In this document: piece by piece, positions 1-64,000 of the stretch
How the letters are laid out: each line of letters opens with the position of its first letter
Position numbering within the stretch: position 1 is the first letter of the stretch
Assembly: GCA_947501265.1 (NCBI GenBank)
Contig: CANMVY010000012.1
Location: 1 to 64,000, forward strand
DNA from: Bacteroidota bacterium
GTDB taxonomy: Bacteria > Bacteroidota > Bacteroidia > UBA7662 > CANHCV01
Direction: 5' to 3'
Length of the DNA stretch: 64,000 nucleotides
Position numbers and translations under genes: made by a program
Notes under the pieces: model-generated
The model's database searches: none
What the model was told of the DNA's origin: nothing
The model's input: the letters and a program-made list of their open reading frames with translations, nothing else

Positions 1-426
1 ATCTTCATCAAGGCGAATCGAATTCGCACCATTCAAGAAACCGGAAACAGCCAAGTGGGCGAAGGTATTGAAGAAGAATTCGTAGGCATCATCAACTACT
101 GCGTGATGGCCTTGATTCAACTCACCGAACCGGCCCACCAAGGAAGCACCCATGAAAGCAACGATTGGTTGTTGGAGAAATACGGAAGTTGGATTTCCAA
201 AACCAAGGCTTTAATGGAAGCAAAGAATCACGATTATGGAGAGGCATGGAGAGATATGCGCATCAGCTCTTTAACGGATCTCATTTTAATGAAACTTCTT
301 CGGGTGAAACAAATTGAAGACCATCAAGGGAAAACATTGGTTTCGGAGGGCTTGGATGCCAATTTTCAAGATATGCTCAATTACTCGGTTTTCGCTTTAA
401 TTTTGATGCAAGAAGAAACAGAATGA
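1..426 (+). CDS. DUF1599 domain protein (5' partial)
   Basis: The frame is open from base 1, so the start lies upstream of the window; a GTG at 55 is internal. About 141 residues are visible. They contain two copies of the same helical pattern: a first copy ending in EEFVGIINYCVMALIQL and a second running from DYGEAWRDM through DMLNYSVFALILM. This duplicated arrangement is typical of Bacteroidota DUF1599 proteins (known family, no firm biochemical role). It overlaps the next gene by ATGA, which suggests translational coupling with the acyltransferase. No signal peptide can be judged because the N-terminus is missing. Confidence 0.8.
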   Translation: MFIKANRIRTIQETGNSQVGEGIEEEFVGIINYCVMALIQLTEPAHQGSTHESNDWLLEKYGSWISKTKALMEAKNHDYGEAWRDMRISSLTDLILMKLLRVKQIEDHQGKTLVSEGLDANFQDMLNYSVFALILMQEETE

Positions 427-1157
427 TACAAAAAGCGGGTGCAAAGTTGGTAAAACGATTGATGTTTTCTACCGTTGGATTGGCAACTTATCCGGGGATC
501 AACCTGTTGAACAAACTGGAATGGAGCGGTACCGAACACCTTAAGAATCTACCAAAAACCAACGTTTTATTCGTTTCCAATCACCAAACTTATTTTGCCG
601 ACGTTATTTGTTTTTTGCAGGTCTTTGCAGCAGTACGAAATCGTAGAAACAAGAAATTAGGATTACCCACTTACTTGTTCAACCCGGAAATCAACGTTCA
701 ATTTGTAGCAGCAGAGGAAACGATGAAGAGCAGTTGGTTGGCTAGAATATTCACCTTAGCTGGTGCAATAACTGTAAAAAGAAGCTGGCGTGCCGCCGGG
801 CAAAACGTTCAACGTGGACTCGACGAAAACGCCGGCGACAAAATTGGAGAAGCCCTGAAAAACGGATGGCTCATCAACTTTCCCCAAGGGACCACCAAAG
901 CATTCGCCGAAGGTAGAAAAGGAACCGGTTACATCATCAAAGAACATCAACCGCTCGTGGTTCCCATTACCATCAACGGGTTTCGAAGAGCGTTTGATAA
1001 AACAGGATTAAAACTGAAAAAACGAGGAACGCGGCTGAAGATTTCGTTTCATCAACCCATGAAATTCGATCCAGAATTGCCAGCAGAAACCATTCTTCAA
1101 CAAGTGATGACTGCAATTGGTCAATGCGAAACCTTAAAATTTACCCCTTCGAATTAA
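423..1157 (+). CDS. 1-acyl-sn-glycerol-3-phosphate acyltransferase family protein
   Basis: A 244-residue PlsC/LPLAT-type protein, expected to move an acyl chain onto lysophosphatidic acid or a related lysolipid at the inner membrane. The block I motif reads NHQTYFAD (residues 53-60), which places six positions between His and Asp instead of the five of the canonical NHX4D. Block III reads FPQGTT where FPEGTR is usual, so the usual Glu and Arg are absent. These deviations could mark a Bacteroidota subfamily with another acceptor. The start ATG overlaps the stop of the DUF1599 gene. The 3' end overlaps the convergent purE by 17 bp. Confidence 0.8.
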   Translation: MIQKAGAKLVKRLMFSTVGLATYPGINLLNKLEWSGTEHLKNLPKTNVLFVSNHQTYFADVICFLQVFAAVRNRRNKKLGLPTYLFNPEINVQFVAAEETMKSSWLARIFTLAGAITVKRSWRAAGQNVQRGLDENAGDKIGEALKNGWLINFPQGTTKAFAEGRKGTGYIIKEHQPLVVPITINGFRRAFDKTGLKLKKRGTRLKISFHQPMKFDPELPAETILQQVMTAIGQCETLKFTPSN

Positions 1158-1668
1158 GAAACTGCTCTACTCCTAATTGTTCGAGTTGAGCCGCATCTTT
1201 TTCTACTTTTTCTCGAAGCGATTGTTTGTAATTCCCCAACTTTTTGGCCACTTCTGCATCTGAAAGTGCAACGATTTGAGCGGCAATGATTCCAGCGTTC
1301 AAGGCACCATTTAAAGCCACCGTTGCTACTGGCACGCCACCCGGCATTTGCAAAATGGAAAGAATGCTGTCCCAACCGTCGATGGAATTCCGAGATAAAA
1401 TGGGTACCCCAATGACCGGCAACGTAGTGAGCGAAGCCACCATACCTGGAAGATGGGCTGCCCCACCGGCACCAGCAATGATCACTTGCAATCCACGATG
1501 GGCAGCTTCAGAAGCATAACTCACCATTCTCTCGGGAGTACGGTGGGCCGAAACCACGGAAATCTCTACAGAAACACCCATCGAAAGAAGAAAATCATGC
1601 GCTTCTTTCATGATGGGCAAATCCGAAGACGAACCCATGATAATTCCTACTTTGGCTGATGAACTCAT
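1141..1668 (-). CDS. purE: 5-(carboxyamino)imidazole ribonucleotide mutase
   Basis: A 175-residue class I PurE, which converts N5-CAIR to CAIR in de novo purine synthesis. The signature is clear: the N-terminal GIIMGSSSDLPIM loop with the substrate-binding Ser and Asp, the SAHRTPERM segment, and the AGAGGAAHLPGMVAS active-site region. The length is normal for a single-domain bacterial PurE. It follows purK on the minus strand with an ATGA overlap (1665-1668), so the two steps that replace carbon dioxide-dependent carboxylation are made from one message. Confidence 0.96.
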   Translation of the reverse strand: MSSSAKVGIIMGSSSDLPIMKEAHDFLLSMGVSVEISVVSAHRTPERMVSYASEAAHRGLQVIIAGAGGAAHLPGMVASLTTLPVIGVPILSRNSIDGWDSILSILQMPGGVPVATVALNGALNAGIIAAQIVALSDAEVAKKLGNYKQSLREKVEKDAAQLEQLGVEQFLNSKG

Positions 1669-2801
1669 AAGGAAATGGCTTTTAAAGTTTGATGAACAAA
1701 ATGACTTTTCTCCATGGCCGATTCTACTGAGGAATCGGTAATGGTAACATGGCCCATTTTTCGGTAAGGACGCGTTTCCTTCTTCCCGTACAAATGAACG
1801 GAAGCACCGGGAATTGCCAATACTTCATTCATTCCTTGATAGAATACCGGGCCTTGATGATCGGCTTCACCGATAACGTTAACCATAACGGAGGGAGATT
1901 TGAGTCGAGTACTTCCTAGTGGCAGATTCAACACTCCTCTCAAATGTTGTTCGTACTGGGACGTTTCAACGGCCTCAATGGTAAAGTGCCCGGAATTATG
2001 CGGACGTGGGGCTACTTCATTGATCAATAACGAGCCCTGTTCATCAACGAAAAATTCAACAGCTAAAAGTCCTTGAATTTCCAAATCGTTGATGAGTTGT
2101 AGAGCTATTTCTTCAGCTTGTTTCACGATGTTGGTTGCTACCTGGGCTGGACAAACAACTTGCGTAACCAAATTCGCAGTTGGATGAAAAACCATGGAGC
2201 AGGCAGGTAAACAAACCGATTGGGATTGATTGCGTACAGCAATAACGGCTATTTCAGTTTGAATAGGAACTAATTTTTCAGCCACAAACGGCATATCAGG
2301 AATAGAATTCCAATCTTCTTGAGATCGAACTACGGAAACACCTTTCCCATCGTAACCGCCCGTTGCAGCTTTCCAAACAAATGGAAAATTGGGAGCAGGA
2401 GAACCTTTTGAAGAAAAATTCTGAAATTTTGAGGTTGGCAAATTTAAACGAGCAACCCATTCTTTCTGCAATTGCTTGTTTTGAATGAGGCGCAATGCTT
2501 GCGGATTGGGGTGAATGGCTTTGCCCTCTTTTTCCAATTGATCGAGCGCTTCTAAGTTGACGTGTTCTATTTCAATGGTAAGAACGTCGACAGTTCTACC
2601 AAATTGAAGAACGGTTTCAAAATCTTTGAAAGATCCTTGAACAAATCGACCGGCTATTTGAGCGGCGGAGCACTGCACATCTGGATCGAGGACGGCTGTA
2701 GAAATATCCATTTGATAGGCCACTTGGCAAAGCATTTTACCCAATTGACCACCGCCTAGAATTCCCAATTGAAACGAGGAAGAAAAAGGAGATTGAACCA
2801 T
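1665..2801 (-). CDS. purK: 5-(carboxyamino)imidazole ribonucleotide synthase
   Basis: An ATP-grasp enzyme that makes N5-CAIR from AIR, bicarbonate and ATP for PurE. The Rossmann-like start QLGILGGGQLGKM follows directly on the ATG at 2801. The reading frame stays open upstream to 2918, but that part has no family similarity and runs through the gldJ terminator, so 2801 is the better start (378 residues). The ATP-grasp Mg-binding end is visible as AVEFFVDEQG and LLINEVAPRPHNSGH. It is translationally coupled to purE by a 4-nt overlap. Confidence 0.95.
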   Translation of the reverse strand: MVQSPFSSSFQLGILGGGQLGKMLCQVAYQMDISTAVLDPDVQCSAAQIAGRFVQGSFKDFETVLQFGRTVDVLTIEIEHVNLEALDQLEKEGKAIHPNPQALRLIQNKQLQKEWVARLNLPTSKFQNFSSKGSPAPNFPFVWKAATGGYDGKGVSVVRSQEDWNSIPDMPFVAEKLVPIQTEIAVIAVRNQSQSVCLPACSMVFHPTANLVTQVVCPAQVATNIVKQAEEIALQLINDLEIQGLLAVEFFVDEQGSLLINEVAPRPHNSGHFTIEAVETSQYEQHLRGVLNLPLGSTRLKSPSVMVNVIGEADHQGPVFYQGMNEVLAIPGASVHLYGKKETRPYRKMGHVTITDSSVESAMEKSHFVHQTLKAISL

Positions 2802-2812
2802 AGAACAAAAAT

Positions 2813-2842
2813 AAAAAAGGCGTGGTTGATGCCACGCCTTTT
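2813..2842 (-). terminator. Rho-independent terminator after gldJ
   Basis: The stem AAGGCGTGG pairs with CCACGCCTT around a 6-nt loop and is followed, on the minus strand, by a T-rich run. It sits 15 bp past the gldJ stop and just ahead of the purK start, so it separates the T9SS gene from the purine operon. Confidence 0.85.
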
Positions 2843-2857
2843 GAAAGGAATTTGAAA

Positions 2858-4288
2858 TTATTTCTTTTTCTTTTTCGCTGCAACTCCGGTTGGTGAACCC
2901 ATGCGAATCATTGCGCAACGGAAACCGATATCATCAGCAGCATTGTTTTCGTTCAAGAAACGACGTGAACCTGGGCTCATCCAGTAAGGCATGTCTCTCC
3001 AACCACCGCCCTTGTAAACGCGAGATTGGTTGCTTACCAAAGTGTTCTTCTCGTTGTACATCTCAATCGAATCTTGATCATCCAATACGTAAGGATCAAT
3101 CATGCGAACGGTATCTGCTACACGACGAAGGCGGTTGTAGTTTGGACCGATAGCGGTATCTTTTTCCATTTGTCCATCAGCATTGATAGCAGGAATGGTA
3201 AATACGTTACCACGGAAAGAGTTGAAATCTTCTTGATCTTGGAAAGAAAGAGGACGGTACAAATCTTGAACCCACTCGTTAACGTTACCGGCCATGTTGT
3301 ACAAACCGTAATCGTTAGGATAGTAGGAAAGAACTGGAGCTGTTGGAGCTGCCATATCGTTCAAACGACCGGCGATACCCATGTAGTCACCACGACCACG
3401 TTTGAAGTTTGCTAAAATTTGACCTTGTGTTTTACCTGGACGGCCATCGCGCAAGCTGCGACCAGACCAAGGATATACTTTACGATCTTCGATGTTTTCA
3501 CCGGCTGCGTTTCCAACAAGTGCTAGAGCTGCGAATTCCCATTCCGCTTCCGTTGGAAGGCGATAAGTAGGAAGTAAAATTCCATCTTCCATGGTGATGT
3601 TACGCTCTGTTCCATCTTTACCTTTTTTCTTTTTACCATCCAATTCAATCAACCCATTTAAATAAGCATCAGTGTTGTAGGGATTGGAAGCGTCGAATTG
3701 ACCGGTTTGATTTTTGAAACCTTCTCTTTCAAGCAAGGTTTCGTTCACACGGTCGGTACGCCAGATGCAATAATCTTGAGTTTGTTTCCAGCTTACGCCC
3801 ACAACTGGGTAATTGTTGTAAGCGGGGTGACGGAAGTACATCTCTACATAAGGCTCGTTGTAAGCCAAGTTTCTTCTCCAAACCAACGTATCAGGCAAAG
3901 CTGCTTTGTAGATAGGAAGAGTAGTAGGATCTTGTCCGTAAGTTTTGTACAACCACCATGTGTACATGCGGTAGTTAAGGTTGGATACCTCAGTTTCGTC
4001 CATGTAGAACGACTGAACGGTAACGGTATGGGGAATGTTATCCATTTCCATTCCGATATTTTGTTCGGTTGCACCCATGGTGAAACGACCACCTTCAACG
4101 AGTACTAAACCTGGACCTGTTTCTTGTTCGTTGAATTCAGCAACATCGAAACCTCCGTTTTTGGAATCGTTGTAATTCCAACCGGTTTTGGTGTCTTGCT
4201 CTTTTCCTTTGCAACCGGGGAGCAAAGTGGCAGCTGCTGGGATGAAAAGAAGTGCTGCTAAGCTAGAAAAGCGAGATATTTTCTTCAT
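2858..4288 (-). CDS. gldJ: Gliding motility / T9SS lipoprotein GldJ
   Basis: A 476-residue lipoprotein with a signal peptide ending in the lipobox LLPGC (Cys near residue 26). It is followed by the formylglycine-generating-enzyme-like (SUMF1) fold typical of GldJ and GldK: FVEGG-type start LVLVEGGRFTMGA, SFYMDETEVSNLNY, VGVSWKQTQDYCIWR, YRLPTEAEWEFAA, NMAGNVNEWVQD and GFRCAMIRMG. GldJ rather than GldK is favoured by the TGWNYNDSKNGGF segment after the lipobox and by its position next to porU and porV, as in Flavobacterium. GldJ is an outer-membrane-associated part of the gliding/T9SS apparatus and stabilises GldK. The protein ends in five lysines and appears shorter than the Flavobacterium protein. 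Confidence 0.9.
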   Translation of the reverse strand: MKKISRFSSLAALLFIPAAATLLPGCKGKEQDTKTGWNYNDSKNGGFDVAEFNEQETGPGLVLVEGGRFTMGATEQNIGMEMDNIPHTVTVQSFYMDETEVSNLNYRMYTWWLYKTYGQDPTTLPIYKAALPDTLVWRRNLAYNEPYVEMYFRHPAYNNYPVVGVSWKQTQDYCIWRTDRVNETLLEREGFKNQTGQFDASNPYNTDAYLNGLIELDGKKKKGKDGTERNITMEDGILLPTYRLPTEAEWEFAALALVGNAAGENIEDRKVYPWSGRSLRDGRPGKTQGQILANFKRGRGDYMGIAGRLNDMAAPTAPVLSYYPNDYGLYNMAGNVNEWVQDLYRPLSFQDQEDFNSFRGNVFTIPAINADGQMEKDTAIGPNYNRLRRVADTVRMIDPYVLDDQDSIEMYNEKNTLVSNQSRVYKGGGWRDMPYWMSPGSRRFLNENNAADDIGFRCAMIRMGSPTGVAAKKKKK

Positions 4289-4360
4289 AATGCAATAATG
4301 CTAACGATTTGATAAAGTAACGTTATTTTGAACGCGATTTGAAACTTTTTTAACAATTGA

Positions 4361-5353
4361 TTAAAAAGCCGGACACTTGATTCGTTCGATCTTCTTTTTA
4401 GATGTACGAGTGTATTTATCCAACATAAAACCAACTGAAAGTTCATGAGCTCCCGTTGCAGCTTGGCGAAGACGAGAAACTGTGATATCGTAGCTGTATC
4501 CGAAACGGAAATTTTTGGTTTGAATACCGCCCAGAAGAATTACGGCATCGGCATTTCCACCTGATTGGCGGTACCAAACTCCGGCAGTGAAAGGCTCACG
4601 ATTTACATAAGCTCCCAAATTCAATTGAGAGAAAGGACCGTGTTGCATGTAAATCAGGTTAGGAGAAACGGTGGTTTGTGGTTTGCTCGTTCCAACGAAT
4701 TTATTGAGAACAAAATTTGCACCAGCGTTTACTGTAACACGAACTGGAAGTTCGGTAAATCCACCTTGGATGATAGAAATATTGGGTGTTGTAACGTGAT
4801 CGAATGCAATACCTCCATAAAGATTCTCCGAAAATGCCATGAAACCAGCTGCGAAATCAGCATAATTACGATTAATAATTCCTAGAGTGTAGAGGGGCTC
4901 AGAACTAACTGGACGAACAATTCCCAATTTTGGATCCAACTGATCGTTAAATGTCCAATTGGTGTTATTCACTGCAAACTGCCCATATGAAGCACGGAAA
5001 CCAGAACGCAATGACCATTTGTTGTTCAACTTAAGGAAGTGAGCATAAGAAGCACTAACACGAGTTTGAGTGAAAAGACCAGCGCCAGCGTTATCCGACA
5101 TGGCTTGGAAACCAATTCCACCTTGCATTTTATCAATATACTGGTCAAAACTTGCTGCATAAGTAGCAAAGCCTGGAATAGAAGACCATTGATTGCGGTA
5201 ATTCAATAAATAGCGAGGACCAATGCTACTACCGGTCAAGGCTGGATTCAAATAAAGTGGATTGGCATAAAACTGCGAAAAATGTGGATCCTGTGCCATT
5301 GCAACCATGGTTCCAAGGAACATCACAGCTGAAAAACCTAGTCTTTTAAACAT
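4361..5353 (-). CDS. PorP/SprF family type IX secretion outer-membrane protein
   Basis: A 330-residue beta-barrel protein. The chosen ATG at 5353 gives MFKRLGFSAVMFLGTM and a signal peptide cut near AMAQ; an upstream in-frame ATG at 5404 would add 17 basic residues. The mature start DPHFSQFYANPLYLNPALTG is the hallmark of PorP/SprF. Known relatives are outer-membrane partners, and SprF is needed to export the type B cargo SprB. Here the gene lies between gldJ and porU instead of beside a type B cargo gene. It is divergent from porU across about 220 bp. Confidence 0.92.
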   Translation of the reverse strand: MFKRLGFSAVMFLGTMVAMAQDPHFSQFYANPLYLNPALTGSSIGPRYLLNYRNQWSSIPGFATYAASFDQYIDKMQGGIGFQAMSDNAGAGLFTQTRVSASYAHFLKLNNKWSLRSGFRASYGQFAVNNTNWTFNDQLDPKLGIVRPVSSEPLYTLGIINRNYADFAAGFMAFSENLYGGIAFDHVTTPNISIIQGGFTELPVRVTVNAGANFVLNKFVGTSKPQTTVSPNLIYMQHGPFSQLNLGAYVNREPFTAGVWYRQSGGNADAVILLGGIQTKNFRFGYSYDITVSRLRQAATGAHELSVGFMLDKYTRTSKKKIERIKCPAF

Positions 5354-5572
5354 AAATTGTTTTTGTTTAGGTCGTAAAAATCCACTTTTAAATCTTTGTT
5401 TCAAAGTGTTTCCCCAAAAAAAATGTTAAAAGATTTTCAACCAACTTAGGTACGCATCTGAATATCAAATGCTTAGGCATTTTTTTCACGCAAGTGAAAC
5501 TTCAAGTTTTCTTGCTTTCTTCCATCCAACAGCAAAAGTTTTTTCGGTTCTTTGCGTTAGTTAATGGTCATC

Positions 5573-8500
5573 ATGCGAAAAGGACTCGTTTTATTTTTGT
5601 TTCTCCTCTCTCACCTTTGCTGGGGTCAAGCTCCATTTCAAAACCAATCGGTGTTAAGAACGGGAAATTGGATCAAGATTGGTTTGGTTTCCGACGGGAT
5701 CTACGACCTTTCCCTTTCAAGTCTTCAATCAGCCGGCTTATCGATCAATCAACCCGATCAAATCGCCGTATTTGCCGGTAACCCATCGGCCCTTCCCATG
5801 CCCAACAAGGATTTTTTTGTAGACGACCTTCTAGAAATTCCAACCCAATCCATTTTAAACGGTGCTTCATCCGTTGAGCGAATTCGGTTTTACGGCAAAG
5901 GACCTCACGCCTGGGCCATTTCAACCGATACCTTCTACTACCAAAACAACCTTTATTCCGACACCAATTATTACTACGTAACCGTTCTCAATCGGCCGGC
6001 CAAAAAAATCAGCAGCGTTGCTACCCTAACACCACCGTCGGCAACCAACACCGAAATGGATGCATTTTGGGCCATTGACCTCAATAAAAAATCGGTTTCG
6101 AGATCGGGGCAACAATGGTTCGACGACGAACTGGACGGTACCACTATAAAAGAATACCCAACCAATTTTCAGGGGTTGGTTACAGGAGCTCCCATTGATT
6201 TGATTTTTAACATCGGTGCTCGCAGTTATTCGGTAAACCCTACCCTAGGTCTTGCAGAAAAAAATGGGACTTTTTTAGGCATTTATCCCTTTTCAGCCAT
6301 TTTCAACTACACCTACGCCTCAAAAATGCGCATGTTCGATCAAGGTAAGCGCATCTCCTTTATTCCCTCAACTGGAAATCCAATCCTACAGGTTTCCTTC
6401 AACAAAAATGGAGACCCCGGCGCCATCGGTTACGTTGATTACTTCATGGCTAAAGCCCGTTGCAGGGTTGATTGGCCGGCTTCCGAGCAGTTTACCTTTT
6501 ACGAAACCCGATTGCTAACAGCCGGACAAACCCGTTCGGTGGTGCTGAACAGTTCCGAACCGGCCGTGGCTTGGGACATTTCTAATCCCCTTCAGCCGGT
6601 ACAAACGGTAGGATCCTTCAATGGAACCACCCACGCCTGGACCATCCCAGCCGATGCAATTGTTCCTTTGCACGTTTTCAAAGGAAATCACGTTTTTCCC
6701 AATCCAATCATTATCGGGAACGTAGAAAACCAAAATTTACACGCCCTCCCTACTCCTCAATTGCTTATCGTTTACCACCCTCAATTCAAAAATGAAACCG
6801 ATCGTTTGTTGCAGCACAAATTGCAATTGGGATGGAATGCAAGAGCCGTAGCGGTAGGGAACATTTACGAAGAATTTTCTTCAGGAAAACAAGATTTGGC
6901 AGCTATTCGAAACTTTATTCGGATGTTCTACCAGCGGCCTGATGGGAAAACCCTTCAACACGTCCTTCTTATCGGCGATGCCTCCTACGATTACAAAAAC
7001 CGAATTGCCAACAACACCAACTACATCCCAACATTCCAATCTCCAGAAACCATCGAGCCGCTCTACACCTACTCTTGCGACTTTTTCTTCGGCTTGTTGG
7101 ACTCCTTGGAAGGCCGATTTTCGATCATCGATCGGGGGAACATGGACATAGGAATTGGCCGATTGCCCGTTCATACCAACCAACAGGCGAAAATCATGAT
7201 CGATAAGATCATCGAATACGAAACCAATGCCAGCGCTGGCGACTGGAAAAGTCTAATTACTCTGGTGGCCGACGATGCCGATTTCAACAAACACCTGGAA
7301 GACAGTGAAATTTTGACCGATTCCATTCAACGAAATTTCAAAGAAGCGGTCATTGAAAAACTTTATTTGGATGCGTTCCCCCGGGTTTCAACCCCCGGTG
7401 GATCTCGCTATCCGGCTGTAAATCAAGCCATCAACAACCGCATCAACCAGGGAGCATTGATCGTGAATTACATCGGACACGGAGGTGTTAACGGTTGGGC
7501 AGATGAGCGCGTGTTAACTCCTGAAGATGTTCTAACCTGGAGCGCTCAAGGCAAATACCCCATTTTCGTCACTGCCACCTGCGAGTTTTCTCGTTTCGAT
7601 GATCCCGGAAAAATCTCCGTTGGTGAACAAGTTGGATTTAAAGAAAAGGGAGGTCCCGTTTCCTCCATCACCACCGTTCGACTAACCTACTCCGAACCCA
7701 ACCTCGATTTTACCAAACGCTTGTACCACCAATTCTTTGAAAAAGATTCCACCGGAAAATGCCAACCCATCGGGGTTTCTTTTCGACGTGCGGTTAACTT
7801 AACCGGAATCGATAATGCCAATACCCGTTGTTTAACCTTGTTGGGAGATCCTTCCCTCCGCCCCGCAATTCCTCAACAATCCATCAGCATCACCAAAGTA
7901 AACCAAGTGATTCCTGGGGCCGACACCATTCGGGCGCTCTCGAAAGTTAAAGTAGAAGGCCAAATCAATGCTCTCAGTGGTGGAATTGATCGAAATTTTC
8001 AAGGAGTTGCCACGTTAATCGTCTTCGACAAAGCCCAGGTATTTTACACGTTTGGAGCCGCCAATCAGTCGATTGCCGTTCCTGTTAATAACCAAAACAA
8101 CATCCTTTTTAAAGGAAAAGCAACCGTTCGAAACGGTGAGTTTTCGGTGGAATTTCTTACTCCCAAAGACATCGCTTACCAATTTGGAAACGGCCGAATC
8201 CTCGCCTATGCGATAAGTAATCAAAAAACGGAAGCGTTGGGCGAAAACCGAAACATCATCATCGGTGGAACATCCCCTAATTTCGCTAACGACGAAACGG
8301 GTCCAGAAGTGAAAGCATACCTCAACTCTACGGCTTTTGTTAACGGCGGAATAACCCACAATCATCCCGTTTTGTTGGCCCGCGTTTTCGACGAATCTGG
8401 AATAAACACCGTTGGAAATGGAATCGGTCACGACATGGTGATGATCATCGATGGAAAGGCCGATCAACCCTTTGTTTTGAACCAATATTTTGAGTCGGAT

Positions 8501-8956
8501 TTGGACGATTTCAAACGGGGTTGGATTCGTTTCCCGATGTATGGCCTATCGCCTGGAAAACACAGCTTAGAGGTAAAAGTATGGGACGTTTACAACAACT
8601 TGGGAAGTACAACCTTAGAATTTGAAGTGATCGATACCACTTCCCCTCAACTTCTTCAAATTGGTTGTTATCCAAATCCATCTAGCGGAAGCATCACCTT
8701 TACCTTCAACCACAATTTGGCACAAATGCCTTTGGAAGCAACCTTAGAAATCATGGATATTTCAGGAAAATCTGTCTTCCAATCGATCAAAAACTTCACT
8801 CCAGTTGGATTTGTTGAAAATGCTTTTCAATGGGAGGGAACCGACCAATTCGGGAAAAAAGTTGCTGACGGATTATACGTTTATCGGATTCAAATACGTT
8901 TAAAAAGTGGACAAACCTTACAGGCTTGTCAAAAACTTATCCGGATCTCCGAATAA
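5573..8956 (+). CDS. porU: Type IX secretion system sortase PorU (C25 peptidase)
   Basis: PorU removes the C-terminal signal from T9SS cargo at the cell surface and attaches the cargo to A-LPS. The ATG at 5573 gives a clean signal peptide MRKGLVLFLFLLSHLCWGQ; another ATG lies three codons upstream. The central gingipain-type (C25) domain has the catalytic His in YIGHGGVNGW (about residue 636) and the Cys in TATCEFSRFDDP (about residue 670). The C-terminus (CYPNPSSG ... GLYVYRIQI) resembles a T9SS C-terminal domain, as known for PorU. At 1127 residues the length is normal. porV follows 48 bp downstream. Confidence 0.95.
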   Translation: MRKGLVLFLFLLSHLCWGQAPFQNQSVLRTGNWIKIGLVSDGIYDLSLSSLQSAGLSINQPDQIAVFAGNPSALPMPNKDFFVDDLLEIPTQSILNGASSVERIRFYGKGPHAWAISTDTFYYQNNLYSDTNYYYVTVLNRPAKKISSVATLTPPSATNTEMDAFWAIDLNKKSVSRSGQQWFDDELDGTTIKEYPTNFQGLVTGAPIDLIFNIGARSYSVNPTLGLAEKNGTFLGIYPFSAIFNYTYASKMRMFDQGKRISFIPSTGNPILQVSFNKNGDPGAIGYVDYFMAKARCRVDWPASEQFTFYETRLLTAGQTRSVVLNSSEPAVAWDISNPLQPVQTVGSFNGTTHAWTIPADAIVPLHVFKGNHVFPNPIIIGNVENQNLHALPTPQLLIVYHPQFKNETDRLLQHKLQLGWNARAVAVGNIYEEFSSGKQDLAAIRNFIRMFYQRPDGKTLQHVLLIGDASYDYKNRIANNTNYIPTFQSPETIEPLYTYSCDFFFGLLDSLEGRFSIIDRGNMDIGIGRLPVHTNQQAKIMIDKIIEYETNASAGDWKSLITLVADDADFNKHLEDSEILTDSIQRNFKEAVIEKLYLDAFPRVSTPGGSRYPAVNQAINNRINQGALIVNYIGHGGVNGWADERVLTPEDVLTWSAQGKYPIFVTATCEFSRFDDPGKISVGEQVGFKEKGGPVSSITTVRLTYSEPNLDFTKRLYHQFFEKDSTGKCQPIGVSFRRAVNLTGIDNANTRCLTLLGDPSLRPAIPQQSISITKVNQVIPGADTIRALSKVKVEGQINALSGGIDRNFQGVATLIVFDKAQVFYTFGAANQSIAVPVNNQNNILFKGKATVRNGEFSVEFLTPKDIAYQFGNGRILAYAISNQKTEALGENRNIIIGGTSPNFANDETGPEVKAYLNSTAFVNGGITHNHPVLLARVFDESGINTVGNGIGHDMVMIIDGKADQPFVLNQYFESDLDDFKRGWIRFPMYGLSPGKHSLEVKVWDVYNNLGSTTLEFEVIDTTSPQLLQIGCYPNPSSGSITFTFNHNLAQMPLEATLEIMDISGKSVFQSIKNFTPVGFVENAFQWEGTDQFGKKVADGLYVYRIQIRLKSGQTLQACQKLIRISE

Positions 8957-9004
8957 AATTTTGAAATAGATTGATTACTTTTACCAAAATCATTTTTAGA
9001 CCAC

Positions 9005-10300
9005 ATGGCTGTACAGAAGTTATTCCCTCTTAGTTTGATTGTATTTACCGGTTTTTTTGCATCGAAAACCGCTACGGCTCAACTTTCTACCAACAAAATT
9101 TTGGGGCAACTCAATACCATTACCACAGCGGTTCCCTTTTTAATGATTTCGCCCGATGCCAGAGCTGGTGCGATGGGTGATCAAGGGGTTGCTTCAACCG
9201 CCGATGCCAATTCCATGCACTGGAATCCGAGTAAATTGGTTTTCATTGACCCAAAAATGGGAAAATCTGGATTTTCGGTGAACTACACTCCGTGGTTGCG
9301 CCAATTGGTTCCAGACATCAGTCTTTCTTATTTGAGTTTTTACTACTTGAAAGATTCTCGCCAAGCTTTCGGTGCTTCTTTGCGCTACTTCTCTCTTGGC
9401 GACATCACGTTTACTGACAACTTCGGAACCAACATCGGAACATTTAACCCCAATGAATTCTCGTTGGACGGAACCTACTCCCGTAAATTGGGCGAACACT
9501 TTTCCACCGGGGTTTCTCTTCGTTACATCTACTCCAACCTCACCGGTGGTTTGGATCAATACGGACAAAGTAAAGCTGGAAATGCCGTTGCTGGAGATTT
9601 GTCGTTCTATTACAACAAACCCACCACCATTCAGGAGAAAAAAGCCAATTGGATGTTGGGATTGAACGTTTCCAACTTGGGTAACAAAATTTCCTACAGC
9701 GCATCCGGAGAACGGAATTTCCTTCCTTGCAACATGCGCTTGGGTGGCGGTATCGACATCAATTTCGATGAATACAATCGTTTGGTAGCAACCGTAGAAC
9801 TAACCAAGCTTTTGGTTCCAACCAATCCCGTTTACAAAAAAGATGGAAATGGCGCTCTAATCATTGACTCTGTAACGCAACGTCCTGTGATCGACCGAGG
9901 TGAAGATCCATTCACCAAAGGTGTGATTGAAGGCGTTTTCAGTTCATTCACCGATGCCCCTGGCTATTTTGATGATCAAGGGCAATTTGTTGATGGATCG
10001 GTGTTAAAAGAAGAATTGCGCGAAATCAATCAATCCATTGGATTGGAGTATTGGTACGCCAATCAGTTCGCCATTCGCGGTGGATTTTTCAACGAGCACC
10101 CCACCAAAGGAGCTCGCCAATACTTCACCTTCGGAGCTGGTTTGAAGTACAATGTTTTCAAAATTGATTTCGCTTACTTGGTTCCAACGAATCGTCAATT
10201 GGGTCGAAGCCCATTGCAGAACACCTTAAGATTCAGCTTATCCTTCGATATGTCGGCCTTCCAATCGCCGGATGCGTCGAAGAAAATCGAAAACCAATAA
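9005..10300 (+). CDS. porV: Type IX secretion system outer-membrane protein PorV
   Basis: A 431-residue FadL-like beta-barrel with a signal peptide (MAVQKLFPLSLIVFTGF ... TATA) and the typical PorV N-terminal segment PDARAGAMGDQGVASTADANS followed by MHWNPSKL. PorV binds cargo C-terminal domains as they leave the SprA translocon and hands them to PorU. Its place directly after porU, with gldJ close by, matches the conserved Flavobacterium order. A degenerate -7 box (TACTTTTA, about 8976) lies in the porU-porV gap, so an extra promoter is possible. A strong terminator follows the stop. Confidence 0.95.
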   Translation: MAVQKLFPLSLIVFTGFFASKTATAQLSTNKILGQLNTITTAVPFLMISPDARAGAMGDQGVASTADANSMHWNPSKLVFIDPKMGKSGFSVNYTPWLRQLVPDISLSYLSFYYLKDSRQAFGASLRYFSLGDITFTDNFGTNIGTFNPNEFSLDGTYSRKLGEHFSTGVSLRYIYSNLTGGLDQYGQSKAGNAVAGDLSFYYNKPTTIQEKKANWMLGLNVSNLGNKISYSASGERNFLPCNMRLGGGIDINFDEYNRLVATVELTKLLVPTNPVYKKDGNGALIIDSVTQRPVIDRGEDPFTKGVIEGVFSSFTDAPGYFDDQGQFVDGSVLKEELREINQSIGLEYWYANQFAIRGGFFNEHPTKGARQYFTFGAGLKYNVFKIDFAYLVPTNRQLGRSPLQNTLRFSLSFDMSAFQSPDASKKIENQ

Positions 10301-10304
10301 ATCA

Positions 10305-10332
10305 AAAAGCCGTCGGATTCGACGGTTTTTTT
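10305..10332. terminator. Bidirectional Rho-independent terminator
   Basis: The stem CCGTCG-GATT-CGACGG (10310-10325) has five A's before it and seven T's after it, so it can end porV on the plus strand and the restriction gene on the minus strand. Its right arm is also the start of the direct repeat that recurs at 14067. Confidence 0.9.
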
Positions 10333-10343
10333 GTTAGAATAAA
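10322..10343. repeat. Left copy of 22-bp direct repeat flanking the restriction gene
   Basis: Reads ACGG-N-TTTTTT then GTTAGAATAAA. The same 22 positions recur at 14067-14088 with one difference (T here, C there). A shorter third copy, TTTTGTTAGAAT, lies at 10368-10379. The two full copies bracket exactly one gene, which suggests a target-site duplication or recombination junction. Confidence 0.75.
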
Positions 10344-10385
10344 TCGTGGTCAATAAATCGTAAACCATTTTGTTAGAATGGATTT

Positions 10386-13300
10386 TTATCCATTTCCCTC
10401 CACAATCTTAATTTCTTCTTCAGTCAAGTCGTAAAGTTGATAAACCAATTGGTCTATTTTCGTTTCTGTTTCTTTATTATTTCCATTGTTTTCCAATCTC
10501 TCTTCCGTCAATGATTTAATTGAATTATGAATTTCAATTGATGGGTTTGGGATGGGTAATGATTGTAAATCGGTCATTAAAATTTGCGGAAATGCTTGTG
10601 GATTTGTTACCAATTTGTTTTTAATGAAATAGTCTGCAACTTTTGAGTGTAAAACACCAAGAATAAAAAGATTGTGTATCTCATCTTTTAATGACCAACA
10701 AGAATAAAGTGTTGATTCTGTCAATGCAGGTTCTGTCAAATATGCACAACATAAATAATCTCCTGTTCTTCTAATCAAAATTCTTGGAGAAACTGCGTGT
10801 TTATCTTTAGCTTTAGTTCCACCAATTATAGACAAGGATTCATAATCTGTGTAAAAGCATTTATCAATGTTCCATTTGGAAATACAATTACCTAGTAAAA
10901 ATTTGTTTGGTAAATATTCCGTTTGGTTTTCAAATATTTTTGTTTTTCTGTCTGCTACAACCATACCTTTAAATAGTTGGCAAAAATCTGAGAGTTTAGG
11001 GTTTTTGGGATTGGCTATTTTTAAAATTAAAGGGTCTTCATTTTTGCTGTATTCAACTAAATCTTGATTTTTTTTGAATATTCTTTGTTCTGTTACTTCA
11101 CCTTGTTTACTCTTGCCAAAAATGTAAATTACATTCCCTGTATTCGCTTCATCGAATACCATTCCTTCTATTCTTGTTATGGTTAAAACTGAACCTGCAT
11201 TTTTTAATAAATCAATTGTATCAGAGTAGCTCCTTGTTTCAAATAAGCCTTCTGGAACTATCATTGAGTGGAATGAATTGCCATTACTTATAATTATGCC
11301 TAATTCTATGAATAGATTGAAGATGTTTTTTGAACTTGCGTTTTTTACTGCACAATAATTATTGATGTAATGACTTAGCTCAAGTTTTTCCATATTGTTT
11401 TTAGTCATTATGAAATATGGTGGATTTCCTATAACTACATCAAAGCCCACAAAATCGCCATCGTCGTTCAGCACTTCGGGAAATTCAAATCGCCATTCAA
11501 AAGCATTTTCAAAAATTTGGTTGGCTTTTATTGCTTCAATTTCGGCTTCCAATTTTTTCGTTTCTTCTGTCAGTTGGCTTACTTTCTTGTTCCAATCGGC
11601 TGTTTCCTTTTTGCTCATTTCAAAAAGGCTTTGCTGGGTGGTTAGTTTTAATAACTCATCGCGCACTTTTCTATACCTTACCGCTTTGGAATCGTTCAAT
11701 GATATTTCACTTCTGAAATCCGATTTTATATCGGCAATCAGTCGTTCCATTTCTCTTTTTTGTTCCTTGCTTACCGCATTTCGGTAAGTATCAACGGCAC
11801 TTCGGTAACTGTTAATGTTCCACTTACTTTTTTTCAAGGCTTGTTTCAGGTCGGCATCAATAGCAAAACGGCTTACCAAAGAGTTGCCGCATTTGATGTT
11901 GATGTCGATATTCGGAAGCGTCTCCAGTTCTGTACTGTTTTTGTAATACGCATTTTTCAAGAGCTCAATCCATAAACGCAAACGGCAAATTTTTACCGAA
12001 TTGGTATTGATATCCACTCCAAACAAGCAGTTTTCAATGATGGTTTGTTTTTCGTGGAATAGCGTTTCTTGTATTCGCTGACTGTCTTTACTACTTGGGT
12101 GGTATTCAAAAAGTTCTCCTTCGTCGTCGGTAACAATCAGTTCATCATTGACCACTTCCACCTGATATTCTTTCAGGCGTTTTCCGTCACGGTCTTGCAG
12201 AATTTTCAAGTCGTTTTTAACGGCAATCATTTCATTGAGTGCCGAAACCAAGAAGTGTCCGGAGCCCACGGCTGGGTCGCAAATTTTGATGCTGTTGATG
12301 ATTGAATTTGCTTCTTTTCGCCCCTCAATCGTGTTAAATTCAATTTGTTCGTATAGGTCATCCCAATTTTTGCAATGCCACTCTTTCGTTTCATTGAATT
12401 TTTGCACCACTGCTTTTCGAATAGTTTCACGACACATATACATGGTAATGAAACCCGGAGTAAAGAATGAACCGTCTTTATATCCGTTTATTTTCTCGAA
12501 AATTAATCCGAGAACCGAAGCGTTAATCAGCGTTTTGTTGTCTTCCTGAATTTCTGCTCCACCTTCTGCTCCAAAGTCGTACGCTTCCAAAAACTCGAAT
12601 AAGTACTGAAGCGTGGTAATGTTGCCCGATCTTTTTTTCCCTTGCTGGTCTTTCAGCACGGTTTGCGAAAAAATGGGAATGGTTTTGTCATCTTTTAAGT
12701 TGCTGATGAATAGGGTGTTGTGTTCTAATTCGGTTGGTTCGAACAAAGATGAATTTAAGTAAGGTACTTTCGCAAATACCTTCAATACGTCTTCATTTCT
12801 ATCTGCTATTTTTCGTGCTAAAACCTGAAAAAATAAACTGTTTAAATCGTCGTATTCCTTTAGATGATGGGTGTTTAGGAAGGCATAACTTTTGTCTCCT
12901 TTATGGTAATTGATTAATTGCCCTTCCAATAATTTCAAAAACAAAATTCGGTTGATCCAAGTAATCGAAAGTTCCAGAGCAACATTAAAAAGTCTTTCTT
13001 GTTGGGTGTTGCCGAATTGGTTTGGTTTTTCCAATCGGCTTAATTTATCCAGGCTGTCCAACTGAATAATCGTATCTTCCAGAATAGAACCTGAATGGCG
13101 TTCACCAGCTTTGTTTCGTTCAATGAGTTTTTTGCCTCCTTCTTTGGTTTCCGTTAAGCCGATGATGTGCAACAACTCGCTGTAAAAGCGTTTATCGAGG
13201 CTGTTGCTGTCGTTGGTGAAAGGAAGTTTTAATAGATGCTCTGGTGAAAGCAGTTTGAAAAGGGCTATTAATTGATTGTCGTCTTTTGCATCGTTGTTTC

Positions 13301-13940
13301 GCAAAGGTTTTTCATACTCACGGATGTCAAAATACGTGTAATTAATCTCACTTGAAATCGAAGCGATAAATGGTTCTGCGATGGCTTTATAAAAAAAATC
13401 TGTCGTTTTGCCAGATAGCCTTCCTGCTTCAAAATCTTCAAACTGATTTACAAATCCTTTGTTTTGTGCAAACAATTTTTCGAAAAGCTCACTTTCAAAA
13501 ACAAACCATTCGTTGATATTGGTAGCAACCAAATGTTTTACTTCAAGATTTTTGTGTGTGATTCGTTCTCGTAAAAAATACAATACCAGCTCATGAAAAG
13601 CTTTCGTATTTAGCTTTTTACTGGAAATCATTTCTGCATTGTTGGTCGGCTTTTTTGCTTCAATGATTACCCCAACAGAATTTTTTGCACTGTTTCCGTT
13701 GTGAATAACAAGGTCATTTCGACCTTTGGTATTGATAAAATGGTTTGGGTCGTAATAGGTTTTTTTAAGAAAATCCGAAACCAAGTTTTTATGAAATTCC
13801 TCGCTTTCCGTGTCATTGGTCCTGTCCAGTAAAGCAATGAGATTGGTCTTGAAACCTTCTATTTCAGACCTATTGGGTTTTACTTTTAAAAAAGCTTTGT
13901 TCAGTGCCTTTCGTGGTTTCAATTCTTTTAAATTGTTCAC
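10386..13940 (-). CDS. Type IIG restriction-modification enzyme (Eco57I-like class I methyltransferase)
   Basis: A 1184-residue single-chain nuclease/methyltransferase/specificity protein. Residues 70-100 hold a PD-(D/E)XK-like nuclease site: Asp76 in GRNDLVI, then Glu94 and Lys96 in VIIEAKK. The adenine methyltransferase core has motif I DPAVGSGHF near residue 555 and motif IV NPPY near residue 838. The last 300 or so residues look like a target-recognition domain (SLPIPN near the end). It would both methylate and cut DNA at one recognition sequence. It is more AT-rich than its neighbours, above all in the C-terminal third, and has no partner genes, so it looks horizontally acquired. The 126 bp upstream hold no other gene. 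Confidence 0.88.
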   Translation of the reverse strand: MNNLKELKPRKALNKAFLKVKPNRSEIEGFKTNLIALLDRTNDTESEEFHKNLVSDFLKKTYYDPNHFINTKGRNDLVIHNGNSAKNSVGVIIEAKKPTNNAEMISSKKLNTKAFHELVLYFLRERITHKNLEVKHLVATNINEWFVFESELFEKLFAQNKGFVNQFEDFEAGRLSGKTTDFFYKAIAEPFIASISSEINYTYFDIREYEKPLRNNDAKDDNQLIALFKLLSPEHLLKLPFTNDSNSLDKRFYSELLHIIGLTETKEGGKKLIERNKAGERHSGSILEDTIIQLDSLDKLSRLEKPNQFGNTQQERLFNVALELSITWINRILFLKLLEGQLINYHKGDKSYAFLNTHHLKEYDDLNSLFFQVLARKIADRNEDVLKVFAKVPYLNSSLFEPTELEHNTLFISNLKDDKTIPIFSQTVLKDQQGKKRSGNITTLQYLFEFLEAYDFGAEGGAEIQEDNKTLINASVLGLIFEKINGYKDGSFFTPGFITMYMCRETIRKAVVQKFNETKEWHCKNWDDLYEQIEFNTIEGRKEANSIINSIKICDPAVGSGHFLVSALNEMIAVKNDLKILQDRDGKRLKEYQVEVVNDELIVTDDEGELFEYHPSSKDSQRIQETLFHEKQTIIENCLFGVDINTNSVKICRLRLWIELLKNAYYKNSTELETLPNIDINIKCGNSLVSRFAIDADLKQALKKSKWNINSYRSAVDTYRNAVSKEQKREMERLIADIKSDFRSEISLNDSKAVRYRKVRDELLKLTTQQSLFEMSKKETADWNKKVSQLTEETKKLEAEIEAIKANQIFENAFEWRFEFPEVLNDDGDFVGFDVVIGNPPYFIMTKNNMEKLELSHYINNYCAVKNASSKNIFNLFIELGIIISNGNSFHSMIVPEGLFETRSYSDTIDLLKNAGSVLTITRIEGMVFDEANTGNVIYIFGKSKQGEVTEQRIFKKNQDLVEYSKNEDPLILKIANPKNPKLSDFCQLFKGMVVADRKTKIFENQTEYLPNKFLLGNCISKWNIDKCFYTDYESLSIIGGTKAKDKHAVSPRILIRRTGDYLCCAYLTEPALTESTLYSCWSLKDEIHNLFILGVLHSKVADYFIKNKLVTNPQAFPQILMTDLQSLPIPNPSIEIHNSIKSLTEERLENNGNNKETETKIDQLVYQLYDLTEEEIKIVEGNG

Positions 13941-14066
13941 AGTCAGTTTTATTTTTTATTGGTGTTCACGAATCCGCAAGCGGATTTCATCTACACATTA
14001 TATTTTCTATTTCAGTCGGTTAAGATAAGTTTTTCGGTCGAAACAAGGTCAGCGTGTTGGCAAAAA

Positions 14067-14088
14067 ACGGCTTTTTTGTTAGAATAAA
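14067..14088. repeat. Right copy of 22-bp direct repeat flanking the restriction gene
   Basis: Matches 10322-10343 at 21 of 22 positions. It contains the last codons and stop (Leu-Phe-stop, read on the minus strand) of the small repeat-protein gene, so the apparent insertion boundary falls at the 3' end of that gene. Confidence 0.75.
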
Positions 14089-14438
14089 AAGTAAACGGCT
14101 GCGGCAAGAGCGCTTCTTCTTCCGGGACATTCCAGCCGGGCAATTTTTCGGTAGTTGGAATAATCGATCAAATACTCTCCATCCCAGCGAGCAATGCGTT
14201 TGTAATCGGAATAACGGATCACGTATTCACCCTCAATTTTCGCCAAGCGTTTGTAATTCATGTCGCAAATGTATTCCCCATCGAATCGGTAAACCCGTTT
14301 GTAATTGTCGTAAAGCAAAACGTAATCCCCATCCATTTTCAACACCTTTCGGTAATTGGAATAGTCGGTCACCACGCATTGAGCATAAGAAATCAACGTC
14401 CCCAATACGAATAATCCTAGAATAAATGCTTTTTTCAT
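14079..14438 (-). CDS. Secreted protein with tandem 17-residue Tyr-rich repeats
   Basis: A 119-residue protein with a signal peptide (MKKAFILGLFVLGTLISYAQ). The mature part is about five tandem units of 16-18 residues with the pattern Y-S/D-N/D-Y-K/R-K/R ... D/E-G-E/D-Y, for example YSDYKRIARWDGEYLI. Such short aromatic/charged repeats suggest a repetitive beta-hairpin fold. I recognise no family and assign no function. A perfect TAnnTTTG box sits 4 nt before the ATG. Its stop codon lies inside the 22-bp repeat next to the restriction gene, so the C-terminal end (AAAVYFLF) may have been affected by that event. Confidence 0.75.
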   Translation of the reverse strand: MKKAFILGLFVLGTLISYAQCVVTDYSNYRKVLKMDGDYVLLYDNYKRVYRFDGEYICDMNYKRLAKIEGEYVIRYSDYKRIARWDGEYLIDYSNYRKIARLECPGRRSALAAAVYFLF

Positions 14439-14442
14439 GATT

Positions 14443-14450
14443 CAAATGTA
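14443..14450 (-). promoter_or_regulatory. Candidate -7 box for the repeat-protein gene
   Basis: On the minus strand this reads TACATTTG, a perfect match to the Bacteroidota TAnnTTTG -7 element. It ends only 4 nt before the ATG at 14438, so the transcript would be leaderless or nearly so. No convincing -33 box was found at the usual 19-21 nt spacing. Confidence 0.45.
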
Positions 14451-14558
14451 ACCACGAAAAACAAAATTTCTATCCAAATTCGCCAATCCCCATGCCCTCA
14501 AAAAATCAGAACACTCTTTTTTTACAAAGGAAGCGGTTATTTTAGCAAAAAAATCGAC

Positions 14559-16478
14559 ATGAGCTATCCCTACCAAATAAAATCGTTGGAAACCTATCAG
14601 CAGGAATACCGCAAAAGCACGGATAACCCAGAGGCTTTTTGGGAGCAGATTGGCCAGCATTTTGAATGGAAAAAACCGTTTGAAAAAACCTTGGAATGGG
14701 ATTTTTTGGAAGGAAAAACGGAATGGTACCTGGGCGGCCAACTGAACATCACCGAAAATGCCCTTGATCGGCACGTGGCCACCCAACCCGATGCCATTGC
14801 GCTCGTTTGGGAACCCAATCATCCCGATGCAGCAACCCGCAGTTTCACCTACCGCGAACTCCAACATCGGGTAATGCAATTAGGGCATGTTCTTAAAAAG
14901 AAGGGAATTGGGAAAGGAGATCGGGTGTGCATCTACATGGGAATGGTTCCCGAATTGGCGATCGCCGTATTGGCTTGTGCACGAATTGGAGCCGTTCATT
15001 CGGTTATTTTTGGTGGATTCTCGGCCCAAAGCATTGCCGATCGAATTCAAGATGCCCAGGCCTCGGCCGTAATTACCTGCGACGGTGCTGCCCGAGGTGC
15101 CAAAGATATTCCCTTAAAAAGTGTGGTCGACGAAGCTTTGCTTCAATGCCCATCTGTTCATTCGGTTATCGTGCTCGCCCACACCCAATCCCCTTGCAAC
15201 ATGTTTGCTGGTCGGGATTTCTGGTGGGCGAATGAAATTGCTGAAATCGAAAAAGCTGGAAGTCCGTTTTTACCCGCTGAGGCGATGGATTCTGAAGATC
15301 CCTTGTTCATTCTTTACACTTCCGGCTCAACCGGAAAACCCAAGGGAGTTGTTCATTCCACGGCCGGCTACATGGTTTGGGCCGCCTACACCTTTGTGAA
15401 TGTTTTCCAGTACCAGCCAGGGCAAATTCATTTCTGCACAGCCGATATCGGCTGGATTACGGGCCACAGCTACATCGTTTACGGTCCGTTGTTAGCAGGT
15501 GGAACTTCTTTGATGTTTGAAGGAATTCCCACCTACCCCGATGCCGGAAGATTTTGGGAAATCGTAGAAAAGCACCGGGTAAATATTCTTTACACGGCTC
15601 CAACGGCCATCCGCAGTTTAATGGGGTTTGGAACGGAGCCAATAGAAGGAAAAGATTTGTCTTCCTTACGCGTTCTCGGAAGTGTGGGTGAGCCCATCAA
15701 CGAAGAGGCATGGCATTGGTACGATGAACACATTGGAAAGAGAAATTCTCCGATCGTGGATACATGGTGGCAAACGGAAACGGGAGGCATTTTGATCAGT
15801 AATTTGGCTGGGGTAACGCCCTCAAAACCGGCTTTCGCAACGTTGCCTTTGCCGGGAGTGCAGCCGGTTTTGGTGGATGAACATGGCCATGAAATTGAAG
15901 GGAACGGGGTGAGTGGAAACTTGTGCATCCGTTTCCCTTGGCCGGGAATCATTCGAACAACGTACGGGGATCATGAACGCTGCAAAAGCACCTATTTTTC
16001 GGTTTATCCCAACTTGTATTTTACGGGCGATGGATGCCTGCGTGACGAAAACGGGAATTACCGAATTACGGGAAGGGTGGACGATGTTTTGAACGTAAGC
16101 GGACACCGGATTGGTACGGCAGAGGTAGAAAATGCCATCAACGCCCACACGGGAGTGGTGGAAAGTGCCGTTGTTGGATTTCCGCACGAGGTGAAAGGAC
16201 AGGGAATTTATGCTTACGTTATTTACCAAGGCCAGCACCACGATGATGAGTTAACCAAGAGAGACATTTTGGCGACCGTTTCAAAAGTCATTGGCCCGAT
16301 TGCGAAACCCGATAAAATCCAGTTCGTTTCGGGCCTTCCCAAAACCCGATCTGGGAAAATCATGAGACGAATCCTTCGGAAAATTGCTGATGGGGAATTG
16401 GAAAACCTGGGCGATACCACTACCCTCCTCGATCCTTTGGTAGTTGACGAAATAAAAGATGGTCGGATTTCAGGTTGA
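14559..16478 (+). CDS. acs: Acetyl-CoA synthetase (acetate-CoA ligase)
   Basis: A 639-residue AMP-forming ligase making acetyl-CoA from acetate, ATP and CoA in the cytoplasm. The adenylate-forming P-loop YTSGSTGKPKGVVHS lies near residue 255. TADIGWITGHSYIVYGPL and the DTWWQTETGG motif are specific to the Acs group, and the catalytic C-terminal Lys is in TRSGKIMRR near residue 600. The acetyltransferase target region is intact, so control by lysine acetylation is possible. Length and motif order are normal. It is followed after 17 bp by a small NTF2-like gene and then methylmalonyl-CoA epimerase, a short group linked to acetate/propionate metabolism. Confidence 0.95.
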   Translation: MSYPYQIKSLETYQQEYRKSTDNPEAFWEQIGQHFEWKKPFEKTLEWDFLEGKTEWYLGGQLNITENALDRHVATQPDAIALVWEPNHPDAATRSFTYRELQHRVMQLGHVLKKKGIGKGDRVCIYMGMVPELAIAVLACARIGAVHSVIFGGFSAQSIADRIQDAQASAVITCDGAARGAKDIPLKSVVDEALLQCPSVHSVIVLAHTQSPCNMFAGRDFWWANEIAEIEKAGSPFLPAEAMDSEDPLFILYTSGSTGKPKGVVHSTAGYMVWAAYTFVNVFQYQPGQIHFCTADIGWITGHSYIVYGPLLAGGTSLMFEGIPTYPDAGRFWEIVEKHRVNILYTAPTAIRSLMGFGTEPIEGKDLSSLRVLGSVGEPINEEAWHWYDEHIGKRNSPIVDTWWQTETGGILISNLAGVTPSKPAFATLPLPGVQPVLVDEHGHEIEGNGVSGNLCIRFPWPGIIRTTYGDHERCKSTYFSVYPNLYFTGDGCLRDENGNYRITGRVDDVLNVSGHRIGTAEVENAINAHTGVVESAVVGFPHEVKGQGIYAYVIYQGQHHDDELTKRDILATVSKVIGPIAKPDKIQFVSGLPKTRSGKIMRRILRKIADGELENLGDTTTLLDPLVVDEIKDGRISG

Positions 16479-16495
16479 AGTCTTTATTTTTGAGC

Positions 16496-16942
16496 ATGAA
16501 CCGCACCTTCCTTCTTCTATTTTCCGTCTTTTTCTTTTTTCATGGAAAAGCGCAAACTGCCTCATCGGATTCGCTGATGATTCGCGATGTGGTTGGCAGT
16601 TTCTTTCAAGGAATGCACAAAAACGACACCAATTTGGTGAAGCAAAGTTGTTGTTTCGCCCCCGATTTCAAACACATCACGGGAAAAATGCCCCGTTTTC
16701 GACAGGAAAGTTTCCAAGGCTTTTTAGATTTCGTTGGCAATCCGAAATACCTTGGCAAAATCGATGAGCGAAATTCCATCGGAAGCATTCAGGTTTCCGG
16801 CCCGATGGCAGTCGTTTGGTGTCCGTACGAATTTTACATGGACGGGAAATTTTCCCACAAAGGCGTGAACTCCATCACCTTAATCAAATCGGGTCGGGAA
16901 GGATGGAAAATTTGCGGGTTGATCGACACCCGAGAAAAATAA
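16496..16942 (+). CDS. Secreted SnoaL/NTF2-like protein
   Basis: A 148-residue protein whose ATG at 16496 gives a signal peptide MNRTFLLLFSVFFFFHGKAQ. A TTG seven codons upstream overlaps the acs stop but adds nothing useful. The mature part (IRDVVGSFFQGMHKND ... FKHITG ... ITLIKSGREGWKICGLIDTR) has the helix plus curved sheet pattern of the SnoaL/DUF4440/lumazine-binding-like group, which are ligand-binding or enzymatic cone folds. No catalytic role can be assigned. It sits between acs and mce with very short gaps and is probably cotranscribed. Confidence 0.8.
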   Translation: MNRTFLLLFSVFFFFHGKAQTASSDSLMIRDVVGSFFQGMHKNDTNLVKQSCCFAPDFKHITGKMPRFRQESFQGFLDFVGNPKYLGKIDERNSIGSIQVSGPMAVVWCPYEFYMDGKFSHKGVNSITLIKSGREGWKICGLIDTREK

Positions 16943-16946
16943 GAAC

Positions 16947-17351
16947 ATGGTAGGAAAAATTGAGCACATTGGCATTGCGGTTAAAGATTTAGATGCAGCC
17001 AACGAATTATATTCCAAGCTTTTAGGAGTAGATCCGTACAAATCGGAAGGCGTGGAGAGCGAAGGCGTCATGACGTCTTTTTTTCAGACTGGGGTGAATA
17101 AAATTGAATTGTTGGCAGCCACGAATTCCGACTCGGCCATTGCAAAATTCATCGAGAAAAAAGGAGAAGGCATTCACCACATCGCTTTTCATGTGGATGA
17201 TATTTATGCCGAAATGGATCGGTTGCGGAAAGAAGGATTTGTGTTGTTGAACGAAGAACCCAAAATGGGTGCCGACAATAAACTCATTTGTTTTGTACAT
17301 CCGAAGGGCACCCACGGTGTTTTGGTGGAATTGTGCCAAGAACGAACGTAG
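16947..17351 (+). CDS. mce: Methylmalonyl-CoA epimerase
   Basis: A 134-residue glyoxalase/VOC-fold enzyme that interconverts the 2R and 2S forms of methylmalonyl-CoA in the propionyl-CoA to succinyl-CoA pathway. The metal ligands of the family are visible: His7 in KIEHIGIAV, the His of the GIHHIAFHVDD segment and the Glu of GVLVELCQE. The start is 4 nt after the NTF2-like gene, so the three genes acs, NTF2-like and mce are likely one operon. The methylmalonyl-CoA mutase genes are not in this window. Confidence 0.93.
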   Translation: MVGKIEHIGIAVKDLDAANELYSKLLGVDPYKSEGVESEGVMTSFFQTGVNKIELLAATNSDSAIAKFIEKKGEGIHHIAFHVDDIYAEMDRLRKEGFVLLNEEPKMGADNKLICFVHPKGTHGVLVELCQERT

Positions 17352-17681
17352 AAGAAATTGAAATTGGACTGAACATCTAGAAATTTAGCCGTAACGGTTG
17401 GAGTGGAACGATTGTGCTTCCATGATATCCTTGTATTGGTCATCCATTCCTTATTGAAATTGATTTTCGGTTGATGCTGTTTTCAGTGCCCTAGCACGGA
17501 GAATCTGAAAGAACGACGTAAACCGCTTCAACCAAAAGCTGAAGTAGCTGCTTCTTCAATCCATGTGATAAATATCATGTTAGGATATGATCCTAATCAT
17601 GAAAAGAAAAAAACAATCCTAATACATTTGTTTCAATTCAAGTTTGCCCTTTGGGCAAGGAAGTTTAAAATAAAAACTAAG
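17352..17681. promoter_or_regulatory. 330-bp intergenic region upstream of the YtxH gene, with candidate promoter
   Basis: No gene is seen here. A perfect TAnnTTTG box (TACATTTG) lies at 17623-17630, about 50 bp before the YtxH start, but a -33 element is not obvious, so use of an alternative sigma factor is possible. A small hairpin TTGCCC-TTT-GGGCAA lies at about 17642-17657, inside the presumed leader. No clear terminator for mce was found. Confidence 0.4.
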
Positions 17682-17963
17682 ATGATGAACAAAACAAATG
17701 TTGCAATTGGAGTATTGGCGGGCGTGGCCGTTGGTGCAATTTTGGGTGTGTTATTTGCACCCGACAAAGGATCGGTAACCAGAAAAAAACTGATGAAAAA
17801 AGCAACCGATACAGCGGATGACTTGAAGGATAAATTTGATGATTTACTGGAAGAGTTAACCGAGAAATTTGAAGCTGCAAAAGAAGAGGCCAGTCAAATT
17901 TATGAAAACGGAAAACACAAAGCCGAAGAGATCACCCATGATTTGAAATCTAAATTTGGATGA
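17682..17963 (+). CDS. YtxH domain-containing protein
   Basis: A 93-residue protein with an N-terminal Gly/Ala-rich membrane segment (VAIGVLAGVAVGAILGVLFAPDKG) followed by a charged helical tail (about residues 30-93) likely to form a coiled coil. The APDKGSxTRKKL sequence after the membrane segment is typical of the YtxH family, stress-associated proteins in many bacteria. ATGs at 17682 and 17685 are both possible. The next two genes encode a holin-superfamily membrane protein and a helical protein, so the trio resembles the E. coli yqjD-yqjE-yqjK layout. Confidence 0.85.
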   Translation: MMNKTNVAIGVLAGVAVGAILGVLFAPDKGSVTRKKLMKKATDTADDLKDKFDDLLEELTEKFEAAKEEASQIYENGKHKAEEITHDLKSKFG

Positions 17964-17997
17964 CATTTATTTTTTAAATCATTAAAGCAATTCATGT

Positions 17998-18357
17998 ATG
18001 GAAAACCAAGTAGATTTTTTAGAACCTTTGATTGAAAATGCTCGGGAATATGGAAAAACGAGCCTTGAATTGTACAAACTTAAGGCCATTGAGAAGTCCT
18101 CGGAAATTTCTTCCATTTTCATTTCTCGTTTGGTGGCTTTTTATGTTTTCGGACTATTCATTCTTATGGTAAGTTTTGGTTTGGCTTTCTGGCTAGGCGA
18201 CTTTATGGGAAAGGTTTACTTGGGTTTTTTATGCGTGGGCGGATTTTATGGAGTTACAGGAGCAATTATTTACTTTTTCCTGCACAATTGGATGAAAGAA
18301 CGCACAAATCAATTAATCATTAAACAAATGTTCAATTCATCTCCATGGGGAAAATAA
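17998..18357 (+). CDS. Holin-superfamily (YqjE-like) membrane protein
   Basis: A 119-residue protein with an N-terminal amphipathic helix (about 1-40), two membrane segments (about residues 45-70 and 75-100) and a short basic tail. The order matches the phage-holin-3_6/YqjE family found in Bacteroidota envelope-stress loci. No lysis genes are near, so a phage function is unlikely. It overlaps the next gene by 13 bp. Confidence 0.75.
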   Translation: MENQVDFLEPLIENAREYGKTSLELYKLKAIEKSSEISSIFISRLVAFYVFGLFILMVSFGLAFWLGDFMGKVYLGFLCVGGFYGVTGAIIYFFLHNWMKERTNQLIIKQMFNSSPWGK

Positions 18358-18749
18358 ACTCAATTAAGGAATTAAAGGAAGCGATTCTTGAACTAGAGAT
18401 CAAACAGAAGGAAGACGAGCGTTTGTTGAAGGAACAATTTATGATTGCCTACGAGCGTTTGAAACCGATCAATATGATCAAAAACTCTGTAAAGAATCTC
18501 ATTACCTCACCAGAATTAAAGGACCATCTGATCAGCAGTACCATCGGACTTGCAGCGGGTTACCTAACCAAAAAAGCGGTGGTGGGATCAACCCGTCATC
18601 ATCCATTAAAACAAATACTGGGCGCCTTTTTACAAATGGGTGTAACAAACTTGGTTACCCAAAATTCCGATGGAATACAATCCCGGGTAGCGAGTTTAAT
18701 CAGTGGTTTTTTAAGTAAGAGGAAAGCCAATCGCAAAAACGAGGAGTAA
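18345..18749 (+). CDS. Conserved hypothetical protein of the YtxH/holin cluster
   Basis: A 134-residue protein. Residues 1-45 are a charged helix (SIKELKEAILELEIKQKEDE); the middle has a hydrophobic stretch SSTIGLAAGYLTKKAVVG; the end is basic (FLSKRKANRKNEE). No enzyme motif is seen. The overlap with the holin-like gene and its position as third member of the trio suggest a role in the same envelope complex, comparable in position to YqjK. The function is inferred from context only. Confidence 0.7.
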   Translation: MGKINSIKELKEAILELEIKQKEDERLLKEQFMIAYERLKPINMIKNSVKNLITSPELKDHLISSTIGLAAGYLTKKAVVGSTRHHPLKQILGAFLQMGVTNLVTQNSDGIQSRVASLISGFLSKRKANRKNEE

Positions 18750-18799
18750 TCCTTTGGCAACTGCAGCAGGAAGCGTTGCTCATCTTCGACAACGGGTTT

Positions 18800-19882
18800 T
18801 TACTTCTTATTGCTCCAGCGATGAATTTTTCTGATCAAACCTGGTTCCGTTTTTTTATGCTCAATTGCACCAATTAAAAATCCGTAAGATTTTAAGGGTT
18901 CTACATGGTCGCAAACAATCTTGAACATCGCCATTAACGGAATGGCAAGAAAAATTCCAGGTAATCCCCATAGAATTTCACCCAAAACCAAGGCAATGAT
19001 GGTGAATAATGAGTTTAGTTTTACCTGAGACCCTACGATCAAAGGTTCTAAAACCCATCCTTGAATAAATTGAATAAGGCCATAAGTTCCAACAATTCCT
19101 GTGAGCATAAGGAAACTACCGCCTTGTACACCGGCAACCAATACGGTTATTGCTGTTCCAGTAATGTTTCCAATAAAGGGTACAATTTCTAACAATCCAC
19201 ACAAAAAGGCGAAAAACAAAGCATTTTCAACGCCTAAAATGGAAAAGCCAATCCCATACATCACCCATAAGCATACGATCATTTTGGAAAGACCAAGCAG
19301 GTACTGTTGAGATACGTTTCCTACCCGATCGATCACTTTTCCCATTTCATTTTTCTGGGATGGGGATGAAAACCGAAGGATGAATTGCTTCATGTGGCTT
19401 CGGTAATACAACAGAAACAAAATATAAACCAATGTTAAAATTACATTGGCAAACAAGGAAGTAAACGACACGGCCATATCCTTCAAAAACTGAGTGATTG
19501 CTGGCTGTTGTTTGCTCAATGCTTGGTTTTGTTTTTCTATCGAAATGCCAAATTGATTGAAAAGGTATTCCTGAAAATGGTCTATTGTTTGAAGCCCACT
19601 TTGCCGAAGCAGTGAAAAATCGCGGACTAATGTAGATACCTGAGAGCTGAGAAGAAATCCTATTCCAACGATGAAGGACATTAACACCAATAGACAAATA
19701 ACGACTGCGAGTCCTCTTGGCACACTTCTATCTTCCAACCATCTGCAAAGCGGTAAAAACAACGTGGCAACCACCGCTCCAATGGATAATGGAATAAGAA
19801 ATGCTCTTGCAAAATATAAGCCGGCAATGAGAAAAAACAACAAAAGAAGCTTTTTCAGGGCTGATGCAGCGCTTATTGTCAT
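18800..19882 (-). CDS. AI-2E family transporter (PerM-like permease)
   Basis: A 360-residue integral membrane protein with about seven hydrophobic segments. The AI-2E/PerM family signature is present in the C-terminal half: LLEIVPFIGNITGTAITVLVA, then VEPLIVGSQVKLNSLFTIIALVLG and WGLPGIFLAIPLMA. The family includes putative autoinducer-2 exporters and Na+/H+ antiporters, so the substrate cannot be fixed. It is convergent with the preceding trio (50 bp gap) and is followed upstream by several small stress-type genes on the same strand. Confidence 0.88.
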   Translation of the reverse strand: MTISAASALKKLLLLFFLIAGLYFARAFLIPLSIGAVVATLFLPLCRWLEDRSVPRGLAVVICLLVLMSFIVGIGFLLSSQVSTLVRDFSLLRQSGLQTIDHFQEYLFNQFGISIEKQNQALSKQQPAITQFLKDMAVSFTSLFANVILTLVYILFLLYYRSHMKQFILRFSSPSQKNEMGKVIDRVGNVSQQYLLGLSKMIVCLWVMYGIGFSILGVENALFFAFLCGLLEIVPFIGNITGTAITVLVAGVQGGSFLMLTGIVGTYGLIQFIQGWVLEPLIVGSQVKLNSLFTIIALVLGEILWGLPGIFLAIPLMAMFKIVCDHVEPLKSYGFLIGAIEHKKTEPGLIRKIHRWSNKK

Positions 19883-19948
19883 GGATATTTTATTGAATGG
19901 CCCTAGCCTTTTCCTTGTTTTGCACCAATGATGTTTTCATTCGTGGCA

Positions 19949-20104
19949 TTACTTCCTTCTTCTTCCTTGAATGATCCCAAGTAAAACAGAAATCAAAGCA
20001 ATGACCAATAAGAGGTGAATTAAACCACCTGCACTGTACCCCATGAAGCCAATTGCCCAAGCAACGACCACCATTATGGCTAAAACATACAATAGATTTC
20101 TCAT
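19949..20104 (-). CDS. lmo0937-type small membrane protein (51 aa)
   Basis: A short gene translated here by hand from ATG 20104 to TAA 19949. The product begins MRNLLYVLAIMVVVAWAIGF, has a second hydrophobic segment GLIHLLLVIALISVLLGII, and ends in QGRRRK. Two closely spaced membrane helices and a basic tail are the pattern of the lmo0937 family, common beside CsbD and YtxH genes in Bacteroidota. A longer reading frame across the same bases on the same strand has no family features. The function is unknown; a stress role is inferred from neighbours. Confidence 0.85.
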   Translation of the reverse strand: MRNLLYVLAIMVVVAWAIGFMGYSAGGLIHLLLVIALISVLLGIIQGRRRK

Positions 20105-20142
20105 GATTTATTTTTAAAAGGTACCAAGTCAATATCAATTGC

Positions 20143-20382
20143 TCATATTACCATTACAAATTCCAGCTCTTCCATGCTAATAGAGGAATGAATGACCATT
20201 TCAATGTCTTGGCCGATTTCTTCCTTGGGCTTCCCAAGCTTTAATTCAAGCCTACCCAATAACTCATTTTCTTTTCCTTCAACAAAGAGCAAATCATCGT
20301 CGGTTAGGTTAGCATATTTTTGTTTGAGTTCGCCTTTCACCACATCCCAACTTCCATTCATGTTTAGTTTCGTATTCATCAT
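20143..20382 (-). CDS. CsbD family stress protein
   Basis: A 79-residue protein beginning MMNTKLNMNGSWDVVKGELK. The CsbD-like core is WDVVKGELKQKYANLTDDDL followed by EGKENELLGRLELKLGK. CsbD proteins are small, helical, and induced in general stress responses, with unknown biochemical function. The frame is open far upstream (to 20478) but that part overlaps the cupin gene and lacks similarity; the double ATG at 20382/20379 is the sensible start. It lies 38 bp from the lmo0937-type gene on the same strand. Confidence 0.88.
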   Translation of the reverse strand: MMNTKLNMNGSWDVVKGELKQKYANLTDDDLLFVEGKENELLGRLELKLGKPKEEIGQDIEMVIHSSISMEELEFVMVI

Positions 20383-20398
20383 TTGGTTTTTAGTTGAT

Positions 20399-20803
20399 TT
20401 ATTCAGTGGTTTTTCTAGCAAATTCTTCTTTGTTTTCTTTTGCTTCGGCCTCGGCTTTTGTTTTGCGAACGATGCCATCTTGATGTTGGGCAGGAGAATA
20501 AATGGTATACATCTTCAATTCCTTCTCACCATCGGTATTGATGATGTTGTGCTTTGCCCCTGCGGGGATAACAACAGCGTCACCAGCGCCAACAGCATAC
20601 TCGTTTCCATCGATGAAACATGACCCACAACCGCTTTCGAAACGAAAGAATTGATCATTTTGATGATGGATTTCTTCACCAATCTCTTCTTTTGGCTGAA
20701 GGCACATCAACACCAATTGACTGTGTAAAGATGTGTAAACGACCTTTCTGAAATTGGTATTTTCTATCGTCGATTTTTCAATCGCTATTTTCAATCCTTT
20801 CAT
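20399..20803 (-). CDS. Cupin domain protein
   Basis: A 134-residue single-domain cupin. The two cupin motifs are visible: EEIHHQNDQFFRFESG (metal-binding His pair and Glu/Gln) and VIPAGAKHNIINT (Pro-Ala-Gly turn and His). The ATG at 20803 removes a 16-residue upstream extension that is not conserved-looking. Such stand-alone cupins bind a metal and a small ligand; no substrate can be read from sequence. It is followed after 16 bp by the CsbD gene and probably shares its transcript. Confidence 0.85.
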   Translation of the reverse strand: MKGLKIAIEKSTIENTNFRKVVYTSLHSQLVLMCLQPKEEIGEEIHHQNDQFFRFESGCGSCFIDGNEYAVGAGDAVVIPAGAKHNIINTDGEKELKMYTIYSPAQHQDGIVRKTKAEAEAKENKEEFARKTTE

Positions 20804-20875
20804 GAAAATCAAGTTTAATTCGCCCGCGATGATTGCCCGATGTTTGGGCAAGCACCACAGGCTATTTCAGGTTGG

Positions 20876-21316
20876 TTATTTCACGTTCTTAACGCCCAGG
20901 TCTTTGAACGCCTTGTTCAACTCATCCATATCATGGTTGAATTCTGTTTTAAAGGTCGTCCATTGATCTTTGCCTTCTGCTTTGTAATTATCCATTTTTT
21001 GTTTCAGCTCTTTGTTTTTTTGTTCCAATTCAGCGATTTTCTTTTCAGACTTTGCTTTTGTGACTTTTTTATCGTTCGCAATTTCCTTTTTGAAATCAGC
21101 GATGAGAATTTCGTTATTTGAAATTTTTGTTGATGTTTCCATCCGATAATTTTCAATCTCAGCCTGATATTCTTGGTTGGCTTGTTCAAGTTCATCCTCT
21201 GCTTCAGTAACATTTACTTTAGCGTCTTCTACCTTACTTTTTGGGGAATCACAACTTGTTAAATTTGCCCCCACCATTAATAAAATGGCAGACAGGGTGA
21301 TTGCAATTTTTTTCAT
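20876..21316 (-). CDS. Coiled-coil lipoprotein
   Basis: A 146-residue protein with a lipoprotein signal peptide ending in LTSC (Cys22). The mature part is almost wholly charged helix with heptad-like spacing (AEDELEQANQEYQ; EKKIAELEQKNKELKQKM), so a long coiled coil in the periplasm or on the outer membrane is expected. No enzyme domain is seen. It leads the minus-strand series of cupin, CsbD, lmo0937-type and AI-2E genes, consistent with an envelope-stress function. Confidence 0.78.
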   Translation of the reverse strand: MKKIAITLSAILLMVGANLTSCDSPKSKVEDAKVNVTEAEDELEQANQEYQAEIENYRMETSTKISNNEILIADFKKEIANDKKVTKAKSEKKIAELEQKNKELKQKMDNYKAEGKDQWTTFKTEFNHDMDELNKAFKDLGVKNVK

Positions 21317-21665
21317 TGTCGTTTGTTTTAAGGGTTAATATTGTTCATTTTAAGATCCATAAAAAAGGAAGCCAATTAAGAAGTTGCATGGGATGCTTTC
21401 GGCTTCTTTAACAAAAGTAGAAGAGTGGCCTGCGTTTGTTCATGACCATAATCACCTTTAAACATGACTTTTATCAGCTAATTGAAAATCATGGATTTAC
21501 CGCCCCAAAACGATGCTTTTGGCGCTTCAATTGGGGGGATGAAAAAAGCTGATGCCTTTTTCATGCTCGTTTTGTTATTTAAAGTAGCCGATTTATTGCA
21601 ACCAACAAAAAAAGGGCGCTCCCAAATGGAAACGCCCCCTGGCAAAAACCAGTTCTATTATCACC
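21317..21665. other. 349-bp intergenic region with a terminator at 21607-21639
   Basis: I see no coding sequence; a 73-residue open frame at 21482 lacks family features and runs through the terminator. The hairpin GGGGCGTTTCC-ATTT-GGGAGCGCCC followed by seven T's, on the minus strand (21607-21639), ends the 21666-27913 gene group. The rest probably holds the promoter of the lipoprotein gene, but no box is convincing. Confidence 0.7.
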
Positions 21666-22292
21666 TTAGAACTTTCGTGCAATGCATAAACGGAAACGGG
21701 TAATGGAATTTGGGAAATTCAAGCGTTGGAAAATGGTGTAGTACTCGCCCGCCAACTGGTCGCCGAAACCTAAACCAATGCTAGGCTCGACCAACCATTG
21801 CTGATTTCGATCCATCCATTTGTATCCCAATCGAAATTGAGAAACCACCGTTTTCCGAAACGTGGTCGTATCGAAAAAATAGCCCAATTGAGGGAAAACC
21901 GTGTCGCGCATGCGGGTATGCAACTTCACCGAATACCCCTGACATTGAATCCCCAAAAAGGGTCCTGTTCGGTTTTTCCCATGGTACAAATACTGACGAA
22001 CCTCTGCTCCCACTACCTTTTTCGCCTTCAATTCATCCGTTTGAATGTGAGCAATGGGGCCGGTGTTGTACAAATTGTACCAACCCACTCCAACACTCCA
22101 AACCACCGATTGGGCAGGGAAAAATCCGCGATGTTCTATGCCAAATTCAAACATCTTGTTGTCGTTCGGAATCATCCCCGCCACATCGGTTCTCAACCAA
22201 ATTCCTTTGGAAGGAACAGGATTCGGATTTGTTTGCTGGGCCTTCATTCCCATCCAAATAAAAATGAAGAGAAAGGTGAAAACGTGTTTCAT
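21666..22292 (-). CDS. Putative outer-membrane beta-barrel protein
   Basis: A 208-residue protein with signal peptide MKHVFTFLFIFIWMGMKAQ when started at 22292. The mature part alternates short amphipathic strands (VVWSVGVGWYNLY, VVSQFRLGYKWM, LVEPSIGLGFGDQLAGEYY) and ends in KF, a barrel-like terminal aromatic. The longer open frame upstream overlaps the hydrolase gene and is not credible. It starts 2 bp after the stop of the 1477-residue hydrolase gene, so the two are translationally linked. The barrel may be the outer-membrane partner of that exported protein; this is inference. Confidence 0.75.
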   Translation of the reverse strand: MKHVFTFLFIFIWMGMKAQQTNPNPVPSKGIWLRTDVAGMIPNDNKMFEFGIEHRGFFPAQSVVWSVGVGWYNLYNTGPIAHIQTDELKAKKVVGAEVRQYLYHGKNRTGPFLGIQCQGYSVKLHTRMRDTVFPQLGYFFDTTTFRKTVVSQFRLGYKWMDRNQQWLVEPSIGLGFGDQLAGEYYTIFQRLNFPNSITRFRLCIARKF

Positions 22293-22294
22293 GG

Positions 22295-25200
22295 TTATGG
22301 GATAAGAAGGGTTAATTTTTGATGAGCTGTTACGAAGAAATACATTCCCGGTGGAAGTTCCAAACCCGAAATGGAAGAATTGGAAATCACCCCCATGCGA
22401 AGGGTTTTCCCCTGAACGTCCATGATTCGGAATGCCTCTCCCATTTGAGCTCCCGACAACAAGAGATTTCCATGGCTCCAAGTGATGCCCATGCTGTTTC
22501 CTTTGGAAGAAGGTGACTCAAATGAAAACGACCGCTTTCGAAGGGCTGGAAGTTGTGAGCGGCAGGCGGTTAGACTGTCTTCAAACGCCGAGCGCACCGT
22601 TAATCCTTGAATAAACTGCTCCTCCGCTCGGCAAACACAACCCCAATATTCTGCCTCGGCAATTTGGTTCGACGTTGCTTGCGACCTCATTTGTTGCAGC
22701 AATTGCTGGGCATAATCGTAGTGCTCGGCCAAACGATACACCTGCGCTTTATCCAAATCGTAGGCCGATGCCTCCTCCAATTCGGCGGCTACTAACTTTT
22801 CCTGTTTGAGGTCGTCCAAAATCTCAACCAACTGATGTACAGTAGTATTGGGAATCGTTCCAAATTGCGCACGATTGTACTGCAACAATTGATCCTCAAA
22901 AGCCGTGGCCAACCAGTTCAAGGCAAGTTTCTCGGCAAGATCTACGGCCATGGCATCGTCTTGGGAATAATTCGAAGGGCGATCTTCGAGCAGCTGAAGC
23001 AATTCGTGAAGCGAATTCAAGTTGGAGAACGAATCGGTAGAGAGCGATGCATCGAGCACCACATTCAACAATTGATGTGAAAACGAACCCACTGTTCCAT
23101 TGGAAACGATGTTGGATGTGTTTAAGCTGCCCAATTGATCAACCAATCGCTCGATTTGGGCTTTTTGGGCTGCACTTCTGCAAGAGGAAGTGGTCATTCC
23201 TAAAAAGGCGCCAACGGTAAATACCGGTAAAAACTGCTGATTTCTGGAACTCCAATACGCTAACGGATGATGGTTGCCCGCAAAAGGAGGATTCAAGAGC
23301 AGTCGTGCTGGAAAAAGATTGGAATCAACCCGCAAAAACGGATTCCCATGTACCCATTGAAAAGCGGTACTATCCATCAAAATCCCATCGGCAACCGCTT
23401 CGGTAACTCCCGAAAAGTCGTTCAAGCCACCAACCAAATTCAGCGATTGAACATCTTGAAGGCTTAATGCCACCTTCCCTTGGAAAATGTTGGCAGCCCC
23501 GCGACCCAATTCCACCTGTCCAAATTTTTGGTTGATGCTCGTTCCCAATCCGGTGAAACGATTGCAAGAGAAAACAGACAAAACCGATTGAGCTTGAACA
23601 CCAATCTGGGTGAGATTTCCTTGAATGGAATTACCCTGACAATACAACGAAGCCGTATTTTGTCCGAGAAAATCGATGGCCACCTGGTTGTTTTGGAATT
23701 GGTTTCCATCGAGCAAGGTGGCCATTTCGGCATCTCGTCCCTTGTAGCCAATGGCATTATTTGAAAATGTATTTTGGTAACATTTGGTGCCTTTTCCAAT
23801 GGCTTCCAAACCAACGTTATTGTTGAGAAATTGACACCGCAATACCTTGGCCGAATGATTGGCTGTTTTTTGATGAATCACCAGTCCCGAAGCTCCATTT
23901 TCGAAGGTATTCCGATGAAGGATGGAAGACGACGTAGCAACTATTTGAACGCCCCGATGGGTTCTTGTTCCGTTCCAAGCAGAAGTAAATTTCGAGTCTT
24001 TGATGATGCTTGGAGATTGAATCACCAAACAGGAAGAATGACCCAAATGAACGGTAGCATGATCGAATTGAGCCATTTGAAGGTTGGAAGGCAATTCCAA
24101 TTGCGCTCCATCTGAAATTTCCAGATGAACCCCGGCATCCATTTTCCAATAGCACCGAGCGCCCGCAACAACAGCATTCCGCACGCCTGAATCAACCGAG
24201 TACACCATTTTTCCTGTTCCAAACAATTCAAATTGAGTCGAATCTTCCAAGCGGATGAGCGAAGAAATGGAAAGAAGGGCGTGCGGTCCGTTCAGTTCAA
24301 TTCGGGCGCCAGGGTGTAGAATGAGAACGGATCCGGGTTCGAAAACCAACTCCGAATAATCTTCCACTTTCAGCACCGAACCCGATTGAAGCTCCAAAAT
24401 GGAACCCTCGGATAGCACCACTTTCGCATTGTTTGGGAATGGGGTTCCATTTTGCTCCCCAATTTGCAGTTGCCCACCCCCTTGAACGATCCACGTATGC
24501 CCGCAGTTGCTGAAGGAAACATGAACGTTGCGCAATACTGCGGGCTGCCCGAATTGGGTGCCGTAGTTTACTTTTTGGAATCCGTTCACGACCATTGTTC
24601 CGCCATTTTGAATCACCAAATCCTTAAAAATTCTGGCATCAACAGCTTGGTTAAACGTATTTCCATGAACGTTGGGCAATTCGAGCGGAAATGAATCCAT
24701 ATATTCATGCAACAATCCGTAGAGCGGAATGGAGGTGCGACGATTTACCGCAACATGTAATTCATTGGTATCTGCCAAGTGAACCACCTGTTGGAAAACG
24801 GCATTGGTTCTGCCCACCATGGAGGTGGTGGGAGAAACCGAATAATCAAACAAAGCACTTTGAGCAGGAATAAAACTGTGGCTTTCGTATTCTACTCGGT
24901 CAAATTGAACAGAAGTTCCAAATGCATTATTCAAACCATCCAACAAGTCTTTACCGGTTTCGGCCAGGCCTCCGGGAGTAAACTCATAATACTGCCGGTC
25001 GGCACGAAAAAGGTTTTGGGCAAAATGAGGTGGCGCTAAACGATTGATCTTTGCATACATCACCTTTTGCAAATTTTGGGTGGTATCGTTCACCCTTAAA
25101 TCGGTTTTCAATTGATTTTTGTAATCGAAATTAAAGTTTTTCTCGTTGGGATAAAGGGGATACAAATGCCCGTTGGTGGCCCCATTGGTAACGGCCACGT

Positions 25201-26728
25201 TCTTGGTCTTTTGAGGGAATCCGGTTTGAAATTGCTTTTGGTTCCAACGATTTCGTACCTGAGGCGCGGTTCCATTGGAATCGATGTGGTTGACCAACAT
25301 TTGCATGGCGGCAGGAACCATGAGGCTTTGTTCAAATTTCTTTTGGGTGGTGTAGCTTCCGTAGCCCAAGTATTGCAACAGCGCCTGGTAATTCAGAGGA
25401 ATGTTCGCCCCCAAATGCGGGCTATCGAAACTTACCCAAGTACCCACACAGTGGCGAATGCCCGCATTTTCGAGTTTTCTTAACGCATATCGGCTTGTTA
25501 ATCCGCCCATGCTCGCTCCAATCAGCATCAGCTCCGAAGTACGGCTTGTAAGTCCACTCAAATACCCCAAACATGAGGCAAGCGCCTGAGCGTTCGCCTC
25601 AATTTCATCGGATCCGTTTTTGAAATCTACAATGATCAAATCAAACCCCAAGGCCAAAACCGAATCGGCGAGATGTTTGAAACCTTCCAGTTGAACATAG
25701 GAGTTAAAGGTATCTGTATTATTAATTGATGGAATAAAACCTGATCTCAAATTTGCCCCAATTGAACCATACCTGTGGGCTTCTTCATTGGGGCTTGGGT
25801 CGTATCCTTCCACAAAAACCACGGGTTTTCGAATAACGGTTTCTTCGGTGGGGGAAAAGTGGTACATCCTTGCTTCTCCAGAACGGGAATGCACTCGGGT
25901 AGCATGAAACCCTTGAACAGTACTCCACGGAATGGTAGTGGTAGGAAGGTATTGGTTCATTTGCTGCAGGGTTGCGAGGTTCATTCCGAACGCCAACTTT
26001 CGAACCGCCCGATTTGCGGAATCACCCCATCGAAAGAGCAGATAACCGGGATGATTCATTTGGCTTAAATCTGAAACCAAGATGCTGTTTGGAACAACCG
26101 CTTGCCAACCTCTTCCATCGAAGAAATTGATTTCCATGTTTTCCACGCGTCCATTCCCACGGTGGTACATGTTGGAATCGGGTAGCACCCACTGAATAAG
26201 GGGAGAATACCGATTCGCAGCGGAATCATACCGAGGTTGAAAAGCGGTAATTCCGGCAAATTGAACATGAAAGGGGAGATAAATGGAAGTGTCGGTTAAA
26301 GATCTCGGAACCCATCTTCCTAAGGTATCTAAAGTTACCCTTCCATCCCACACGGCTTGGGTATCGAATAGGTTCATTTCCATATCAACCAAAGAGAGGA
26401 AGGTGTATCCCTGCTGAGTAAATGCCTTTTCTTTCAGTTCTTTCAGGTTCAAAGCAGGGATAATAGGTCCGGCATTGGTTGGTGCAATTTGTCGAATGGC
26501 ATGGGCCGCATCGTACCAATGGTTGGTGGTAAACACCTTGGAGGTGTCGTTCCCTTTCTGAATCAGGTAAGGGAAGAGGTGATGATTGACGAGAAATCCG
26601 GAAGGTGCTCGAGGAGCTAGGAGTTCGAATTCCGGATTTCTTCCTTGAAGGATGTGGGGGTGAAATTGGGCCGTAGCGGTCCAACCCCCCAGGACCGTTG
26701 CCAGTCCTAGAAGCCATTTCTTTATCAT
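22295..26728 (-). CDS. Large secreted alpha/beta-hydrolase with beta-helix and T9SS type A C-terminal domain
   Basis: A 1477-residue protein with signal peptide MIKKWLLGLATVLGGWTATAQ. Residues of about 310-480 look like an alpha/beta hydrolase: KPVVFVEGYDPSP, FDLIIVDFKNGSD and the nucleophile elbow LIGASMGGLTSRYALR (G-x-S-x-G), with FDSPHLGANIP after it. About residues 700-1120 carry repeated short strands (FENGASGLVIH, CQFLNNNVGLEAIG, NTFSNNAIGYKG, NQFQNNQVAIDF), a right-handed beta-helix pattern. A helical stretch follows, then a terminal domain MDVQGKTLRMG ... LPPGMYFFV typical of T9SS type A sorting. A surface lipase/esterase is plausible; the substrate is unknown. Confidence 0.82.
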   Translation of the reverse strand: MIKKWLLGLATVLGGWTATAQFHPHILQGRNPEFELLAPRAPSGFLVNHHLFPYLIQKGNDTSKVFTTNHWYDAAHAIRQIAPTNAGPIIPALNLKELKEKAFTQQGYTFLSLVDMEMNLFDTQAVWDGRVTLDTLGRWVPRSLTDTSIYLPFHVQFAGITAFQPRYDSAANRYSPLIQWVLPDSNMYHRGNGRVENMEINFFDGRGWQAVVPNSILVSDLSQMNHPGYLLFRWGDSANRAVRKLAFGMNLATLQQMNQYLPTTTIPWSTVQGFHATRVHSRSGEARMYHFSPTEETVIRKPVVFVEGYDPSPNEEAHRYGSIGANLRSGFIPSINNTDTFNSYVQLEGFKHLADSVLALGFDLIIVDFKNGSDEIEANAQALASCLGYLSGLTSRTSELMLIGASMGGLTSRYALRKLENAGIRHCVGTWVSFDSPHLGANIPLNYQALLQYLGYGSYTTQKKFEQSLMVPAAMQMLVNHIDSNGTAPQVRNRWNQKQFQTGFPQKTKNVAVTNGATNGHLYPLYPNEKNFNFDYKNQLKTDLRVNDTTQNLQKVMYAKINRLAPPHFAQNLFRADRQYYEFTPGGLAETGKDLLDGLNNAFGTSVQFDRVEYESHSFIPAQSALFDYSVSPTTSMVGRTNAVFQQVVHLADTNELHVAVNRRTSIPLYGLLHEYMDSFPLELPNVHGNTFNQAVDARIFKDLVIQNGGTMVVNGFQKVNYGTQFGQPAVLRNVHVSFSNCGHTWIVQGGGQLQIGEQNGTPFPNNAKVVLSEGSILELQSGSVLKVEDYSELVFEPGSVLILHPGARIELNGPHALLSISSLIRLEDSTQFELFGTGKMVYSVDSGVRNAVVAGARCYWKMDAGVHLEISDGAQLELPSNLQMAQFDHATVHLGHSSCLVIQSPSIIKDSKFTSAWNGTRTHRGVQIVATSSSILHRNTFENGASGLVIHQKTANHSAKVLRCQFLNNNVGLEAIGKGTKCYQNTFSNNAIGYKGRDAEMATLLDGNQFQNNQVAIDFLGQNTASLYCQGNSIQGNLTQIGVQAQSVLSVFSCNRFTGLGTSINQKFGQVELGRGAANIFQGKVALSLQDVQSLNLVGGLNDFSGVTEAVADGILMDSTAFQWVHGNPFLRVDSNLFPARLLLNPPFAGNHHPLAYWSSRNQQFLPVFTVGAFLGMTTSSCRSAAQKAQIERLVDQLGSLNTSNIVSNGTVGSFSHQLLNVVLDASLSTDSFSNLNSLHELLQLLEDRPSNYSQDDAMAVDLAEKLALNWLATAFEDQLLQYNRAQFGTIPNTTVHQLVEILDDLKQEKLVAAELEEASAYDLDKAQVYRLAEHYDYAQQLLQQMRSQATSNQIAEAEYWGCVCRAEEQFIQGLTVRSAFEDSLTACRSQLPALRKRSFSFESPSSKGNSMGITWSHGNLLLSGAQMGEAFRIMDVQGKTLRMGVISNSSISGLELPPGMYFFVTAHQKLTLLIP

Positions 26729-26745
26729 GGTTGGTTATTTTGGTT

Positions 26746-27390
26746 TTAGAAATTCAAAAAGAGGGTATCGGGAGTTTTGTATTTCAAATTCACCGTGATG
26801 GTGTCGTTTTGAATGATTCCCGTTCGGTTGTTTGTTTTCTTGATGTAAATGTACTGGGGACGGAGTTGGTGGTTGATGATGCTATCGAAGGCGTAGTTAC
26901 GTGTCAACTCTAATTTGTACTTGGAAGAATGGTACAAGCTTCCAAACTCGATTTGTACAATATCCCAATCGTTAGAAATGCGCTTAAATTCGAGGTATTT
27001 CGTTCCAGCAGGATAGTACATGCGTTCAATCACCACCGTTCCGCCTTCTACATTTTTGCCATACCAATACTGAATCTGATTATCATAAGCGTAGTTGGGA
27101 AGTTTTTGGTGTTCTAAACGAAAACCATTATAATAATATGGCTTTGGCAATTGATTTGGAAAAATCTGTTTGTAAAAATGCCCATAAGCATCGGAGTGCA
27201 TGGTATCAACTGACATTGCTGATTGCCCTCCCCAAAATATCACAAACACTGCGTTGGCAATCGGGTCTCGGTTTCCGTAGATGTAGGCTTTGCCTACGAT
27301 GGTAATGGGGCCAAGGGGTGGCTGTTTGTTGCAGCCGGTTTGGAATCCGAACAAGCCACCCCACATCATTAATAATCCTATTCTTTTCAT
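26746..27390 (-). CDS. Hypothetical lipoprotein
   Basis: A 214-residue protein with a lipobox at FQTGC (Cys20). The mature start PITIVGKAYIYGNRDPIANAVF resembles a carboxypeptidase-regulatory-like or transthyretin-type beta-sandwich that displays one strand-turn-strand domain; this is a weak call. It contains many aromatic residues (YPAGTKYLEF, YWYGKN). It lies 17 bp before the large hydrolase gene and 14 bp after the 71-residue gene on the same strand, so it is likely part of one operon and may be an outer-membrane accessory of the hydrolase. Confidence 0.72.
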   Translation of the reverse strand: MKRIGLLMMWGGLFGFQTGCNKQPPLGPITIVGKAYIYGNRDPIANAVFVIFWGGQSAMSVDTMHSDAYGHFYKQIFPNQLPKPYYYNGFRLEHQKLPNYAYDNQIQYWYGKNVEGGTVVIERMYYPAGTKYLEFKRISNDWDIVQIEFGSLYHSSKYKLELTRNYAFDSIINHQLRPQYIYIKKTNNRTGIIQNDTITVNLKYKTPDTLFLNF

Positions 27391-27404
27391 GGTTTTGTTT
27401 TTCT

Positions 27405-27620
27405 TTATGGTTCAATGCCTCGTTGGATGAGGTATTTTTGAAATTCGGCTTTCAGCACATACCAAGGTTTGTCGTTGTAGTAAATTCCGCCGTACAACAA
27501 AATGGGAGGAGTGCTCATGTTCCATTTGATGTACCCGGTATTGAAGTTCACTTCGTGGGTGGGTCCTCCAAATTGTTGTTCTTCCCATTGTTTCATGGTG
27601 AGGGGTTTAAATTCGCTCAT
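27405..27620 (-). CDS. Small hypothetical protein (71 aa)
   Basis: A 71-residue protein MSEFKPLTMKQWEEQQFGG ... without signal peptide or membrane segment. It has no recognised domain. The support is its position: same strand, 14 bp from the lipoprotein gene, start ATG at 27620 with an open frame of sensible composition. A non-coding leader for the lipoprotein gene remains possible. Confidence 0.5.
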   Translation of the reverse strand: MSEFKPLTMKQWEEQQFGGPTHEVNFNTGYIKWNMSTPPILLYGGIYYNDKPWYVLKAEFQKYLIQRGIEP

Positions 27621-27679
27621 GCTCGTTGTTTTAAGGTGATGTCCGAAAGTTGAAAAAGAAAAAACGATTTTGAAACTGC

Positions 27680-27717
27680 GATTTTAGCAGTCAAGAAAAT
27701 TGGACACTGCTAAAATC
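27680..27717. repeat. 12-bp perfect inverted repeat
   Basis: The arms GATTTTAGCAGT (27680-27691) and ACTGCTAAAATC (27706-27717) are exact reverse complements around a 14-nt loop. It lies between the 27725-27913 gene and the 71-residue gene, 7 bp past the former's stop. There is no immediate T-run, so it may be an attenuator, an mRNA-stabilising hairpin or an operator. Confidence 0.6.
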
Positions 27718-27724
27718 AAGTACT

Positions 27725-27913
27725 CTATTCTGTTTTTCTTCTTTTTTGGGACAAATACCGCATTTTTTCGAACATGACTTTTTCGCAAATTTTTTGACGG
27801 GTAGACTGAATTTTTTCTCGAACGATTTGGCTTGGGTTGGGAGGAGGGCTGAAGTACGATTCAGCCCTTTGCTCCTTGGCCCAAACCTCCTGGATAATGT
27901 GATTCTTTTTCAT
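27725..27913 (-). CDS. Small basic hypothetical protein (62 aa)
   Basis: Starting at the ATG 27913 the product is MKKNHIIQEVWAKEQRAE ... YLSQKRRKTE, rich in Lys, Arg and Glu with one proline-rich turn (SPPPNPSQ). No family is recognised. Upstream extension to 27976 is possible but less likely. It is the most upstream frame of the minus-strand group leading to the large hydrolase, separated from the next gene by the inverted repeat at 27680-27717. Confidence 0.45.
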   Translation of the reverse strand: MKKNHIIQEVWAKEQRAESYFSPPPNPSQIVREKIQSTRQKICEKVMFEKMRYLSQKRRKTE

Positions 27914-28296
27914 GGTTGTTCTTTTTACAGGAGGAATTTCTTTGGTTCGCGGTGATGTTGGTTTTTTGTATTTCAAAATTGGGGTAAGAGAAACAAAGAA
28001 AAAACGGCGTTTATCAAGAAAAACAAAAAGGAGCGTATGCGGAAATCAAGGTTTTTCAAGGATAACCTTTCTGCCAAGGGGCGATTTCCGCCGTATTTCG
28101 GAACATCTGGGAAGGCCATACTGCTATATTCAAGAATCTTCTATACAAAAATGCCCAACCTTGGGAGGGTTGGGCAAAGCAAAACGGGTAGATTAAATTT
28201 TTCTTTTTAAGGAGTGGGTTGGGAAATCCGGCGGCGACGAGGCAACCAACCGGATTTCCAAAGAGCCACAATCATGAGTGAAGTAATCACGAGAAA
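27914..28296. other. 383-bp intergenic region with two hairpins
   Basis: No gene is seen. GCCCAACC-TTGGGAG-GGTTGGGC (28153-28175) is followed, on the minus strand, by ATTTTTG and can terminate the large PKD gene. Closer to that gene, GGAAATCCGG (28222-28231) pairs with CCGGATTTCC (28250-28259) around an 18-nt loop. This second hairpin has no T-run and could protect the 3' end of the long transcript. Confidence 0.6.
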
Positions 28297-31200
28297 TTAT
28301 TTGGTAATTCCACGGATCAATGCAAGCGCACCGGATTTGAAAATGGGTTCACCGTTGCTGGCGGTTGCGCGCACCTTGACAACATAGCTGCCTTCAGGGG
28401 CGTCTCCACCGTTAAACGTGCCGTCCCAACCTTCGTTGATGTTGTTGGTACGGAAAACCAATTCTCCCCAGCGGTTGTACACCTCCAATTCCATTTCGGT
28501 CATGTGCATTCCCACCACTTTGAATACGTCGTTCACGTAGTCGCCGTTAGGAGAGAAAGCGGTAGGGATAAAGATGGTCGGTTTCAAAGCGCTCTTCACG
28601 TTGTTCGACGTGCTGAACATTTCGTTACCGTTCATTTCAATTGAGCGAACGCGGTATTCATACGCATTCAAGTTTAAGTTCGATGGATCTTCGTTGTAAG
28701 AAGTTCCACGGGTTGCAGCAATGCTGTCGAACTTTTGGGTAGATGGGTTCCAACGTTCAACCACGTAGGTTTTCACGCCGTTCTTCCAAGTTTGAGTAGC
28801 AGTCCAGTTCAAAGAAACTTGGAAGTCGTTGATTTCCATTTTCAAATGGATAGAATTCGCTTCGTTGCTGGTTTTACTGATGTTTCCGCAGTTGTCAACC
28901 ACACGAACTTGGTAGCTGTAAGAGCGAACACTAGCATCAGCGGTTTGATCTACGAAAGTAGAATCGGTAGCGCGAATTTCAGCAATTCTCAAGAAATCTC
29001 CAGAGATAACATCCTTGCGAAGGATTTGGTACGTAGCCGCATTCTCGATGGGCGCATGCTTCCAAATCAAAGCTACTTTGTTATTGTCGGTTACGGTTGC
29101 GTTCATCAACTCCATGTTGCCAGCGTAATTGAATACAGCAGCGCGTGAAGTTCCCCAGTTGGAGGTTGAAACTACGCCATTCTGTGCGATCGCTTCTACC
29201 ATGTAAGTGTAGTTTTCGGTGCACAAACCTTTGTCGGTGTAGCTGGTATCGTCGCCAGAAAGTGTAGCTACCAAAGTGAAGTTGTTCGAAGTCAATTCTT
29301 TGCGGTACACTTTGTAGTTCGCTACGGTGTTTCCGCGGGTATTGGCCAAGAAACCTACGTATTTGGTCCATTTCAAATCTACTCCTACCTTGCGAACATC
29401 TGCCGAAGGTGCTGCATTTACGAATACGTTGGTGTGAGCAAAGGCCAAATCCATGTTGCTTTCGCGGTTACAGATGTTCTTTTGAACCACCAAGTAGGTG
29501 TAAGGAGTTTGGTTAACTCGAGCAGAAACATCGGTGAAGGCAGAATCGTTGCGGTTGGTAGAAGCATGAACCAAGGTGAACGTAGAACCAGCAGGAGTTT
29601 CGTCTTTGCGGAACACTTTGTATTGAACGAAAGCGCTATCGGTAGAAGGTTTCCAGTTCAAATCAATCACGCGGTTGTTGTTTACGGTAGCAACTTTTGG
29701 CAAGATGTTCGATGGACGAGTAGAATCAAGTACGTTGATGTAACGTGGGAAGGAAACGCTGTCGGTACATCCGAAGATATCGGTTACTTTCAAGCTCACA
29801 TCGTAACGGCCTGCCGTTGCGTAGTTCTTAACCGGATTACGGGTGGCCGTGGTGGTGTTGTCGCCGAAGCTCCAAGCGTAAGCCACGATGGGTCCGTTCG
29901 GGCTGCTTGCGCGCTCGGTAAAGGTCACCGAAGTTGGCATACAAATCTGGGTGCTGCTGGCAGCAAAGGTTGCTGTTGGACGTTGGTTGATGCGGATGTT
30001 CAACGTTTGAACCGCCGTGTCTTGGCAACCGTAACTGTTCCAAACGGTAAGAGTAACGGTGTAAGAACCAGAAGTCGTGTAACCGTGAGCAGGATTGCGA
30101 AGGCTGGAAGAAGTTCCATCGCCGAAATTCCAGTTCCAACGAGTAGCGCCGGTAGAGTTATCGACAAATTGGATGGTTGATCCGGCGCAAACGGTGCGGT
30201 TGTTGGTTCCGAAAGATGCCGTAGGCATTCCGGTAACAACCACCGCTTGAGGTGACGTCATGCTTGCAGAACAACCCAAAGAATCGGTAACAATCAAGAT
30301 CGGATTGAAGCTTCCAGCACGGGTATATACGTGTGAGGCGTTGTTGGTGCGAACCAAAGAACCATCACGGAAATCCCAAAGCGCAGTACGGTAATTCAAA
30401 GAGGTGTTGTTGAAGTTTACGGTAGCAGGAGCGCAGGTTTGTGTTTGAGTCAGGTTGAAGGAAGGTGTTGGTCCAACAACGCGAACCATGCTGTCCATCT
30501 TCAAGGTATCGGAACAACCAAGTGCATTGATTACCACCAAACTTACATTGAAGAATCCGTTCTTGTTGTAGGTGTGAGTCGGATTAGCTAAGGTAGAAGA
30601 AGAGCTGTCGCCAAAGTTCCAACGGAAAGTTGTAGCGGCAGGCGTTGTATTTTGGAAGGTCACCAAGGCCGGAGCGCAGAATCCAGTGATGCCTGCATTC
30701 GCAACAGAAGCTTGAAGCTTAACCACACGAATGGTGTTGGTTTTGATGATGCTATCGGAACAACCAGAAGCTGTTGTTACTACCAATTTTACGGTGTAGG
30801 TGCCAGCTGCTGCATACGTGTGGGAAGGATTAGATGCGGTAGAAGTATTTCCATCACCGAAACTCCAGAAAGAACGAAGGTTGGTACCTGCAGCGCGATT
30901 GGTGAATCGAACCGATGCACCCAAACAAACTTCAGTTGGATTTTCAAACTGAGCAGTTGGGTTGGTGGTGGTGATGTAGTTGTTTTTTGCAACGGTACTC
31001 ACACATCCATCGGTATCGGTAACCGAAAGGCGAATGGAGTAATTTCTTTTCTGAGTGAAGTTATGTGTAGGATTTGCAATGGAGGCAGAAGTGCTATCGC
31101 CAAAGTTCCAGTTGTAGGCTACAACAGCAGCAGCAGGTGCAATGGAATTGAATTGAGCAACAAACGGAGCACATCCGGCTGTAGGAGTTGCTGAAAAATC

Positions 31201-33558
31201 TGGCTCCAATCCTTTCACCCAAATTTGGTTAAGAACCTGGAAGGAATCTACACATCCAATCGAATCGGTCATCACCACTTTCACGGTGTACTTACCTGGT
31301 CGGGCAAAACGGTGGCTCGTACCGGTAGTGGTGGTGGATCCAAATTGGTATGTGTAGGTTCCAGGCGTGGAAGTGTTGCTGATGCGTCCTGTGAAAGGAG
31401 CACATCCAACCGAATCGGTCGCAACAAATCCGGGTTTAGGATCTGCAATTTTGATGTAATTTCTTTTTACTAAGGTGTCGGTACAGCCCTCTGCAGATGT
31501 TGCAATCAAAGTAACATCGAAAGAACCATAACTGTTGTACGTGTGCGAGGTATGAAATGAAGTGGCCGTATTGTTGGCAGAAGCTGGTTCTCCAAAAATC
31601 CATCGGAAGGAAACTCCTTTTTGAGTAGCATTGGTGAATTGAACCGTGTGAGGCAAGCTGCAACCAATGGTTTGAGCCGTAGAAAATACCGCTTTAGGAG
31701 GGAAAATGGTTACGTTGGAATCGTTCATTAAAGTATCTGAACATCCAAAATCACGAACAATTAAGGTGGTTTTGAACATTCCTGGAGTAGCATAGGCTAC
31801 CGGACGTGGATTTTTTAGAATGGAAGTAACACCGTTACCGAAGTTCCACATCCAAGAGGTAATGGATCCTGTAGATTGATCTTGAAACAAGCGAACGATG
31901 GTTTTACAACCGGACGTATCGGGCTGGGTAAACATGGCCGTTGGGCGATTACCTGCTTTGATGCGTGCCTCTTGAATAAGGGTATCGGTACAACCGGAAG
32001 CGGTACGAACCACCAAGCGAACGGTAAACTGACCACGAGTACCGAAAACAACCGAAGGATTGGTTAAGGTAGAAGTGATTCCGTTTCCGAAATCCCAAAA
32101 ACGTGCAACAATTGAATCGTTAGAAGAAGTGGTAGAAGCATCGGTAAACTGAACCGCGAAAGGAGCACATCCGGAATCAACCGAAGTGGTGTAGTTGGCA
32201 TGGGTTTCGTGAGAAAGTACAACTGGATAAACAGAATCGGAAAAACAAGCACCTTGGATGGAGCGAACTTTCAATTGGTAATTTCCTGAACCCGTAGCAA
32301 TTGTATTGAAAGCGTTGGAAACCGTGCTATCTACGGCCTGTCCGTTTCCGTTCAACAACCACATCTTAACAGAGGTAGCGTTGGTTAAAGCAGCGTTTGC
32401 CGTAATGGAATATGGAGCTACACAAGCAGAAGATTGAATCGTAACGGTTGAAGTAGGAGCTGAAACAACGATGTTGTTGTTGGAACGCAATACGTTGGTA
32501 CAACCCATTCCATCGGTTACAGAAACGGTAAAACCGAAAGAACCGTTCGTATTAAATGGCTGTTGAATGGAAATTCCATTGGCGGTTGTTCCGTTGCTGA
32601 AATTCCACGTTGCAGTTCCGCCAACCTGAGTTGTTCCCAAAGATACAGGAACACCAGCACACGTTGAGGAAGCATAGGTACTCAAACGAGGCTGAGTAGC
32701 ACGAACCACAATGCGGTTGGTTTTCTGAATGGTGTCATTACATCCGTTTGAAGCCGTAACGATCAAACGAGTGGTGTAATTACCTGTAGATGGGTAAACC
32801 ACCGAAGGATTCGCAGAAGTAGAAGCTGGAATACCTGCTCCAAAGCTCCACTGATATCCAACGATGTTTCCGCGCTGGGTAGAAGAAGAAAGCGTGGTGC
32901 TTAAACCCGTGCTGCAGAACACGCTATCTTGAAGCGCGAACGTTGCACTGGGCTTCTCCAAGAAATTCACTTGAATGGTTTGAACCGATGCAGCATAGCA
33001 GCTATCGATTGTGAACGCGTGAAGCGTAATGGTGTAAGATCCTGCACGAGTGTAGTTGTGCGTTGGATTCAATGAAGTAGAAGTGCTTCCATCTCCAAAG
33101 TCCCACAAGCGGCGAACCACATTCGATGAACTTGCATCTAAAAAACGAACAGGCGCTTCTACCATGCACTGATTGGCAGGTAGAATCGCGTTAAAGGCTG
33201 GAACAGGTTGAGCGTTCACTCGGATGTAATTGGTTTTTGAAACCGTTTGCACCAAGCCGTTCCCCAACGTTACCGTAAGCGTTACCGAATACGTGCCACT
33301 TTGGTTGTACACCTTACCTGGGTTTGGTGAAGTAGATGTGGTTCCGTCGCCGAAACTCCACACCAAACCTTGAACCCCATTAAAGGTATGCGTGAACCGC
33401 GTTACCACTGGCGCGCAGCCATTGGTTACCTGTGCCGAGAAATCGCTGGCCATCGCCAACATTCCTACGAAGAGAAAGAGCGAAAGAAAGATCGATTTCG
33501 CTTTGCGTACTTGAAAGCTTCCCAAGCCTCCATTAACATTGTTGTTTGTTTTGAACAT
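28297..33558 (-). CDS. Giant PKD-repeat surface protein with T9SS type B (CHU_C) domain
   Basis: A 1753-residue secreted protein: signal region near residues 20-42, then about 15 PKD-like domains (residues of about 45-1280) each marked by WxFGDG-type cores such as LVWSFGDGTTSTSPNP, followed by YxxxGxYxVxLxV. Some copies are worn (WNFSNGTTANG, WLLNGNG). About four fibronectin-III-like domains follow (cores IDLNWKPSTDS, VDLKWTKYVG, VALIWKHAPIE, VSLNWTATQ). The C-terminus IFIPTAFSPNGDYVNDVF ... VYNRWGELVF ... WDGTFNG ... GSYVVKV is the gliding motility-associated type B sorting domain. It probably acts as an adhesin or surface-layer filament. No porP-like gene is next to it. Confidence 0.92.
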   Translation of the reverse strand: MFKTNNNVNGGLGSFQVRKAKSIFLSLFLFVGMLAMASDFSAQVTNGCAPVVTRFTHTFNGVQGLVWSFGDGTTSTSPNPGKVYNQSGTYSVTLTVTLGNGLVQTVSKTNYIRVNAQPVPAFNAILPANQCMVEAPVRFLDASSSNVVRRLWDFGDGSTSTSLNPTHNYTRAGSYTITLHAFTIDSCYAASVQTIQVNFLEKPSATFALQDSVFCSTGLSTTLSSSTQRGNIVGYQWSFGAGIPASTSANPSVVYPSTGNYTTRLIVTASNGCNDTIQKTNRIVVRATQPRLSTYASSTCAGVPVSLGTTQVGGTATWNFSNGTTANGISIQQPFNTNGSFGFTVSVTDGMGCTNVLRSNNNIVVSAPTSTVTIQSSACVAPYSITANAALTNATSVKMWLLNGNGQAVDSTVSNAFNTIATGSGNYQLKVRSIQGACFSDSVYPVVLSHETHANYTTSVDSGCAPFAVQFTDASTTSSNDSIVARFWDFGNGITSTLTNPSVVFGTRGQFTVRLVVRTASGCTDTLIQEARIKAGNRPTAMFTQPDTSGCKTIVRLFQDQSTGSITSWMWNFGNGVTSILKNPRPVAYATPGMFKTTLIVRDFGCSDTLMNDSNVTIFPPKAVFSTAQTIGCSLPHTVQFTNATQKGVSFRWIFGEPASANNTATSFHTSHTYNSYGSFDVTLIATSAEGCTDTLVKRNYIKIADPKPGFVATDSVGCAPFTGRISNTSTPGTYTYQFGSTTTTGTSHRFARPGKYTVKVVMTDSIGCVDSFQVLNQIWVKGLEPDFSATPTAGCAPFVAQFNSIAPAAAVVAYNWNFGDSTSASIANPTHNFTQKRNYSIRLSVTDTDGCVSTVAKNNYITTTNPTAQFENPTEVCLGASVRFTNRAAGTNLRSFWSFGDGNTSTASNPSHTYAAAGTYTVKLVVTTASGCSDSIIKTNTIRVVKLQASVANAGITGFCAPALVTFQNTTPAATTFRWNFGDSSSSTLANPTHTYNKNGFFNVSLVVINALGCSDTLKMDSMVRVVGPTPSFNLTQTQTCAPATVNFNNTSLNYRTALWDFRDGSLVRTNNASHVYTRAGSFNPILIVTDSLGCSASMTSPQAVVVTGMPTASFGTNNRTVCAGSTIQFVDNSTGATRWNWNFGDGTSSSLRNPAHGYTTSGSYTVTLTVWNSYGCQDTAVQTLNIRINQRPTATFAASSTQICMPTSVTFTERASSPNGPIVAYAWSFGDNTTTATRNPVKNYATAGRYDVSLKVTDIFGCTDSVSFPRYINVLDSTRPSNILPKVATVNNNRVIDLNWKPSTDSAFVQYKVFRKDETPAGSTFTLVHASTNRNDSAFTDVSARVNQTPYTYLVVQKNICNRESNMDLAFAHTNVFVNAAPSADVRKVGVDLKWTKYVGFLANTRGNTVANYKVYRKELTSNNFTLVATLSGDDTSYTDKGLCTENYTYMVEAIAQNGVVSTSNWGTSRAAVFNYAGNMELMNATVTDNNKVALIWKHAPIENAATYQILRKDVISGDFLRIAEIRATDSTFVDQTADASVRSYSYQVRVVDNCGNISKTSNEANSIHLKMEINDFQVSLNWTATQTWKNGVKTYVVERWNPSTQKFDSIAATRGTSYNEDPSNLNLNAYEYRVRSIEMNGNEMFSTSNNVKSALKPTIFIPTAFSPNGDYVNDVFKVVGMHMTEMELEVYNRWGELVFRTNNINEGWDGTFNGGDAPEGSYVVKVRATASNGEPIFKSGALALIRGITK

Positions 33559-33909
33559 TTGTCCACCGTTTTGCTATTCCCAAGATGAAGCAGTAAAAGT
33601 TTCCAAAAATGTTATTATCGGAATTTTCAAAACAGATGTACCTATTGAATTAATTTTTCACTTTTATTTTTTTCAATCGTTTCCAAAACGACTTAAATAG
33701 CATTTTTATTTTTTCAAACCCCGTGTGACCATTTCTTTTTTTGAAAACTTTTTGTTTTTTTAAAAATCAAATTCACCCAAAGTGTCATTTGCCCCGAATC
33801 GTGCAATTTGCATCAAATTAGTTTTTTACATAATAACAAGCGATTCAAAAATGGCCTTTCAAGAGCCCTGAAAAATGATTACTTTTGCATCAATAAAAAA
33901 CCAAGCAAT
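33559..33909. promoter_or_regulatory. 351-bp divergent intergenic region; aconitase promoter at 33857-33887
   Basis: The AT-rich gap separates the PKD gene from the aconitase gene. A candidate promoter for the latter is TTTC (33857-33860), 19 bp, then TACTTTTG (33880-33887), close to the Bacteroidota TTTG-N19-TAnnTTTG consensus, giving a leader of roughly 20 nt. For the PKD gene no convincing box was found. The open frame from 33808 into the aconitase gene lies over this promoter, so the ATG at 33910 is preferred. Confidence 0.6.
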
Positions 33910-36174
33910 ATGGTATTCGACTTATCGATGATTCAATCCGTTTATGCCGCCATGCCGGATCGGATTGCTGCCGCCCGCAAAACCGTAGGCCGGCCATTAA
34001 CCTTAACAGAAAAAATTCTTTTCGCGCACTTGCACCAAGACCAAGCCTTGGCCGCTTTCGAGCGCGGAAATTCTTACGTGGACTTCGCGCCCGATCGCGT
34101 AGCCATGCAAGATGCTACAGCTCAAATGGCCTTGTTGCAGTTCATGCAAGCAGGTCGCCCTCAGGTAGCCGTTCCTTCTACCGTTCACTGCGATCACTTG
34201 ATTACCGCCAAAGTAGGCTCCAACCAAGATTTGAACATCGCGGTAGAATCCAATAAAGAAGTGTACGATTTCCTTTCTTCCGTATCCAACAAATACGGAA
34301 TCGGATTCTGGAAACCCGGAGCTGGAATCATTCACCAAGTTGTTTTAGAAAATTACGCCTTCCCAGGCGGAATGATGATCGGAACCGACTCCCACACCGT
34401 TAACGCGGGTGGATTGGGAATGATCGCCATCGGTGTGGGTGGAGCAGATGCCTGCGACGTCATGGCCGGACTTCCTTGGGAACTGAAATTCCCCAAGTTG
34501 ATCGGCGTAAAATTGACCGGTAAACTTTCCGGTTGGGCTTCTGCCAAAGATGTGATTTTGAAAGTAGCCGGTTTACTAACGGTTAAAGGTGGAACCGGAT
34601 GCATCGTTGAATATTTTGGTGAAGGCGCAACATCGTTGAGCTGTACCGGAAAAGGAACCATCTGTAACATGGGCGCTGAAATTGGTGCTACCACTTCTAC
34701 TTTTGGTTACGACGATTCCATGGAGCGTTACTTGCGTTCCACCGGTCGTGCAGACGTTGCCGAATTGGCCAACGGAATTCGTGAGCATTTGAATGCCGAT
34801 GCTGAAGTGTACGCCAATCCAGAAAACTACTTCGATCAATTGATCGAAATTAACCTTTCCGAGCTAGAGCCTCACTTGAACGGTCCGTTCACCCCAGATT
34901 TGGCCACGCCCATTTCGAAGATGAAGGAATTGGCAGAAACCAACGGTTGGCCAACGAAAGTAGAGGTAGGATTGATCGGTTCTTGTACCAACTCTTCCTA
35001 CGAAGACATTGCTCGTGCTGCATCTTTGGCGAAACAAGCTGCTGACAAAGGCCTAAAACCCAAGGCAGAATTTACCATCACTCCTGGATCTGAATTGGTG
35101 CGTTACACCATCGAGCGCGACGGATTTTTGGATATTTTCGATAACATTGGCGCGAAGGTGTTTGCGAACGCCTGCGGACCTTGCATCGGAATGTGGGATC
35201 GCATGGGTGCCGAGAAGCAAGAGAAAAATACCATAGTTCACTCGTTCAACCGAAATTTCGCGAAGCGCGCCGACGGTAACCCCAACACCTTTGCTTTCGT
35301 AGCATCACCAGAATTGGTAACGGCTTTGGCCATTGCAGGAAAATTGGATTTCAATCCGTTGACCGACTCTTTGATGAACGAAAAAGGAGAAATGGTGATG
35401 TTGGATGCTCCATCTGGAGATGAACTTCCAACCCGTGGATTCGATGTTGAAGATGCTGGCTACCAAGCCCCTGCTGAAGATGGTTCTTCGGTGGATGTGA
35501 AGGTTTCTCCCACTTCCGACCGTTTGCAGTTGCTCGATCCATTTGCAGCATGGGAAGGAAGCGATGTAAAGGGATTAAAACTTTTAATCAAAGTAAAAGG
35601 AAAGTGTACCACCGACCACATCTCCATGGCGGGTCCATGGTTGAAGTACCGCGGACACTTGGATAACATCTCCAACAACATGTTGATTGGTGCGGTGAAT
35701 ATTTTCAACGAAAAAACCGATAACGTTAAAAACCAATTGACCGGTGAATACGGACCCGTTCCTGCCACCCAACGCGCCTACAAGGCCGCTGGCCTAGGTT
35801 CTTTGGTGGTGGGCGACGAAAACTACGGTGAAGGATCTAGCCGCGAACACGCTGCCATGGAACCACGTCACCTCGGCGTTCGTGCTGTATTGGTAAAAAG
35901 CTTTGCTCGTATTCACGAAACCAACTTGAAAAAACAAGGCATGTTGGCCCTTACGTTTGCAGATAAGGCCGATTACGATAAAATCCAAGAAAACGACACC
36001 ATCGATATCGTTGGATTAACCAGTTTCGCTCCTGGTAAAGCTTTGGAATTGCATTTGCACCATGCCGACGGATCGAAAGATGTCATCATTGCAAATCACA
36101 GCTACAACGACCAACAAATTGGTTGGTTCAAAGCCGGTGGTGCATTGAACATCATTCGCAGCCAGGTGAAGTAA
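33910..36174 (+). CDS. Aconitate hydratase (mitochondrial-type)
   Basis: A 754-residue TCA-cycle enzyme converting citrate to isocitrate through cis-aconitate. The three 4Fe-4S cysteines are visible: Cys359 in [10 protein letters not shown], and Cys422 and Cys425 in ACGPCIGMW. Substrate-binding [19 protein letters not shown] and the C-terminal swivel domain [19 protein letters not shown] are intact. The sequence type ([17 protein letters not shown] start, [14 protein letters not shown]) is that of the mitochondrial aconitase group common in Bacteroidota, so acnA/acnB naming is avoided. It is monocistronic between its own promoter and a strong terminator. Confidence 0.96.
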
Positions 36175-36191
36175 AATCACCTCAACTTCAT

Positions 36192-36223
36192 AAAAAAAGG
36201 AGGCCGATTGGCCTCCTTTTTTT
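36192..36223. terminator. Bidirectional terminator between aconitase and cinA
   Basis: AGGAGGCC-GATT-GGCCTCCT is flanked by seven A's and seven T's, giving a 14-bp stem when A-T pairs are counted and U-tracts on both strands. It ends the aconitase and the cinA transcripts. The cinA stop codon (36222-36224) lies inside its T-run. Confidence 0.93.
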
Positions 36224-37466
36224 ATGCGATTCCTTGGAGCATTTTCCAAAGGAGATAAAGGGCGTGCATGGCACTTCGTTCAATGTTGAGTGCTCGAACG
36301 TTTCCGTAACTACCCCGATGGGTGACTACCCCGTTCGGACCAGCAACCGCCATCCAAACGTTACCAACGGGTTTGTCGGGAGTACCACCGTCGGGGCCGG
36401 CAATGCCGCTGATGGCGATGGAATACGCCACGCCCATTTCTTGCTGCGTGCCGAGGGCCATTTCCTTCACCACTTCTTCACTAACTGCCCCGTATTGCAT
36501 CAAGGTTTCGGTTTTCACACCGATGAACTTCGATTTTAGTTCGTAACTGTACACCACAACACTTCCTTCGTAATAGCGGGAACTTCCGGGGACTTCCACA
36601 AACAAGCTGCTGAGAAATCCTCCTGTGCAACTTTCTGCCAATCCAACGCGGGCATTTTCTGTCAGAAGTAAATCGCCGATGACCGAAGTAAGGGTTTGCT
36701 CACCTTCACCAAAAACAACATCTGCCAATCGCTCGCGAATGGCATCGCCGTAGGTTTTCAAATCTTTGGAAAAATCCAGATTTTTCGGGCCTTTGGCGGT
36801 TAATCGCAAACGAACCATTCCGGGACGAGGCAAATACGCCAATTTAAGATGAGTAGGCAATTGGGCTTCCAAATCTTCGATGCGTTGAGAAAGAAGACTT
36901 TCGGGAAGGCCAGCTGTTAATAAAGTACGATGCACCACCTGATCGGTGCGGCCCAAGGAAACCAGTCGGGGAAGAGCTTCTTCCTCCATGATGCATTTCA
37001 TTTCGTAGGGAACTCCCGGCATGGAAATAAAGATGGTTTCATTCCGTTCAAACCACATGCCCGAAGCCGTACCCATGCGATTGGGAAGGACTTCGCAACC
37101 TTCAGGCAAATCGGCCTGGCATTCGTTCAACGACGTCATTTCTCGGCCGCGATTCTTGAACCAAGCATCCAGCTTTTGCAAAATTTGCTCGTTTCTAACC
37201 AGCTTGGTATCGAAATAATCGCACAATACTTTTTTGGTGATATCGTCTTTGGTGGGACCCAAGCCACCGGTGATGAGCACCACCTCGGCACGTTTTTCGG
37301 CTTGGGCAAGTGCTTCAAAAATAGCCGATTCTTTATCGGAAACGGAAGAAATTTGCACCACATCGATGCCAACTTCGTTGAGTTTCTGGCCCATCCAGGC
37401 CGAATTGGTATCTACAATTTGGCCGATGAGAATCTCATCGCCAATAGTCATGATTTCAGCCTTCAT
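36222..37466 (-). CDS. cinA: CinA-like protein (nicotinamide-nucleotide amidase / ADP-ribose pyrophosphatase family)
   Basis: A 414-residue two-domain protein. The N-terminal molybdopterin-binding-like (COG1058) domain has TIGDEILIGQIVDTNSAW and LITGGLGPTKDDIT. The C-terminal PncC-type domain has the deamidase signature ARVGLAESCTGGFLSS, plus SGIAGPDGGTPDKPVGNVW. The protein is expected to hydrolyse nicotinamide mononucleotide to nicotinate mononucleotide in pyridine salvage; its historic name comes from competence/damage induction. It is the last gene of the TonB receptor - DUF4249 - cinA series, starting 1 bp before the DUF4249 stop, which may only reflect gene packing. Confidence 0.95.
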   Translation of the reverse strand: MKAEIMTIGDEILIGQIVDTNSAWMGQKLNEVGIDVVQISSVSDKESAIFEALAQAEKRAEVVLITGGLGPTKDDITKKVLCDYFDTKLVRNEQILQKLDAWFKNRGREMTSLNECQADLPEGCEVLPNRMGTASGMWFERNETIFISMPGVPYEMKCIMEEEALPRLVSLGRTDQVVHRTLLTAGLPESLLSQRIEDLEAQLPTHLKLAYLPRPGMVRLRLTAKGPKNLDFSKDLKTYGDAIRERLADVVFGEGEQTLTSVIGDLLLTENARVGLAESCTGGFLSSLFVEVPGSSRYYEGSVVVYSYELKSKFIGVKTETLMQYGAVSEEVVKEMALGTQQEMGVAYSIAISGIAGPDGGTPDKPVGNVWMAVAGPNGVVTHRGSYGNVRALNIERSAMHALYLLWKMLQGIA

Positions 37467-37467
37467 C

Positions 37468-38307
37468 TTATCGTATCAAAAGGGTATCACGGCGAACTTC
37501 ACAAACCCCAAACCATCCCAAACAATAATCTTCTTTATCTGCTACATTTCTCAAGTTTCCTCGAATAGGACCCGGAGGCACTTCAAACGGAGAACCAGCA
37601 CTTCCCAATTGGGCACCGACTTGATTCAAAAAATCAAATGCGCCTTTCGATAAGCTTCGGTGTTCAATGGTAACCTTCTCCCCTACCTTGAACCGCTTTC
37701 CAAAAGCAATGCTATCTACCGTAGCTCCGTTAATGAAACGATCTTCTATGACAGTAAAAAAGTTAAGACCCTTCAACAAGGTATCATTAATGGCCAATCG
37801 GAACAAGGAATAATCTTTTGTTGCGGCGTTATCGGTGTATCCAAACAAGGCAAAAGTGCCCGGAGGAATGAACGGAATGGGGCGATTGTTTACCGTGTAC
37901 TCGTGTTGAAAAAGGTAATTCAATGGGGCTTTAGCCATCAATTCTTGGGGTTCAGAGCGGTATTCGCTCGTGGTTGTTTTTATCGAAAGCGAATAGCTAC
38001 GACCGATTACGCCCAACGTTTTGATGGGATAAACTCCACTTTGGACGGGCGTTTCCACCAAAATCTCGGAGTTTCCCAAATCATCAAAAACGGTAACCAA
38101 AAGTCCGGTTGCGGGTTTTACCGCCCCAGAATCGTAAAAATCCTGATTGTAGGTTAACTTGATGTAATTGTCTTGGGGGTTATTTGAAATCTGTCCTTCT
38201 ACCACAATTTTAGGATCGAGTTCTTCGACTTGGAATTGAACCACGTCTTGGCAGGAAACCAAAACAGAAGCAAGGATGGAAAGGAATGCTAAAAATTTGA
38301 ATTTCAT
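37468..38307 (-). CDS. DUF4249 domain lipoprotein
   Basis: A 279-residue lipoprotein with lipobox VLVSC (Cys19) and the DUF4249 core: KIVVEGQISNNPQDNYIKLTYN, VTVFDDLGNSEIL, GVYPIKTLGVIGRSYSLSI. It ends in CLGWFGVCEVRRDTLLIR. DUF4249 proteins are encoded next to TonB-dependent receptors in Bacteroidota and are thought to be outer-membrane partners in nutrient uptake, by analogy to SusD. Here the receptor gene precedes it with a 3-bp gap, which fits that role. The substrate is unknown. Confidence 0.9.
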   Translation of the reverse strand: MKFKFLAFLSILASVLVSCQDVVQFQVEELDPKIVVEGQISNNPQDNYIKLTYNQDFYDSGAVKPATGLLVTVFDDLGNSEILVETPVQSGVYPIKTLGVIGRSYSLSIKTTTSEYRSEPQELMAKAPLNYLFQHEYTVNNRPIPFIPPGTFALFGYTDNAATKDYSLFRLAINDTLLKGLNFFTVIEDRFINGATVDSIAFGKRFKVGEKVTIEHRSLSKGAFDFLNQVGAQLGSAGSPFEVPPGPIRGNLRNVADKEDYCLGWFGVCEVRRDTLLIR

Positions 38308-38310
38308 GAC

Positions 38311-40635
38311 TTAAAAATTGAAATTGTAGGTGATGGAAGGAATGAAACTTCCGAAGATGCTCAAACGAACGGCCTCGGTTTTGCCGGTATCATCGTTCAC
38401 ACGGAAGAAAATGGAATAGGCGTTTCGGCGGTTGTAGGCATTGTAAACGCTCAAATTCCAAGAGCTGAAGTATTTCTGATTTTCCTTGAGCGCTTTGGGA
38501 GTGTAGGTGACGCTCAAATCAAAGCGGTGATAATCGGGAATACGGCCGTTATTTCGGTAACCGTAGGCCGGAATGCGCAAGTCGTAATAGGAGTACACTC
38601 CATTGGGAAGCGTAACCGGCCGGCCCGTGCTGTAATTGAATACGGCCGAAAAATCCCATTTTTTGCTAGGAGAATACGTTCCTACCAAGGCAATATTGTG
38701 AGGTTTATCGTAATTGGAAGAGTACCACTTCCCAAAGTTGATGCTTTCAACCTGACGAAGCGTTCTGGAATAGGTGTAACTCACCCAACCGGTGAAGGTT
38801 CCTTTGGTTTTTCTCAAGTACAACTCCATTCCGTACGATTTTCCTTGTCCAGCCCTCAATTGCGTTTCTAAATACGCCTGACCGATGAGGCTGGCACCAT
38901 CCACAAAATCAATCAAGTTGGTGTACTTCTTATAAAAAGCTTCCACCGAGAATTCGTACAAATTGTTCTCGAAATTTTGGAAATAACCCAGTGCCAATTG
39001 ATCGGCATTGGTGGGTTTGATGTAGCGATCGGTGATGGTGTAAATGTCGGTAGGTACCGCAGCAGTGGTGTTCGATACCAAATGAATGTATTGCTTCATT
39101 CGGTTGTAGCCCAATTTAATTGAAGAAACATCGGTAAGCAAATAGGTAGCCGAAAAACGAGGTTCGAGGCCGCCGTAATAGCTCACCAAATCGCCCTTGG
39201 GAATGGTATCTTGGCGTAATCGAGTATCGTCAGTGGGGAGATTGGGGTTGGAATATTGACCTTCAAATCGGCGGCCAACGGTGGCGAAACCAGAAGCGCG
39301 CAGTCCGTAATTGAGGGATAAACGGGAATTAACCTTTTGTTCGTTGTTGATGTAAACTGCATGTTCGTAACCGTATTTGCGTTGGAGGGCCTGATCCGGT
39401 CCAAATTTATTATCGGTCACCTTGCCCGGATCTAGGTTGTAATAGGTTCCTTGAACACCGAAAGAAAGGGTGTTTTTGTTATTCAAAGAAAGCGTATAAT
39501 CGTGTTTCAAATGGGTGTTATTGATGGCCGAAGTCCATTTGAAGAAATCGGTTCCTAACAAATAATCGTACTTGGAATAGATGAGGGAGGTGTTGCAGAA
39601 CAAACGGGAATTGTACACGTGGTTCCAACGAAGGGTTGACGTGGTGTTTCCCCAATTGAACTCCACGAAATCGGCCAATTTAAAGTTATCCTGTCCTTTG
39701 TACGCCGAGAAAAACAATCGATCTTTATCAGATAAGATGATGTTCAATTTGGCATTGAGGTCGTAAAAGTTAAAAATTGTGCCTCTTAAACCAGAACTAG
39801 CAGGCGCAAGAGGGAAGAAAAGATCGGCATAAGAACGACGTCCGGAAAGGAGGAAAGAAGCTTTGTCTTTAACGATGGGTCCTTCCAAGGTAAGTCGGCT
39901 GGTGATGGATCCAATTCCGCCGGAAGCGGCGAATTTCTTGTTGTTTCCATCTTTCTGCCGCACATCGAGAACGGAAGATAGTCGTCCGCCGTAATTGGCA
40001 GGGATTCCGCCTTTCATCAATTTGGTTTCTTTTACGGCATCGGGGTTGAAGATGGAGAAAAATCCGAATAAGTGGGAGGACGAATAGATGGGTGCATCGT
40101 CGAGAAGGATTAGATTTTGGTCGATGTTCCCGCCGCGAACGTTAAATCCGGTGGCCCCTTCCCCTACAGTGGTTACCCCGGGCAGCAATTGAATGGTACG
40201 AACCACGTCAACTTCCCCGAGGAGAGCAGGAATTTTCTTCACGTCCTTCATATCGAGGCGTTGCACGCCCATTTCGGTGGATTGAACATTCCGTTTTTCG
40301 GCTTGGGCGGTAATGTCGGCACCTTTGAGTCCGAGTCCACTGGGTTGGAGCTGAATGGTTTGGGTTTTGTTGGCTGAAACCTGAAGCACCAATTTCTGGG
40401 TTTCGTAACCGATGTAAGAAACGGTGAGGTGGTGGGTTCCTGGGGAAACGGAGAGGGAATAAAATCCGAAAGTGTTGGAGGCGGTTCCGGTTTTTGCTTC
40501 ATCGGAGTAAACGGATGCGCCGATGAGGGCTTCTCCGTTGGAGGCATCTTTCAAATAACCAGAAATGCTAACCTTGGTCTGGGCGGAGAGAACAATGGGA
40601 AATAGAAGTGCGAGGCACCAAAAAATAAACTTCAT
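38311..40635 (-). CDS. TonB-dependent receptor with CarboxypepD-reg domain
   Basis: A 774-residue outer-membrane receptor. The ATG at 40635 gives the signal peptide MKFIFWCLALLFPIVLSAQ; then a carboxypeptidase-regulatory-like domain (VSISGYLKDASNGEALIGAS ... VSYIGYETQKL, about residues 20-105), a plug (PALLGEVDVVRTIQLLPGV ... FNVRGGNIDQNLILLDDAPIY) and a 22-strand-type barrel ending in TYNFNF. The plug motifs mark the receptor class paired with DUF4249 lipoproteins. Energised by TonB/ExbBD, it would import an unknown large or scarce substrate. The 5' region contains REP-like repeats. Confidence 0.93.
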   Translation of the reverse strand: MKFIFWCLALLFPIVLSAQTKVSISGYLKDASNGEALIGASVYSDEAKTGTASNTFGFYSLSVSPGTHHLTVSYIGYETQKLVLQVSANKTQTIQLQPSGLGLKGADITAQAEKRNVQSTEMGVQRLDMKDVKKIPALLGEVDVVRTIQLLPGVTTVGEGATGFNVRGGNIDQNLILLDDAPIYSSSHLFGFFSIFNPDAVKETKLMKGGIPANYGGRLSSVLDVRQKDGNNKKFAASGGIGSITSRLTLEGPIVKDKASFLLSGRRSYADLFFPLAPASSGLRGTIFNFYDLNAKLNIILSDKDRLFFSAYKGQDNFKLADFVEFNWGNTTSTLRWNHVYNSRLFCNTSLIYSKYDYLLGTDFFKWTSAINNTHLKHDYTLSLNNKNTLSFGVQGTYYNLDPGKVTDNKFGPDQALQRKYGYEHAVYINNEQKVNSRLSLNYGLRASGFATVGRRFEGQYSNPNLPTDDTRLRQDTIPKGDLVSYYGGLEPRFSATYLLTDVSSIKLGYNRMKQYIHLVSNTTAAVPTDIYTITDRYIKPTNADQLALGYFQNFENNLYEFSVEAFYKKYTNLIDFVDGASLIGQAYLETQLRAGQGKSYGMELYLRKTKGTFTGWVSYTYSRTLRQVESINFGKWYSSNYDKPHNIALVGTYSPSKKWDFSAVFNYSTGRPVTLPNGVYSYYDLRIPAYGYRNNGRIPDYHRFDLSVTYTPKALKENQKYFSSWNLSVYNAYNRRNAYSIFFRVNDDTGKTEAVRLSIFGSFIPSITYNFNF

Positions 40636-40747
40636 GGGGTTTAAACAAAATTGAAAACACAAAGTTCACGCTTTACGTTGCACAAGCGAAGGATTTTGAA
40701 AGAATTTGTGGTTTCTTAATGAAAATGAAACAAAAAGGGAGGGTGTT

Positions 40748-40790
40748 CTCCCTTCGAGAACCTCAGGGAGCGGGAGCCTCAGGGAGCGGG
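40748..40790. repeat. REP-like hairpin cluster, left of the GIY-YIG gene
   Basis: Starts with the imperfect hairpin CTCCCTTCGAGAACCTCAGG (through 40770) in which CTCCCT and GAG pair with CTC and AGGGAG. It continues with a second GAGCCTCAGGGAGC unit. Bases 40751-40790 are identical, over 40 bp, to 41225-41264 on the other side of the GIY-YIG gene. A further partial unit (CCTGAGGCCCTCGAAGG) reaches about 40820. Confidence 0.85.
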
Positions 40791-40844
40791 CAATTCTGGT
40801 GCCTGAGGCCCTCGAAGGCACCTCAAAGGACATATATCCCTCAA

Positions 40845-40864
40845 GAAACGTTTATAAACGTTTC
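40845..40864. repeat. 20-bp perfect palindrome
   Basis: GAAACGTTTATAAACGTTTC is its own reverse complement. Its core CGTTTATAAACG recurs at 46692-46731 and 63134-63173, in each case after a REP-like cluster. Here it lies about 55 bp before the GIY-YIG start, upstream of a TATAATTTG box at 40891-40899. Confidence 0.85.
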
Positions 40865-40918
40865 ATTTCAAGCAATCTTCCAAAATTTTGTATAATTTGC
40901 ATCGATTTGAAGGGGTAT

Positions 40919-41197
40919 ATGTATATTTTGGAATGTGCTGATGGAAGTTATTACACCGGTAGCACAAAAAATTTAGAAGTTAGATTGGCTCAACATCAAT
41001 CTGGTTTCGGCGCCAATCACACTAAAAAGAGATTACCCGTTAAATTGGTTTATTATGAAGAATTCCTAAGAATTGATGAGGCTTATTATAGAGAGAAACA
41101 AGTTCAAGGCTGGAATCGAAAAAAGAAGACTGCGATCATTCAGCAAGAAGGAAAGAAACTTCCAGCGCTTTCGATGGCCTACAGAGATTTGGAGTAG
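40919..41197 (+). CDS. Single-domain GIY-YIG nuclease
   Basis: A 92-residue protein that is little more than a GIY-YIG domain. Its start MYILECADGSYYTGSTKNL carries the two motif strands (YIL and YTG), followed by the conserved Arg (about 22) in LEVRLAQHQSG, ANHTKKRLPVKLVYYEEF and the catalytic Glu in EAYYREKQVQGWNRKKK (about 59). A TTG at 40907 would add four residues (LKGY) seen in many relatives. The domain cleaves DNA through a metal-dependent mechanism in homing, repair and mobile-element enzymes. Here the gene is tightly enclosed by REP-like repeats: the palindrome 55 bp upstream and a hairpin 2 bp after the stop. That context suggests a role in repeat movement. Confidence 0.88.
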   Translation: MYILECADGSYYTGSTKNLEVRLAQHQSGFGANHTKKRLPVKLVYYEEFLRIDEAYYREKQVQGWNRKKKTAIIQQEGKKLPALSMAYRDLE

Positions 41198-41199
41198 CT

Positions 41200-41264
41200 C
41201 TCCCTTCGAGAGCCTCAGGGAGCGCCTTCGAGAACCTCAGGGAGCGGGAGCCTCAGGGAGCGGG
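41200..41264. repeat. REP-like hairpin cluster, right of the GIY-YIG gene
   Basis: Begins 2 bp after the GIY-YIG stop with CTCCCTTCGAGAGCCTCAGG (hairpin through 41222). It then gives a 40-bp block (41225-41264) identical to 40751-40790. The cluster fills the space to the stop of the convergent HTH gene and could act as a transcription end for both. Confidence 0.85.
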
Positions 41265-41272
41265 ACCGGCCC

Positions 41273-41680
41273 TCACCTACCCAGCTGCGCCAACAAGTCC
41301 TTCTGGATTTGTACGATGTTTTCTAAATTGGCAATAACGCCCTTTAACGTCTCGATCTGACTTTTTAATTCCTCAACGTTTTGATGATTGAAATGCGGAT
41401 TTTGATAATACCCACCGAGGCTGTTCTCGTTGAAGGTATTGGCCGAAAAGTTGATGTTCACGCCTTCATCAAATTCCAGGATGGCATTGATGGGCAATTC
41501 CATGGCCGCTGCAATGGTGGACAAACGCTCGACCGACAATTTTACTTCGCCCCGTTCGATCTTTCCGTAGGAGCTTAACGACAAACCAATTTTATCAGCA
41601 ACGTTTTCTTGTTTTAATCCTTTAATTTCTCGGATTTTTCTAATTTTATTCCCTAAACGCAGTTGTGCCAGTTCGTCCAT
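41273..41680 (-). CDS. XRE-family helix-turn-helix regulator
   Basis: A 135-residue protein. Residues of about 8-65 form a Cro/C1-type HTH: IRKIREIKGLKQENVADKIG and LSSYGKIERGEVKLSVERL. The linker (about 66-100) is Asn/Phe-rich, and the end is a coiled coil (VEELKSQIETLKGVIANLENIVQ) likely for dimerisation. The ATG at 41680 is chosen since the upstream extension lacks family similarity. This architecture is common in Bacteroidota accessory regions. It is divergent from the small secreted-protein genes, which it might regulate; this is inference. Confidence 0.85.
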   Translation of the reverse strand: MDELAQLRLGNKIRKIREIKGLKQENVADKIGLSLSSYGKIERGEVKLSVERLSTIAAAMELPINAILEFDEGVNINFSANTFNENSLGGYYQNPHFNHQNVEELKSQIETLKGVIANLENIVQIQKDLLAQLGR

Positions 41681-41793
41681 AACCTTAAAGCTACACACCA
41701 AGTCCGAAACCTGCAATACCATCTCGTTTTTTGTGCGCTATTTGTAGCTTTTTGATTACCGACCTGCCCGTTATTTTTGAGAAAACATGTAGT

Positions 41794-42216
41794 ATGAAAA
41801 AAGACACATTTATTTTATTTTTTATTTCATTATCGTTTTTAAGCAAAAGCCAATCTTATAGTAATCAGATTGATCCGTATTGGGATAACTATTACAACAA
41901 TAATCCAAGTGGTATAGAGTCAAAATTTGAAAGTAATGATTTCATTAGAATTATGGAATTGGTTAATTTTATACCTAAAAGGCCTGAAATTAAAGGAGAT
42001 GTATCGATGTTTAAAAGAGCAATTCTAAAATTAAATTATCAAAGTTTAAATCAAATGATGATTGATGGAAGTTTCTATTCTCGAACTTTAAAGCACAATG
42101 ATTATTTCTACTTATACAATTCAACATATCAAAAGATTTCTAAAAGCACCTGGGATAAATATGCACCATATTTAATTCCACTGATGAACCTTGATGGACA
42201 AATAAACCTTAAATAA
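41794..42216 (+). CDS. Hypothetical secreted protein
   Basis: A 140-residue protein with signal peptide MKKDTFILFFISLSFLSKSQS. The mature part is polar and Tyr/Asn-rich (DPYWDNYYNNNPSG; YFYLYNSTYQKISKSTW). The gene is strongly AT-rich compared with flanking housekeeping genes. No domain is recognised. It is followed 8 bp later by a Cys-rich small protein gene, probably in one transcript, in the accessory stretch between the TonB receptor and aat. Confidence 0.65.
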   Translation: MKKDTFILFFISLSFLSKSQSYSNQIDPYWDNYYNNNPSGIESKFESNDFIRIMELVNFIPKRPEIKGDVSMFKRAILKLNYQSLNQMMIDGSFYSRTLKHNDYFYLYNSTYQKISKSTWDKYAPYLIPLMNLDGQINLK

Positions 42217-42224
42217 ATTCTTTT

Positions 42225-42425
42225 ATGAAAAAATTAATTTTTTTAGGAGTAATTGCAACTGGGCTTGCAATCTCCTACAACGCAATTTCAAGACAGTCTG
42301 AAAAAGAATCTTCTTCCTCTGCTTGCAAATATGGACGTTGTTTGAAGATGTACAATGATGGCACCCAATGCGGGAATTGTGCACAACAAAATTCGGCTTA
42401 TTGCTGGAGTCACAGACCATACTAA
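42225..42425 (+). CDS. Small secreted Cys-rich protein (DUF5763-like motif)
   Basis: A 66-residue protein with an N-terminal hydrophobic segment (MKKLIFLGVIATGLAISY) and a Cys/His module: ACKYGRC, then NDGTQCGNC, then AYCWSHRP. The spacing C-x3-C-x9-C-x10-C-x2-H resembles the zinc-binding-like DUF5763 motif found in small Bacteroidota proteins. A second, damaged copy follows at 42506-42628. The function is unknown. A terminator lies 15 bp after the stop. Confidence 0.72.
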   Translation: MKKLIFLGVIATGLAISYNAISRQSEKESSSSACKYGRCLKMYNDGTQCGNCAQQNSAYCWSHRPY

Positions 42426-42439
42426 AATATTGGTTTATA

Positions 42440-42471
42440 AAGGGGGCATTAATAATAGATGTCCCTTTTTT
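42440..42471 (+). terminator. Rho-independent terminator after the Cys-rich gene
   Basis: AGGGGGCAT pairs (with one G-T) with ATGTCCCT around an AT-rich loop and is followed by six T's. It ends the 41794-42425 gene pair and separates it from the pseudogene behind it. Confidence 0.7.
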
Positions 42472-42505
42472 ATCTAACACTTATTCTTGTTCAAAAGACC
42501 CATAA

Positions 42506-42628
42506 CCAACTGCATCTAATTGCGATCCAGGATGCAAAACAGTTCAATGTTACTCAAATACCCAACAAGGCATAAGATGTAAAAATATGACCACGAATTG
42601 TTGCGGAAGATGCTATTTACACAAATAA
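42506..42628 (+). pseudogene. Broken second copy of the Cys-rich DUF5763-like protein
   Basis: After an in-frame TAA at 42503, bases 42506-42628 read PTASNCDPGCKTVQCYSN, then TQQGIRCKNM and CCGRCYLHK-stop. Without gaps it aligns to the intact protein's C-terminal 31 residues at C-K, C, G, C, N, C and H. There is no ATG or signal peptide in frame, so this is a remnant, unless an unusual start is used. It ends 3 bp before the next gene's ATG. Confidence 0.6.
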
Positions 42629-42631
42629 ACG

Positions 42632-43057
42632 ATGAATCAGAATCCCACAAAAGAGTTGCAAATCAACTTTCCAATATCCCAAGTAAAAGAAAAAATTGAA
42701 GCAGTAATCACTGCTGGCAAATCTTCGGGTTATAAATACTTAGACAAAAATGATGCATTCAACACGTACAGAATTGCCATTGTAAGTGGAATATTTGTTG
42801 GAATAATGAATGTTACTTTGACAGAAATTGAAGAAAATAAAGTTCAATGGAAGTCGGAAATTATGAATGCATCAGGCGGAAATGCTCAGCCAGCTGTATT
42901 ATCTCGCTTACAAGATGATTTTCTCAACATCCTATCAAAAGGATTAATGGGTGAAGATATTACCATAGATTTAGTAAAATCCAACAAATCAGGATGCCTT
43001 GGTATGATTGTTCTTTTCATATCAGTTTCAACCTTAATAACTTCTTTCTTTTTGTAA
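42632..43057 (+). CDS. Hypothetical C-tail membrane protein
   Basis: A 141-residue protein. Residues 1-115 look soluble with mixed alpha/beta pattern (KELQINFPISQVKEKIEAV, NTYRIAIVSGIFVGIMNVTL, IEENKVQWKSEI). The last 20 residues (LGMIVLFISVSTLITSFFL) form a C-terminal membrane anchor. No family is recognised. The gene is AT-rich like its upstream neighbours and is followed by a strong bidirectional terminator before aat. Confidence 0.68.
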   Translation: MNQNPTKELQINFPISQVKEKIEAVITAGKSSGYKYLDKNDAFNTYRIAIVSGIFVGIMNVTLTEIEENKVQWKSEIMNASGGNAQPAVLSRLQDDFLNILSKGLMGEDITIDLVKSNKSGCLGMIVLFISVSTLITSFFL

Positions 43058-43076
43058 AAAAAATCATCCCTCACTC

Positions 43077-43112
43077 AAAGCATGAAATTCGTCGGATTTC
43101 ATGCTTTTTTTT
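43077..43112. terminator. Bidirectional terminator between the accessory stretch and aat
   Basis: AAAGCATGAAAT-TCGTCGG-ATTTCATGCTTT forms a perfect 12-bp stem followed by T's on the plus strand; on the minus strand a weaker U-run follows. It can end the 42632 gene and aat. Confidence 0.85.
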
Positions 43113-43119
43113 GCTCCCT

Positions 43120-43806
43120 CTAAAACTCCCACGTCCCCATCCACGTTGGCGAATCCAAACCGGCCGATAGTTCCTCCAAAAACTGCGGCCGCGGGATCTC
43201 TACCGCTCCCAACGACTCCAAGTGCGCATTGTGCAGCTGGCAATCAATCATCGTGAAGCCCAACGGCATCAGCCGCTGTGCCAACGAAATCAGCGCGAAC
43301 TTGCTCGCATTGCTCTCCTTGGAAAACATGGATTCTCCCATAAAAATGCTGCCCAAACTTATCCCATACAATCCGCCCACCAACGTACCTCCCTGCCAAA
43401 CTTCCACCGAGTGGGCGTAACCCATTTTGTGCAATTCGTGGTAGGTGCCCACAATTTCATCGGTAATCCACGTGCCGAATTGCCCGTTCCTCGGAATAAA
43501 TCGGCAGTGGTTGATCACATCCAAAAAACAGGTGTCGAACGTAACGGAAAAAACACCGTCCTTCATCACTTTTTGCATGCTTTTGGAAACTTTTAGCTGT
43601 TCCGGATAAATCACGCACCGCGGATCGGGCGACCACCACATCACCGGTTCCCCTTCGTTGAACCAAGGGAAAATGCCTTGTTGGTAGGCTTCCAACACCA
43701 TTTCGGGCGATAAAATGTTGCCCACCGCCAACAACCCGTCTCGGCGGGCATTGAGCGGATTGGGGAACGGCTCCCCGGGCTTCAAAAACGGAACCTTCAA
43801 TCCCAT
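43120..43806 (-). CDS. aat: Leucyl/phenylalanyl-tRNA-protein transferase
   Basis: A 228-residue enzyme that adds Leu or Phe to proteins with N-terminal Arg or Lys, marking them for ClpS/ClpAP degradation (N-degron pathway). Family motifs are LLAVGNILSPEMVLEAYQQG, IFPWFNEGEPVMWWSPDPR, HSVEVWQGGTLVGGLYG and GSIFMGESMFSKESNASKFA, followed by DCQLHNAHLESLGA. Length is normal. It starts 3 bp from the stop of the M1 peptidase gene on the same strand, so the two are likely cotranscribed. Confidence 0.95.
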   Translation of the reverse strand: MGLKVPFLKPGEPFPNPLNARRDGLLAVGNILSPEMVLEAYQQGIFPWFNEGEPVMWWSPDPRCVIYPEQLKVSKSMQKVMKDGVFSVTFDTCFLDVINHCRFIPRNGQFGTWITDEIVGTYHELHKMGYAHSVEVWQGGTLVGGLYGISLGSIFMGESMFSKESNASKFALISLAQRLMPLGFTMIDCQLHNAHLESLGAVEIPRPQFLEELSAGLDSPTWMGTWEF

Positions 43807-43809
43807 TTC

Positions 43810-45678
43810 TTATTTCGAAATCGGGATTTCCAACACTTTTCCTTTCACGGTGGACGATCCTTCGAACGGCCAAGATTGGTTTTTTCGGTTCACATCAGCC
43901 ACCCGCTCGGAAGGATCCAACTGAACAGCCAGTACCTTTTTGGTTGAGGTCGGCAACTCGAACGAATAAAACGGATGCGTCCACGGCCAAGGGGTACAGG
44001 GGGAAAGCGGCCCATAAGAATCGGATGTTTTGCTGGATTGCATGGCCGCCAAAGGAATGGTGAATAGGATTTTGGTGCTGTCGTCGTAGGTCACTTCCAC
44101 GTCGATGGGCATGGGCATCCGCCCCACCCGTTCCAACACCAACTCGGTTTTCCCGCTTTGAGCGTTTTGGGTAACTTGTCGCAACGCATAATCTACCGTA
44201 TTCACTGTACCAATCCACTGTTCCCAGTACCACTCCAAATCCATCCCACTTTCTTTTTCGGCAATTTTCTTCAAATCCTGGGGCGTGGGATGTTTAAATT
44301 TCCACTGATCGAAATAGGTCAATAAAATTTTATCCAACGCAGGTTGTCCTACAATGGAACTCAATTGATGCAGGAAGATGCTTCCCTTGTTGTAGCTTCC
44401 GTTGCTGAAATGCGTATTCCAATGGTAAGAATCGGCTGGGGTGGTGAGGGGTTCTTCGCGCCCGCTCAATGCCATTCGGAAATAGGCTTGGTAGGCCGCA
44501 TTGAGCGGATTTCCTTTTCCTCCTTGAATCTCCCGCAAAATCATGTCTTCGGCATAGCTGGTGAACCCTTCGTCCATCCAGGGATATTTGGCCTCATTGG
44601 TTCCTAAGATGCCGTAATACCAGTTGTGCATTTTTTCGTGAATGGCCGTTCCCACCAAGGAGTTGATGGGTGATTTTCCCACCATCAAGGTGGCCATGGG
44701 GTATTCCATCCCGCCGTCTCCGCCTTGAATGAAGGAGAATTGTTGATAGGGATATTTTCCAAATTTGCGGTTGGCAATGGCAAACGACTTCACCATCACG
44801 GTCATCAACGAATCCCAGGTTTTGTGCATGGGGGCTTCATCCAAATGAAAGAAATGAAGATCGATGCCGTCGGCCGTTTTGGTTTTCTTGTGAACGAATT
44901 TCGGATCGGCCGCCCACACAAAATCGTGCACTTGGGGCGCTAGAAATCTCCAAGTGATTTTGGAAGATGCGTAGGGCTTTGCCAATGGAGCGTACCCTTT
45001 GCCAATGGATTCGGGTTTTTGCAAATACCCCGTTGCTCCAATCATGTAGGAGGTATCTACGGTAAGGGAAACGTCGAAATCGCCCCAAACGCCGTAGAAT
45101 TCACGGCCCACGTAAGGCGTTAGGTTCCAGCCGTCTTGGTCGTATTCGCACAATTTGGGGTACCACTGACTCATGGAATAATCCACGCCTTCGGAGTTAT
45201 TTCGACCCGAGCGGCGGATTTGCACGGGCACTTGGGCTTCGAAATCGAGGGCGAGGGTGGTTTTCTTCCCCGGAGCCAACGGCTTCGCCAAGGTCACTTC
45301 CAAAACGGTTTCTCGTTCGGAAAGATTCACTGTTTTTCCATCTTGGGTCATGGACATTACCTTTTGGATGCCGATTTCATTCGGCTTGAGGGCGGCAATG
45401 CGCGCTCCTACCCGGGGGTCTGGATCTTCGATGTTGCGGGACCGAACGTCCATCATGCTTCCAGGGCGAAAGGCGTTCCAGTACAAATGGAAGTAAATTT
45501 TGGTGAGGGTATCGGGCGAATTGTTGGTGTAAACCAGCTTCTCTTTTCCTTTAATTTGATGATTTTGATGGTTGAGTTCAGCATCGATGGTGTAGTTCAC
45601 GTGCTGTTGCCAGTAACCGGGTTGGGCCATTGCGGGAAGACACCCCAAGAGAAAAACAAAAGAGAAAAACTTTTTCAT
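43810..45678 (-). CDS. Secreted M1 family metallopeptidase
   Basis: A 622-residue zinc aminopeptidase-type enzyme with signal peptide MKKFFSFVFLLGCLPAMAQ (ATG at 45678; the frame is open 19 codons further but those lack signal features). The zinc site is HEKMH (His347, His351) with the third ligand Glu370 in WMDEGFTSYAE. The substrate-binding GGMEYP precedes it at about residue 330. This Bacteroidota subgroup is predicted periplasmic or outer-membrane exposed. The promoter region is shared with the divergent pirin gene; aat follows it. Confidence 0.9.
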   Translation of the reverse strand: MKKFFSFVFLLGCLPAMAQPGYWQQHVNYTIDAELNHQNHQIKGKEKLVYTNNSPDTLTKIYFHLYWNAFRPGSMMDVRSRNIEDPDPRVGARIAALKPNEIGIQKVMSMTQDGKTVNLSERETVLEVTLAKPLAPGKKTTLALDFEAQVPVQIRRSGRNNSEGVDYSMSQWYPKLCEYDQDGWNLTPYVGREFYGVWGDFDVSLTVDTSYMIGATGYLQKPESIGKGYAPLAKPYASSKITWRFLAPQVHDFVWAADPKFVHKKTKTADGIDLHFFHLDEAPMHKTWDSLMTVMVKSFAIANRKFGKYPYQQFSFIQGGDGGMEYPMATLMVGKSPINSLVGTAIHEKMHNWYYGILGTNEAKYPWMDEGFTSYAEDMILREIQGGKGNPLNAAYQAYFRMALSGREEPLTTPADSYHWNTHFSNGSYNKGSIFLHQLSSIVGQPALDKILLTYFDQWKFKHPTPQDLKKIAEKESGMDLEWYWEQWIGTVNTVDYALRQVTQNAQSGKTELVLERVGRMPMPIDVEVTYDDSTKILFTIPLAAMQSSKTSDSYGPLSPCTPWPWTHPFYSFELPTSTKKVLAVQLDPSERVADVNRKNQSWPFEGSSTVKGKVLEIPISK

Positions 45679-45711
45679 GCCCAAAAATAGTGAAATCAAA
45701 AAAACAATTAC

Positions 45712-45742
45712 ATTGTTGTATCTACAACTAAACATATCTTTG
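45712..45742 (+). promoter_or_regulatory. Pirin promoter with embedded inverted repeat
   Basis: ATTG (45712-45715), 19 bp, then TATCTTTG (45735-45742) match the Bacteroidota TTTG-N19-TAnnTTTG promoter. The spacer carries the inverted repeat GTTGTA-TC-TACAAC (45715-45728), placed where a repressor would block RNA polymerase. The -7 box ends 4 nt before the ATG, so the mRNA may be leaderless. Confidence 0.65.
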
Positions 45743-45746
45743 TGTT

Positions 45747-46466
45747 ATGAAAAAGGAATTCATTGCTTCGGAAAGCCGAGGAAAGGCCAACCACGGTTGG
45801 TTGAAGTCGAACTTTAGTTTCAGTTTTTCCCATTATTACGATCCGTCGAGGGTTCATTTTGGGATGTTGCGGGTATTGAACGACGATTGGATTGGAGAGG
45901 GTGAAGGGTTTCCGATGCACCCACACGACAACATGGAAATTGTTACGTTGGTGCTTCGGGGTGCGGTTGCGCACGAGGATACCACGGGCGGTCGGGATGT
46001 GATTCGTGCCGGGCAGATTCAAATGATGCATGCCGGCAAAGGTTTGCAGCACAGCGAGTTCAATGCCAGTGAGACGGAGTCGTTGGAACTGCTGCAAATG
46101 TGGGTTTTCCCGAAATGGAAAGACGTGAAGCCGGGCTACGAAACGTTAACCATTTCGGATTTGATGCGCCCCAACGAGTTGGTGAGCATTGTTTCTCACG
46201 ATGGGCGCAACGATAGTTTGGTGATTCAGCAAGACGCGGCTTTTCACGTCGGCTTTTTTGATGAGGATACGGAGTTAAACTGGGTGCCTAATCAGGACGT
46301 GAACGGCGTTTACTTCTTCCAAATTGAAGGAGGTTCGGACATCGAGGGACAAGCGTTGGGTCGCCGCGATGCGTTTCAGGTGTGGGATTTTGAGGGGCCA
46401 ATTCGGTTGAGCGTGAAGAAAGAAAGTCATTTATTGGCGATTGAGGTGCCAACGAAATTGGGGTAA
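45747..46466 (+). CDS. Pirin family protein
   Basis: A 239-residue bicupin. The N-terminal metal site is complete: His58 and His60 in FPMHPHDNMEI, and His102 and Glu104 in GKGLQHSEF, and the family core RAGQIQMMHAGKGLQHSE is conserved. Pirins of this type bind Fe; some have quercetinase activity and others are regulators, so the activity is open. It has its own promoter with a likely operator, and is divergent from the M1 peptidase gene. A 517-bp repeat-rich region follows it. Confidence 0.92.
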   Translation: MKKEFIASESRGKANHGWLKSNFSFSFSHYYDPSRVHFGMLRVLNDDWIGEGEGFPMHPHDNMEIVTLVLRGAVAHEDTTGGRDVIRAGQIQMMHAGKGLQHSEFNASETESLELLQMWVFPKWKDVKPGYETLTISDLMRPNELVSIVSHDGRNDSLVIQQDAAFHVGFFDEDTELNWVPNQDVNGVYFFQIEGGSDIEGQALGRRDAFQVWDFEGPIRLSVKKESHLLAIEVPTKLG

Positions 46467-46467
46467 T

Positions 46468-46980
46468 TGCCGGTCTCTGAGGTTCTCCCTGAGTTCCCTG
46501 AGGAAACTCGAAGGGAAAAGGGCTCGACCTCCGCGATGTTGTACTCGACCACCCTTCGGTTCTCTTCCGGTTCCCGAGCCCTTTGGAAAACTCAGGGAGT
46601 AACGATAAGAAAATTGAACCTCAAACAAACGGGGGCTACCGCCCCCTACCCAAAGGCAATTTACGCCTTTTTTGGGGAACTAGTCGTAAATGAAACGTTT
46701 ATAAACGTAAGTAAACGATTATAAACGTTTCAATACGACTAGCAAAAATCTACATCTTAACTTTACTTCCGGGGAGGGGTGGACGTTAGTCCCGGTTTTC
46801 TTTAAGTCCGATTGAAGGACATGTTCCCCGATCCCTTCGATAAACTTAGGAACCGCAGGCACCGTAACAAGAGCCTCAGACACCGGGATTGCCCGCTTTG
46901 GTTTCCGGTCCCTCGATACAATTCTCCCTTTGGTCGAATCACTCGGGAACCGGGATAAGACCGGACAGTCCTCAAGCAAA
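46468..46980. repeat. Repeat-rich intergenic region with REP-like units and a long inverted repeat
   Basis: No gene is credible in this 517-bp gap. Bases 46471-46612 hold REP-like pieces (CTGAGGTTCTCCCTGAG, CCCTGAGGAAACTCGAAGGG, CTCGACCTCCGCG). Hairpins GGGGGC-TACC-GCCCCC (46631-46646) and AAAGGC...GCCTTTTTT (46652-46673) follow; the second may terminate pirin. At 46680-46742 is an inverted repeat with outer arms CTAGTCGTA/TACGACTAG and inner arms GAAACGTTTATA/TATAAACGTTTC. Bases 46745-46980 hold more degenerate units (CCCTTCGATAAACTTAGGA). Confidence 0.75.
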
Positions 46981-46983
46981 CCC

Positions 46984-49900
46984 TTACCTCAACTCCCGCG
47001 TTAAATCCATCAAATCGAAGCGGGCGGTAAACATCACCCGGCGAAAAACGGAATTATACCGCCCGAAATACAAATCGAAATCGGAAGAGTACATCAACGG
47101 TAAATTCACCGTGAATACCTTGCCTTTCCCAAACGAAAGGAATTCATACTGCAAACCTGCAACGTACAAACTCGATTTCTGGGAAGGTAAAACACTCTTG
47201 GCATTGGCGAACATCGCCAAATCGGCGTACACCTGAATCGGAACCGGTAAGGGCAAATGCGACGTTAACTGAATCGATGCCGCCCAATCGGTAGAATAAT
47301 TGAATCCCGTAAACTGATTGTAAGGCAAGGCAATTCGCAAACCCGCGTCCCGCACGTTTCGGTTCTTCGCAAACAACCCTGTTTCACTGCTTCGGCAAGG
47401 CTGAACCTGCTCCAACGTGTAATCATCGGCACCGCTCGATGCCAAAACTCGAATGCCAGGATTCGCTATATACCCTTTCGAAAAAGGAAAAGAATCGTTC
47501 GAAATGACGCCCATCTTTCCAGCATAAACCCGAACATCCAAACCTCGGCCTTTCTTCTCAAAACTGATGCGTTGAGTCCACTCCACGCCCAATTTCCAAT
47601 AATCCGGATTTCCTTCCGCATCTACCGAAAACGATGAAGGGTTGATGGCTTGCGCATTTTTTCGGCGGTACTCCAAACGGTAAATGGGAAGCGTTCTCCC
47701 CTTTCCATCGTACACCAATTGATTGGCACTATCCAAACCGTACTGATCCAAAATATTCATAAAAGCCACTGCCGAAAGGGTATTGGTAACGGTGGAAAAC
47801 GCTCCTCCTCTTTCACCAAAGGTTGCCGTAATGCGAGGTTGAAAATGCGTAAATGAAAGTGGAATGAGGTTGTTTTGGTACGAATACTGACGAACCATTC
47901 CACCCAAACTCCAATCCTTCACCTTTCCTTCGAGCGGACGAATGTGGTAATAGGCGTGAGCGTGTCCGGCCAATTTACCCGACTTATTCCCATACAACGG
48001 CATCACCAAAAAGTCGAGCTTGCTGGCTGGAATTCTCCCGTTGTGAATGATCGCACCAAACAGCCAGCCATCGTTGGCGTTGTTTCCAATGGCTGGAAGA
48101 AAATACAGATTTTTCTCGCCCGCCTTATGGAATCCCAAACCAAATTTCAAATCCACTTTTTTAGCGGTAGAATTGTTTCCCCAATTTAAATCCAACGTCA
48201 CCCCATCCGGGTCGATGGTTCCTGTGCTCCCTTCCTGCATGGGCAAACGAACCGTTTTTCCTTTGGGAAACCCTTCCACCCATTGCATGGTTTCGTTTCC
48301 GCTTTCGGACTTCAGTAAAATAGGGACAGGAGAATTGATTTCTCCCTTATTCCTTAACTCCAATTGCAGGCCTTTCTTTCGAATGGAGTAATCCATCGTT
48401 TTGGCAGAATTCAACAAATCACCGAAAAACCAGTCCAATTTTCGTTTCGATTCGTTTTCAAACAAGGCTTGAATATCTTTCGGATAAGGGTGCTTGAATT
48501 GCCACTCCCGGTAGTATTGGTGCATGATCCGATCGAATTCCTCTTGCCCCAAATACGCCGCCAAATACTTGAAATTCATCGCCGTTTTCTTGTAGCAGAG
48601 CACCCCGTAATTGGTATTGGTAAACTCGTCGCCCCGAAGGCCCAACGACTGATCCAATCCGCGGCCCGCCTCATAGAAATACACCAATTCCTCCAGGCCG
48701 CGATTCGATGGAAGCACGTTTTTCAACGCATCGCCCAAGCCACCCAACATGCCCGAACCTCCTTTTCCGTACCGTTGTTGGGTGTACCTTTCTTCCATGT
48801 ACGAGTTCATTCCCTCGTCCATCCACGTATGTTGGCGCTCGTTGCTTCCCAAAATGCAGTAAAACCAATTGTGGCCCACCTCGTGCGCAATCACAATGTC
48901 CAATTCCTTGGGGGAACTCGAAGCCGAAATGATGGTGATGGTGGGATATTCCATCCCTCCGCCTGCACTCAAGGCGCCGTCTACCGCGGTACAAACCCGG
49001 TACGGATAATCGCCCACCCACAAACTGTAGTAATAAATGGAACTGTCGATGTAAGGCTTTGCCTTTTCCCAAACTTTAGCGTTTTCTGGGGTGTACATCA
49101 ACCAGGTTTCAACCGTTTTTTTGCTTTCCGGCAAGGTCACCTCGCTGCGAAGAACCCGAAAAGTTTTGTCGGCAAACCAAGCAAAATCGTGAACGTTGTC
49201 CAAGGTGTACCTCAAGGTTTTCCATTCGGAAGAAGATGGAGGCATCGAATCTTTCTTGGTGATTTTCGCTTTCGCTTTCGCAACCTCCACCTTGATATTC
49301 ACTTTTTCCGCCTTGGCAGATGTATCTTTTTTCTGATTGATTTCTTGCTCGTTTTCGGAGGCCAAATTCTTCAACCAAGCCCGCTCACTTTCGGTTTGAA
49401 GATCTCCAGAAGCGCCCACCACGTAGTTTTTGGGAACCGTAATGCTCACATCAAAACTTCCGAACTCGCTGTAAAATTCTCCTTGATCCAAATACGGAAT
49501 TGGATTCCATCCTTGATGGTCGAACACCGCTGGTTTGGGATACCACTGAGTAATTTGGTAACGCTGATCGATGTGTCCCATTCTGGAAAACGACGCGGGC
49601 AATTTCACATGGAAAGGCGTAGAAATGACGATCTTTTCCCCCGGACTCAACGGTTGGAGCAAATAAACGATGGCCACGTCCGGGGTATCTTCATTTAAAA
49701 TCTCCCATTTTACCAATTTTCCATTCACGGAAAACGCTAGAGAGTCGATGAATCCTTGGTCTTTGGGTTCGGCATAATACAAGCCGCGCTTCCCATTTTG
49801 AAGGGTTTGCCGAGCCAGAGCGGTTCGATTGCTGCGGTATGCATTGGGCCACAAATGGAAATAAATGCGATCCAACGACTGATTGGAATTATTCTGATAG

Positions 49901-50052
49901 GTGATTTCCTCCAAAGCCGAAAGGGAATGATCCCCGTCGTGCAAGGTCACCCAAATTCGGGTGTCTACGCGTTGCTGAAAGTACGATTTTTGTGCGGATG
50001 CTTGGTGAATCAAGCAAGTCATGAACAAGAGAAAGGCGATTTTTTTCATCAT
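46984..50052 (-). CDS. Large M1 metallopeptidase with C-terminal barrel-like extension
   Basis: A 1022-residue secreted protein with signal peptide MMKKIAFLLFMTCLIHQASAQ. Residues of about 25-560 form an M1 peptidase: GGGMEYPT near 370, zinc site HEVGHNW (His390, His394) and Glu413 in WMDEGMNSY. A Lys/Ala-rich insert of about 45 residues (AEKVNIKVEVAKAKAKITKK) interrupts the N-terminal domain. The last 400 residues show alternating strands with aromatic girdle patterns (HAHAYYHIRPLEGK, RITATFGERGGAF, FGRYNSVFRRVMFTARFDL), suggesting an outer-membrane barrel anchor. The gene overlaps tamB-like by 4 bp. Confidence 0.88.
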   Translation of the reverse strand: MMKKIAFLLFMTCLIHQASAQKSYFQQRVDTRIWVTLHDGDHSLSALEEITYQNNSNQSLDRIYFHLWPNAYRSNRTALARQTLQNGKRGLYYAEPKDQGFIDSLAFSVNGKLVKWEILNEDTPDVAIVYLLQPLSPGEKIVISTPFHVKLPASFSRMGHIDQRYQITQWYPKPAVFDHQGWNPIPYLDQGEFYSEFGSFDVSITVPKNYVVGASGDLQTESERAWLKNLASENEQEINQKKDTSAKAEKVNIKVEVAKAKAKITKKDSMPPSSSEWKTLRYTLDNVHDFAWFADKTFRVLRSEVTLPESKKTVETWLMYTPENAKVWEKAKPYIDSSIYYYSLWVGDYPYRVCTAVDGALSAGGGMEYPTITIISASSSPKELDIVIAHEVGHNWFYCILGSNERQHTWMDEGMNSYMEERYTQQRYGKGGSGMLGGLGDALKNVLPSNRGLEELVYFYEAGRGLDQSLGLRGDEFTNTNYGVLCYKKTAMNFKYLAAYLGQEEFDRIMHQYYREWQFKHPYPKDIQALFENESKRKLDWFFGDLLNSAKTMDYSIRKKGLQLELRNKGEINSPVPILLKSESGNETMQWVEGFPKGKTVRLPMQEGSTGTIDPDGVTLDLNWGNNSTAKKVDLKFGLGFHKAGEKNLYFLPAIGNNANDGWLFGAIIHNGRIPASKLDFLVMPLYGNKSGKLAGHAHAYYHIRPLEGKVKDWSLGGMVRQYSYQNNLIPLSFTHFQPRITATFGERGGAFSTVTNTLSAVAFMNILDQYGLDSANQLVYDGKGRTLPIYRLEYRRKNAQAINPSSFSVDAEGNPDYWKLGVEWTQRISFEKKGRGLDVRVYAGKMGVISNDSFPFSKGYIANPGIRVLASSGADDYTLEQVQPCRSSETGLFAKNRNVRDAGLRIALPYNQFTGFNYSTDWAASIQLTSHLPLPVPIQVYADLAMFANAKSVLPSQKSSLYVAGLQYEFLSFGKGKVFTVNLPLMYSSDFDLYFGRYNSVFRRVMFTARFDLMDLTRELR

Positions 50053-53000
50053 TGATTGGCTGTAGCGTTAATTTCAGTTTGGTTGGGAATACCCGTTTTC
50101 GATTTATTTTTTTTGATGTTCTGATTTCTGAAATAGTTCTTGGTGGAAATCAGCAAATCCGAAAAATGATTAAATTCTTTGGAATAGCTGATGCCCAACC
50201 CTTGGCGGTAGTTGCTGCCTGCGTTGGCCACCAACAAATTGTCTTCCAAACGGTTGAAAGCTTTGATGCGGAACTTTCCTTCCTCGTCAATCAAATACTC
50301 AATCGAAAAGGTTCCGCCAATGGCTTGCCCATTCGTTTGGGTTCTCAAAAAGTCCGACCCGAAATCGAGGTTTCCGTCCAAAATCACGCGGTCGTTGAAC
50401 AAAGTGGTGTTCATGGCCACTTGAACTTGACGGCGAGCATTGGATGAACTTCCCGAGGTTTGTCCGAAGTAATTCAATCCGATGTTCAAATTTTTGGTGT
50501 ATTTACTCAGCAAATTCGAAAGCTGATTCGAGACCATTTCTCCCAAGGTGTTGAAACTACCTGTTACATCCAAAGCCAAATTGCTATTGTTGATGAATTG
50601 GCCCAGCATCAACAGACCGAATACCTGATTATTGAGTTCCTGCTGGTTGTTGTTGATGTCTTTGAGCTTGATGGAAGCCAAGTCGCCCGGACTCAAATTC
50701 GGAATTTTAATCTCGAAACCGATATCGGGCTTCATCAAATCTCCCGACATTTTGAGAATGGTTTGAACCGGATAACGGATGTTTTTCAAATTCCTGGTGG
50801 TGTCTTGCAAACGACTTTGATCGTAATCGGTACTAACCAAATTGGTCAACGTGGTTCGCTGGGTGTACATGGCCTGAAGGTTCATTTGGGCGTGGTAGGG
50901 GTCGCCGCTCCAAACCAGCGTTCCACCGGGAACAAGGTCAAACTTTTTGTCGATGATGTTCTCCCAAGTAAAGTGATAATCGCCCTTGGTAATTTCATAG
51001 TTTCCAAAAAGAGTAAAATCGTCGTCTTTGTCGTACGCCATTTTTAGGTTTCCTTTGCCCCGTCCACGAATCACGTCGCCGGCCAATTCATCGAAGATGA
51101 GGTGGATTTCAGCATCGGGAGTCGCTTCCAAATCGAGGTAAAAGTTTATGCCTTCCAACGCAACCTTCCGTTGTTTTTTGGCCGCGTTCACCAACGTATC
51201 TTTCACGGTAAACTGCATGAAATCGGCCGTATTTGAATATTCGGTTTCTTCCAACGGAATCTTCAACAAGGTTCCATCTTGGGATTTGGCACGAACATTA
51301 AAGTCGATCAAGCTGATGTGCCCTTTGATGGTGGCTAAACCGGTGGCAAAGGCGGTTCCATAAAAGGAAACTCCGTTGGAAAAGGTAGGAAAATCGTACA
51401 CCAAAACCTTATTCGGCTCGCCGTTTTTCTTTTTCTCTGGAATTTCAAGTGTAAGATCCAAACGGGTATTTCTGAGGTAATTGTGGAGCACCTTTCCGTT
51501 TACTTGGGCAATTCCACCGAAATCGTCGTACAATTTCACTTTATTGAAATCGATGGACTCATCGGTTAACAGAATGGAAATGGGTTTGTTCCCGGTGTTG
51601 TACCGAACGTTCATGGCATCCACCACAAAACTACCCGAATCGATGTTCACTGCCCCAATCAACAAAGGTTTGTCGAACGTGCCGTACACCTGAATAAATC
51701 CGTCGGCATACCCATGAATGTCGTACAAATCTGGCGAGAGTACTTTCTCCAACCATCGGGCATCGGTACGGCTCAAAGTGGCAGTTACATCCAATTCTTC
51801 CCTCGATTCGTGAAAATCTACAAATCCCTTCACATCCAATTTCGACTGGGTTTCTCGATTGAAAATTTCCCCATCAATGTGAACCGTTTTCTCCAATTTC
51901 ATCCAATCGGCATCAAAGCGAATATCTCCATACCGAACGGTATCTACCTTCAAGTTTGAAATCTTAATTTGCCCTCTGAGGAACGGATCCTTCAAGTAAT
52001 TCGAAGCCGAAACCTTGATATCGGATTTTCCTTCAACCTGAACTTTGAATGCCTTCAAAAAGTTATTGAGTTGCGCCAAATTAAACTGCTGCGTAATGAA
52101 AGTGACGGTATCCAGCGGACTGTCGGAAACTTTGCCAGAAATTTGAACCAGCTGATTGAACGACTTCACCCCCAATTCATGCAAGGTCACTCCCGTACGA
52201 TCGAAAACGATGGGTTGATCTTGGTAAAACTGCCATAAATCGCCGTTCACGGTAAGAGAAGAATGATCCAAATGAAGCACATTGGAATCGGGGTAAACCA
52301 CCAACATCCCTTCCAAGTTTCCTTGGTTTCTGGAAGGATCTCGAATCAAATCGGAGGTAAATTTTAGGGTATCGTTGTGAACGAATGCATTGAAATTGGC
52401 CGTGTTTAAAACGGTGGTATCGTTCACGGTAACGGTATCGGTTTGGATGGAAATCGCCATTCGGTTGGTGTCGGTATTTACCACCAGCATCCCACCTTTC
52501 ATGCGGGTGCCGCCAACATCTACGTAAGGAATTTGGATGCGGGTTAAGCTTCTTCCGATGGAAGAACGAACCAATCCGGAGCCCTGAAAGGGAGCGGCGT
52601 GCCATCCGCTAACTTTGGCCAATTGCGCCAAGGTTTCCGGTTCCTTCACCCAAAACTTCCAATCGAAACTGGCCGGCGGCAAATGGGGAATAGGATCCAA
52701 GTAGGCCGGAACGTGGGGTTCGGCCAAATTATTCGCGTACTTCCATAAATCCAACAGCGGAAATTGGCCGGTTACGCTGGCGTTCAGCCAAGTGGATTGA
52801 ATTCCTACCGAGCGTTTGGCATCGTCCAATCGACTGTAAATTTCCAATTCTGGAAGGGTAAACACTTCTTTTGAACGATGGTAAACCAGCGATTTTCCCA
52901 CCAATTGGCCCAAGAAATCATCGGCATTGCTGCCTTTTCCTTGAAACGTAAAATCGCCCGAGATCCATTCTTCTTGTTTCGAAATGCCTAATTTTTGAAG

Positions 53001-54563
53001 GTCGATTTTGGTGGCTTGCAATACCACATCGCTGATTTGTTTTGCAGGATCGAGGGCAACGTTTCCCTGTACAAAAAATTGCAAACCCGGATCGGATGAT
53101 TGCAATTTTCCTCGGAAATAACCTTCTCCAAAATTTCCATCCAACGAAATTCGCTGGTAGTTTTTTCCTTGAAATTCCACTTCGCTCAACGTCCCTTGAA
53201 CCGGTCCGGTTAGGGAGGAAATATCCTTTCCGCCAACGTTCATTTTTCCCTGAAAGGTTATTTTCGACAAGGAAGATTCTTCGGGAAGGAAGGGGGAAAG
53301 GTTGAGGTTTTCGGTAGATAAATCACCTTTGATTTTCCAGCCATTCTTCCAACTGATGTCGGATTTGGACGTTACTTTTCCCAGGTCGGATTGGAGGAAT
53401 CCATCGGTTTTTACGGTCGATTCCCTGTAACTGGCATTTCCTTCGAAGGTGATATTTCCGATGGGTTTTGCTTTTTCCGCCCATTCGTTTTGGTTCATTT
53501 GCGCGAACAATTGGGCGGGATTGAGATCCATTTTTGCCCGAGATGCCTCCACTTGAAGGCGGTTGACATCTTCCCAATTTTTAACCAAAAAATTCCCAGA
53601 AATGGACGGTTTTCCATCCAAAACCACCATCAAATTCTTGGCCTTAGCCGAATGGCTTTCCACTACAAAACTTCCTTTTAGCAAGGCATTCCGTCGAAAT
53701 GGAACATCCACCGTTGCCCATTGTTGAAGTGCATTGTTTCGAATAAACAGAGAATCAAATCGAGCATCGATGCGTTGTTTTTCGCCTTTTCCACTCACCT
53801 GAATGGATCCTTTGGCAATGGCCGTGCTCGATCTCAGGTGAATTTTTTTCACCCAAATGCGATCGGCTTGCATTTCCACATCTAGGAAGCCGCTTCTTAC
53901 CTTTTCTGTTCGATTGATTTCCGTAGAAAAGCGAGAAAGCGTGCCTTTTACTTTTTTGCCGATCGACCAATTTTCGGCTTGAAAATCGGTATTGGCCAAA
54001 ATAAGGTCTTTCTGTTGGAGAAGTGGTCCATCGCTTTTTCCTTTAAATCGGTGGTACTCCAATTGAATTCGGCTTCCTTTTACTTTTCCTAAAAGAACAG
54101 GAACATCCTTGGTGGTGGTTTTTTTCTTTTTAGAAGTTAGGGCTTCAACCAAAAAATCAAAATTGAAATTTCCTTTGTCAGAAGTTTCTTTTACCCGAAT
54201 AAGCGCATTTTCAAGGTAAGTTGAAGGGAGATTGAGTTGATCTCGAAGCCCCATCCAACTGCCAACTTTGCTATTCAACTTTTCGGCATAGAGGAGGGTA
54301 TCGTTCTTTTGATCGAGAATCAAAACACCCTGAAGGGCGATGCTTCCATCTAATTCAAAATGCACTTTTTGAACATCGATGCGTGCGCCAACGCGATTCG
54401 AAAATTGCGCCAATCCCCAGCGCACGTAGGCGGTTTGAACCGAAGGTATCCACAACGTGCCAAAAAATCCCAAGAACAACAAACCCAACAAACCCAGGTA
54501 CGTGCGAACACGCTTGTACCACGGACGGTTTCCTGAATTTTTAATGGGTTGATTTTCAGTCAT
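50049..54563 (-). CDS. TamB-like translocation/assembly module protein
   Basis: A 1504-residue envelope-spanning protein. A membrane anchor (YLGLLGLLFLGFFGTLWI, about residues 23-40) is followed by an AsmA-like start (VQTAYVRWGLAQFSNRVGARI) and long beta-rich repeats, and the conserved DUF490 domain in the last 450 residues (PDAEIHLIFDELAGDVIRG, FTLFGNYEITKGDYHFTWEN, FGLLMLGQFI). TamB-type proteins form periplasmic grooves that carry phospholipid or assist barrel assembly. The overlap (ATGA) with the M1 peptidase/barrel gene means coupled translation. A TATTTTTG box (54589-54596) lies upstream, divergent from tsaD. Confidence 0.92.
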   Translation of the reverse strand: MTENQPIKNSGNRPWYKRVRTYLGLLGLLFLGFFGTLWIPSVQTAYVRWGLAQFSNRVGARIDVQKVHFELDGSIALQGVLILDQKNDTLLYAEKLNSKVGSWMGLRDQLNLPSTYLENALIRVKETSDKGNFNFDFLVEALTSKKKKTTTKDVPVLLGKVKGSRIQLEYHRFKGKSDGPLLQQKDLILANTDFQAENWSIGKKVKGTLSRFSTEINRTEKVRSGFLDVEMQADRIWVKKIHLRSSTAIAKGSIQVSGKGEKQRIDARFDSLFIRNNALQQWATVDVPFRRNALLKGSFVVESHSAKAKNLMVVLDGKPSISGNFLVKNWEDVNRLQVEASRAKMDLNPAQLFAQMNQNEWAEKAKPIGNITFEGNASYRESTVKTDGFLQSDLGKVTSKSDISWKNGWKIKGDLSTENLNLSPFLPEESSLSKITFQGKMNVGGKDISSLTGPVQGTLSEVEFQGKNYQRISLDGNFGEGYFRGKLQSSDPGLQFFVQGNVALDPAKQISDVVLQATKIDLQKLGISKQEEWISGDFTFQGKGSNADDFLGQLVGKSLVYHRSKEVFTLPELEIYSRLDDAKRSVGIQSTWLNASVTGQFPLLDLWKYANNLAEPHVPAYLDPIPHLPPASFDWKFWVKEPETLAQLAKVSGWHAAPFQGSGLVRSSIGRSLTRIQIPYVDVGGTRMKGGMLVVNTDTNRMAISIQTDTVTVNDTTVLNTANFNAFVHNDTLKFTSDLIRDPSRNQGNLEGMLVVYPDSNVLHLDHSSLTVNGDLWQFYQDQPIVFDRTGVTLHELGVKSFNQLVQISGKVSDSPLDTVTFITQQFNLAQLNNFLKAFKVQVEGKSDIKVSASNYLKDPFLRGQIKISNLKVDTVRYGDIRFDADWMKLEKTVHIDGEIFNRETQSKLDVKGFVDFHESREELDVTATLSRTDARWLEKVLSPDLYDIHGYADGFIQVYGTFDKPLLIGAVNIDSGSFVVDAMNVRYNTGNKPISILLTDESIDFNKVKLYDDFGGIAQVNGKVLHNYLRNTRLDLTLEIPEKKKNGEPNKVLVYDFPTFSNGVSFYGTAFATGLATIKGHISLIDFNVRAKSQDGTLLKIPLEETEYSNTADFMQFTVKDTLVNAAKKQRKVALEGINFYLDLEATPDAEIHLIFDELAGDVIRGRGKGNLKMAYDKDDDFTLFGNYEITKGDYHFTWENIIDKKFDLVPGGTLVWSGDPYHAQMNLQAMYTQRTTLTNLVSTDYDQSRLQDTTRNLKNIRYPVQTILKMSGDLMKPDIGFEIKIPNLSPGDLASIKLKDINNNQQELNNQVFGLLMLGQFINNSNLALDVTGSFNTLGEMVSNQLSNLLSKYTKNLNIGLNYFGQTSGSSSNARRQVQVAMNTTLFNDRVILDGNLDFGSDFLRTQTNGQAIGGTFSIEYLIDEEGKFRIKAFNRLEDNLLVANAGSNYRQGLGISYSKEFNHFSDLLISTKNYFRNQNIKKNKSKTGIPNQTEINATANQ

Positions 54564-54588
54564 GTTTGATTACAACTTGGGCAATTAA

Positions 54589-54596
54589 CAAAAATA
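54589..54596 (-). promoter_or_regulatory. Candidate -7 box for the tamB-like gene
   Basis: On the minus strand this reads TATTTTTG, an exact TAnnTTTG match, 25 bp before the ATG at 54563. A TTTG lies 12 bp further upstream, closer than the usual 19-21, so the -33 call is weak. Confidence 0.45.
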
Positions 54597-54636
54597 GGTG
54601 TTTCTTTGCAAACGGTTTCCCAATAACTCGTTAAAA

Positions 54637-55629
54637 ATGTCAACAATTCTAGGGATAGAGTCTTCTTGTGACGACACTTCTGCCGCTGTGTGGAAGGACG
54701 GAAAAATCGTTAGTAACGTTGTCGTTTCCCAAGAAATTCACCAAAAGTGGGGAGGCGTTATTCCGGAAGCGGCCAGCCGAAACCATTTGCAAAACATTGC
54801 CCCTGTGGTGAAGGAAGCGATGGATCAAGCGGGTTGCGAATGGACAGATTTGTCGGCCATCGCTTTCACCAAAGGTCCTGGCTTGATGGGCCCCTTGTTG
54901 GTGGGTGGGCAATTTGCGAAAGGATTGGCCCAATCGTTGAACATTCCACTTGTTGGGGTTAACCACATGAAGGCCCATATTTTGGCCCACCTCATTGAGG
55001 ACCCCAAGCCCGATTTTCCGTTTCTCTGCCTCACCGTTTCGGGCGGACATACGCAATTGGTTTGGGTGCGATCGTCGGTGGAAATGGACGTTCTTGGTGA
55101 GACCTTGGACGATGCTGCGGGGGAAGCGTTCGATAAAATGGCCAAGCTGATTGGGCTGCCTTATCCGGGCGGGCCGCACCTTCAAAAATTAGCCGAGAAC
55201 GGAAACCCCAAATCCTTTTCCTTTACCATCCCACAAACGCCCGGTTTGCAGTTCAGCTTCAGCGGATTAAAGACCCAAGTGATGGTGTTTTTGCAGAAAC
55301 AAGGGCCCGGATTTTTATCGGAAAATGCGGCCGATTTTGCGGCTTCCATTCAGTTCACCATCGTTGAAATTTTGATGCGGAAATTGAAGAAAGCCATGGT
55401 TGAAACGCAAGCCAAACGCATCGCTTTGGCGGGAGGCGTATCCGCCAACGGACCCTTGCGTTTGGCCTTTCAGGAGTTAGCGAAACATCAACATTGTGAA
55501 GCATATATTCCTGCTTTTCAGTATTGTACCGATAATGCAGGAATGATCGCCTGCGCCGGTTTTGAGTTGTGGAAATCAGGAATTTTTGAGGATTTATCGA
55601 GCAGTTCCGACCCGCGTTTGAAATTTTAA
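54637..55629 (+). CDS. tsaD: tRNA N6-adenosine threonylcarbamoyltransferase subunit TsaD
   Basis: A 330-residue ASKHA-fold enzyme that, with TsaB and TsaE, transfers the threonylcarbamoyl group to A37 of ANN-decoding tRNAs. The ATG at 54637 starts the family sequence MSTILGIESSCDDTSAAV; the open frame before it is not conserved. The metal-binding histidines are His110 and His114 in VNHMKAHILAHL. The nucleotide-binding segment SGGHTQLVWV and the later GGVSANGPLR and CTDNAGMIA are intact. Divergence from a tamB-like gene is a common Bacteroidota arrangement. Confidence 0.97.
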   Translation: MSTILGIESSCDDTSAAVWKDGKIVSNVVVSQEIHQKWGGVIPEAASRNHLQNIAPVVKEAMDQAGCEWTDLSAIAFTKGPGLMGPLLVGGQFAKGLAQSLNIPLVGVNHMKAHILAHLIEDPKPDFPFLCLTVSGGHTQLVWVRSSVEMDVLGETLDDAAGEAFDKMAKLIGLPYPGGPHLQKLAENGNPKSFSFTIPQTPGLQFSFSGLKTQVMVFLQKQGPGFLSENAADFAASIQFTIVEILMRKLKKAMVETQAKRIALAGGVSANGPLRLAFQELAKHQHCEAYIPAFQYCTDNAGMIACAGFELWKSGIFEDLSSSSDPRLKF

Positions 55630-55714
55630 GCAACCGTTTCAAAAAAAATGGTCTTTTAAAACAAATTTTATAAACGAAAGTTCCTAAATTGTGACTTTAA
55701 AAACCAACCCAATC

Positions 55715-58675
55715 ATGAAAACAAAAAAGTGGATCATTGCCCTTTTTGCGGCATCACTTTTCGGCTATTCCAATGCTGATGAATTGCATCACGATGCCTC
55801 GGTAACGTTTTATGCTCGTGGCAGCAAGCCCACTCCTAAAATTCAACGGGAGATTTCGGAATCTGCTGAGTGGAAGAATTTTCAGATGAACCATGGAAAT
55901 TGGTGGGCGAGTTTCAACGAGGACAACCGTTTGCCTCACCGCGCATTCGGACGCGGAATCCGCGTAGCGGGTTACACTCCCGTTCAGCGCGCGGAGTCGT
56001 TCATCCAAAACAACTTGGAAGCCTTGGGCATGAAAAATGTTCAACTCGGCGCTCCAAAAATTACCATCAACCAGAAACATGATTTTGTTGATTATACCCA
56101 AACGTATCAAGGCATCGAGGTTTGGAACAGTCGTTTGATGATTCAAATGAGTAGAACGGGAGAAGTTATTTGCTTCGGAGCCGATGTGTATCCTCAAATT
56201 TCCATTTCTACTGCTCCTCAAAAAAGCAACGCACACCTTTTGGCATCCGCCAAAGAAAACGTAACTGGAAAAGTGGTTGAAGAGAAAATGGGCGACATGA
56301 AAATCATCGCTATCCCAGGTGGAACATTCGCTTTGGTGAAGGAAATCACCATTTCAACCGAAGATGTTTTCAAAGTGCCTTCCAAATGGTATACCTTGGT
56401 AGATGCCCATACTGGAAAGGTGTGGTACCGCCAAGATCAAATTAGCCACGTAACCAAGCAATTGGTGGTGATGGGACGAGTTTCCAACAATGCCTTTGTG
56501 AACCCACTTCAATCGAAAGCACTTCCCAATTTGTGGATTGAAAACGGTTCTTTGGTGAATTTTAGTGATTCTACCGGGATGTTCAACATTCCAAACATTA
56601 CGGCTCCAACTTCATCCACCATTCGTTTGAAAGGAAAATATGCTTCTGTACAAATTGGAGGAACAGCGGGAAGAACTCCAGCTTTTACGCATACCCTTCA
56701 ACCTAACTCAACCATCGACACCCTGTTTTTTGATGGCAGAGGTACTTCTCCCGATACCGCTTCCATGGATGCTGTGTTCGGTTATTACCACGTGAACGTT
56801 GTACATGATTACATGAAAGGTTTTTACCCAACCTTCACCCGAATGGACAATGCTCTTCCAACCAACATCGACCTCACCTCTGGAACGTGCAATGCGTTTT
56901 ACAACGGTTCATCCATCAACTTCTACCGACAAGGCGGCGGTTGTCCATCGTTTGCTTTGGTTGCCGATGTCATTTACCACGAATACGGACACGGTATTAA
57001 CGACAAATACTACCAAAATGGCGGATTCAACTTCCAAAACGGATCATTGGGAGAAGGCTATGCCGATATTTGGGCCATGGGAATCACGGCTGATGCCGTA
57101 CTTGGTCGTGCATCTTCCTTGAATCAACCTACTTCTTTTATTCGTCGCTACGATTTAGCTCCGAAAGTTTATCCTCAAGATTTGGTAGGTGAAGTTCACG
57201 CCGACGGTGAAATCATCGCTGGCGCATGGTGGGATGTTGGCGTGTACATGGGCAACTTGCAACAAATGATGCGCTTGTACGCCGAAACCTTTGATGCACA
57301 CCCCAACGGTCCTACTGGAAACGAAGGGGAAGTGTATACCGATGTATTGATCGCAGCTTTGTTGGCCGATGATAACGACAACAACATCAGCAACGGAACA
57401 CCCAACGACGCGTCCATTATTCGCGGTTTCGCACGCCACGGTTTAACCTTGCTTACCTCCGTAGATTTGATCCACATGTCGGTTGACCAAGCCGCCAGCG
57501 CAGCGCCCATTAACCTCACCGCTACCTTTTTGTATGCCGGTAACAATGCCAATTTCCCATGGAGAACTTACTTGGCAGGGGCAAAAGTCATTTACCGCGT
57601 CAACCAACAAAACCGTTGGGATACCACCAACTTAACAGCCTCGGGCACTCAAGGCGTTTACAACGGGACGATCCCTCAGCAATCGGCAGGAACGCTTATT
57701 TCATATTACATTGCCGGCAGCGATATTTTTGGAAACCTTTCGAATGTTCAACCGAATGGAACTTCCAACCTTCCGTATTTCACGTTGGTTGGTTTTACCA
57801 ATAAGAGAACAGAAGATTTCGATGTTGTACAATCAATAGGTTGGCAAGAAGGACTTCCAGGAGATAACGCTGCAACCGGAATTTGGGAATTTGCTACACC
57901 TGTAGGTTCTTACCTTACTCCCAACGATCCCAATTCCATTGTTCAATGTTCTCAAGATGCTACATCGGGAACTGGAACCGATTGTGCAGTTACCGAAAAT
58001 GCACCCAATACTACATCTCCTGCTGGCACGGCCGATATTGATGCTGGAGTTACTACCTTGAAATCCCCTGCCTTCGATTTATCGGCCTACGTTCAACCCG
58101 TCATTACATACAAACGATGGTTCTCAAATGGTCAAGGAGCAAATCCAGGGAACGACCCTTGGATTGTTGATATTTCCAACGACAATCAAAACTGGGTATC
58201 GGTAGAACGTACCTATTCTACCGACCGCAATTGGAGAAGAAATGCTATTCGAGTGCGCGACTACGTTACTCCCAATGCTACCGTTTACATTCGTTTTCGC
58301 GCTTCCGACAGTACGTTAACCGGAAGCAACAACGGACAAAGTTTGGTGGAAGCTGGCGTTGATGATGTTGGTTTCTATGATTTAAATTCGGTAGGAACCG
58401 TACAACTTGATGGGATGATGGGCATAACCTTGTTCCCCAATCCTTCTAAAGATCTAGCGACCTTAAGTTTTGAAACCAATCAATCGCAGCACGCTATGGT
58501 GAAAATTACCGATGCTGCTGGGCGATTGATCGAAGCCAATAACTTGGGATTGCTTTCGGTTGGAAAACACAACTACCAATTGAAAGGCGACCGCCTTCCA
58601 GCAGGAGTTTACCATGTAACACTCGAAAGTGGTTTGGGGATGTCCAAAACCATGTCATGGATGATCACCAAATAA
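55715..58675 (+). CDS. Secreted M36-like (fungalysin-type) metalloprotease with T9SS type A domain
   Basis: A 986-residue protein. Signal peptide MKTKKWIIALFAASLFGYSNA (ATG 55715) is followed by an FTP/PepSY propeptide (about 30-230: YTQTYQGIEVWNSRLMIQ, WYTLVDAHTGKVWYRQ), a catalytic domain with HEYGH (His422, His426) and Glu447 in GEGYADIWAMG, and an immune-inhibitor-A/MAM-like sandwich (about 730-890: SPAFDLSAYVQPVITYKRW). The C-terminal domain GITLFPNPSKD ... LPAGVYHVTL is a T9SS type A signal cleaved by PorU. It is likely a digestive exoprotease. It stands alone and ends in a strong terminator. Confidence 0.9.
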   Translation: MKTKKWIIALFAASLFGYSNADELHHDASVTFYARGSKPTPKIQREISESAEWKNFQMNHGNWWASFNEDNRLPHRAFGRGIRVAGYTPVQRAESFIQNNLEALGMKNVQLGAPKITINQKHDFVDYTQTYQGIEVWNSRLMIQMSRTGEVICFGADVYPQISISTAPQKSNAHLLASAKENVTGKVVEEKMGDMKIIAIPGGTFALVKEITISTEDVFKVPSKWYTLVDAHTGKVWYRQDQISHVTKQLVVMGRVSNNAFVNPLQSKALPNLWIENGSLVNFSDSTGMFNIPNITAPTSSTIRLKGKYASVQIGGTAGRTPAFTHTLQPNSTIDTLFFDGRGTSPDTASMDAVFGYYHVNVVHDYMKGFYPTFTRMDNALPTNIDLTSGTCNAFYNGSSINFYRQGGGCPSFALVADVIYHEYGHGINDKYYQNGGFNFQNGSLGEGYADIWAMGITADAVLGRASSLNQPTSFIRRYDLAPKVYPQDLVGEVHADGEIIAGAWWDVGVYMGNLQQMMRLYAETFDAHPNGPTGNEGEVYTDVLIAALLADDNDNNISNGTPNDASIIRGFARHGLTLLTSVDLIHMSVDQAASAAPINLTATFLYAGNNANFPWRTYLAGAKVIYRVNQQNRWDTTNLTASGTQGVYNGTIPQQSAGTLISYYIAGSDIFGNLSNVQPNGTSNLPYFTLVGFTNKRTEDFDVVQSIGWQEGLPGDNAATGIWEFATPVGSYLTPNDPNSIVQCSQDATSGTGTDCAVTENAPNTTSPAGTADIDAGVTTLKSPAFDLSAYVQPVITYKRWFSNGQGANPGNDPWIVDISNDNQNWVSVERTYSTDRNWRRNAIRVRDYVTPNATVYIRFRASDSTLTGSNNGQSLVEAGVDDVGFYDLNSVGTVQLDGMMGITLFPNPSKDLATLSFETNQSQHAMVKITDAAGRLIEANNLGLLSVGKHNYQLKGDRLPAGVYHVTLESGLGMSKTMSWMITK

Positions 58676-58688
58676 ATTGCACAAGGAT

Positions 58689-58721
58689 AAAAAAAGGGAG
58701 GCCGATGGCCTCCCTTTTTTT
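58689..58721. terminator. Bidirectional terminator between the M36 protease and PrsW genes
   Basis: GGGAGGCC-GAT-GGCCTCCC with A's before and seven T's after forms a strong hairpin with U-tracts on both strands. It closely resembles the aconitase/cinA terminator. The stop of the PrsW gene lies at its end. Confidence 0.92.
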
Positions 58722-59487
58722 ATGATTTTCTGTGGTGGTGCGGGTGTTTTCGAAACCGTCGGAAAACTTGGTTGCGAAGGAGCGCTAAGAATTGATGGTA
58801 TTCGAAAGGGCGACGGGCGGAGTGCAAATTCATGGCTTTCACCGATAAATAGATGCCCAGCAGCAACGAGCCGAAAGCCCCACCCCAAATTCCCGGCTTC
58901 CATCCGATAAAAATAAAACTGTCGTAAATTCCGTGAAAAATGGTTGCAGCAAGAAGACCGGAAATAGCCAGTAAACGACGGTCTTTCAAGGCAAAACGAC
59001 TCACGCCCATAAAATAACCCATCAGGATTGCAAACGTTGCGTGAGCAGGGATGGCCGTTAACATTCGCGTGAGTGCAAGGTTCACCTTCATGGAAGTGTT
59101 AAACACGTAGTACATGTTTTCCAACGTTGCGAAACCCATGCTCACCGCCAAGGAGTAAACGATTAGGTCGTAGGGTTCTTTTACTTCTCGATCGTAAAAA
59201 GCCACCCAACGAACAAAGAAATACTTGCTCAGTTCCTCCACAAAGCCCACCAACAAAAACGCTTTCACCACATCGCCAGCAATTCCACCAAACCTCAGCC
59301 AAGGCAGGTACTCCCGTTGCAGCAATGTAATGGCCAACGTAATGAACAAACTCGCAACCCCCAACGAGAAGTAGCGAATAACTTTGCTCACGGCCGTTGG
59401 GGTACGGTCGCGCTGATACACCAGCATCAATATGACTTGAGCCGGAGCTAAAATAAGGGTGAGAACGATGAAGAAAAATCCGCTCAC
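58720..59487 (-). CDS. PrsW family intramembrane protease
   Basis: A 255-residue integral membrane protein with about seven or eight hydrophobic segments. The PrsW/CPBP-like catalytic motifs are FVEELSKYFFVRW (Glu-Glu-x-x-K), FATLENMYYVF, PAHATFAILMGYFMG and FHGIYDS. PrsW in Bacillus cleaves the anti-sigma factor RsiW, so a signalling role is possible; no ECF sigma/anti-sigma pair is in the window. The C-terminus is basic and His-rich (RKHPHHHRKS). The start overlaps the stop of the C1 peptidase gene by 4 bp. Confidence 0.9.
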   Translation of the reverse strand: MSGFFFIVLTLILAPAQVILMLVYQRDRTPTAVSKVIRYFSLGVASLFITLAITLLQREYLPWLRFGGIAGDVVKAFLLVGFVEELSKYFFVRWVAFYDREVKEPYDLIVYSLAVSMGFATLENMYYVFNTSMKVNLALTRMLTAIPAHATFAILMGYFMGVSRFALKDRRLLAISGLLAATIFHGIYDSFIFIGWKPGIWGGAFGSLLLGIYLSVKAMNLHSARRPFEYHQFLALLRNQVFRRFRKHPHHHRKS

Positions 59488-60617
59488 TTCAATCCCACTT
59501 TTTCTTTGATCGTTTTAGGCAAGGCATCAACTGGAATAAGCACCGAAATGGTATTCAATCGGGCATACGATTCGCTCACGTAAACGTGGCCTTTCAATTC
59601 CGAAATTTCGCCCCAAGAATTTTTGATCACAAAGTATTTTCCACCTTTTTGGTCTTTCACCATGCCCGTGAGGTGCATCAAATGATCGTCTTGGGTGTTT
59701 AATTTCATGAATTCTTCTTGACGCTTCTCTTGGGTTACCACCATCGAGGAGGAGGGTTCTTTCCAAATCTTCTTGGCATCTTCACTGGAATATTCGCTCC
59801 AAGATTTCTCGGGTTGAAGCGCCAACCCTTTGCCCGCATTGAATCCTTTGTTGCTCACGTCGGCGTCCCAAGTAACGGAATAACCGTTCTGAACAGCATG
59901 TTCAACGGCACCCATCATTTCATCCAAAGGCAAATTATAGAAACTACCGTTGGAGAAATTATCAGGCACTTCCAATACAAACGATTGATAAAAAGGATGA
60001 TGGGAGAAAGACGTTAAACTGATGTATTTCTTCGGATCGAAGCCCATAAAATCGGCAAATTGTTTGGGCGTGTATCGTTTCCCTTGAAATTCAAACGACT
60101 CGGGAACCACGCCCAAGTAAGCGTCGAGCACCCGTTGTGTGGCCTCCAACCAATGTCCGCTGATGCTTCCCGGATTGGAAGCGGCGTACACCCCGGCCAT
60201 GGCTTGAAGGACTTTTTCCAATTCTTCGTGGTTGTGAATGGCTCCTTTTTTGCCGGAGTAAGCACTTTCGGGCATCAAGCCAAACTCAGCTGCCGCTGCA
60301 ATTTGATCGTGCGCCAACGCCCCTTGAGAAAAATTCGCTTTCCCTTGGCGCAAAATGTAATTGCGCATTTTTTGTTCGTAGATTTTCCGAACAATGTACA
60401 TTTCGCTTAAATCAACAGATGGTTTTCCGTTTCGAAGAAACTCCGATTCTAGAAAACTGCTGGTGCTAAAACTCCAGCACGTTCCCGTTTGGTCTTGAGA
60501 TTTTACAGGCGTTTCAGCAATTTTCTTGATCTCAGAAAATTGGTAACCGCGCAAGGTTTGGGCAGAGATCTGGAACGATAGTCCGATCAAGATGCCACCA
60601 AAAAAAATTCGCTTCAT
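59484..60617 (-). CDS. Secreted C1 family cysteine peptidase (aminopeptidase C-like)
   Basis: A 377-residue papain-fold peptidase with signal peptide MKRIFFGGILIGLSFQISAQ. The catalytic set is present: Gln before Cys47 in SQDQTGTCWSFSTSSFLESE, His in DDHLMHLTGMV and Asn in FVIKNSWGE. The arrangement and the NYILRQGKANFSQGALAHD segment match the PepC/bleomycin hydrolase branch, but this version is exported and shorter than the usual cytosolic enzyme of about 450 residues. It shares a 4-bp overlap with the PrsW gene and probably its transcript. Confidence 0.92.
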   Translation of the reverse strand: MKRIFFGGILIGLSFQISAQTLRGYQFSEIKKIAETPVKSQDQTGTCWSFSTSSFLESEFLRNGKPSVDLSEMYIVRKIYEQKMRNYILRQGKANFSQGALAHDQIAAAAEFGLMPESAYSGKKGAIHNHEELEKVLQAMAGVYAASNPGSISGHWLEATQRVLDAYLGVVPESFEFQGKRYTPKQFADFMGFDPKKYISLTSFSHHPFYQSFVLEVPDNFSNGSFYNLPLDEMMGAVEHAVQNGYSVTWDADVSNKGFNAGKGLALQPEKSWSEYSSEDAKKIWKEPSSSMVVTQEKRQEEFMKLNTQDDHLMHLTGMVKDQKGGKYFVIKNSWGEISELKGHVYVSESYARLNTISVLIPVDALPKTIKEKVGLK

Positions 60618-60663
60618 CGTTGTTGTTTGATGAAGCGAATTTACACGTTTTCGGCGGTAGAAT

Positions 60664-62598
60664 TTATTCCACGATGAATTTCATGCTGCGGTTTTGGTTA
60701 CCATCTTTCCAATTCAAGAAATAAATTCCATTGGACAATCCTTTGATGGAAATTCCTTCCCCTTCGTTCCAATTTTGACGAAGCATTGTTTTTCCTTCAA
60801 CGTTCAAAATGCTAAGAAATGTATTTGTTTTCAAACCCGACACAAATAGCATATCGTGAGCTGGATTAGGATAGATGGAAATCAATTGTCCACCCATGTT
60901 TCCTGCTGATAAGCTATTGTAAACCACATTATTTCCAGAAGTTGTGGTGTCTGGACGGCTGCCGTAAAGGGCTTTGGTGGTGTACTGATAAATGGCTTCT
61001 GTACGAACATCCGTATCAATAAATTCGGTATTCTGAGCTACCCAAGAACGCACTTGAGATGCGGTTGTGATGCTCGTGGGTTTCACCAACGAATGGATCA
61101 ACGAATCTTGACCGTTGTTTACTTTTCGGTAAATCAACATTCCTTGGAAGGAGTTCCAACGACGAAGGATGGAAGCATCAACGGTTGGATCGGGACGGAA
61201 TTTGGAAGAGGTATCTACCAAAATATCCCAGCTAATTTTATAGCCGTTGGAAACGCGTTGAATGGGTTTCAAACGAGCAGGTTGAGCGGTGGGTTGGGGA
61301 TATACCTGCACCCAAATAACGGTGCGATTTTGTGCGTAATTCGGACAAACACGATCTCTTGCGGTGAAGATGAAAGGAATCATTTTTGGAGAAGATGCTC
61401 CACCTGCAGAGGCCACCCAAGAAAGTTGAACCGATGCGGTGCGATGATTGACCTCTCCTAAACCAACACTATCGTTGCGCTCGGTGATCCAAACGGCATT
61501 GGGGGTGTTGGTTCCATTAACGGTCGCTTGTGCTAAAACTGGAGAGTTCACGCCAAAAACAACGGTGTCTCCAACTGTTCCAAGAATCCAGTCGTTTGCA
61601 ATACCTGAAAGTTTTAAGGTATCTCCTTCGAAGATAGGAATGATTGTTCCATTGTAAACAGCAATATTTCCCGCAGTTACATTGATTTTTGGAGAACGAT
61701 TTGAACCGCCCAAAATACCGCCATTAATTACGGATAAATGAACATCACGATACACTTCAGCAATTTTCTGTCCATCGCGGTAAGCATCAACACGAACACA
61801 TAAAATGTGAGCACCAAGAACAGAAGCACGAATCGCAATCATTCCAGAAACAGGATCAATGCCATTTCCGTTGGAAGCGATGATTCCGGCCATCGGATTT
61901 TGGGTTGTAAAACCATTGGTGTAAGCACAAGGTGTATTAGCACTACTCCAAGGCACATCGAAAGAGTAAGACAACGAATCGAAATCAGCATCAGTAGAAG
62001 CAAAAGAAAGAGAAGTTGTATCCATTTGGCTCAAATTCAATAGGTATTGAGAATGACCATAAAAGGAAGGAGACACATCTTTTAATGCAGAAGGTGCAAC
62101 AACTTGTCCGCTCGCATCGGTGTAGGCGAACATTTTAGAACGAAGCGTCATGTCTTGGCAACCCGAATTACTGGCCATTTGGCGGCAACAAGGCAAACCG
62201 GTAGATTGAATCAGGTAGCCGCCAACGGGAGGGGCTGCTGAGATTTGAATGGGCGCCGATTCGTAAACGAGGGCTGAGCGAGATCCGTTGGGGCCCGTTG
62301 CGGTATTGGCTGGACTTCCGCAAGCAATGGCTGTTGCACCACCGCAATCGGGAGTAATGTCGTACCCACGAACGTAATTTACTGGAATGGAGGAGTTTCC
62401 TGGAATATTGGAGGAAAGGGTGAAGTTTGTTGTCGTCATCGGAATGCCGGAACATTCACGGAAAATGGTCATTCGAAAAACGGTACCGGATGGGGTGGAG
62501 TACCAAGTGATGTCACCACCGGTGAGGTGAGAAGCCATGGATGAAAGGGAAAACAACCCCATCATAAAGGCCAAGGCCAAGCGAGTAATTTTTTTCAT
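60664..62598 (-). CDS. T9SS type A cargo protein, SHLxGG-type
   Basis: A 644-residue secreted protein with signal peptide MKKITRLALAFMMGLFSLSSMA, mature start SHLTGGDITWYSTPSGTVFR and many Cys-containing beta segments (LPCCRQMASNSGCQDMTL). The SHLxGG start is shared by a family of large Bacteroidota surface proteins. The domain STDADFDSLSYSF resembles cadherin-like repeats. The C-terminal ISIYPNPAHDMLFVSGL ... LSNGIYFLNW is a type A sorting signal. An adhesive or structural surface role is inferred. The 5' gap holds repeats and leads to comM. Confidence 0.85.
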   Translation of the reverse strand: MKKITRLALAFMMGLFSLSSMASHLTGGDITWYSTPSGTVFRMTIFRECSGIPMTTTNFTLSSNIPGNSSIPVNYVRGYDITPDCGGATAIACGSPANTATGPNGSRSALVYESAPIQISAAPPVGGYLIQSTGLPCCRQMASNSGCQDMTLRSKMFAYTDASGQVVAPSALKDVSPSFYGHSQYLLNLSQMDTTSLSFASTDADFDSLSYSFDVPWSSANTPCAYTNGFTTQNPMAGIIASNGNGIDPVSGMIAIRASVLGAHILCVRVDAYRDGQKIAEVYRDVHLSVINGGILGGSNRSPKINVTAGNIAVYNGTIIPIFEGDTLKLSGIANDWILGTVGDTVVFGVNSPVLAQATVNGTNTPNAVWITERNDSVGLGEVNHRTASVQLSWVASAGGASSPKMIPFIFTARDRVCPNYAQNRTVIWVQVYPQPTAQPARLKPIQRVSNGYKISWDILVDTSSKFRPDPTVDASILRRWNSFQGMLIYRKVNNGQDSLIHSLVKPTSITTASQVRSWVAQNTEFIDTDVRTEAIYQYTTKALYGSRPDTTTSGNNVVYNSLSAGNMGGQLISIYPNPAHDMLFVSGLKTNTFLSILNVEGKTMLRQNWNEGEGISIKGLSNGIYFLNWKDGNQNRSMKFIVE

Positions 62599-63217
62599 GT
62601 TTATTTGGTTAGAAATAAAGATACGGCAAAAAGGATTTTGTTGCGCCCATTGAAATTTTCCTTTGAAAATGACAAAACTGATGTTAGGTGTTTCCGCTGG
62701 GAAATGCCCCTTCGTTTTTCCAACAAGTCGGGATACCGAACTTGTGATCGTATATGGAAAGGATTCCCTTTAACCAGCTGGCCGCTGGAGTTGTTACACC
62801 CGGTCCTCGAGTTTCCGCCAATAGGCGGAAGTATCGAGAGGCCGGCACAGAAATCGGGGTCTCGATACTTTTCTTTCAGAAAAACTCGACCTCCGCGTTG
62901 TTTCACTCATCCTCCGCGTTGTTTCACTCATCCTCCCTGCGAAACGGCTCAGGGAACACCTACCCCTCCTAACAAATGTTAGGTCTCCCTACCTTTTTAG
63001 TTAGGTAATATTCCGTGTAAACAATCATAAAAATCAAGTAAATGTGGGTCCGAAATTTTCGGGATAGTGGACCCACCAACCCCCTCCCTGCCACCCCTCA
63101 ACCTCGGCCAAAAGTACTACAATCCTCTCAGAATATCCGTTTATAAACGTTTATAAACGTTTATAAACGGATAACTCCAAGAAATCAGCAAACCTTTGCA
63201 GCTCAAAGTTTACAACC
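62599..63217. repeat. 619-bp repeat-rich intergenic region upstream of comM
   Basis: No credible gene. Bases 62796-62960 hold REP-like pieces (TCCGCC-AATA-GGCGGA hairpin, CTCGACCTCCGCG shared with 46523-46535, GCTCAGGGA) and a 21-bp unit tandemly repeated twice at 62890-62931. GTGGGTCC (63044-63051) pairs with GGACCCAC (63069-63076). Bases 63134-63173 form a perfect 40-bp palindrome of three TTTATAAACG units with ends TATCCG/CGGATA. It lies 44 bp before the comM start. Confidence 0.8.
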
Positions 63218-64000
63218 ATGCTGAATAGAATGTTTGCTGCAGCGGTTCACGGAGTACATGCCGTGCCCATCACCATCGAAATTGATGTTTACGGCGGTGA
63301 TTTTGGATATACCCTTGTTGGGCTTCCCGACAAATCGGTGCAAGAATCCAGAGAACGGATTGCCGTTGCCTTCAAGAACAACGGATTCCAGTGGCCGAGG
63401 CAACGCGTATCGATCAACATGGCACCGGCCGACGTGAGGAAGGAGGGTTCGTCCTACGACCTTCCCCTCGCTCTCGGAATTTTGCGAAGCTCAGGCCAAG
63501 TTCGTTGGGCCTTGAATGAACGGTGGTTGGTGATGGGTGAACTGGCCTTGGATGGAAGCCTAAAACCGGTGAAAGGCATTCTTCCCATGGCGATACTGGC
63601 CAAAGAAATGGGATTTTCGGGAATGATCATTCCCTCTGAAAATGCAGCCGAGGCCGCCTTGGTAGAAGGGTTATCCATCCGCCATGCTACCAACCTTAAA
63701 TCCATTGTTGGTTTGGTGGAAGATGCCGAGGCCGAACCGCTTGCGATTCCCTCCCCTACCGAAATTGAAGAAACCACTTTCCCTGAGTTTTCCGATTTTT
63801 CGGAAGTCCGCGGACAAGAATCCATCAAGCGGGCCTTGGAAATTGCAGCGGCCGGAGGCCACAATGTATTGCTCATTGGCCCGCCCGGAGCGGGAAAATC
63901 CATGCTGAGCAAGCGGTTACCCTCCATTCTCCCGCCCATGTCGATGGAAGAATCTTTGGAGAGCACCAAAATTCATTCGGTTTCGGGAAAACTAGCCGGA
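63218..64000 (+). CDS. comM: YifB/ComM Mg-chelatase-like AAA+ ATPase (3' partial)
   Basis: Translated here from ATG 63218 to the window end (261 codons, no stop). It begins MLNRMFAAAVHGVHAVPITI and contains the N-terminal ComM/Lon-like domain (VGLPDKSVQESRERIAVA, MAPADVRKEGSSYDLPLALG, GELALDGSLKPVKGILP). The AAA+ domain then opens with FSEVRGQESIKRALEIAAAG and the Walker A site GPPGAGKS (221-228). ComM is a hexameric helicase that aids branch migration during natural transformation. The upstream 40-bp palindrome is close enough to affect its expression, but a similar motif elsewhere lies between convergent genes. Confidence 0.95.
   Translation, partial: MLNRMFAAAVHGVHAVPITIEIDVYGGDFGYTLVGLPDKSVQESRERIAVAFKNNGFQWPRQRVSINMAPADVRKEGSSYDLPLALGILRSSGQVRWALNERWLVMGELALDGSLKPVKGILPMAILAKEMGFSGMIIPSENAAEAALVEGLSIRHATNLKSIVGLVEDAEAEPLAIPSPTEIEETTFPEFSDFSEVRGQESIKRALEIAAAGGHNVLLIGPPGAGKSMLSKRLPSILPPMSMEESLESTKIHSVSGKLAG

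What the first reader, a model, noticed from the sequence alone, without database searches (positions are those of the whole stretch)
40748..41264. GIY-YIG nuclease gene enclosed by identical REP-like repeats: a possible nuclease-driven mobile repeat element
Seen: a 92-residue single-domain GIY-YIG gene is bracketed by GC-rich hairpin repeats. Bases 40751-40790 and 41225-41264 are identical over 40 bp; a hairpin begins 2 bp after the stop codon, and a 20-bp perfect palindrome lies about 55 bp upstream of the start. Known: REP elements in Proteobacteria are flanking substrates of RAYT transposases, and GIY-YIG domains nick DNA in homing systems. Inference: the repeats are the ends recognised by this nuclease, making a compact selfish element whose nuclease-free relatives sit at 46.5 and 62.8 kb. 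This is the best candidate here for an undescribed system.
Basis: partly seen in the sequence, partly recalled or inferred. Interest (0 to 1): 0.75.

Follow-up and report, generated by a model that had tools for sequence, protein, structure and literature searches.

The report
Nuclease gene with matching DNA hairpins
A tiny DNA-cutting enzyme gene sits among short DNA hairpins that recur around its relatives in many bacteria, and the enzyme's tail changes in step with the hairpin's tip, so the two look like lock and key in a small horizontally spreading genetic unit.

Summary
A 92-aa GIY-YIG nuclease gene (40919-41197 +) lies between copies of an imperfect hairpin, core CTTCGA-x-NN-x'-CTCAG. 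The association is not chance. In 80 loci chosen only by protein similarity, the core occurs at 5.1/kb within 100 bp of the gene and about 0.02-0.04/kb beyond 1 kb. Of 73 loci with enough sequence, 46 have hairpins on both sides, against 8 of 2524 control placements. The stem covaries strongly. Three hairpin classes (G.NN.C, C.NN.G, C.NNN.G) track the enzyme's C-terminal tail (AYRD, NYT, CxNxS/T) in 84 of 86 cases, so the hairpin is very probably the enzyme's substrate. Gene and hairpins sit in different surroundings in a sister species, are absent from orthologous sites in another genus, and occur patchily across phyla, so they travel together. Whether the nuclease drives that movement is not shown. 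The arrangement works like REP/RAYT but with an unrelated enzyme. It most resembles the Ssn family of site-specific single-strand GIY-YIG nucleases, which I recall from memory; that paper was not in the library. Verdict: real and interesting; a new variant of a known kind. The tail-hairpin code is the part I found no precedent for.

The parts
40748..40770 (+). upstream hairpin, G-class (CTCCC TTCGAG AA CCTCA GGGAG), followed by a half copy to 40790
   Evidence: sequence; 40-bp direct repeat; ssDNA fold with TC bulge
40798..40822 (-). nearest upstream hairpin, inverted, G-class (GGTGCC TTCGAG GG CCTCA GGCACC read on the - strand)
40845..40864 (.). 20-bp perfect palindrome GAAACGTTTATAAACGTTTC; separate dispersed family, possibly an operator or promoter element of the gene
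   Evidence: about 27 places in the genome; also beside the genome's second small GIY-YIG gene
40919..41197 (+). 92-aa GIY-YIG nuclease, catalytic residues intact, tail LSMAYRDLE
41200..41222 (+). first downstream hairpin, G-class (CTCCC TTCGAG AG CCTCA GGGAG)
41225..41264 (+). second downstream hairpin (G-class, left stem shortened) plus half copy; identical to 40751-40790

Best explanation
The gene encodes a site-specific GIY-YIG nuclease whose substrate is the surrounding hairpin, a short variable stem with a two-base bulge and a conserved CTTCGA-x-NN-x'-CTCAG tip, most probably in the single-stranded (extruded) form. The catalytic domain supplies the cut; the C-terminal tail reads the tip pair x:x' and tip length (AYRD for G:C, NYT for C:G, CxNxS/T for the longer C:G tip). 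The conserved unpaired C five bases 3' of the core is the best candidate for the scissile end. Nuclease gene plus flanking hairpins form a cassette that is gained, lost and transferred as a unit, leaving dispersed gene-free hairpins behind. Shown here: association, hairpin covariation, tail-class correlation, unit-like presence/absence. Inferred: binding, cleavage of single-stranded DNA, and movement by cutting followed by recombination or repair between repeats.
For: Density of the core 5.1/kb within 100 bp of the gene, 0.02-0.04/kb beyond 1 kb, reversed-pattern control zero. Both-side flanking 46/73 loci against 8/2524 control placements, p 5e-71. Stem positions 1-4 complementary in 95, 92, 75 and 65% of 188 distinct copies, z 19 to 11 over shuffles, slid controls fail. 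x:x' is G:C 120, C:G 62, T:A 5, other 1. C at +5 in 96% of G-class copies and retained when unpaired, 73 of 92 over all classes. Label-driven mutual information peaks at residues 87-90 of the tail. Tail against nearest class 35/38, 15/16, 34/38, with two cross-assignments. Loci not used to define the code: 3 of 3 CxN tails beside C5 hairpins, both KNY tails beside C4. A different GIY-YIG subfamily (mostly NPxWxDL tails) has a hairpin at 1 of 13 loci. Nearest hairpins lie inverted around the gene, 53/73 downstream + and 34/52 upstream -, combined p 1e-5. Empty orthologous sites in G165 and G182 against a 583-bp cassette in G124, whose only three exact core copies flank the gene. Genus sister G002 carries the gene with its upstream hairpins in other surroundings, while the window's left flank matches G002 exactly up to the hairpin.
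Against: No binding or cleavage was tested. Some genomes hold many copies and no recognisable partner (G036 56 copies, G077 10), and G002 carries mostly C-class copies with only an AYKD-tailed gene of this subfamily. Genome-level co-occurrence is modest (20/51 against 16/98, p 0.003). The protein tree is poorly resolved (few columns), so only 1-2 independent class changes are supported by starred branches; shared ancestry could inflate the tail-class correlation, and tail types were defined after seeing the data. No target-site duplication or precise junction seen; empty-site genomes are only about 70-75% identical. Many loci are metagenome-assembled, so some cross-phylum cases may be binning errors.
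Confidence: 0.74

Rival explanations
1. Self-mobilising element: the GIY-YIG nuclease acts as the mobility enzyme of a REPtron-like unit, cutting hairpins at source and target so that the cassette is copied by repair, while gene-free hairpins are its non-autonomous offspring. (An extension of the best explanation, not exclusive of it.)
For: Inverted flanking pair, empty sites, patchy presence (5 of 21 genomes in the order; 51 of 149 in the class), relatives in several phyla, broken copies and a 23-aa relic still beside hairpins.
Against: No within-genome bursts of near-identical gene copies were seen; no target duplication or excision product; ordinary homologous recombination between repeats plus horizontal transfer would look similar.
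Confidence: 0.35
2. Domesticated genome-maintenance or DNA-uptake function like Ssn in Neisseria: the nuclease cuts single-stranded DNA bearing the repeats and so tunes transformation or recombination near them; spread is passive.
For: Same protein type and same layout, one or few nucleases with dispersed cognate hairpins; catalytic residues kept. Ssn recalled from memory only.
Against: Patchy presence and pseudogene copies suggest a dispensable gene; competence was not examined.
Confidence: 0.4
3. The hairpins are merely transcription terminators or mRNA-stability hairpins and the gene is an unrelated neighbour.
For: Hairpins lie just after stop codons (median 39 bp beyond the aligned gene end).
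Against: They also lie upstream on both strands; the tip sequence is conserved far beyond terminator needs; classes track the protein tail; enrichment is specific to this GIY-YIG subfamily.
Confidence: 0.03
4. Shared ancestry alone: both hairpin class and tail are inherited with the host lineage, with no physical interaction between tail and tip.
For: Class clusters on the protein tree (18 changes against 42 shuffled) and deep forks are unresolved.
Against: One MAG (C4.bin.5) carries AYRD/G-class (L077) and CxN/C5 (L140) genes. G039's two genes lie beside G- and C-class hairpins respectively. Chryseobacterium has both pairings.
Confidence: 0.15

Closest known systems
Ssn family of site-specific single-stranded GIY-YIG nucleases (Neisseria Ssn with NTS repeats; Chenal et al. 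2025, recalled from memory, paper not held)
   Same: Small GIY-YIG protein with a cognate, dispersed repeat.
   Different: Different repeat superfamily (CTTCGA/CTCAG tip with bulge), mainly Bacteroidota; tail-to-tip correspondence and cassette-like gain and loss described here. Whether that paper covers this clade could not be checked.
REP/RAYT elements (REPtrons) (PMC2817692, PMC3733652)
   Same: Extragenic imperfect hairpins, an unpaired conserved base at one end, one nuclease gene flanked by inverted hairpins, dispersed gene-free copies.
   Different: The enzyme is GIY-YIG, not a tyrosine HUH transposase; no GTAG tag; fewer copies (about 27).
CGTC-tagged REPs, reported to lack a dedicated transposase and to include Neisseria dRS3 (PMC3733652)
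   Same: Hairpin with an unpaired tag and tail; occur in Bacteroidetes among other phyla.
   Different: Sequence differs. In Sinorhizobium a distant GIY-YIG gene (36% identical) has a different palindromic repeat on both sides, hinting that GIY-YIG nucleases may be partners of other repeat families too.
UPF0213 proteins BH0048 (1zg2) and EF2693 (1ywl)
   Same: Closest solved structures by sequence; 1zg2 also by fold.
   Different: Structural-genomics entries without a known substrate; the match stops before the recognition tail.

Membership tests
GIY-YIG nuclease (PF01541) | Domain score above cut-off and conserved catalytic residues | tested here: met
   63.6 bits against 22.6; Y2, Y12, R22, H26, E59 conserved at 98-100% in 114 relatives
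Ssn-type nuclease | Cognate repeats dispersed in the genome and around the gene | tested here: met
Ssn-type nuclease | Groups with Neisseria Ssn on a tree | not tested
Ssn-type nuclease | Cuts only single-stranded DNA at the repeat | not testable with these tools
   needs biochemistry
Ssn-type nuclease | Effect on natural transformation | not testable with these tools
   needs genetics
REP/RAYT element | HUH tyrosine transposase | tested here: not met
   enclosed gene is GIY-YIG only
[quoted passage not shown]
   46 of 73 loci flanked on both sides, inverted bias p 1e-5; window nearest pair is - and +
REP/RAYT element | GTAG-type unpaired head | tested here: not met
   conserved unpaired base is C at +5, no GTAG
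REP/RAYT element | Extragenic, high copy number | tested here: inconclusive
   10/26 copies overlap mechanical ORFs against 72% background; about 27 copies, below the >100 usual for REPs (PMC2817692)
Intron- or intein-borne GIY-YIG homing endonuclease | Gene inside an intron or intein of a host gene | tested here: not met
   gene is intergenic between a TonB-receptor-like and an HTH gene
Insertion sequence | Target-site duplication at insertion | tested here: inconclusive
   empty sites too divergent to read the junction

The most novel reading that the evidence does not exclude
A widespread class of mobile cassettes in which a 92-aa GIY-YIG nuclease, rather than a transposase, mobilises hairpin repeats, with target choice set by a short C-terminal tail that reads the hairpin's tip pair, so that new specificities arise by tail change; GIY-YIG nucleases may likewise be the missing partners of other REP families.
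Probability: 0.3. Interest if true: 0.85.

Novelty: new variant of a known kind. Interest (0 to 1): 0.62.

Why it matters
If true, it gives very common, unnamed hairpin repeats of Bacteroidota a dedicated enzyme, offers a second enzyme class for REP-like elements besides RAYTs, and supplies a testable residue-to-base code for sequence-specific cutting of DNA hairpins by a 92-aa protein. It also makes testable the open question of what partners REP families lacking a transposase (PMC3733652).

Tried and rejected
Literature searches for the Ssn paper, for UPF0213/COG2827 work and for the repeat sequences themselves found no description of this repeat. Known RNA family: only a sub-threshold tmRNA match, rejected. 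Plasmid carriage of the cassette: no DNA match; phage relatives only below 60% identity. Independent-contrast test of tail and class: too few supported branches to be decisive. CGTC-tagged hairpins beside proteobacterial GIY-YIG genes: no clear CGTC REP found, but Sinorhizobium genes carry a different palindromic repeat on both sides; Sphingomonas paeninsulae and Cupriavidus genes showed none of the hairpin classes. The two UvrC-type GIY-YIG hits of this genome (C24, C26) were set aside. Genes with a KKKF tail have no clearly assigned hairpin class.

Full report
Observation. The gene at 40919-41197 (+) encodes 92 aa with a single GIY-YIG domain. It is surrounded by copies of one imperfect palindrome: 40748-40770 (+), 40798-40822 (-), 41200-41222 (+) and 41225-41244 (+), the outer stretches being identical over 40 bp. 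The core is more frequent than in shuffled sequence and occurs at 26 places genome-wide at up to two mismatches against one for a reversed control. The genome has one other small GIY-YIG gene, at the start of contig C3, and two UvrC-type hits.

The repeat. Searching three genomes of the genus with four free positions in the tip gave 76 or so listed copies, all with complementary letters at the first and last free position. Across 188 distinct copies from 61 loci the stem outside the core is complementary at positions 1-4 far beyond shuffles, and sliding one side destroys it. So the unit is a stem of almost any sequence, a TC bulge and a conserved tip. As single-stranded DNA the G-class folds accordingly; the C-classes form the outer stem. 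One asymmetric feature, a C five bases 3' of the core, is kept even when unpaired (p 1e-13); it faces outward on both sides of the gene where the nearest hairpins are inverted.

Association. Eighty loci were fetched by protein similarity alone from 84,980 species. Core density falls from 5.1/kb within 100 bp to 0.15/kb at 0.5-1 kb and about 0.02-0.04/kb beyond 1 kb; the reversed pattern never occurs. Both flanks carry hairpins in 46 of 73 loci against 8 of 2524 control placements. The nearest downstream hairpin is + in 53 of 73 and the nearest upstream - in 34 of 52. Of thirteen loci of a different GIY-YIG subfamily only one had such a hairpin nearby.

Tail and tip. Hairpins near the genes fall into three main classes: G.NN.C (G4), C.NN.G (C4) and C.NNN.G (C5). 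Class clusters on the protein tree (18 changes against 42 shuffled). Mutual information with class peaks at tail residues 87-90. With the core's sixth base allowed to be A or G, AYRD tails lie nearest G4 in 35 of 38, NYT nearest C4 in 15 of 16 and CxNxS/T nearest C5 in 34 of 38; the only cross-assignments, L103 and L127, also carry a G4 copy. In loci not used to define the types, 3 of 3 CxN tails lie beside C5 and two KNY tails beside C4. Two KRY tails, one old (L161) and one held out (L196), lie beside G4, suggesting Arg for G:C and Asn for C:G at that place; two loci are not proof. Caveats: the tree is weakly resolved and the tail types were named after inspection. Same-genome and same-genus pairs argue against pure ancestry: MAG C4.bin.5 holds an AYRD/G4 gene (L077) and a CxN/C5 gene (L140); G039's two genes lie beside G-class and C-class copies respectively; Chryseobacterium holds both pairings.

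Behaviour as a unit. In sister species G002 the gene (87% identical) keeps its promoter palindrome and upstream hairpin remnants but has other neighbours; G002's copy of the window's left flank matches exactly up to the hairpin and then shows a hairpin array without the gene in the stretch that its contig holds. In another genus, G124 has a 583-bp cassette where G165 and G182 have 31 and 99 bp between the aligned flanks, and G124's three exact cores all flank the gene. Stop-interrupted copies and a 23-aa relic beside G-class hairpins exist. Relatives occur patchily (5 of 21 genomes in the order, 51 of 149 in the class) and in nine phylum-level groups besides Bacteroidota by record title, subject to MAG error.

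Genome level. Genomes with a relative more often hold three or more repeats (20/51 against 16/98, p 0.003), and the three genomes known to have an AYRD gene all hold three or more G-class copies against 3 of 146 others, one of these with the relic. Orphan repeat families do exist (G036, G077).

Structure. An alignment-based model has mean pLDDT 92; the tail is less certain (72-85) but not disordered. The nearest fold is 1zg2, whose sequence match ends before the tail.

Interpretation. The likeliest reading is a site-specific GIY-YIG nuclease cutting its own hairpins in single-stranded form, carried as a cassette. Cleavage and active mobility are inferences. It works like a REPtron with a different enzyme, and is probably a member or close relative of the Ssn group, which I know from memory and could not read here. 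So I file it as a new variant of a known kind.

Noticed in passing
window 40845-40864 and 63145-63162; L002:246-263; L033 around 1871; L035:1813-1837: AAACGTTTATAAACGTTT palindromes (about 27 places in this genome) lie beside both small GIY-YIG genes of this genome and beside the second gene's relatives in two sister species, built from 10-bp units; possibly an operator or a further cognate repeat.
   Followed up: partly
L002:1-230; L035:1849-2170: Tandem copies of about 100-120 bp made of tRNA-like fragments lie next to the second small GIY-YIG gene; a tRNA-Ala gene is called in L033 but none in L002 or L035.
   Followed up: partly
L236, L240 (Sinorhizobium plasmids): A distant GIY-YIG gene (36% identical) is flanked on both sides by a long palindromic intergenic repeat, which may point to other nuclease-repeat pairs.
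   Followed up: partly
L083, L086, L101, L143 and others: Many nuclease reading frames run on through the downstream hairpins, giving recurring peptides such as PEALEG, STSST and FDSAQ; these strings in annotated proteins elsewhere may be translated hairpins.
   Followed up: no
G000 contigs C3 (start), C25 (start): Contig ends fall in or near a GIY-YIG gene or a hairpin copy, suggesting assembly breaks at repeats, so copy numbers are minima.
   Followed up: no
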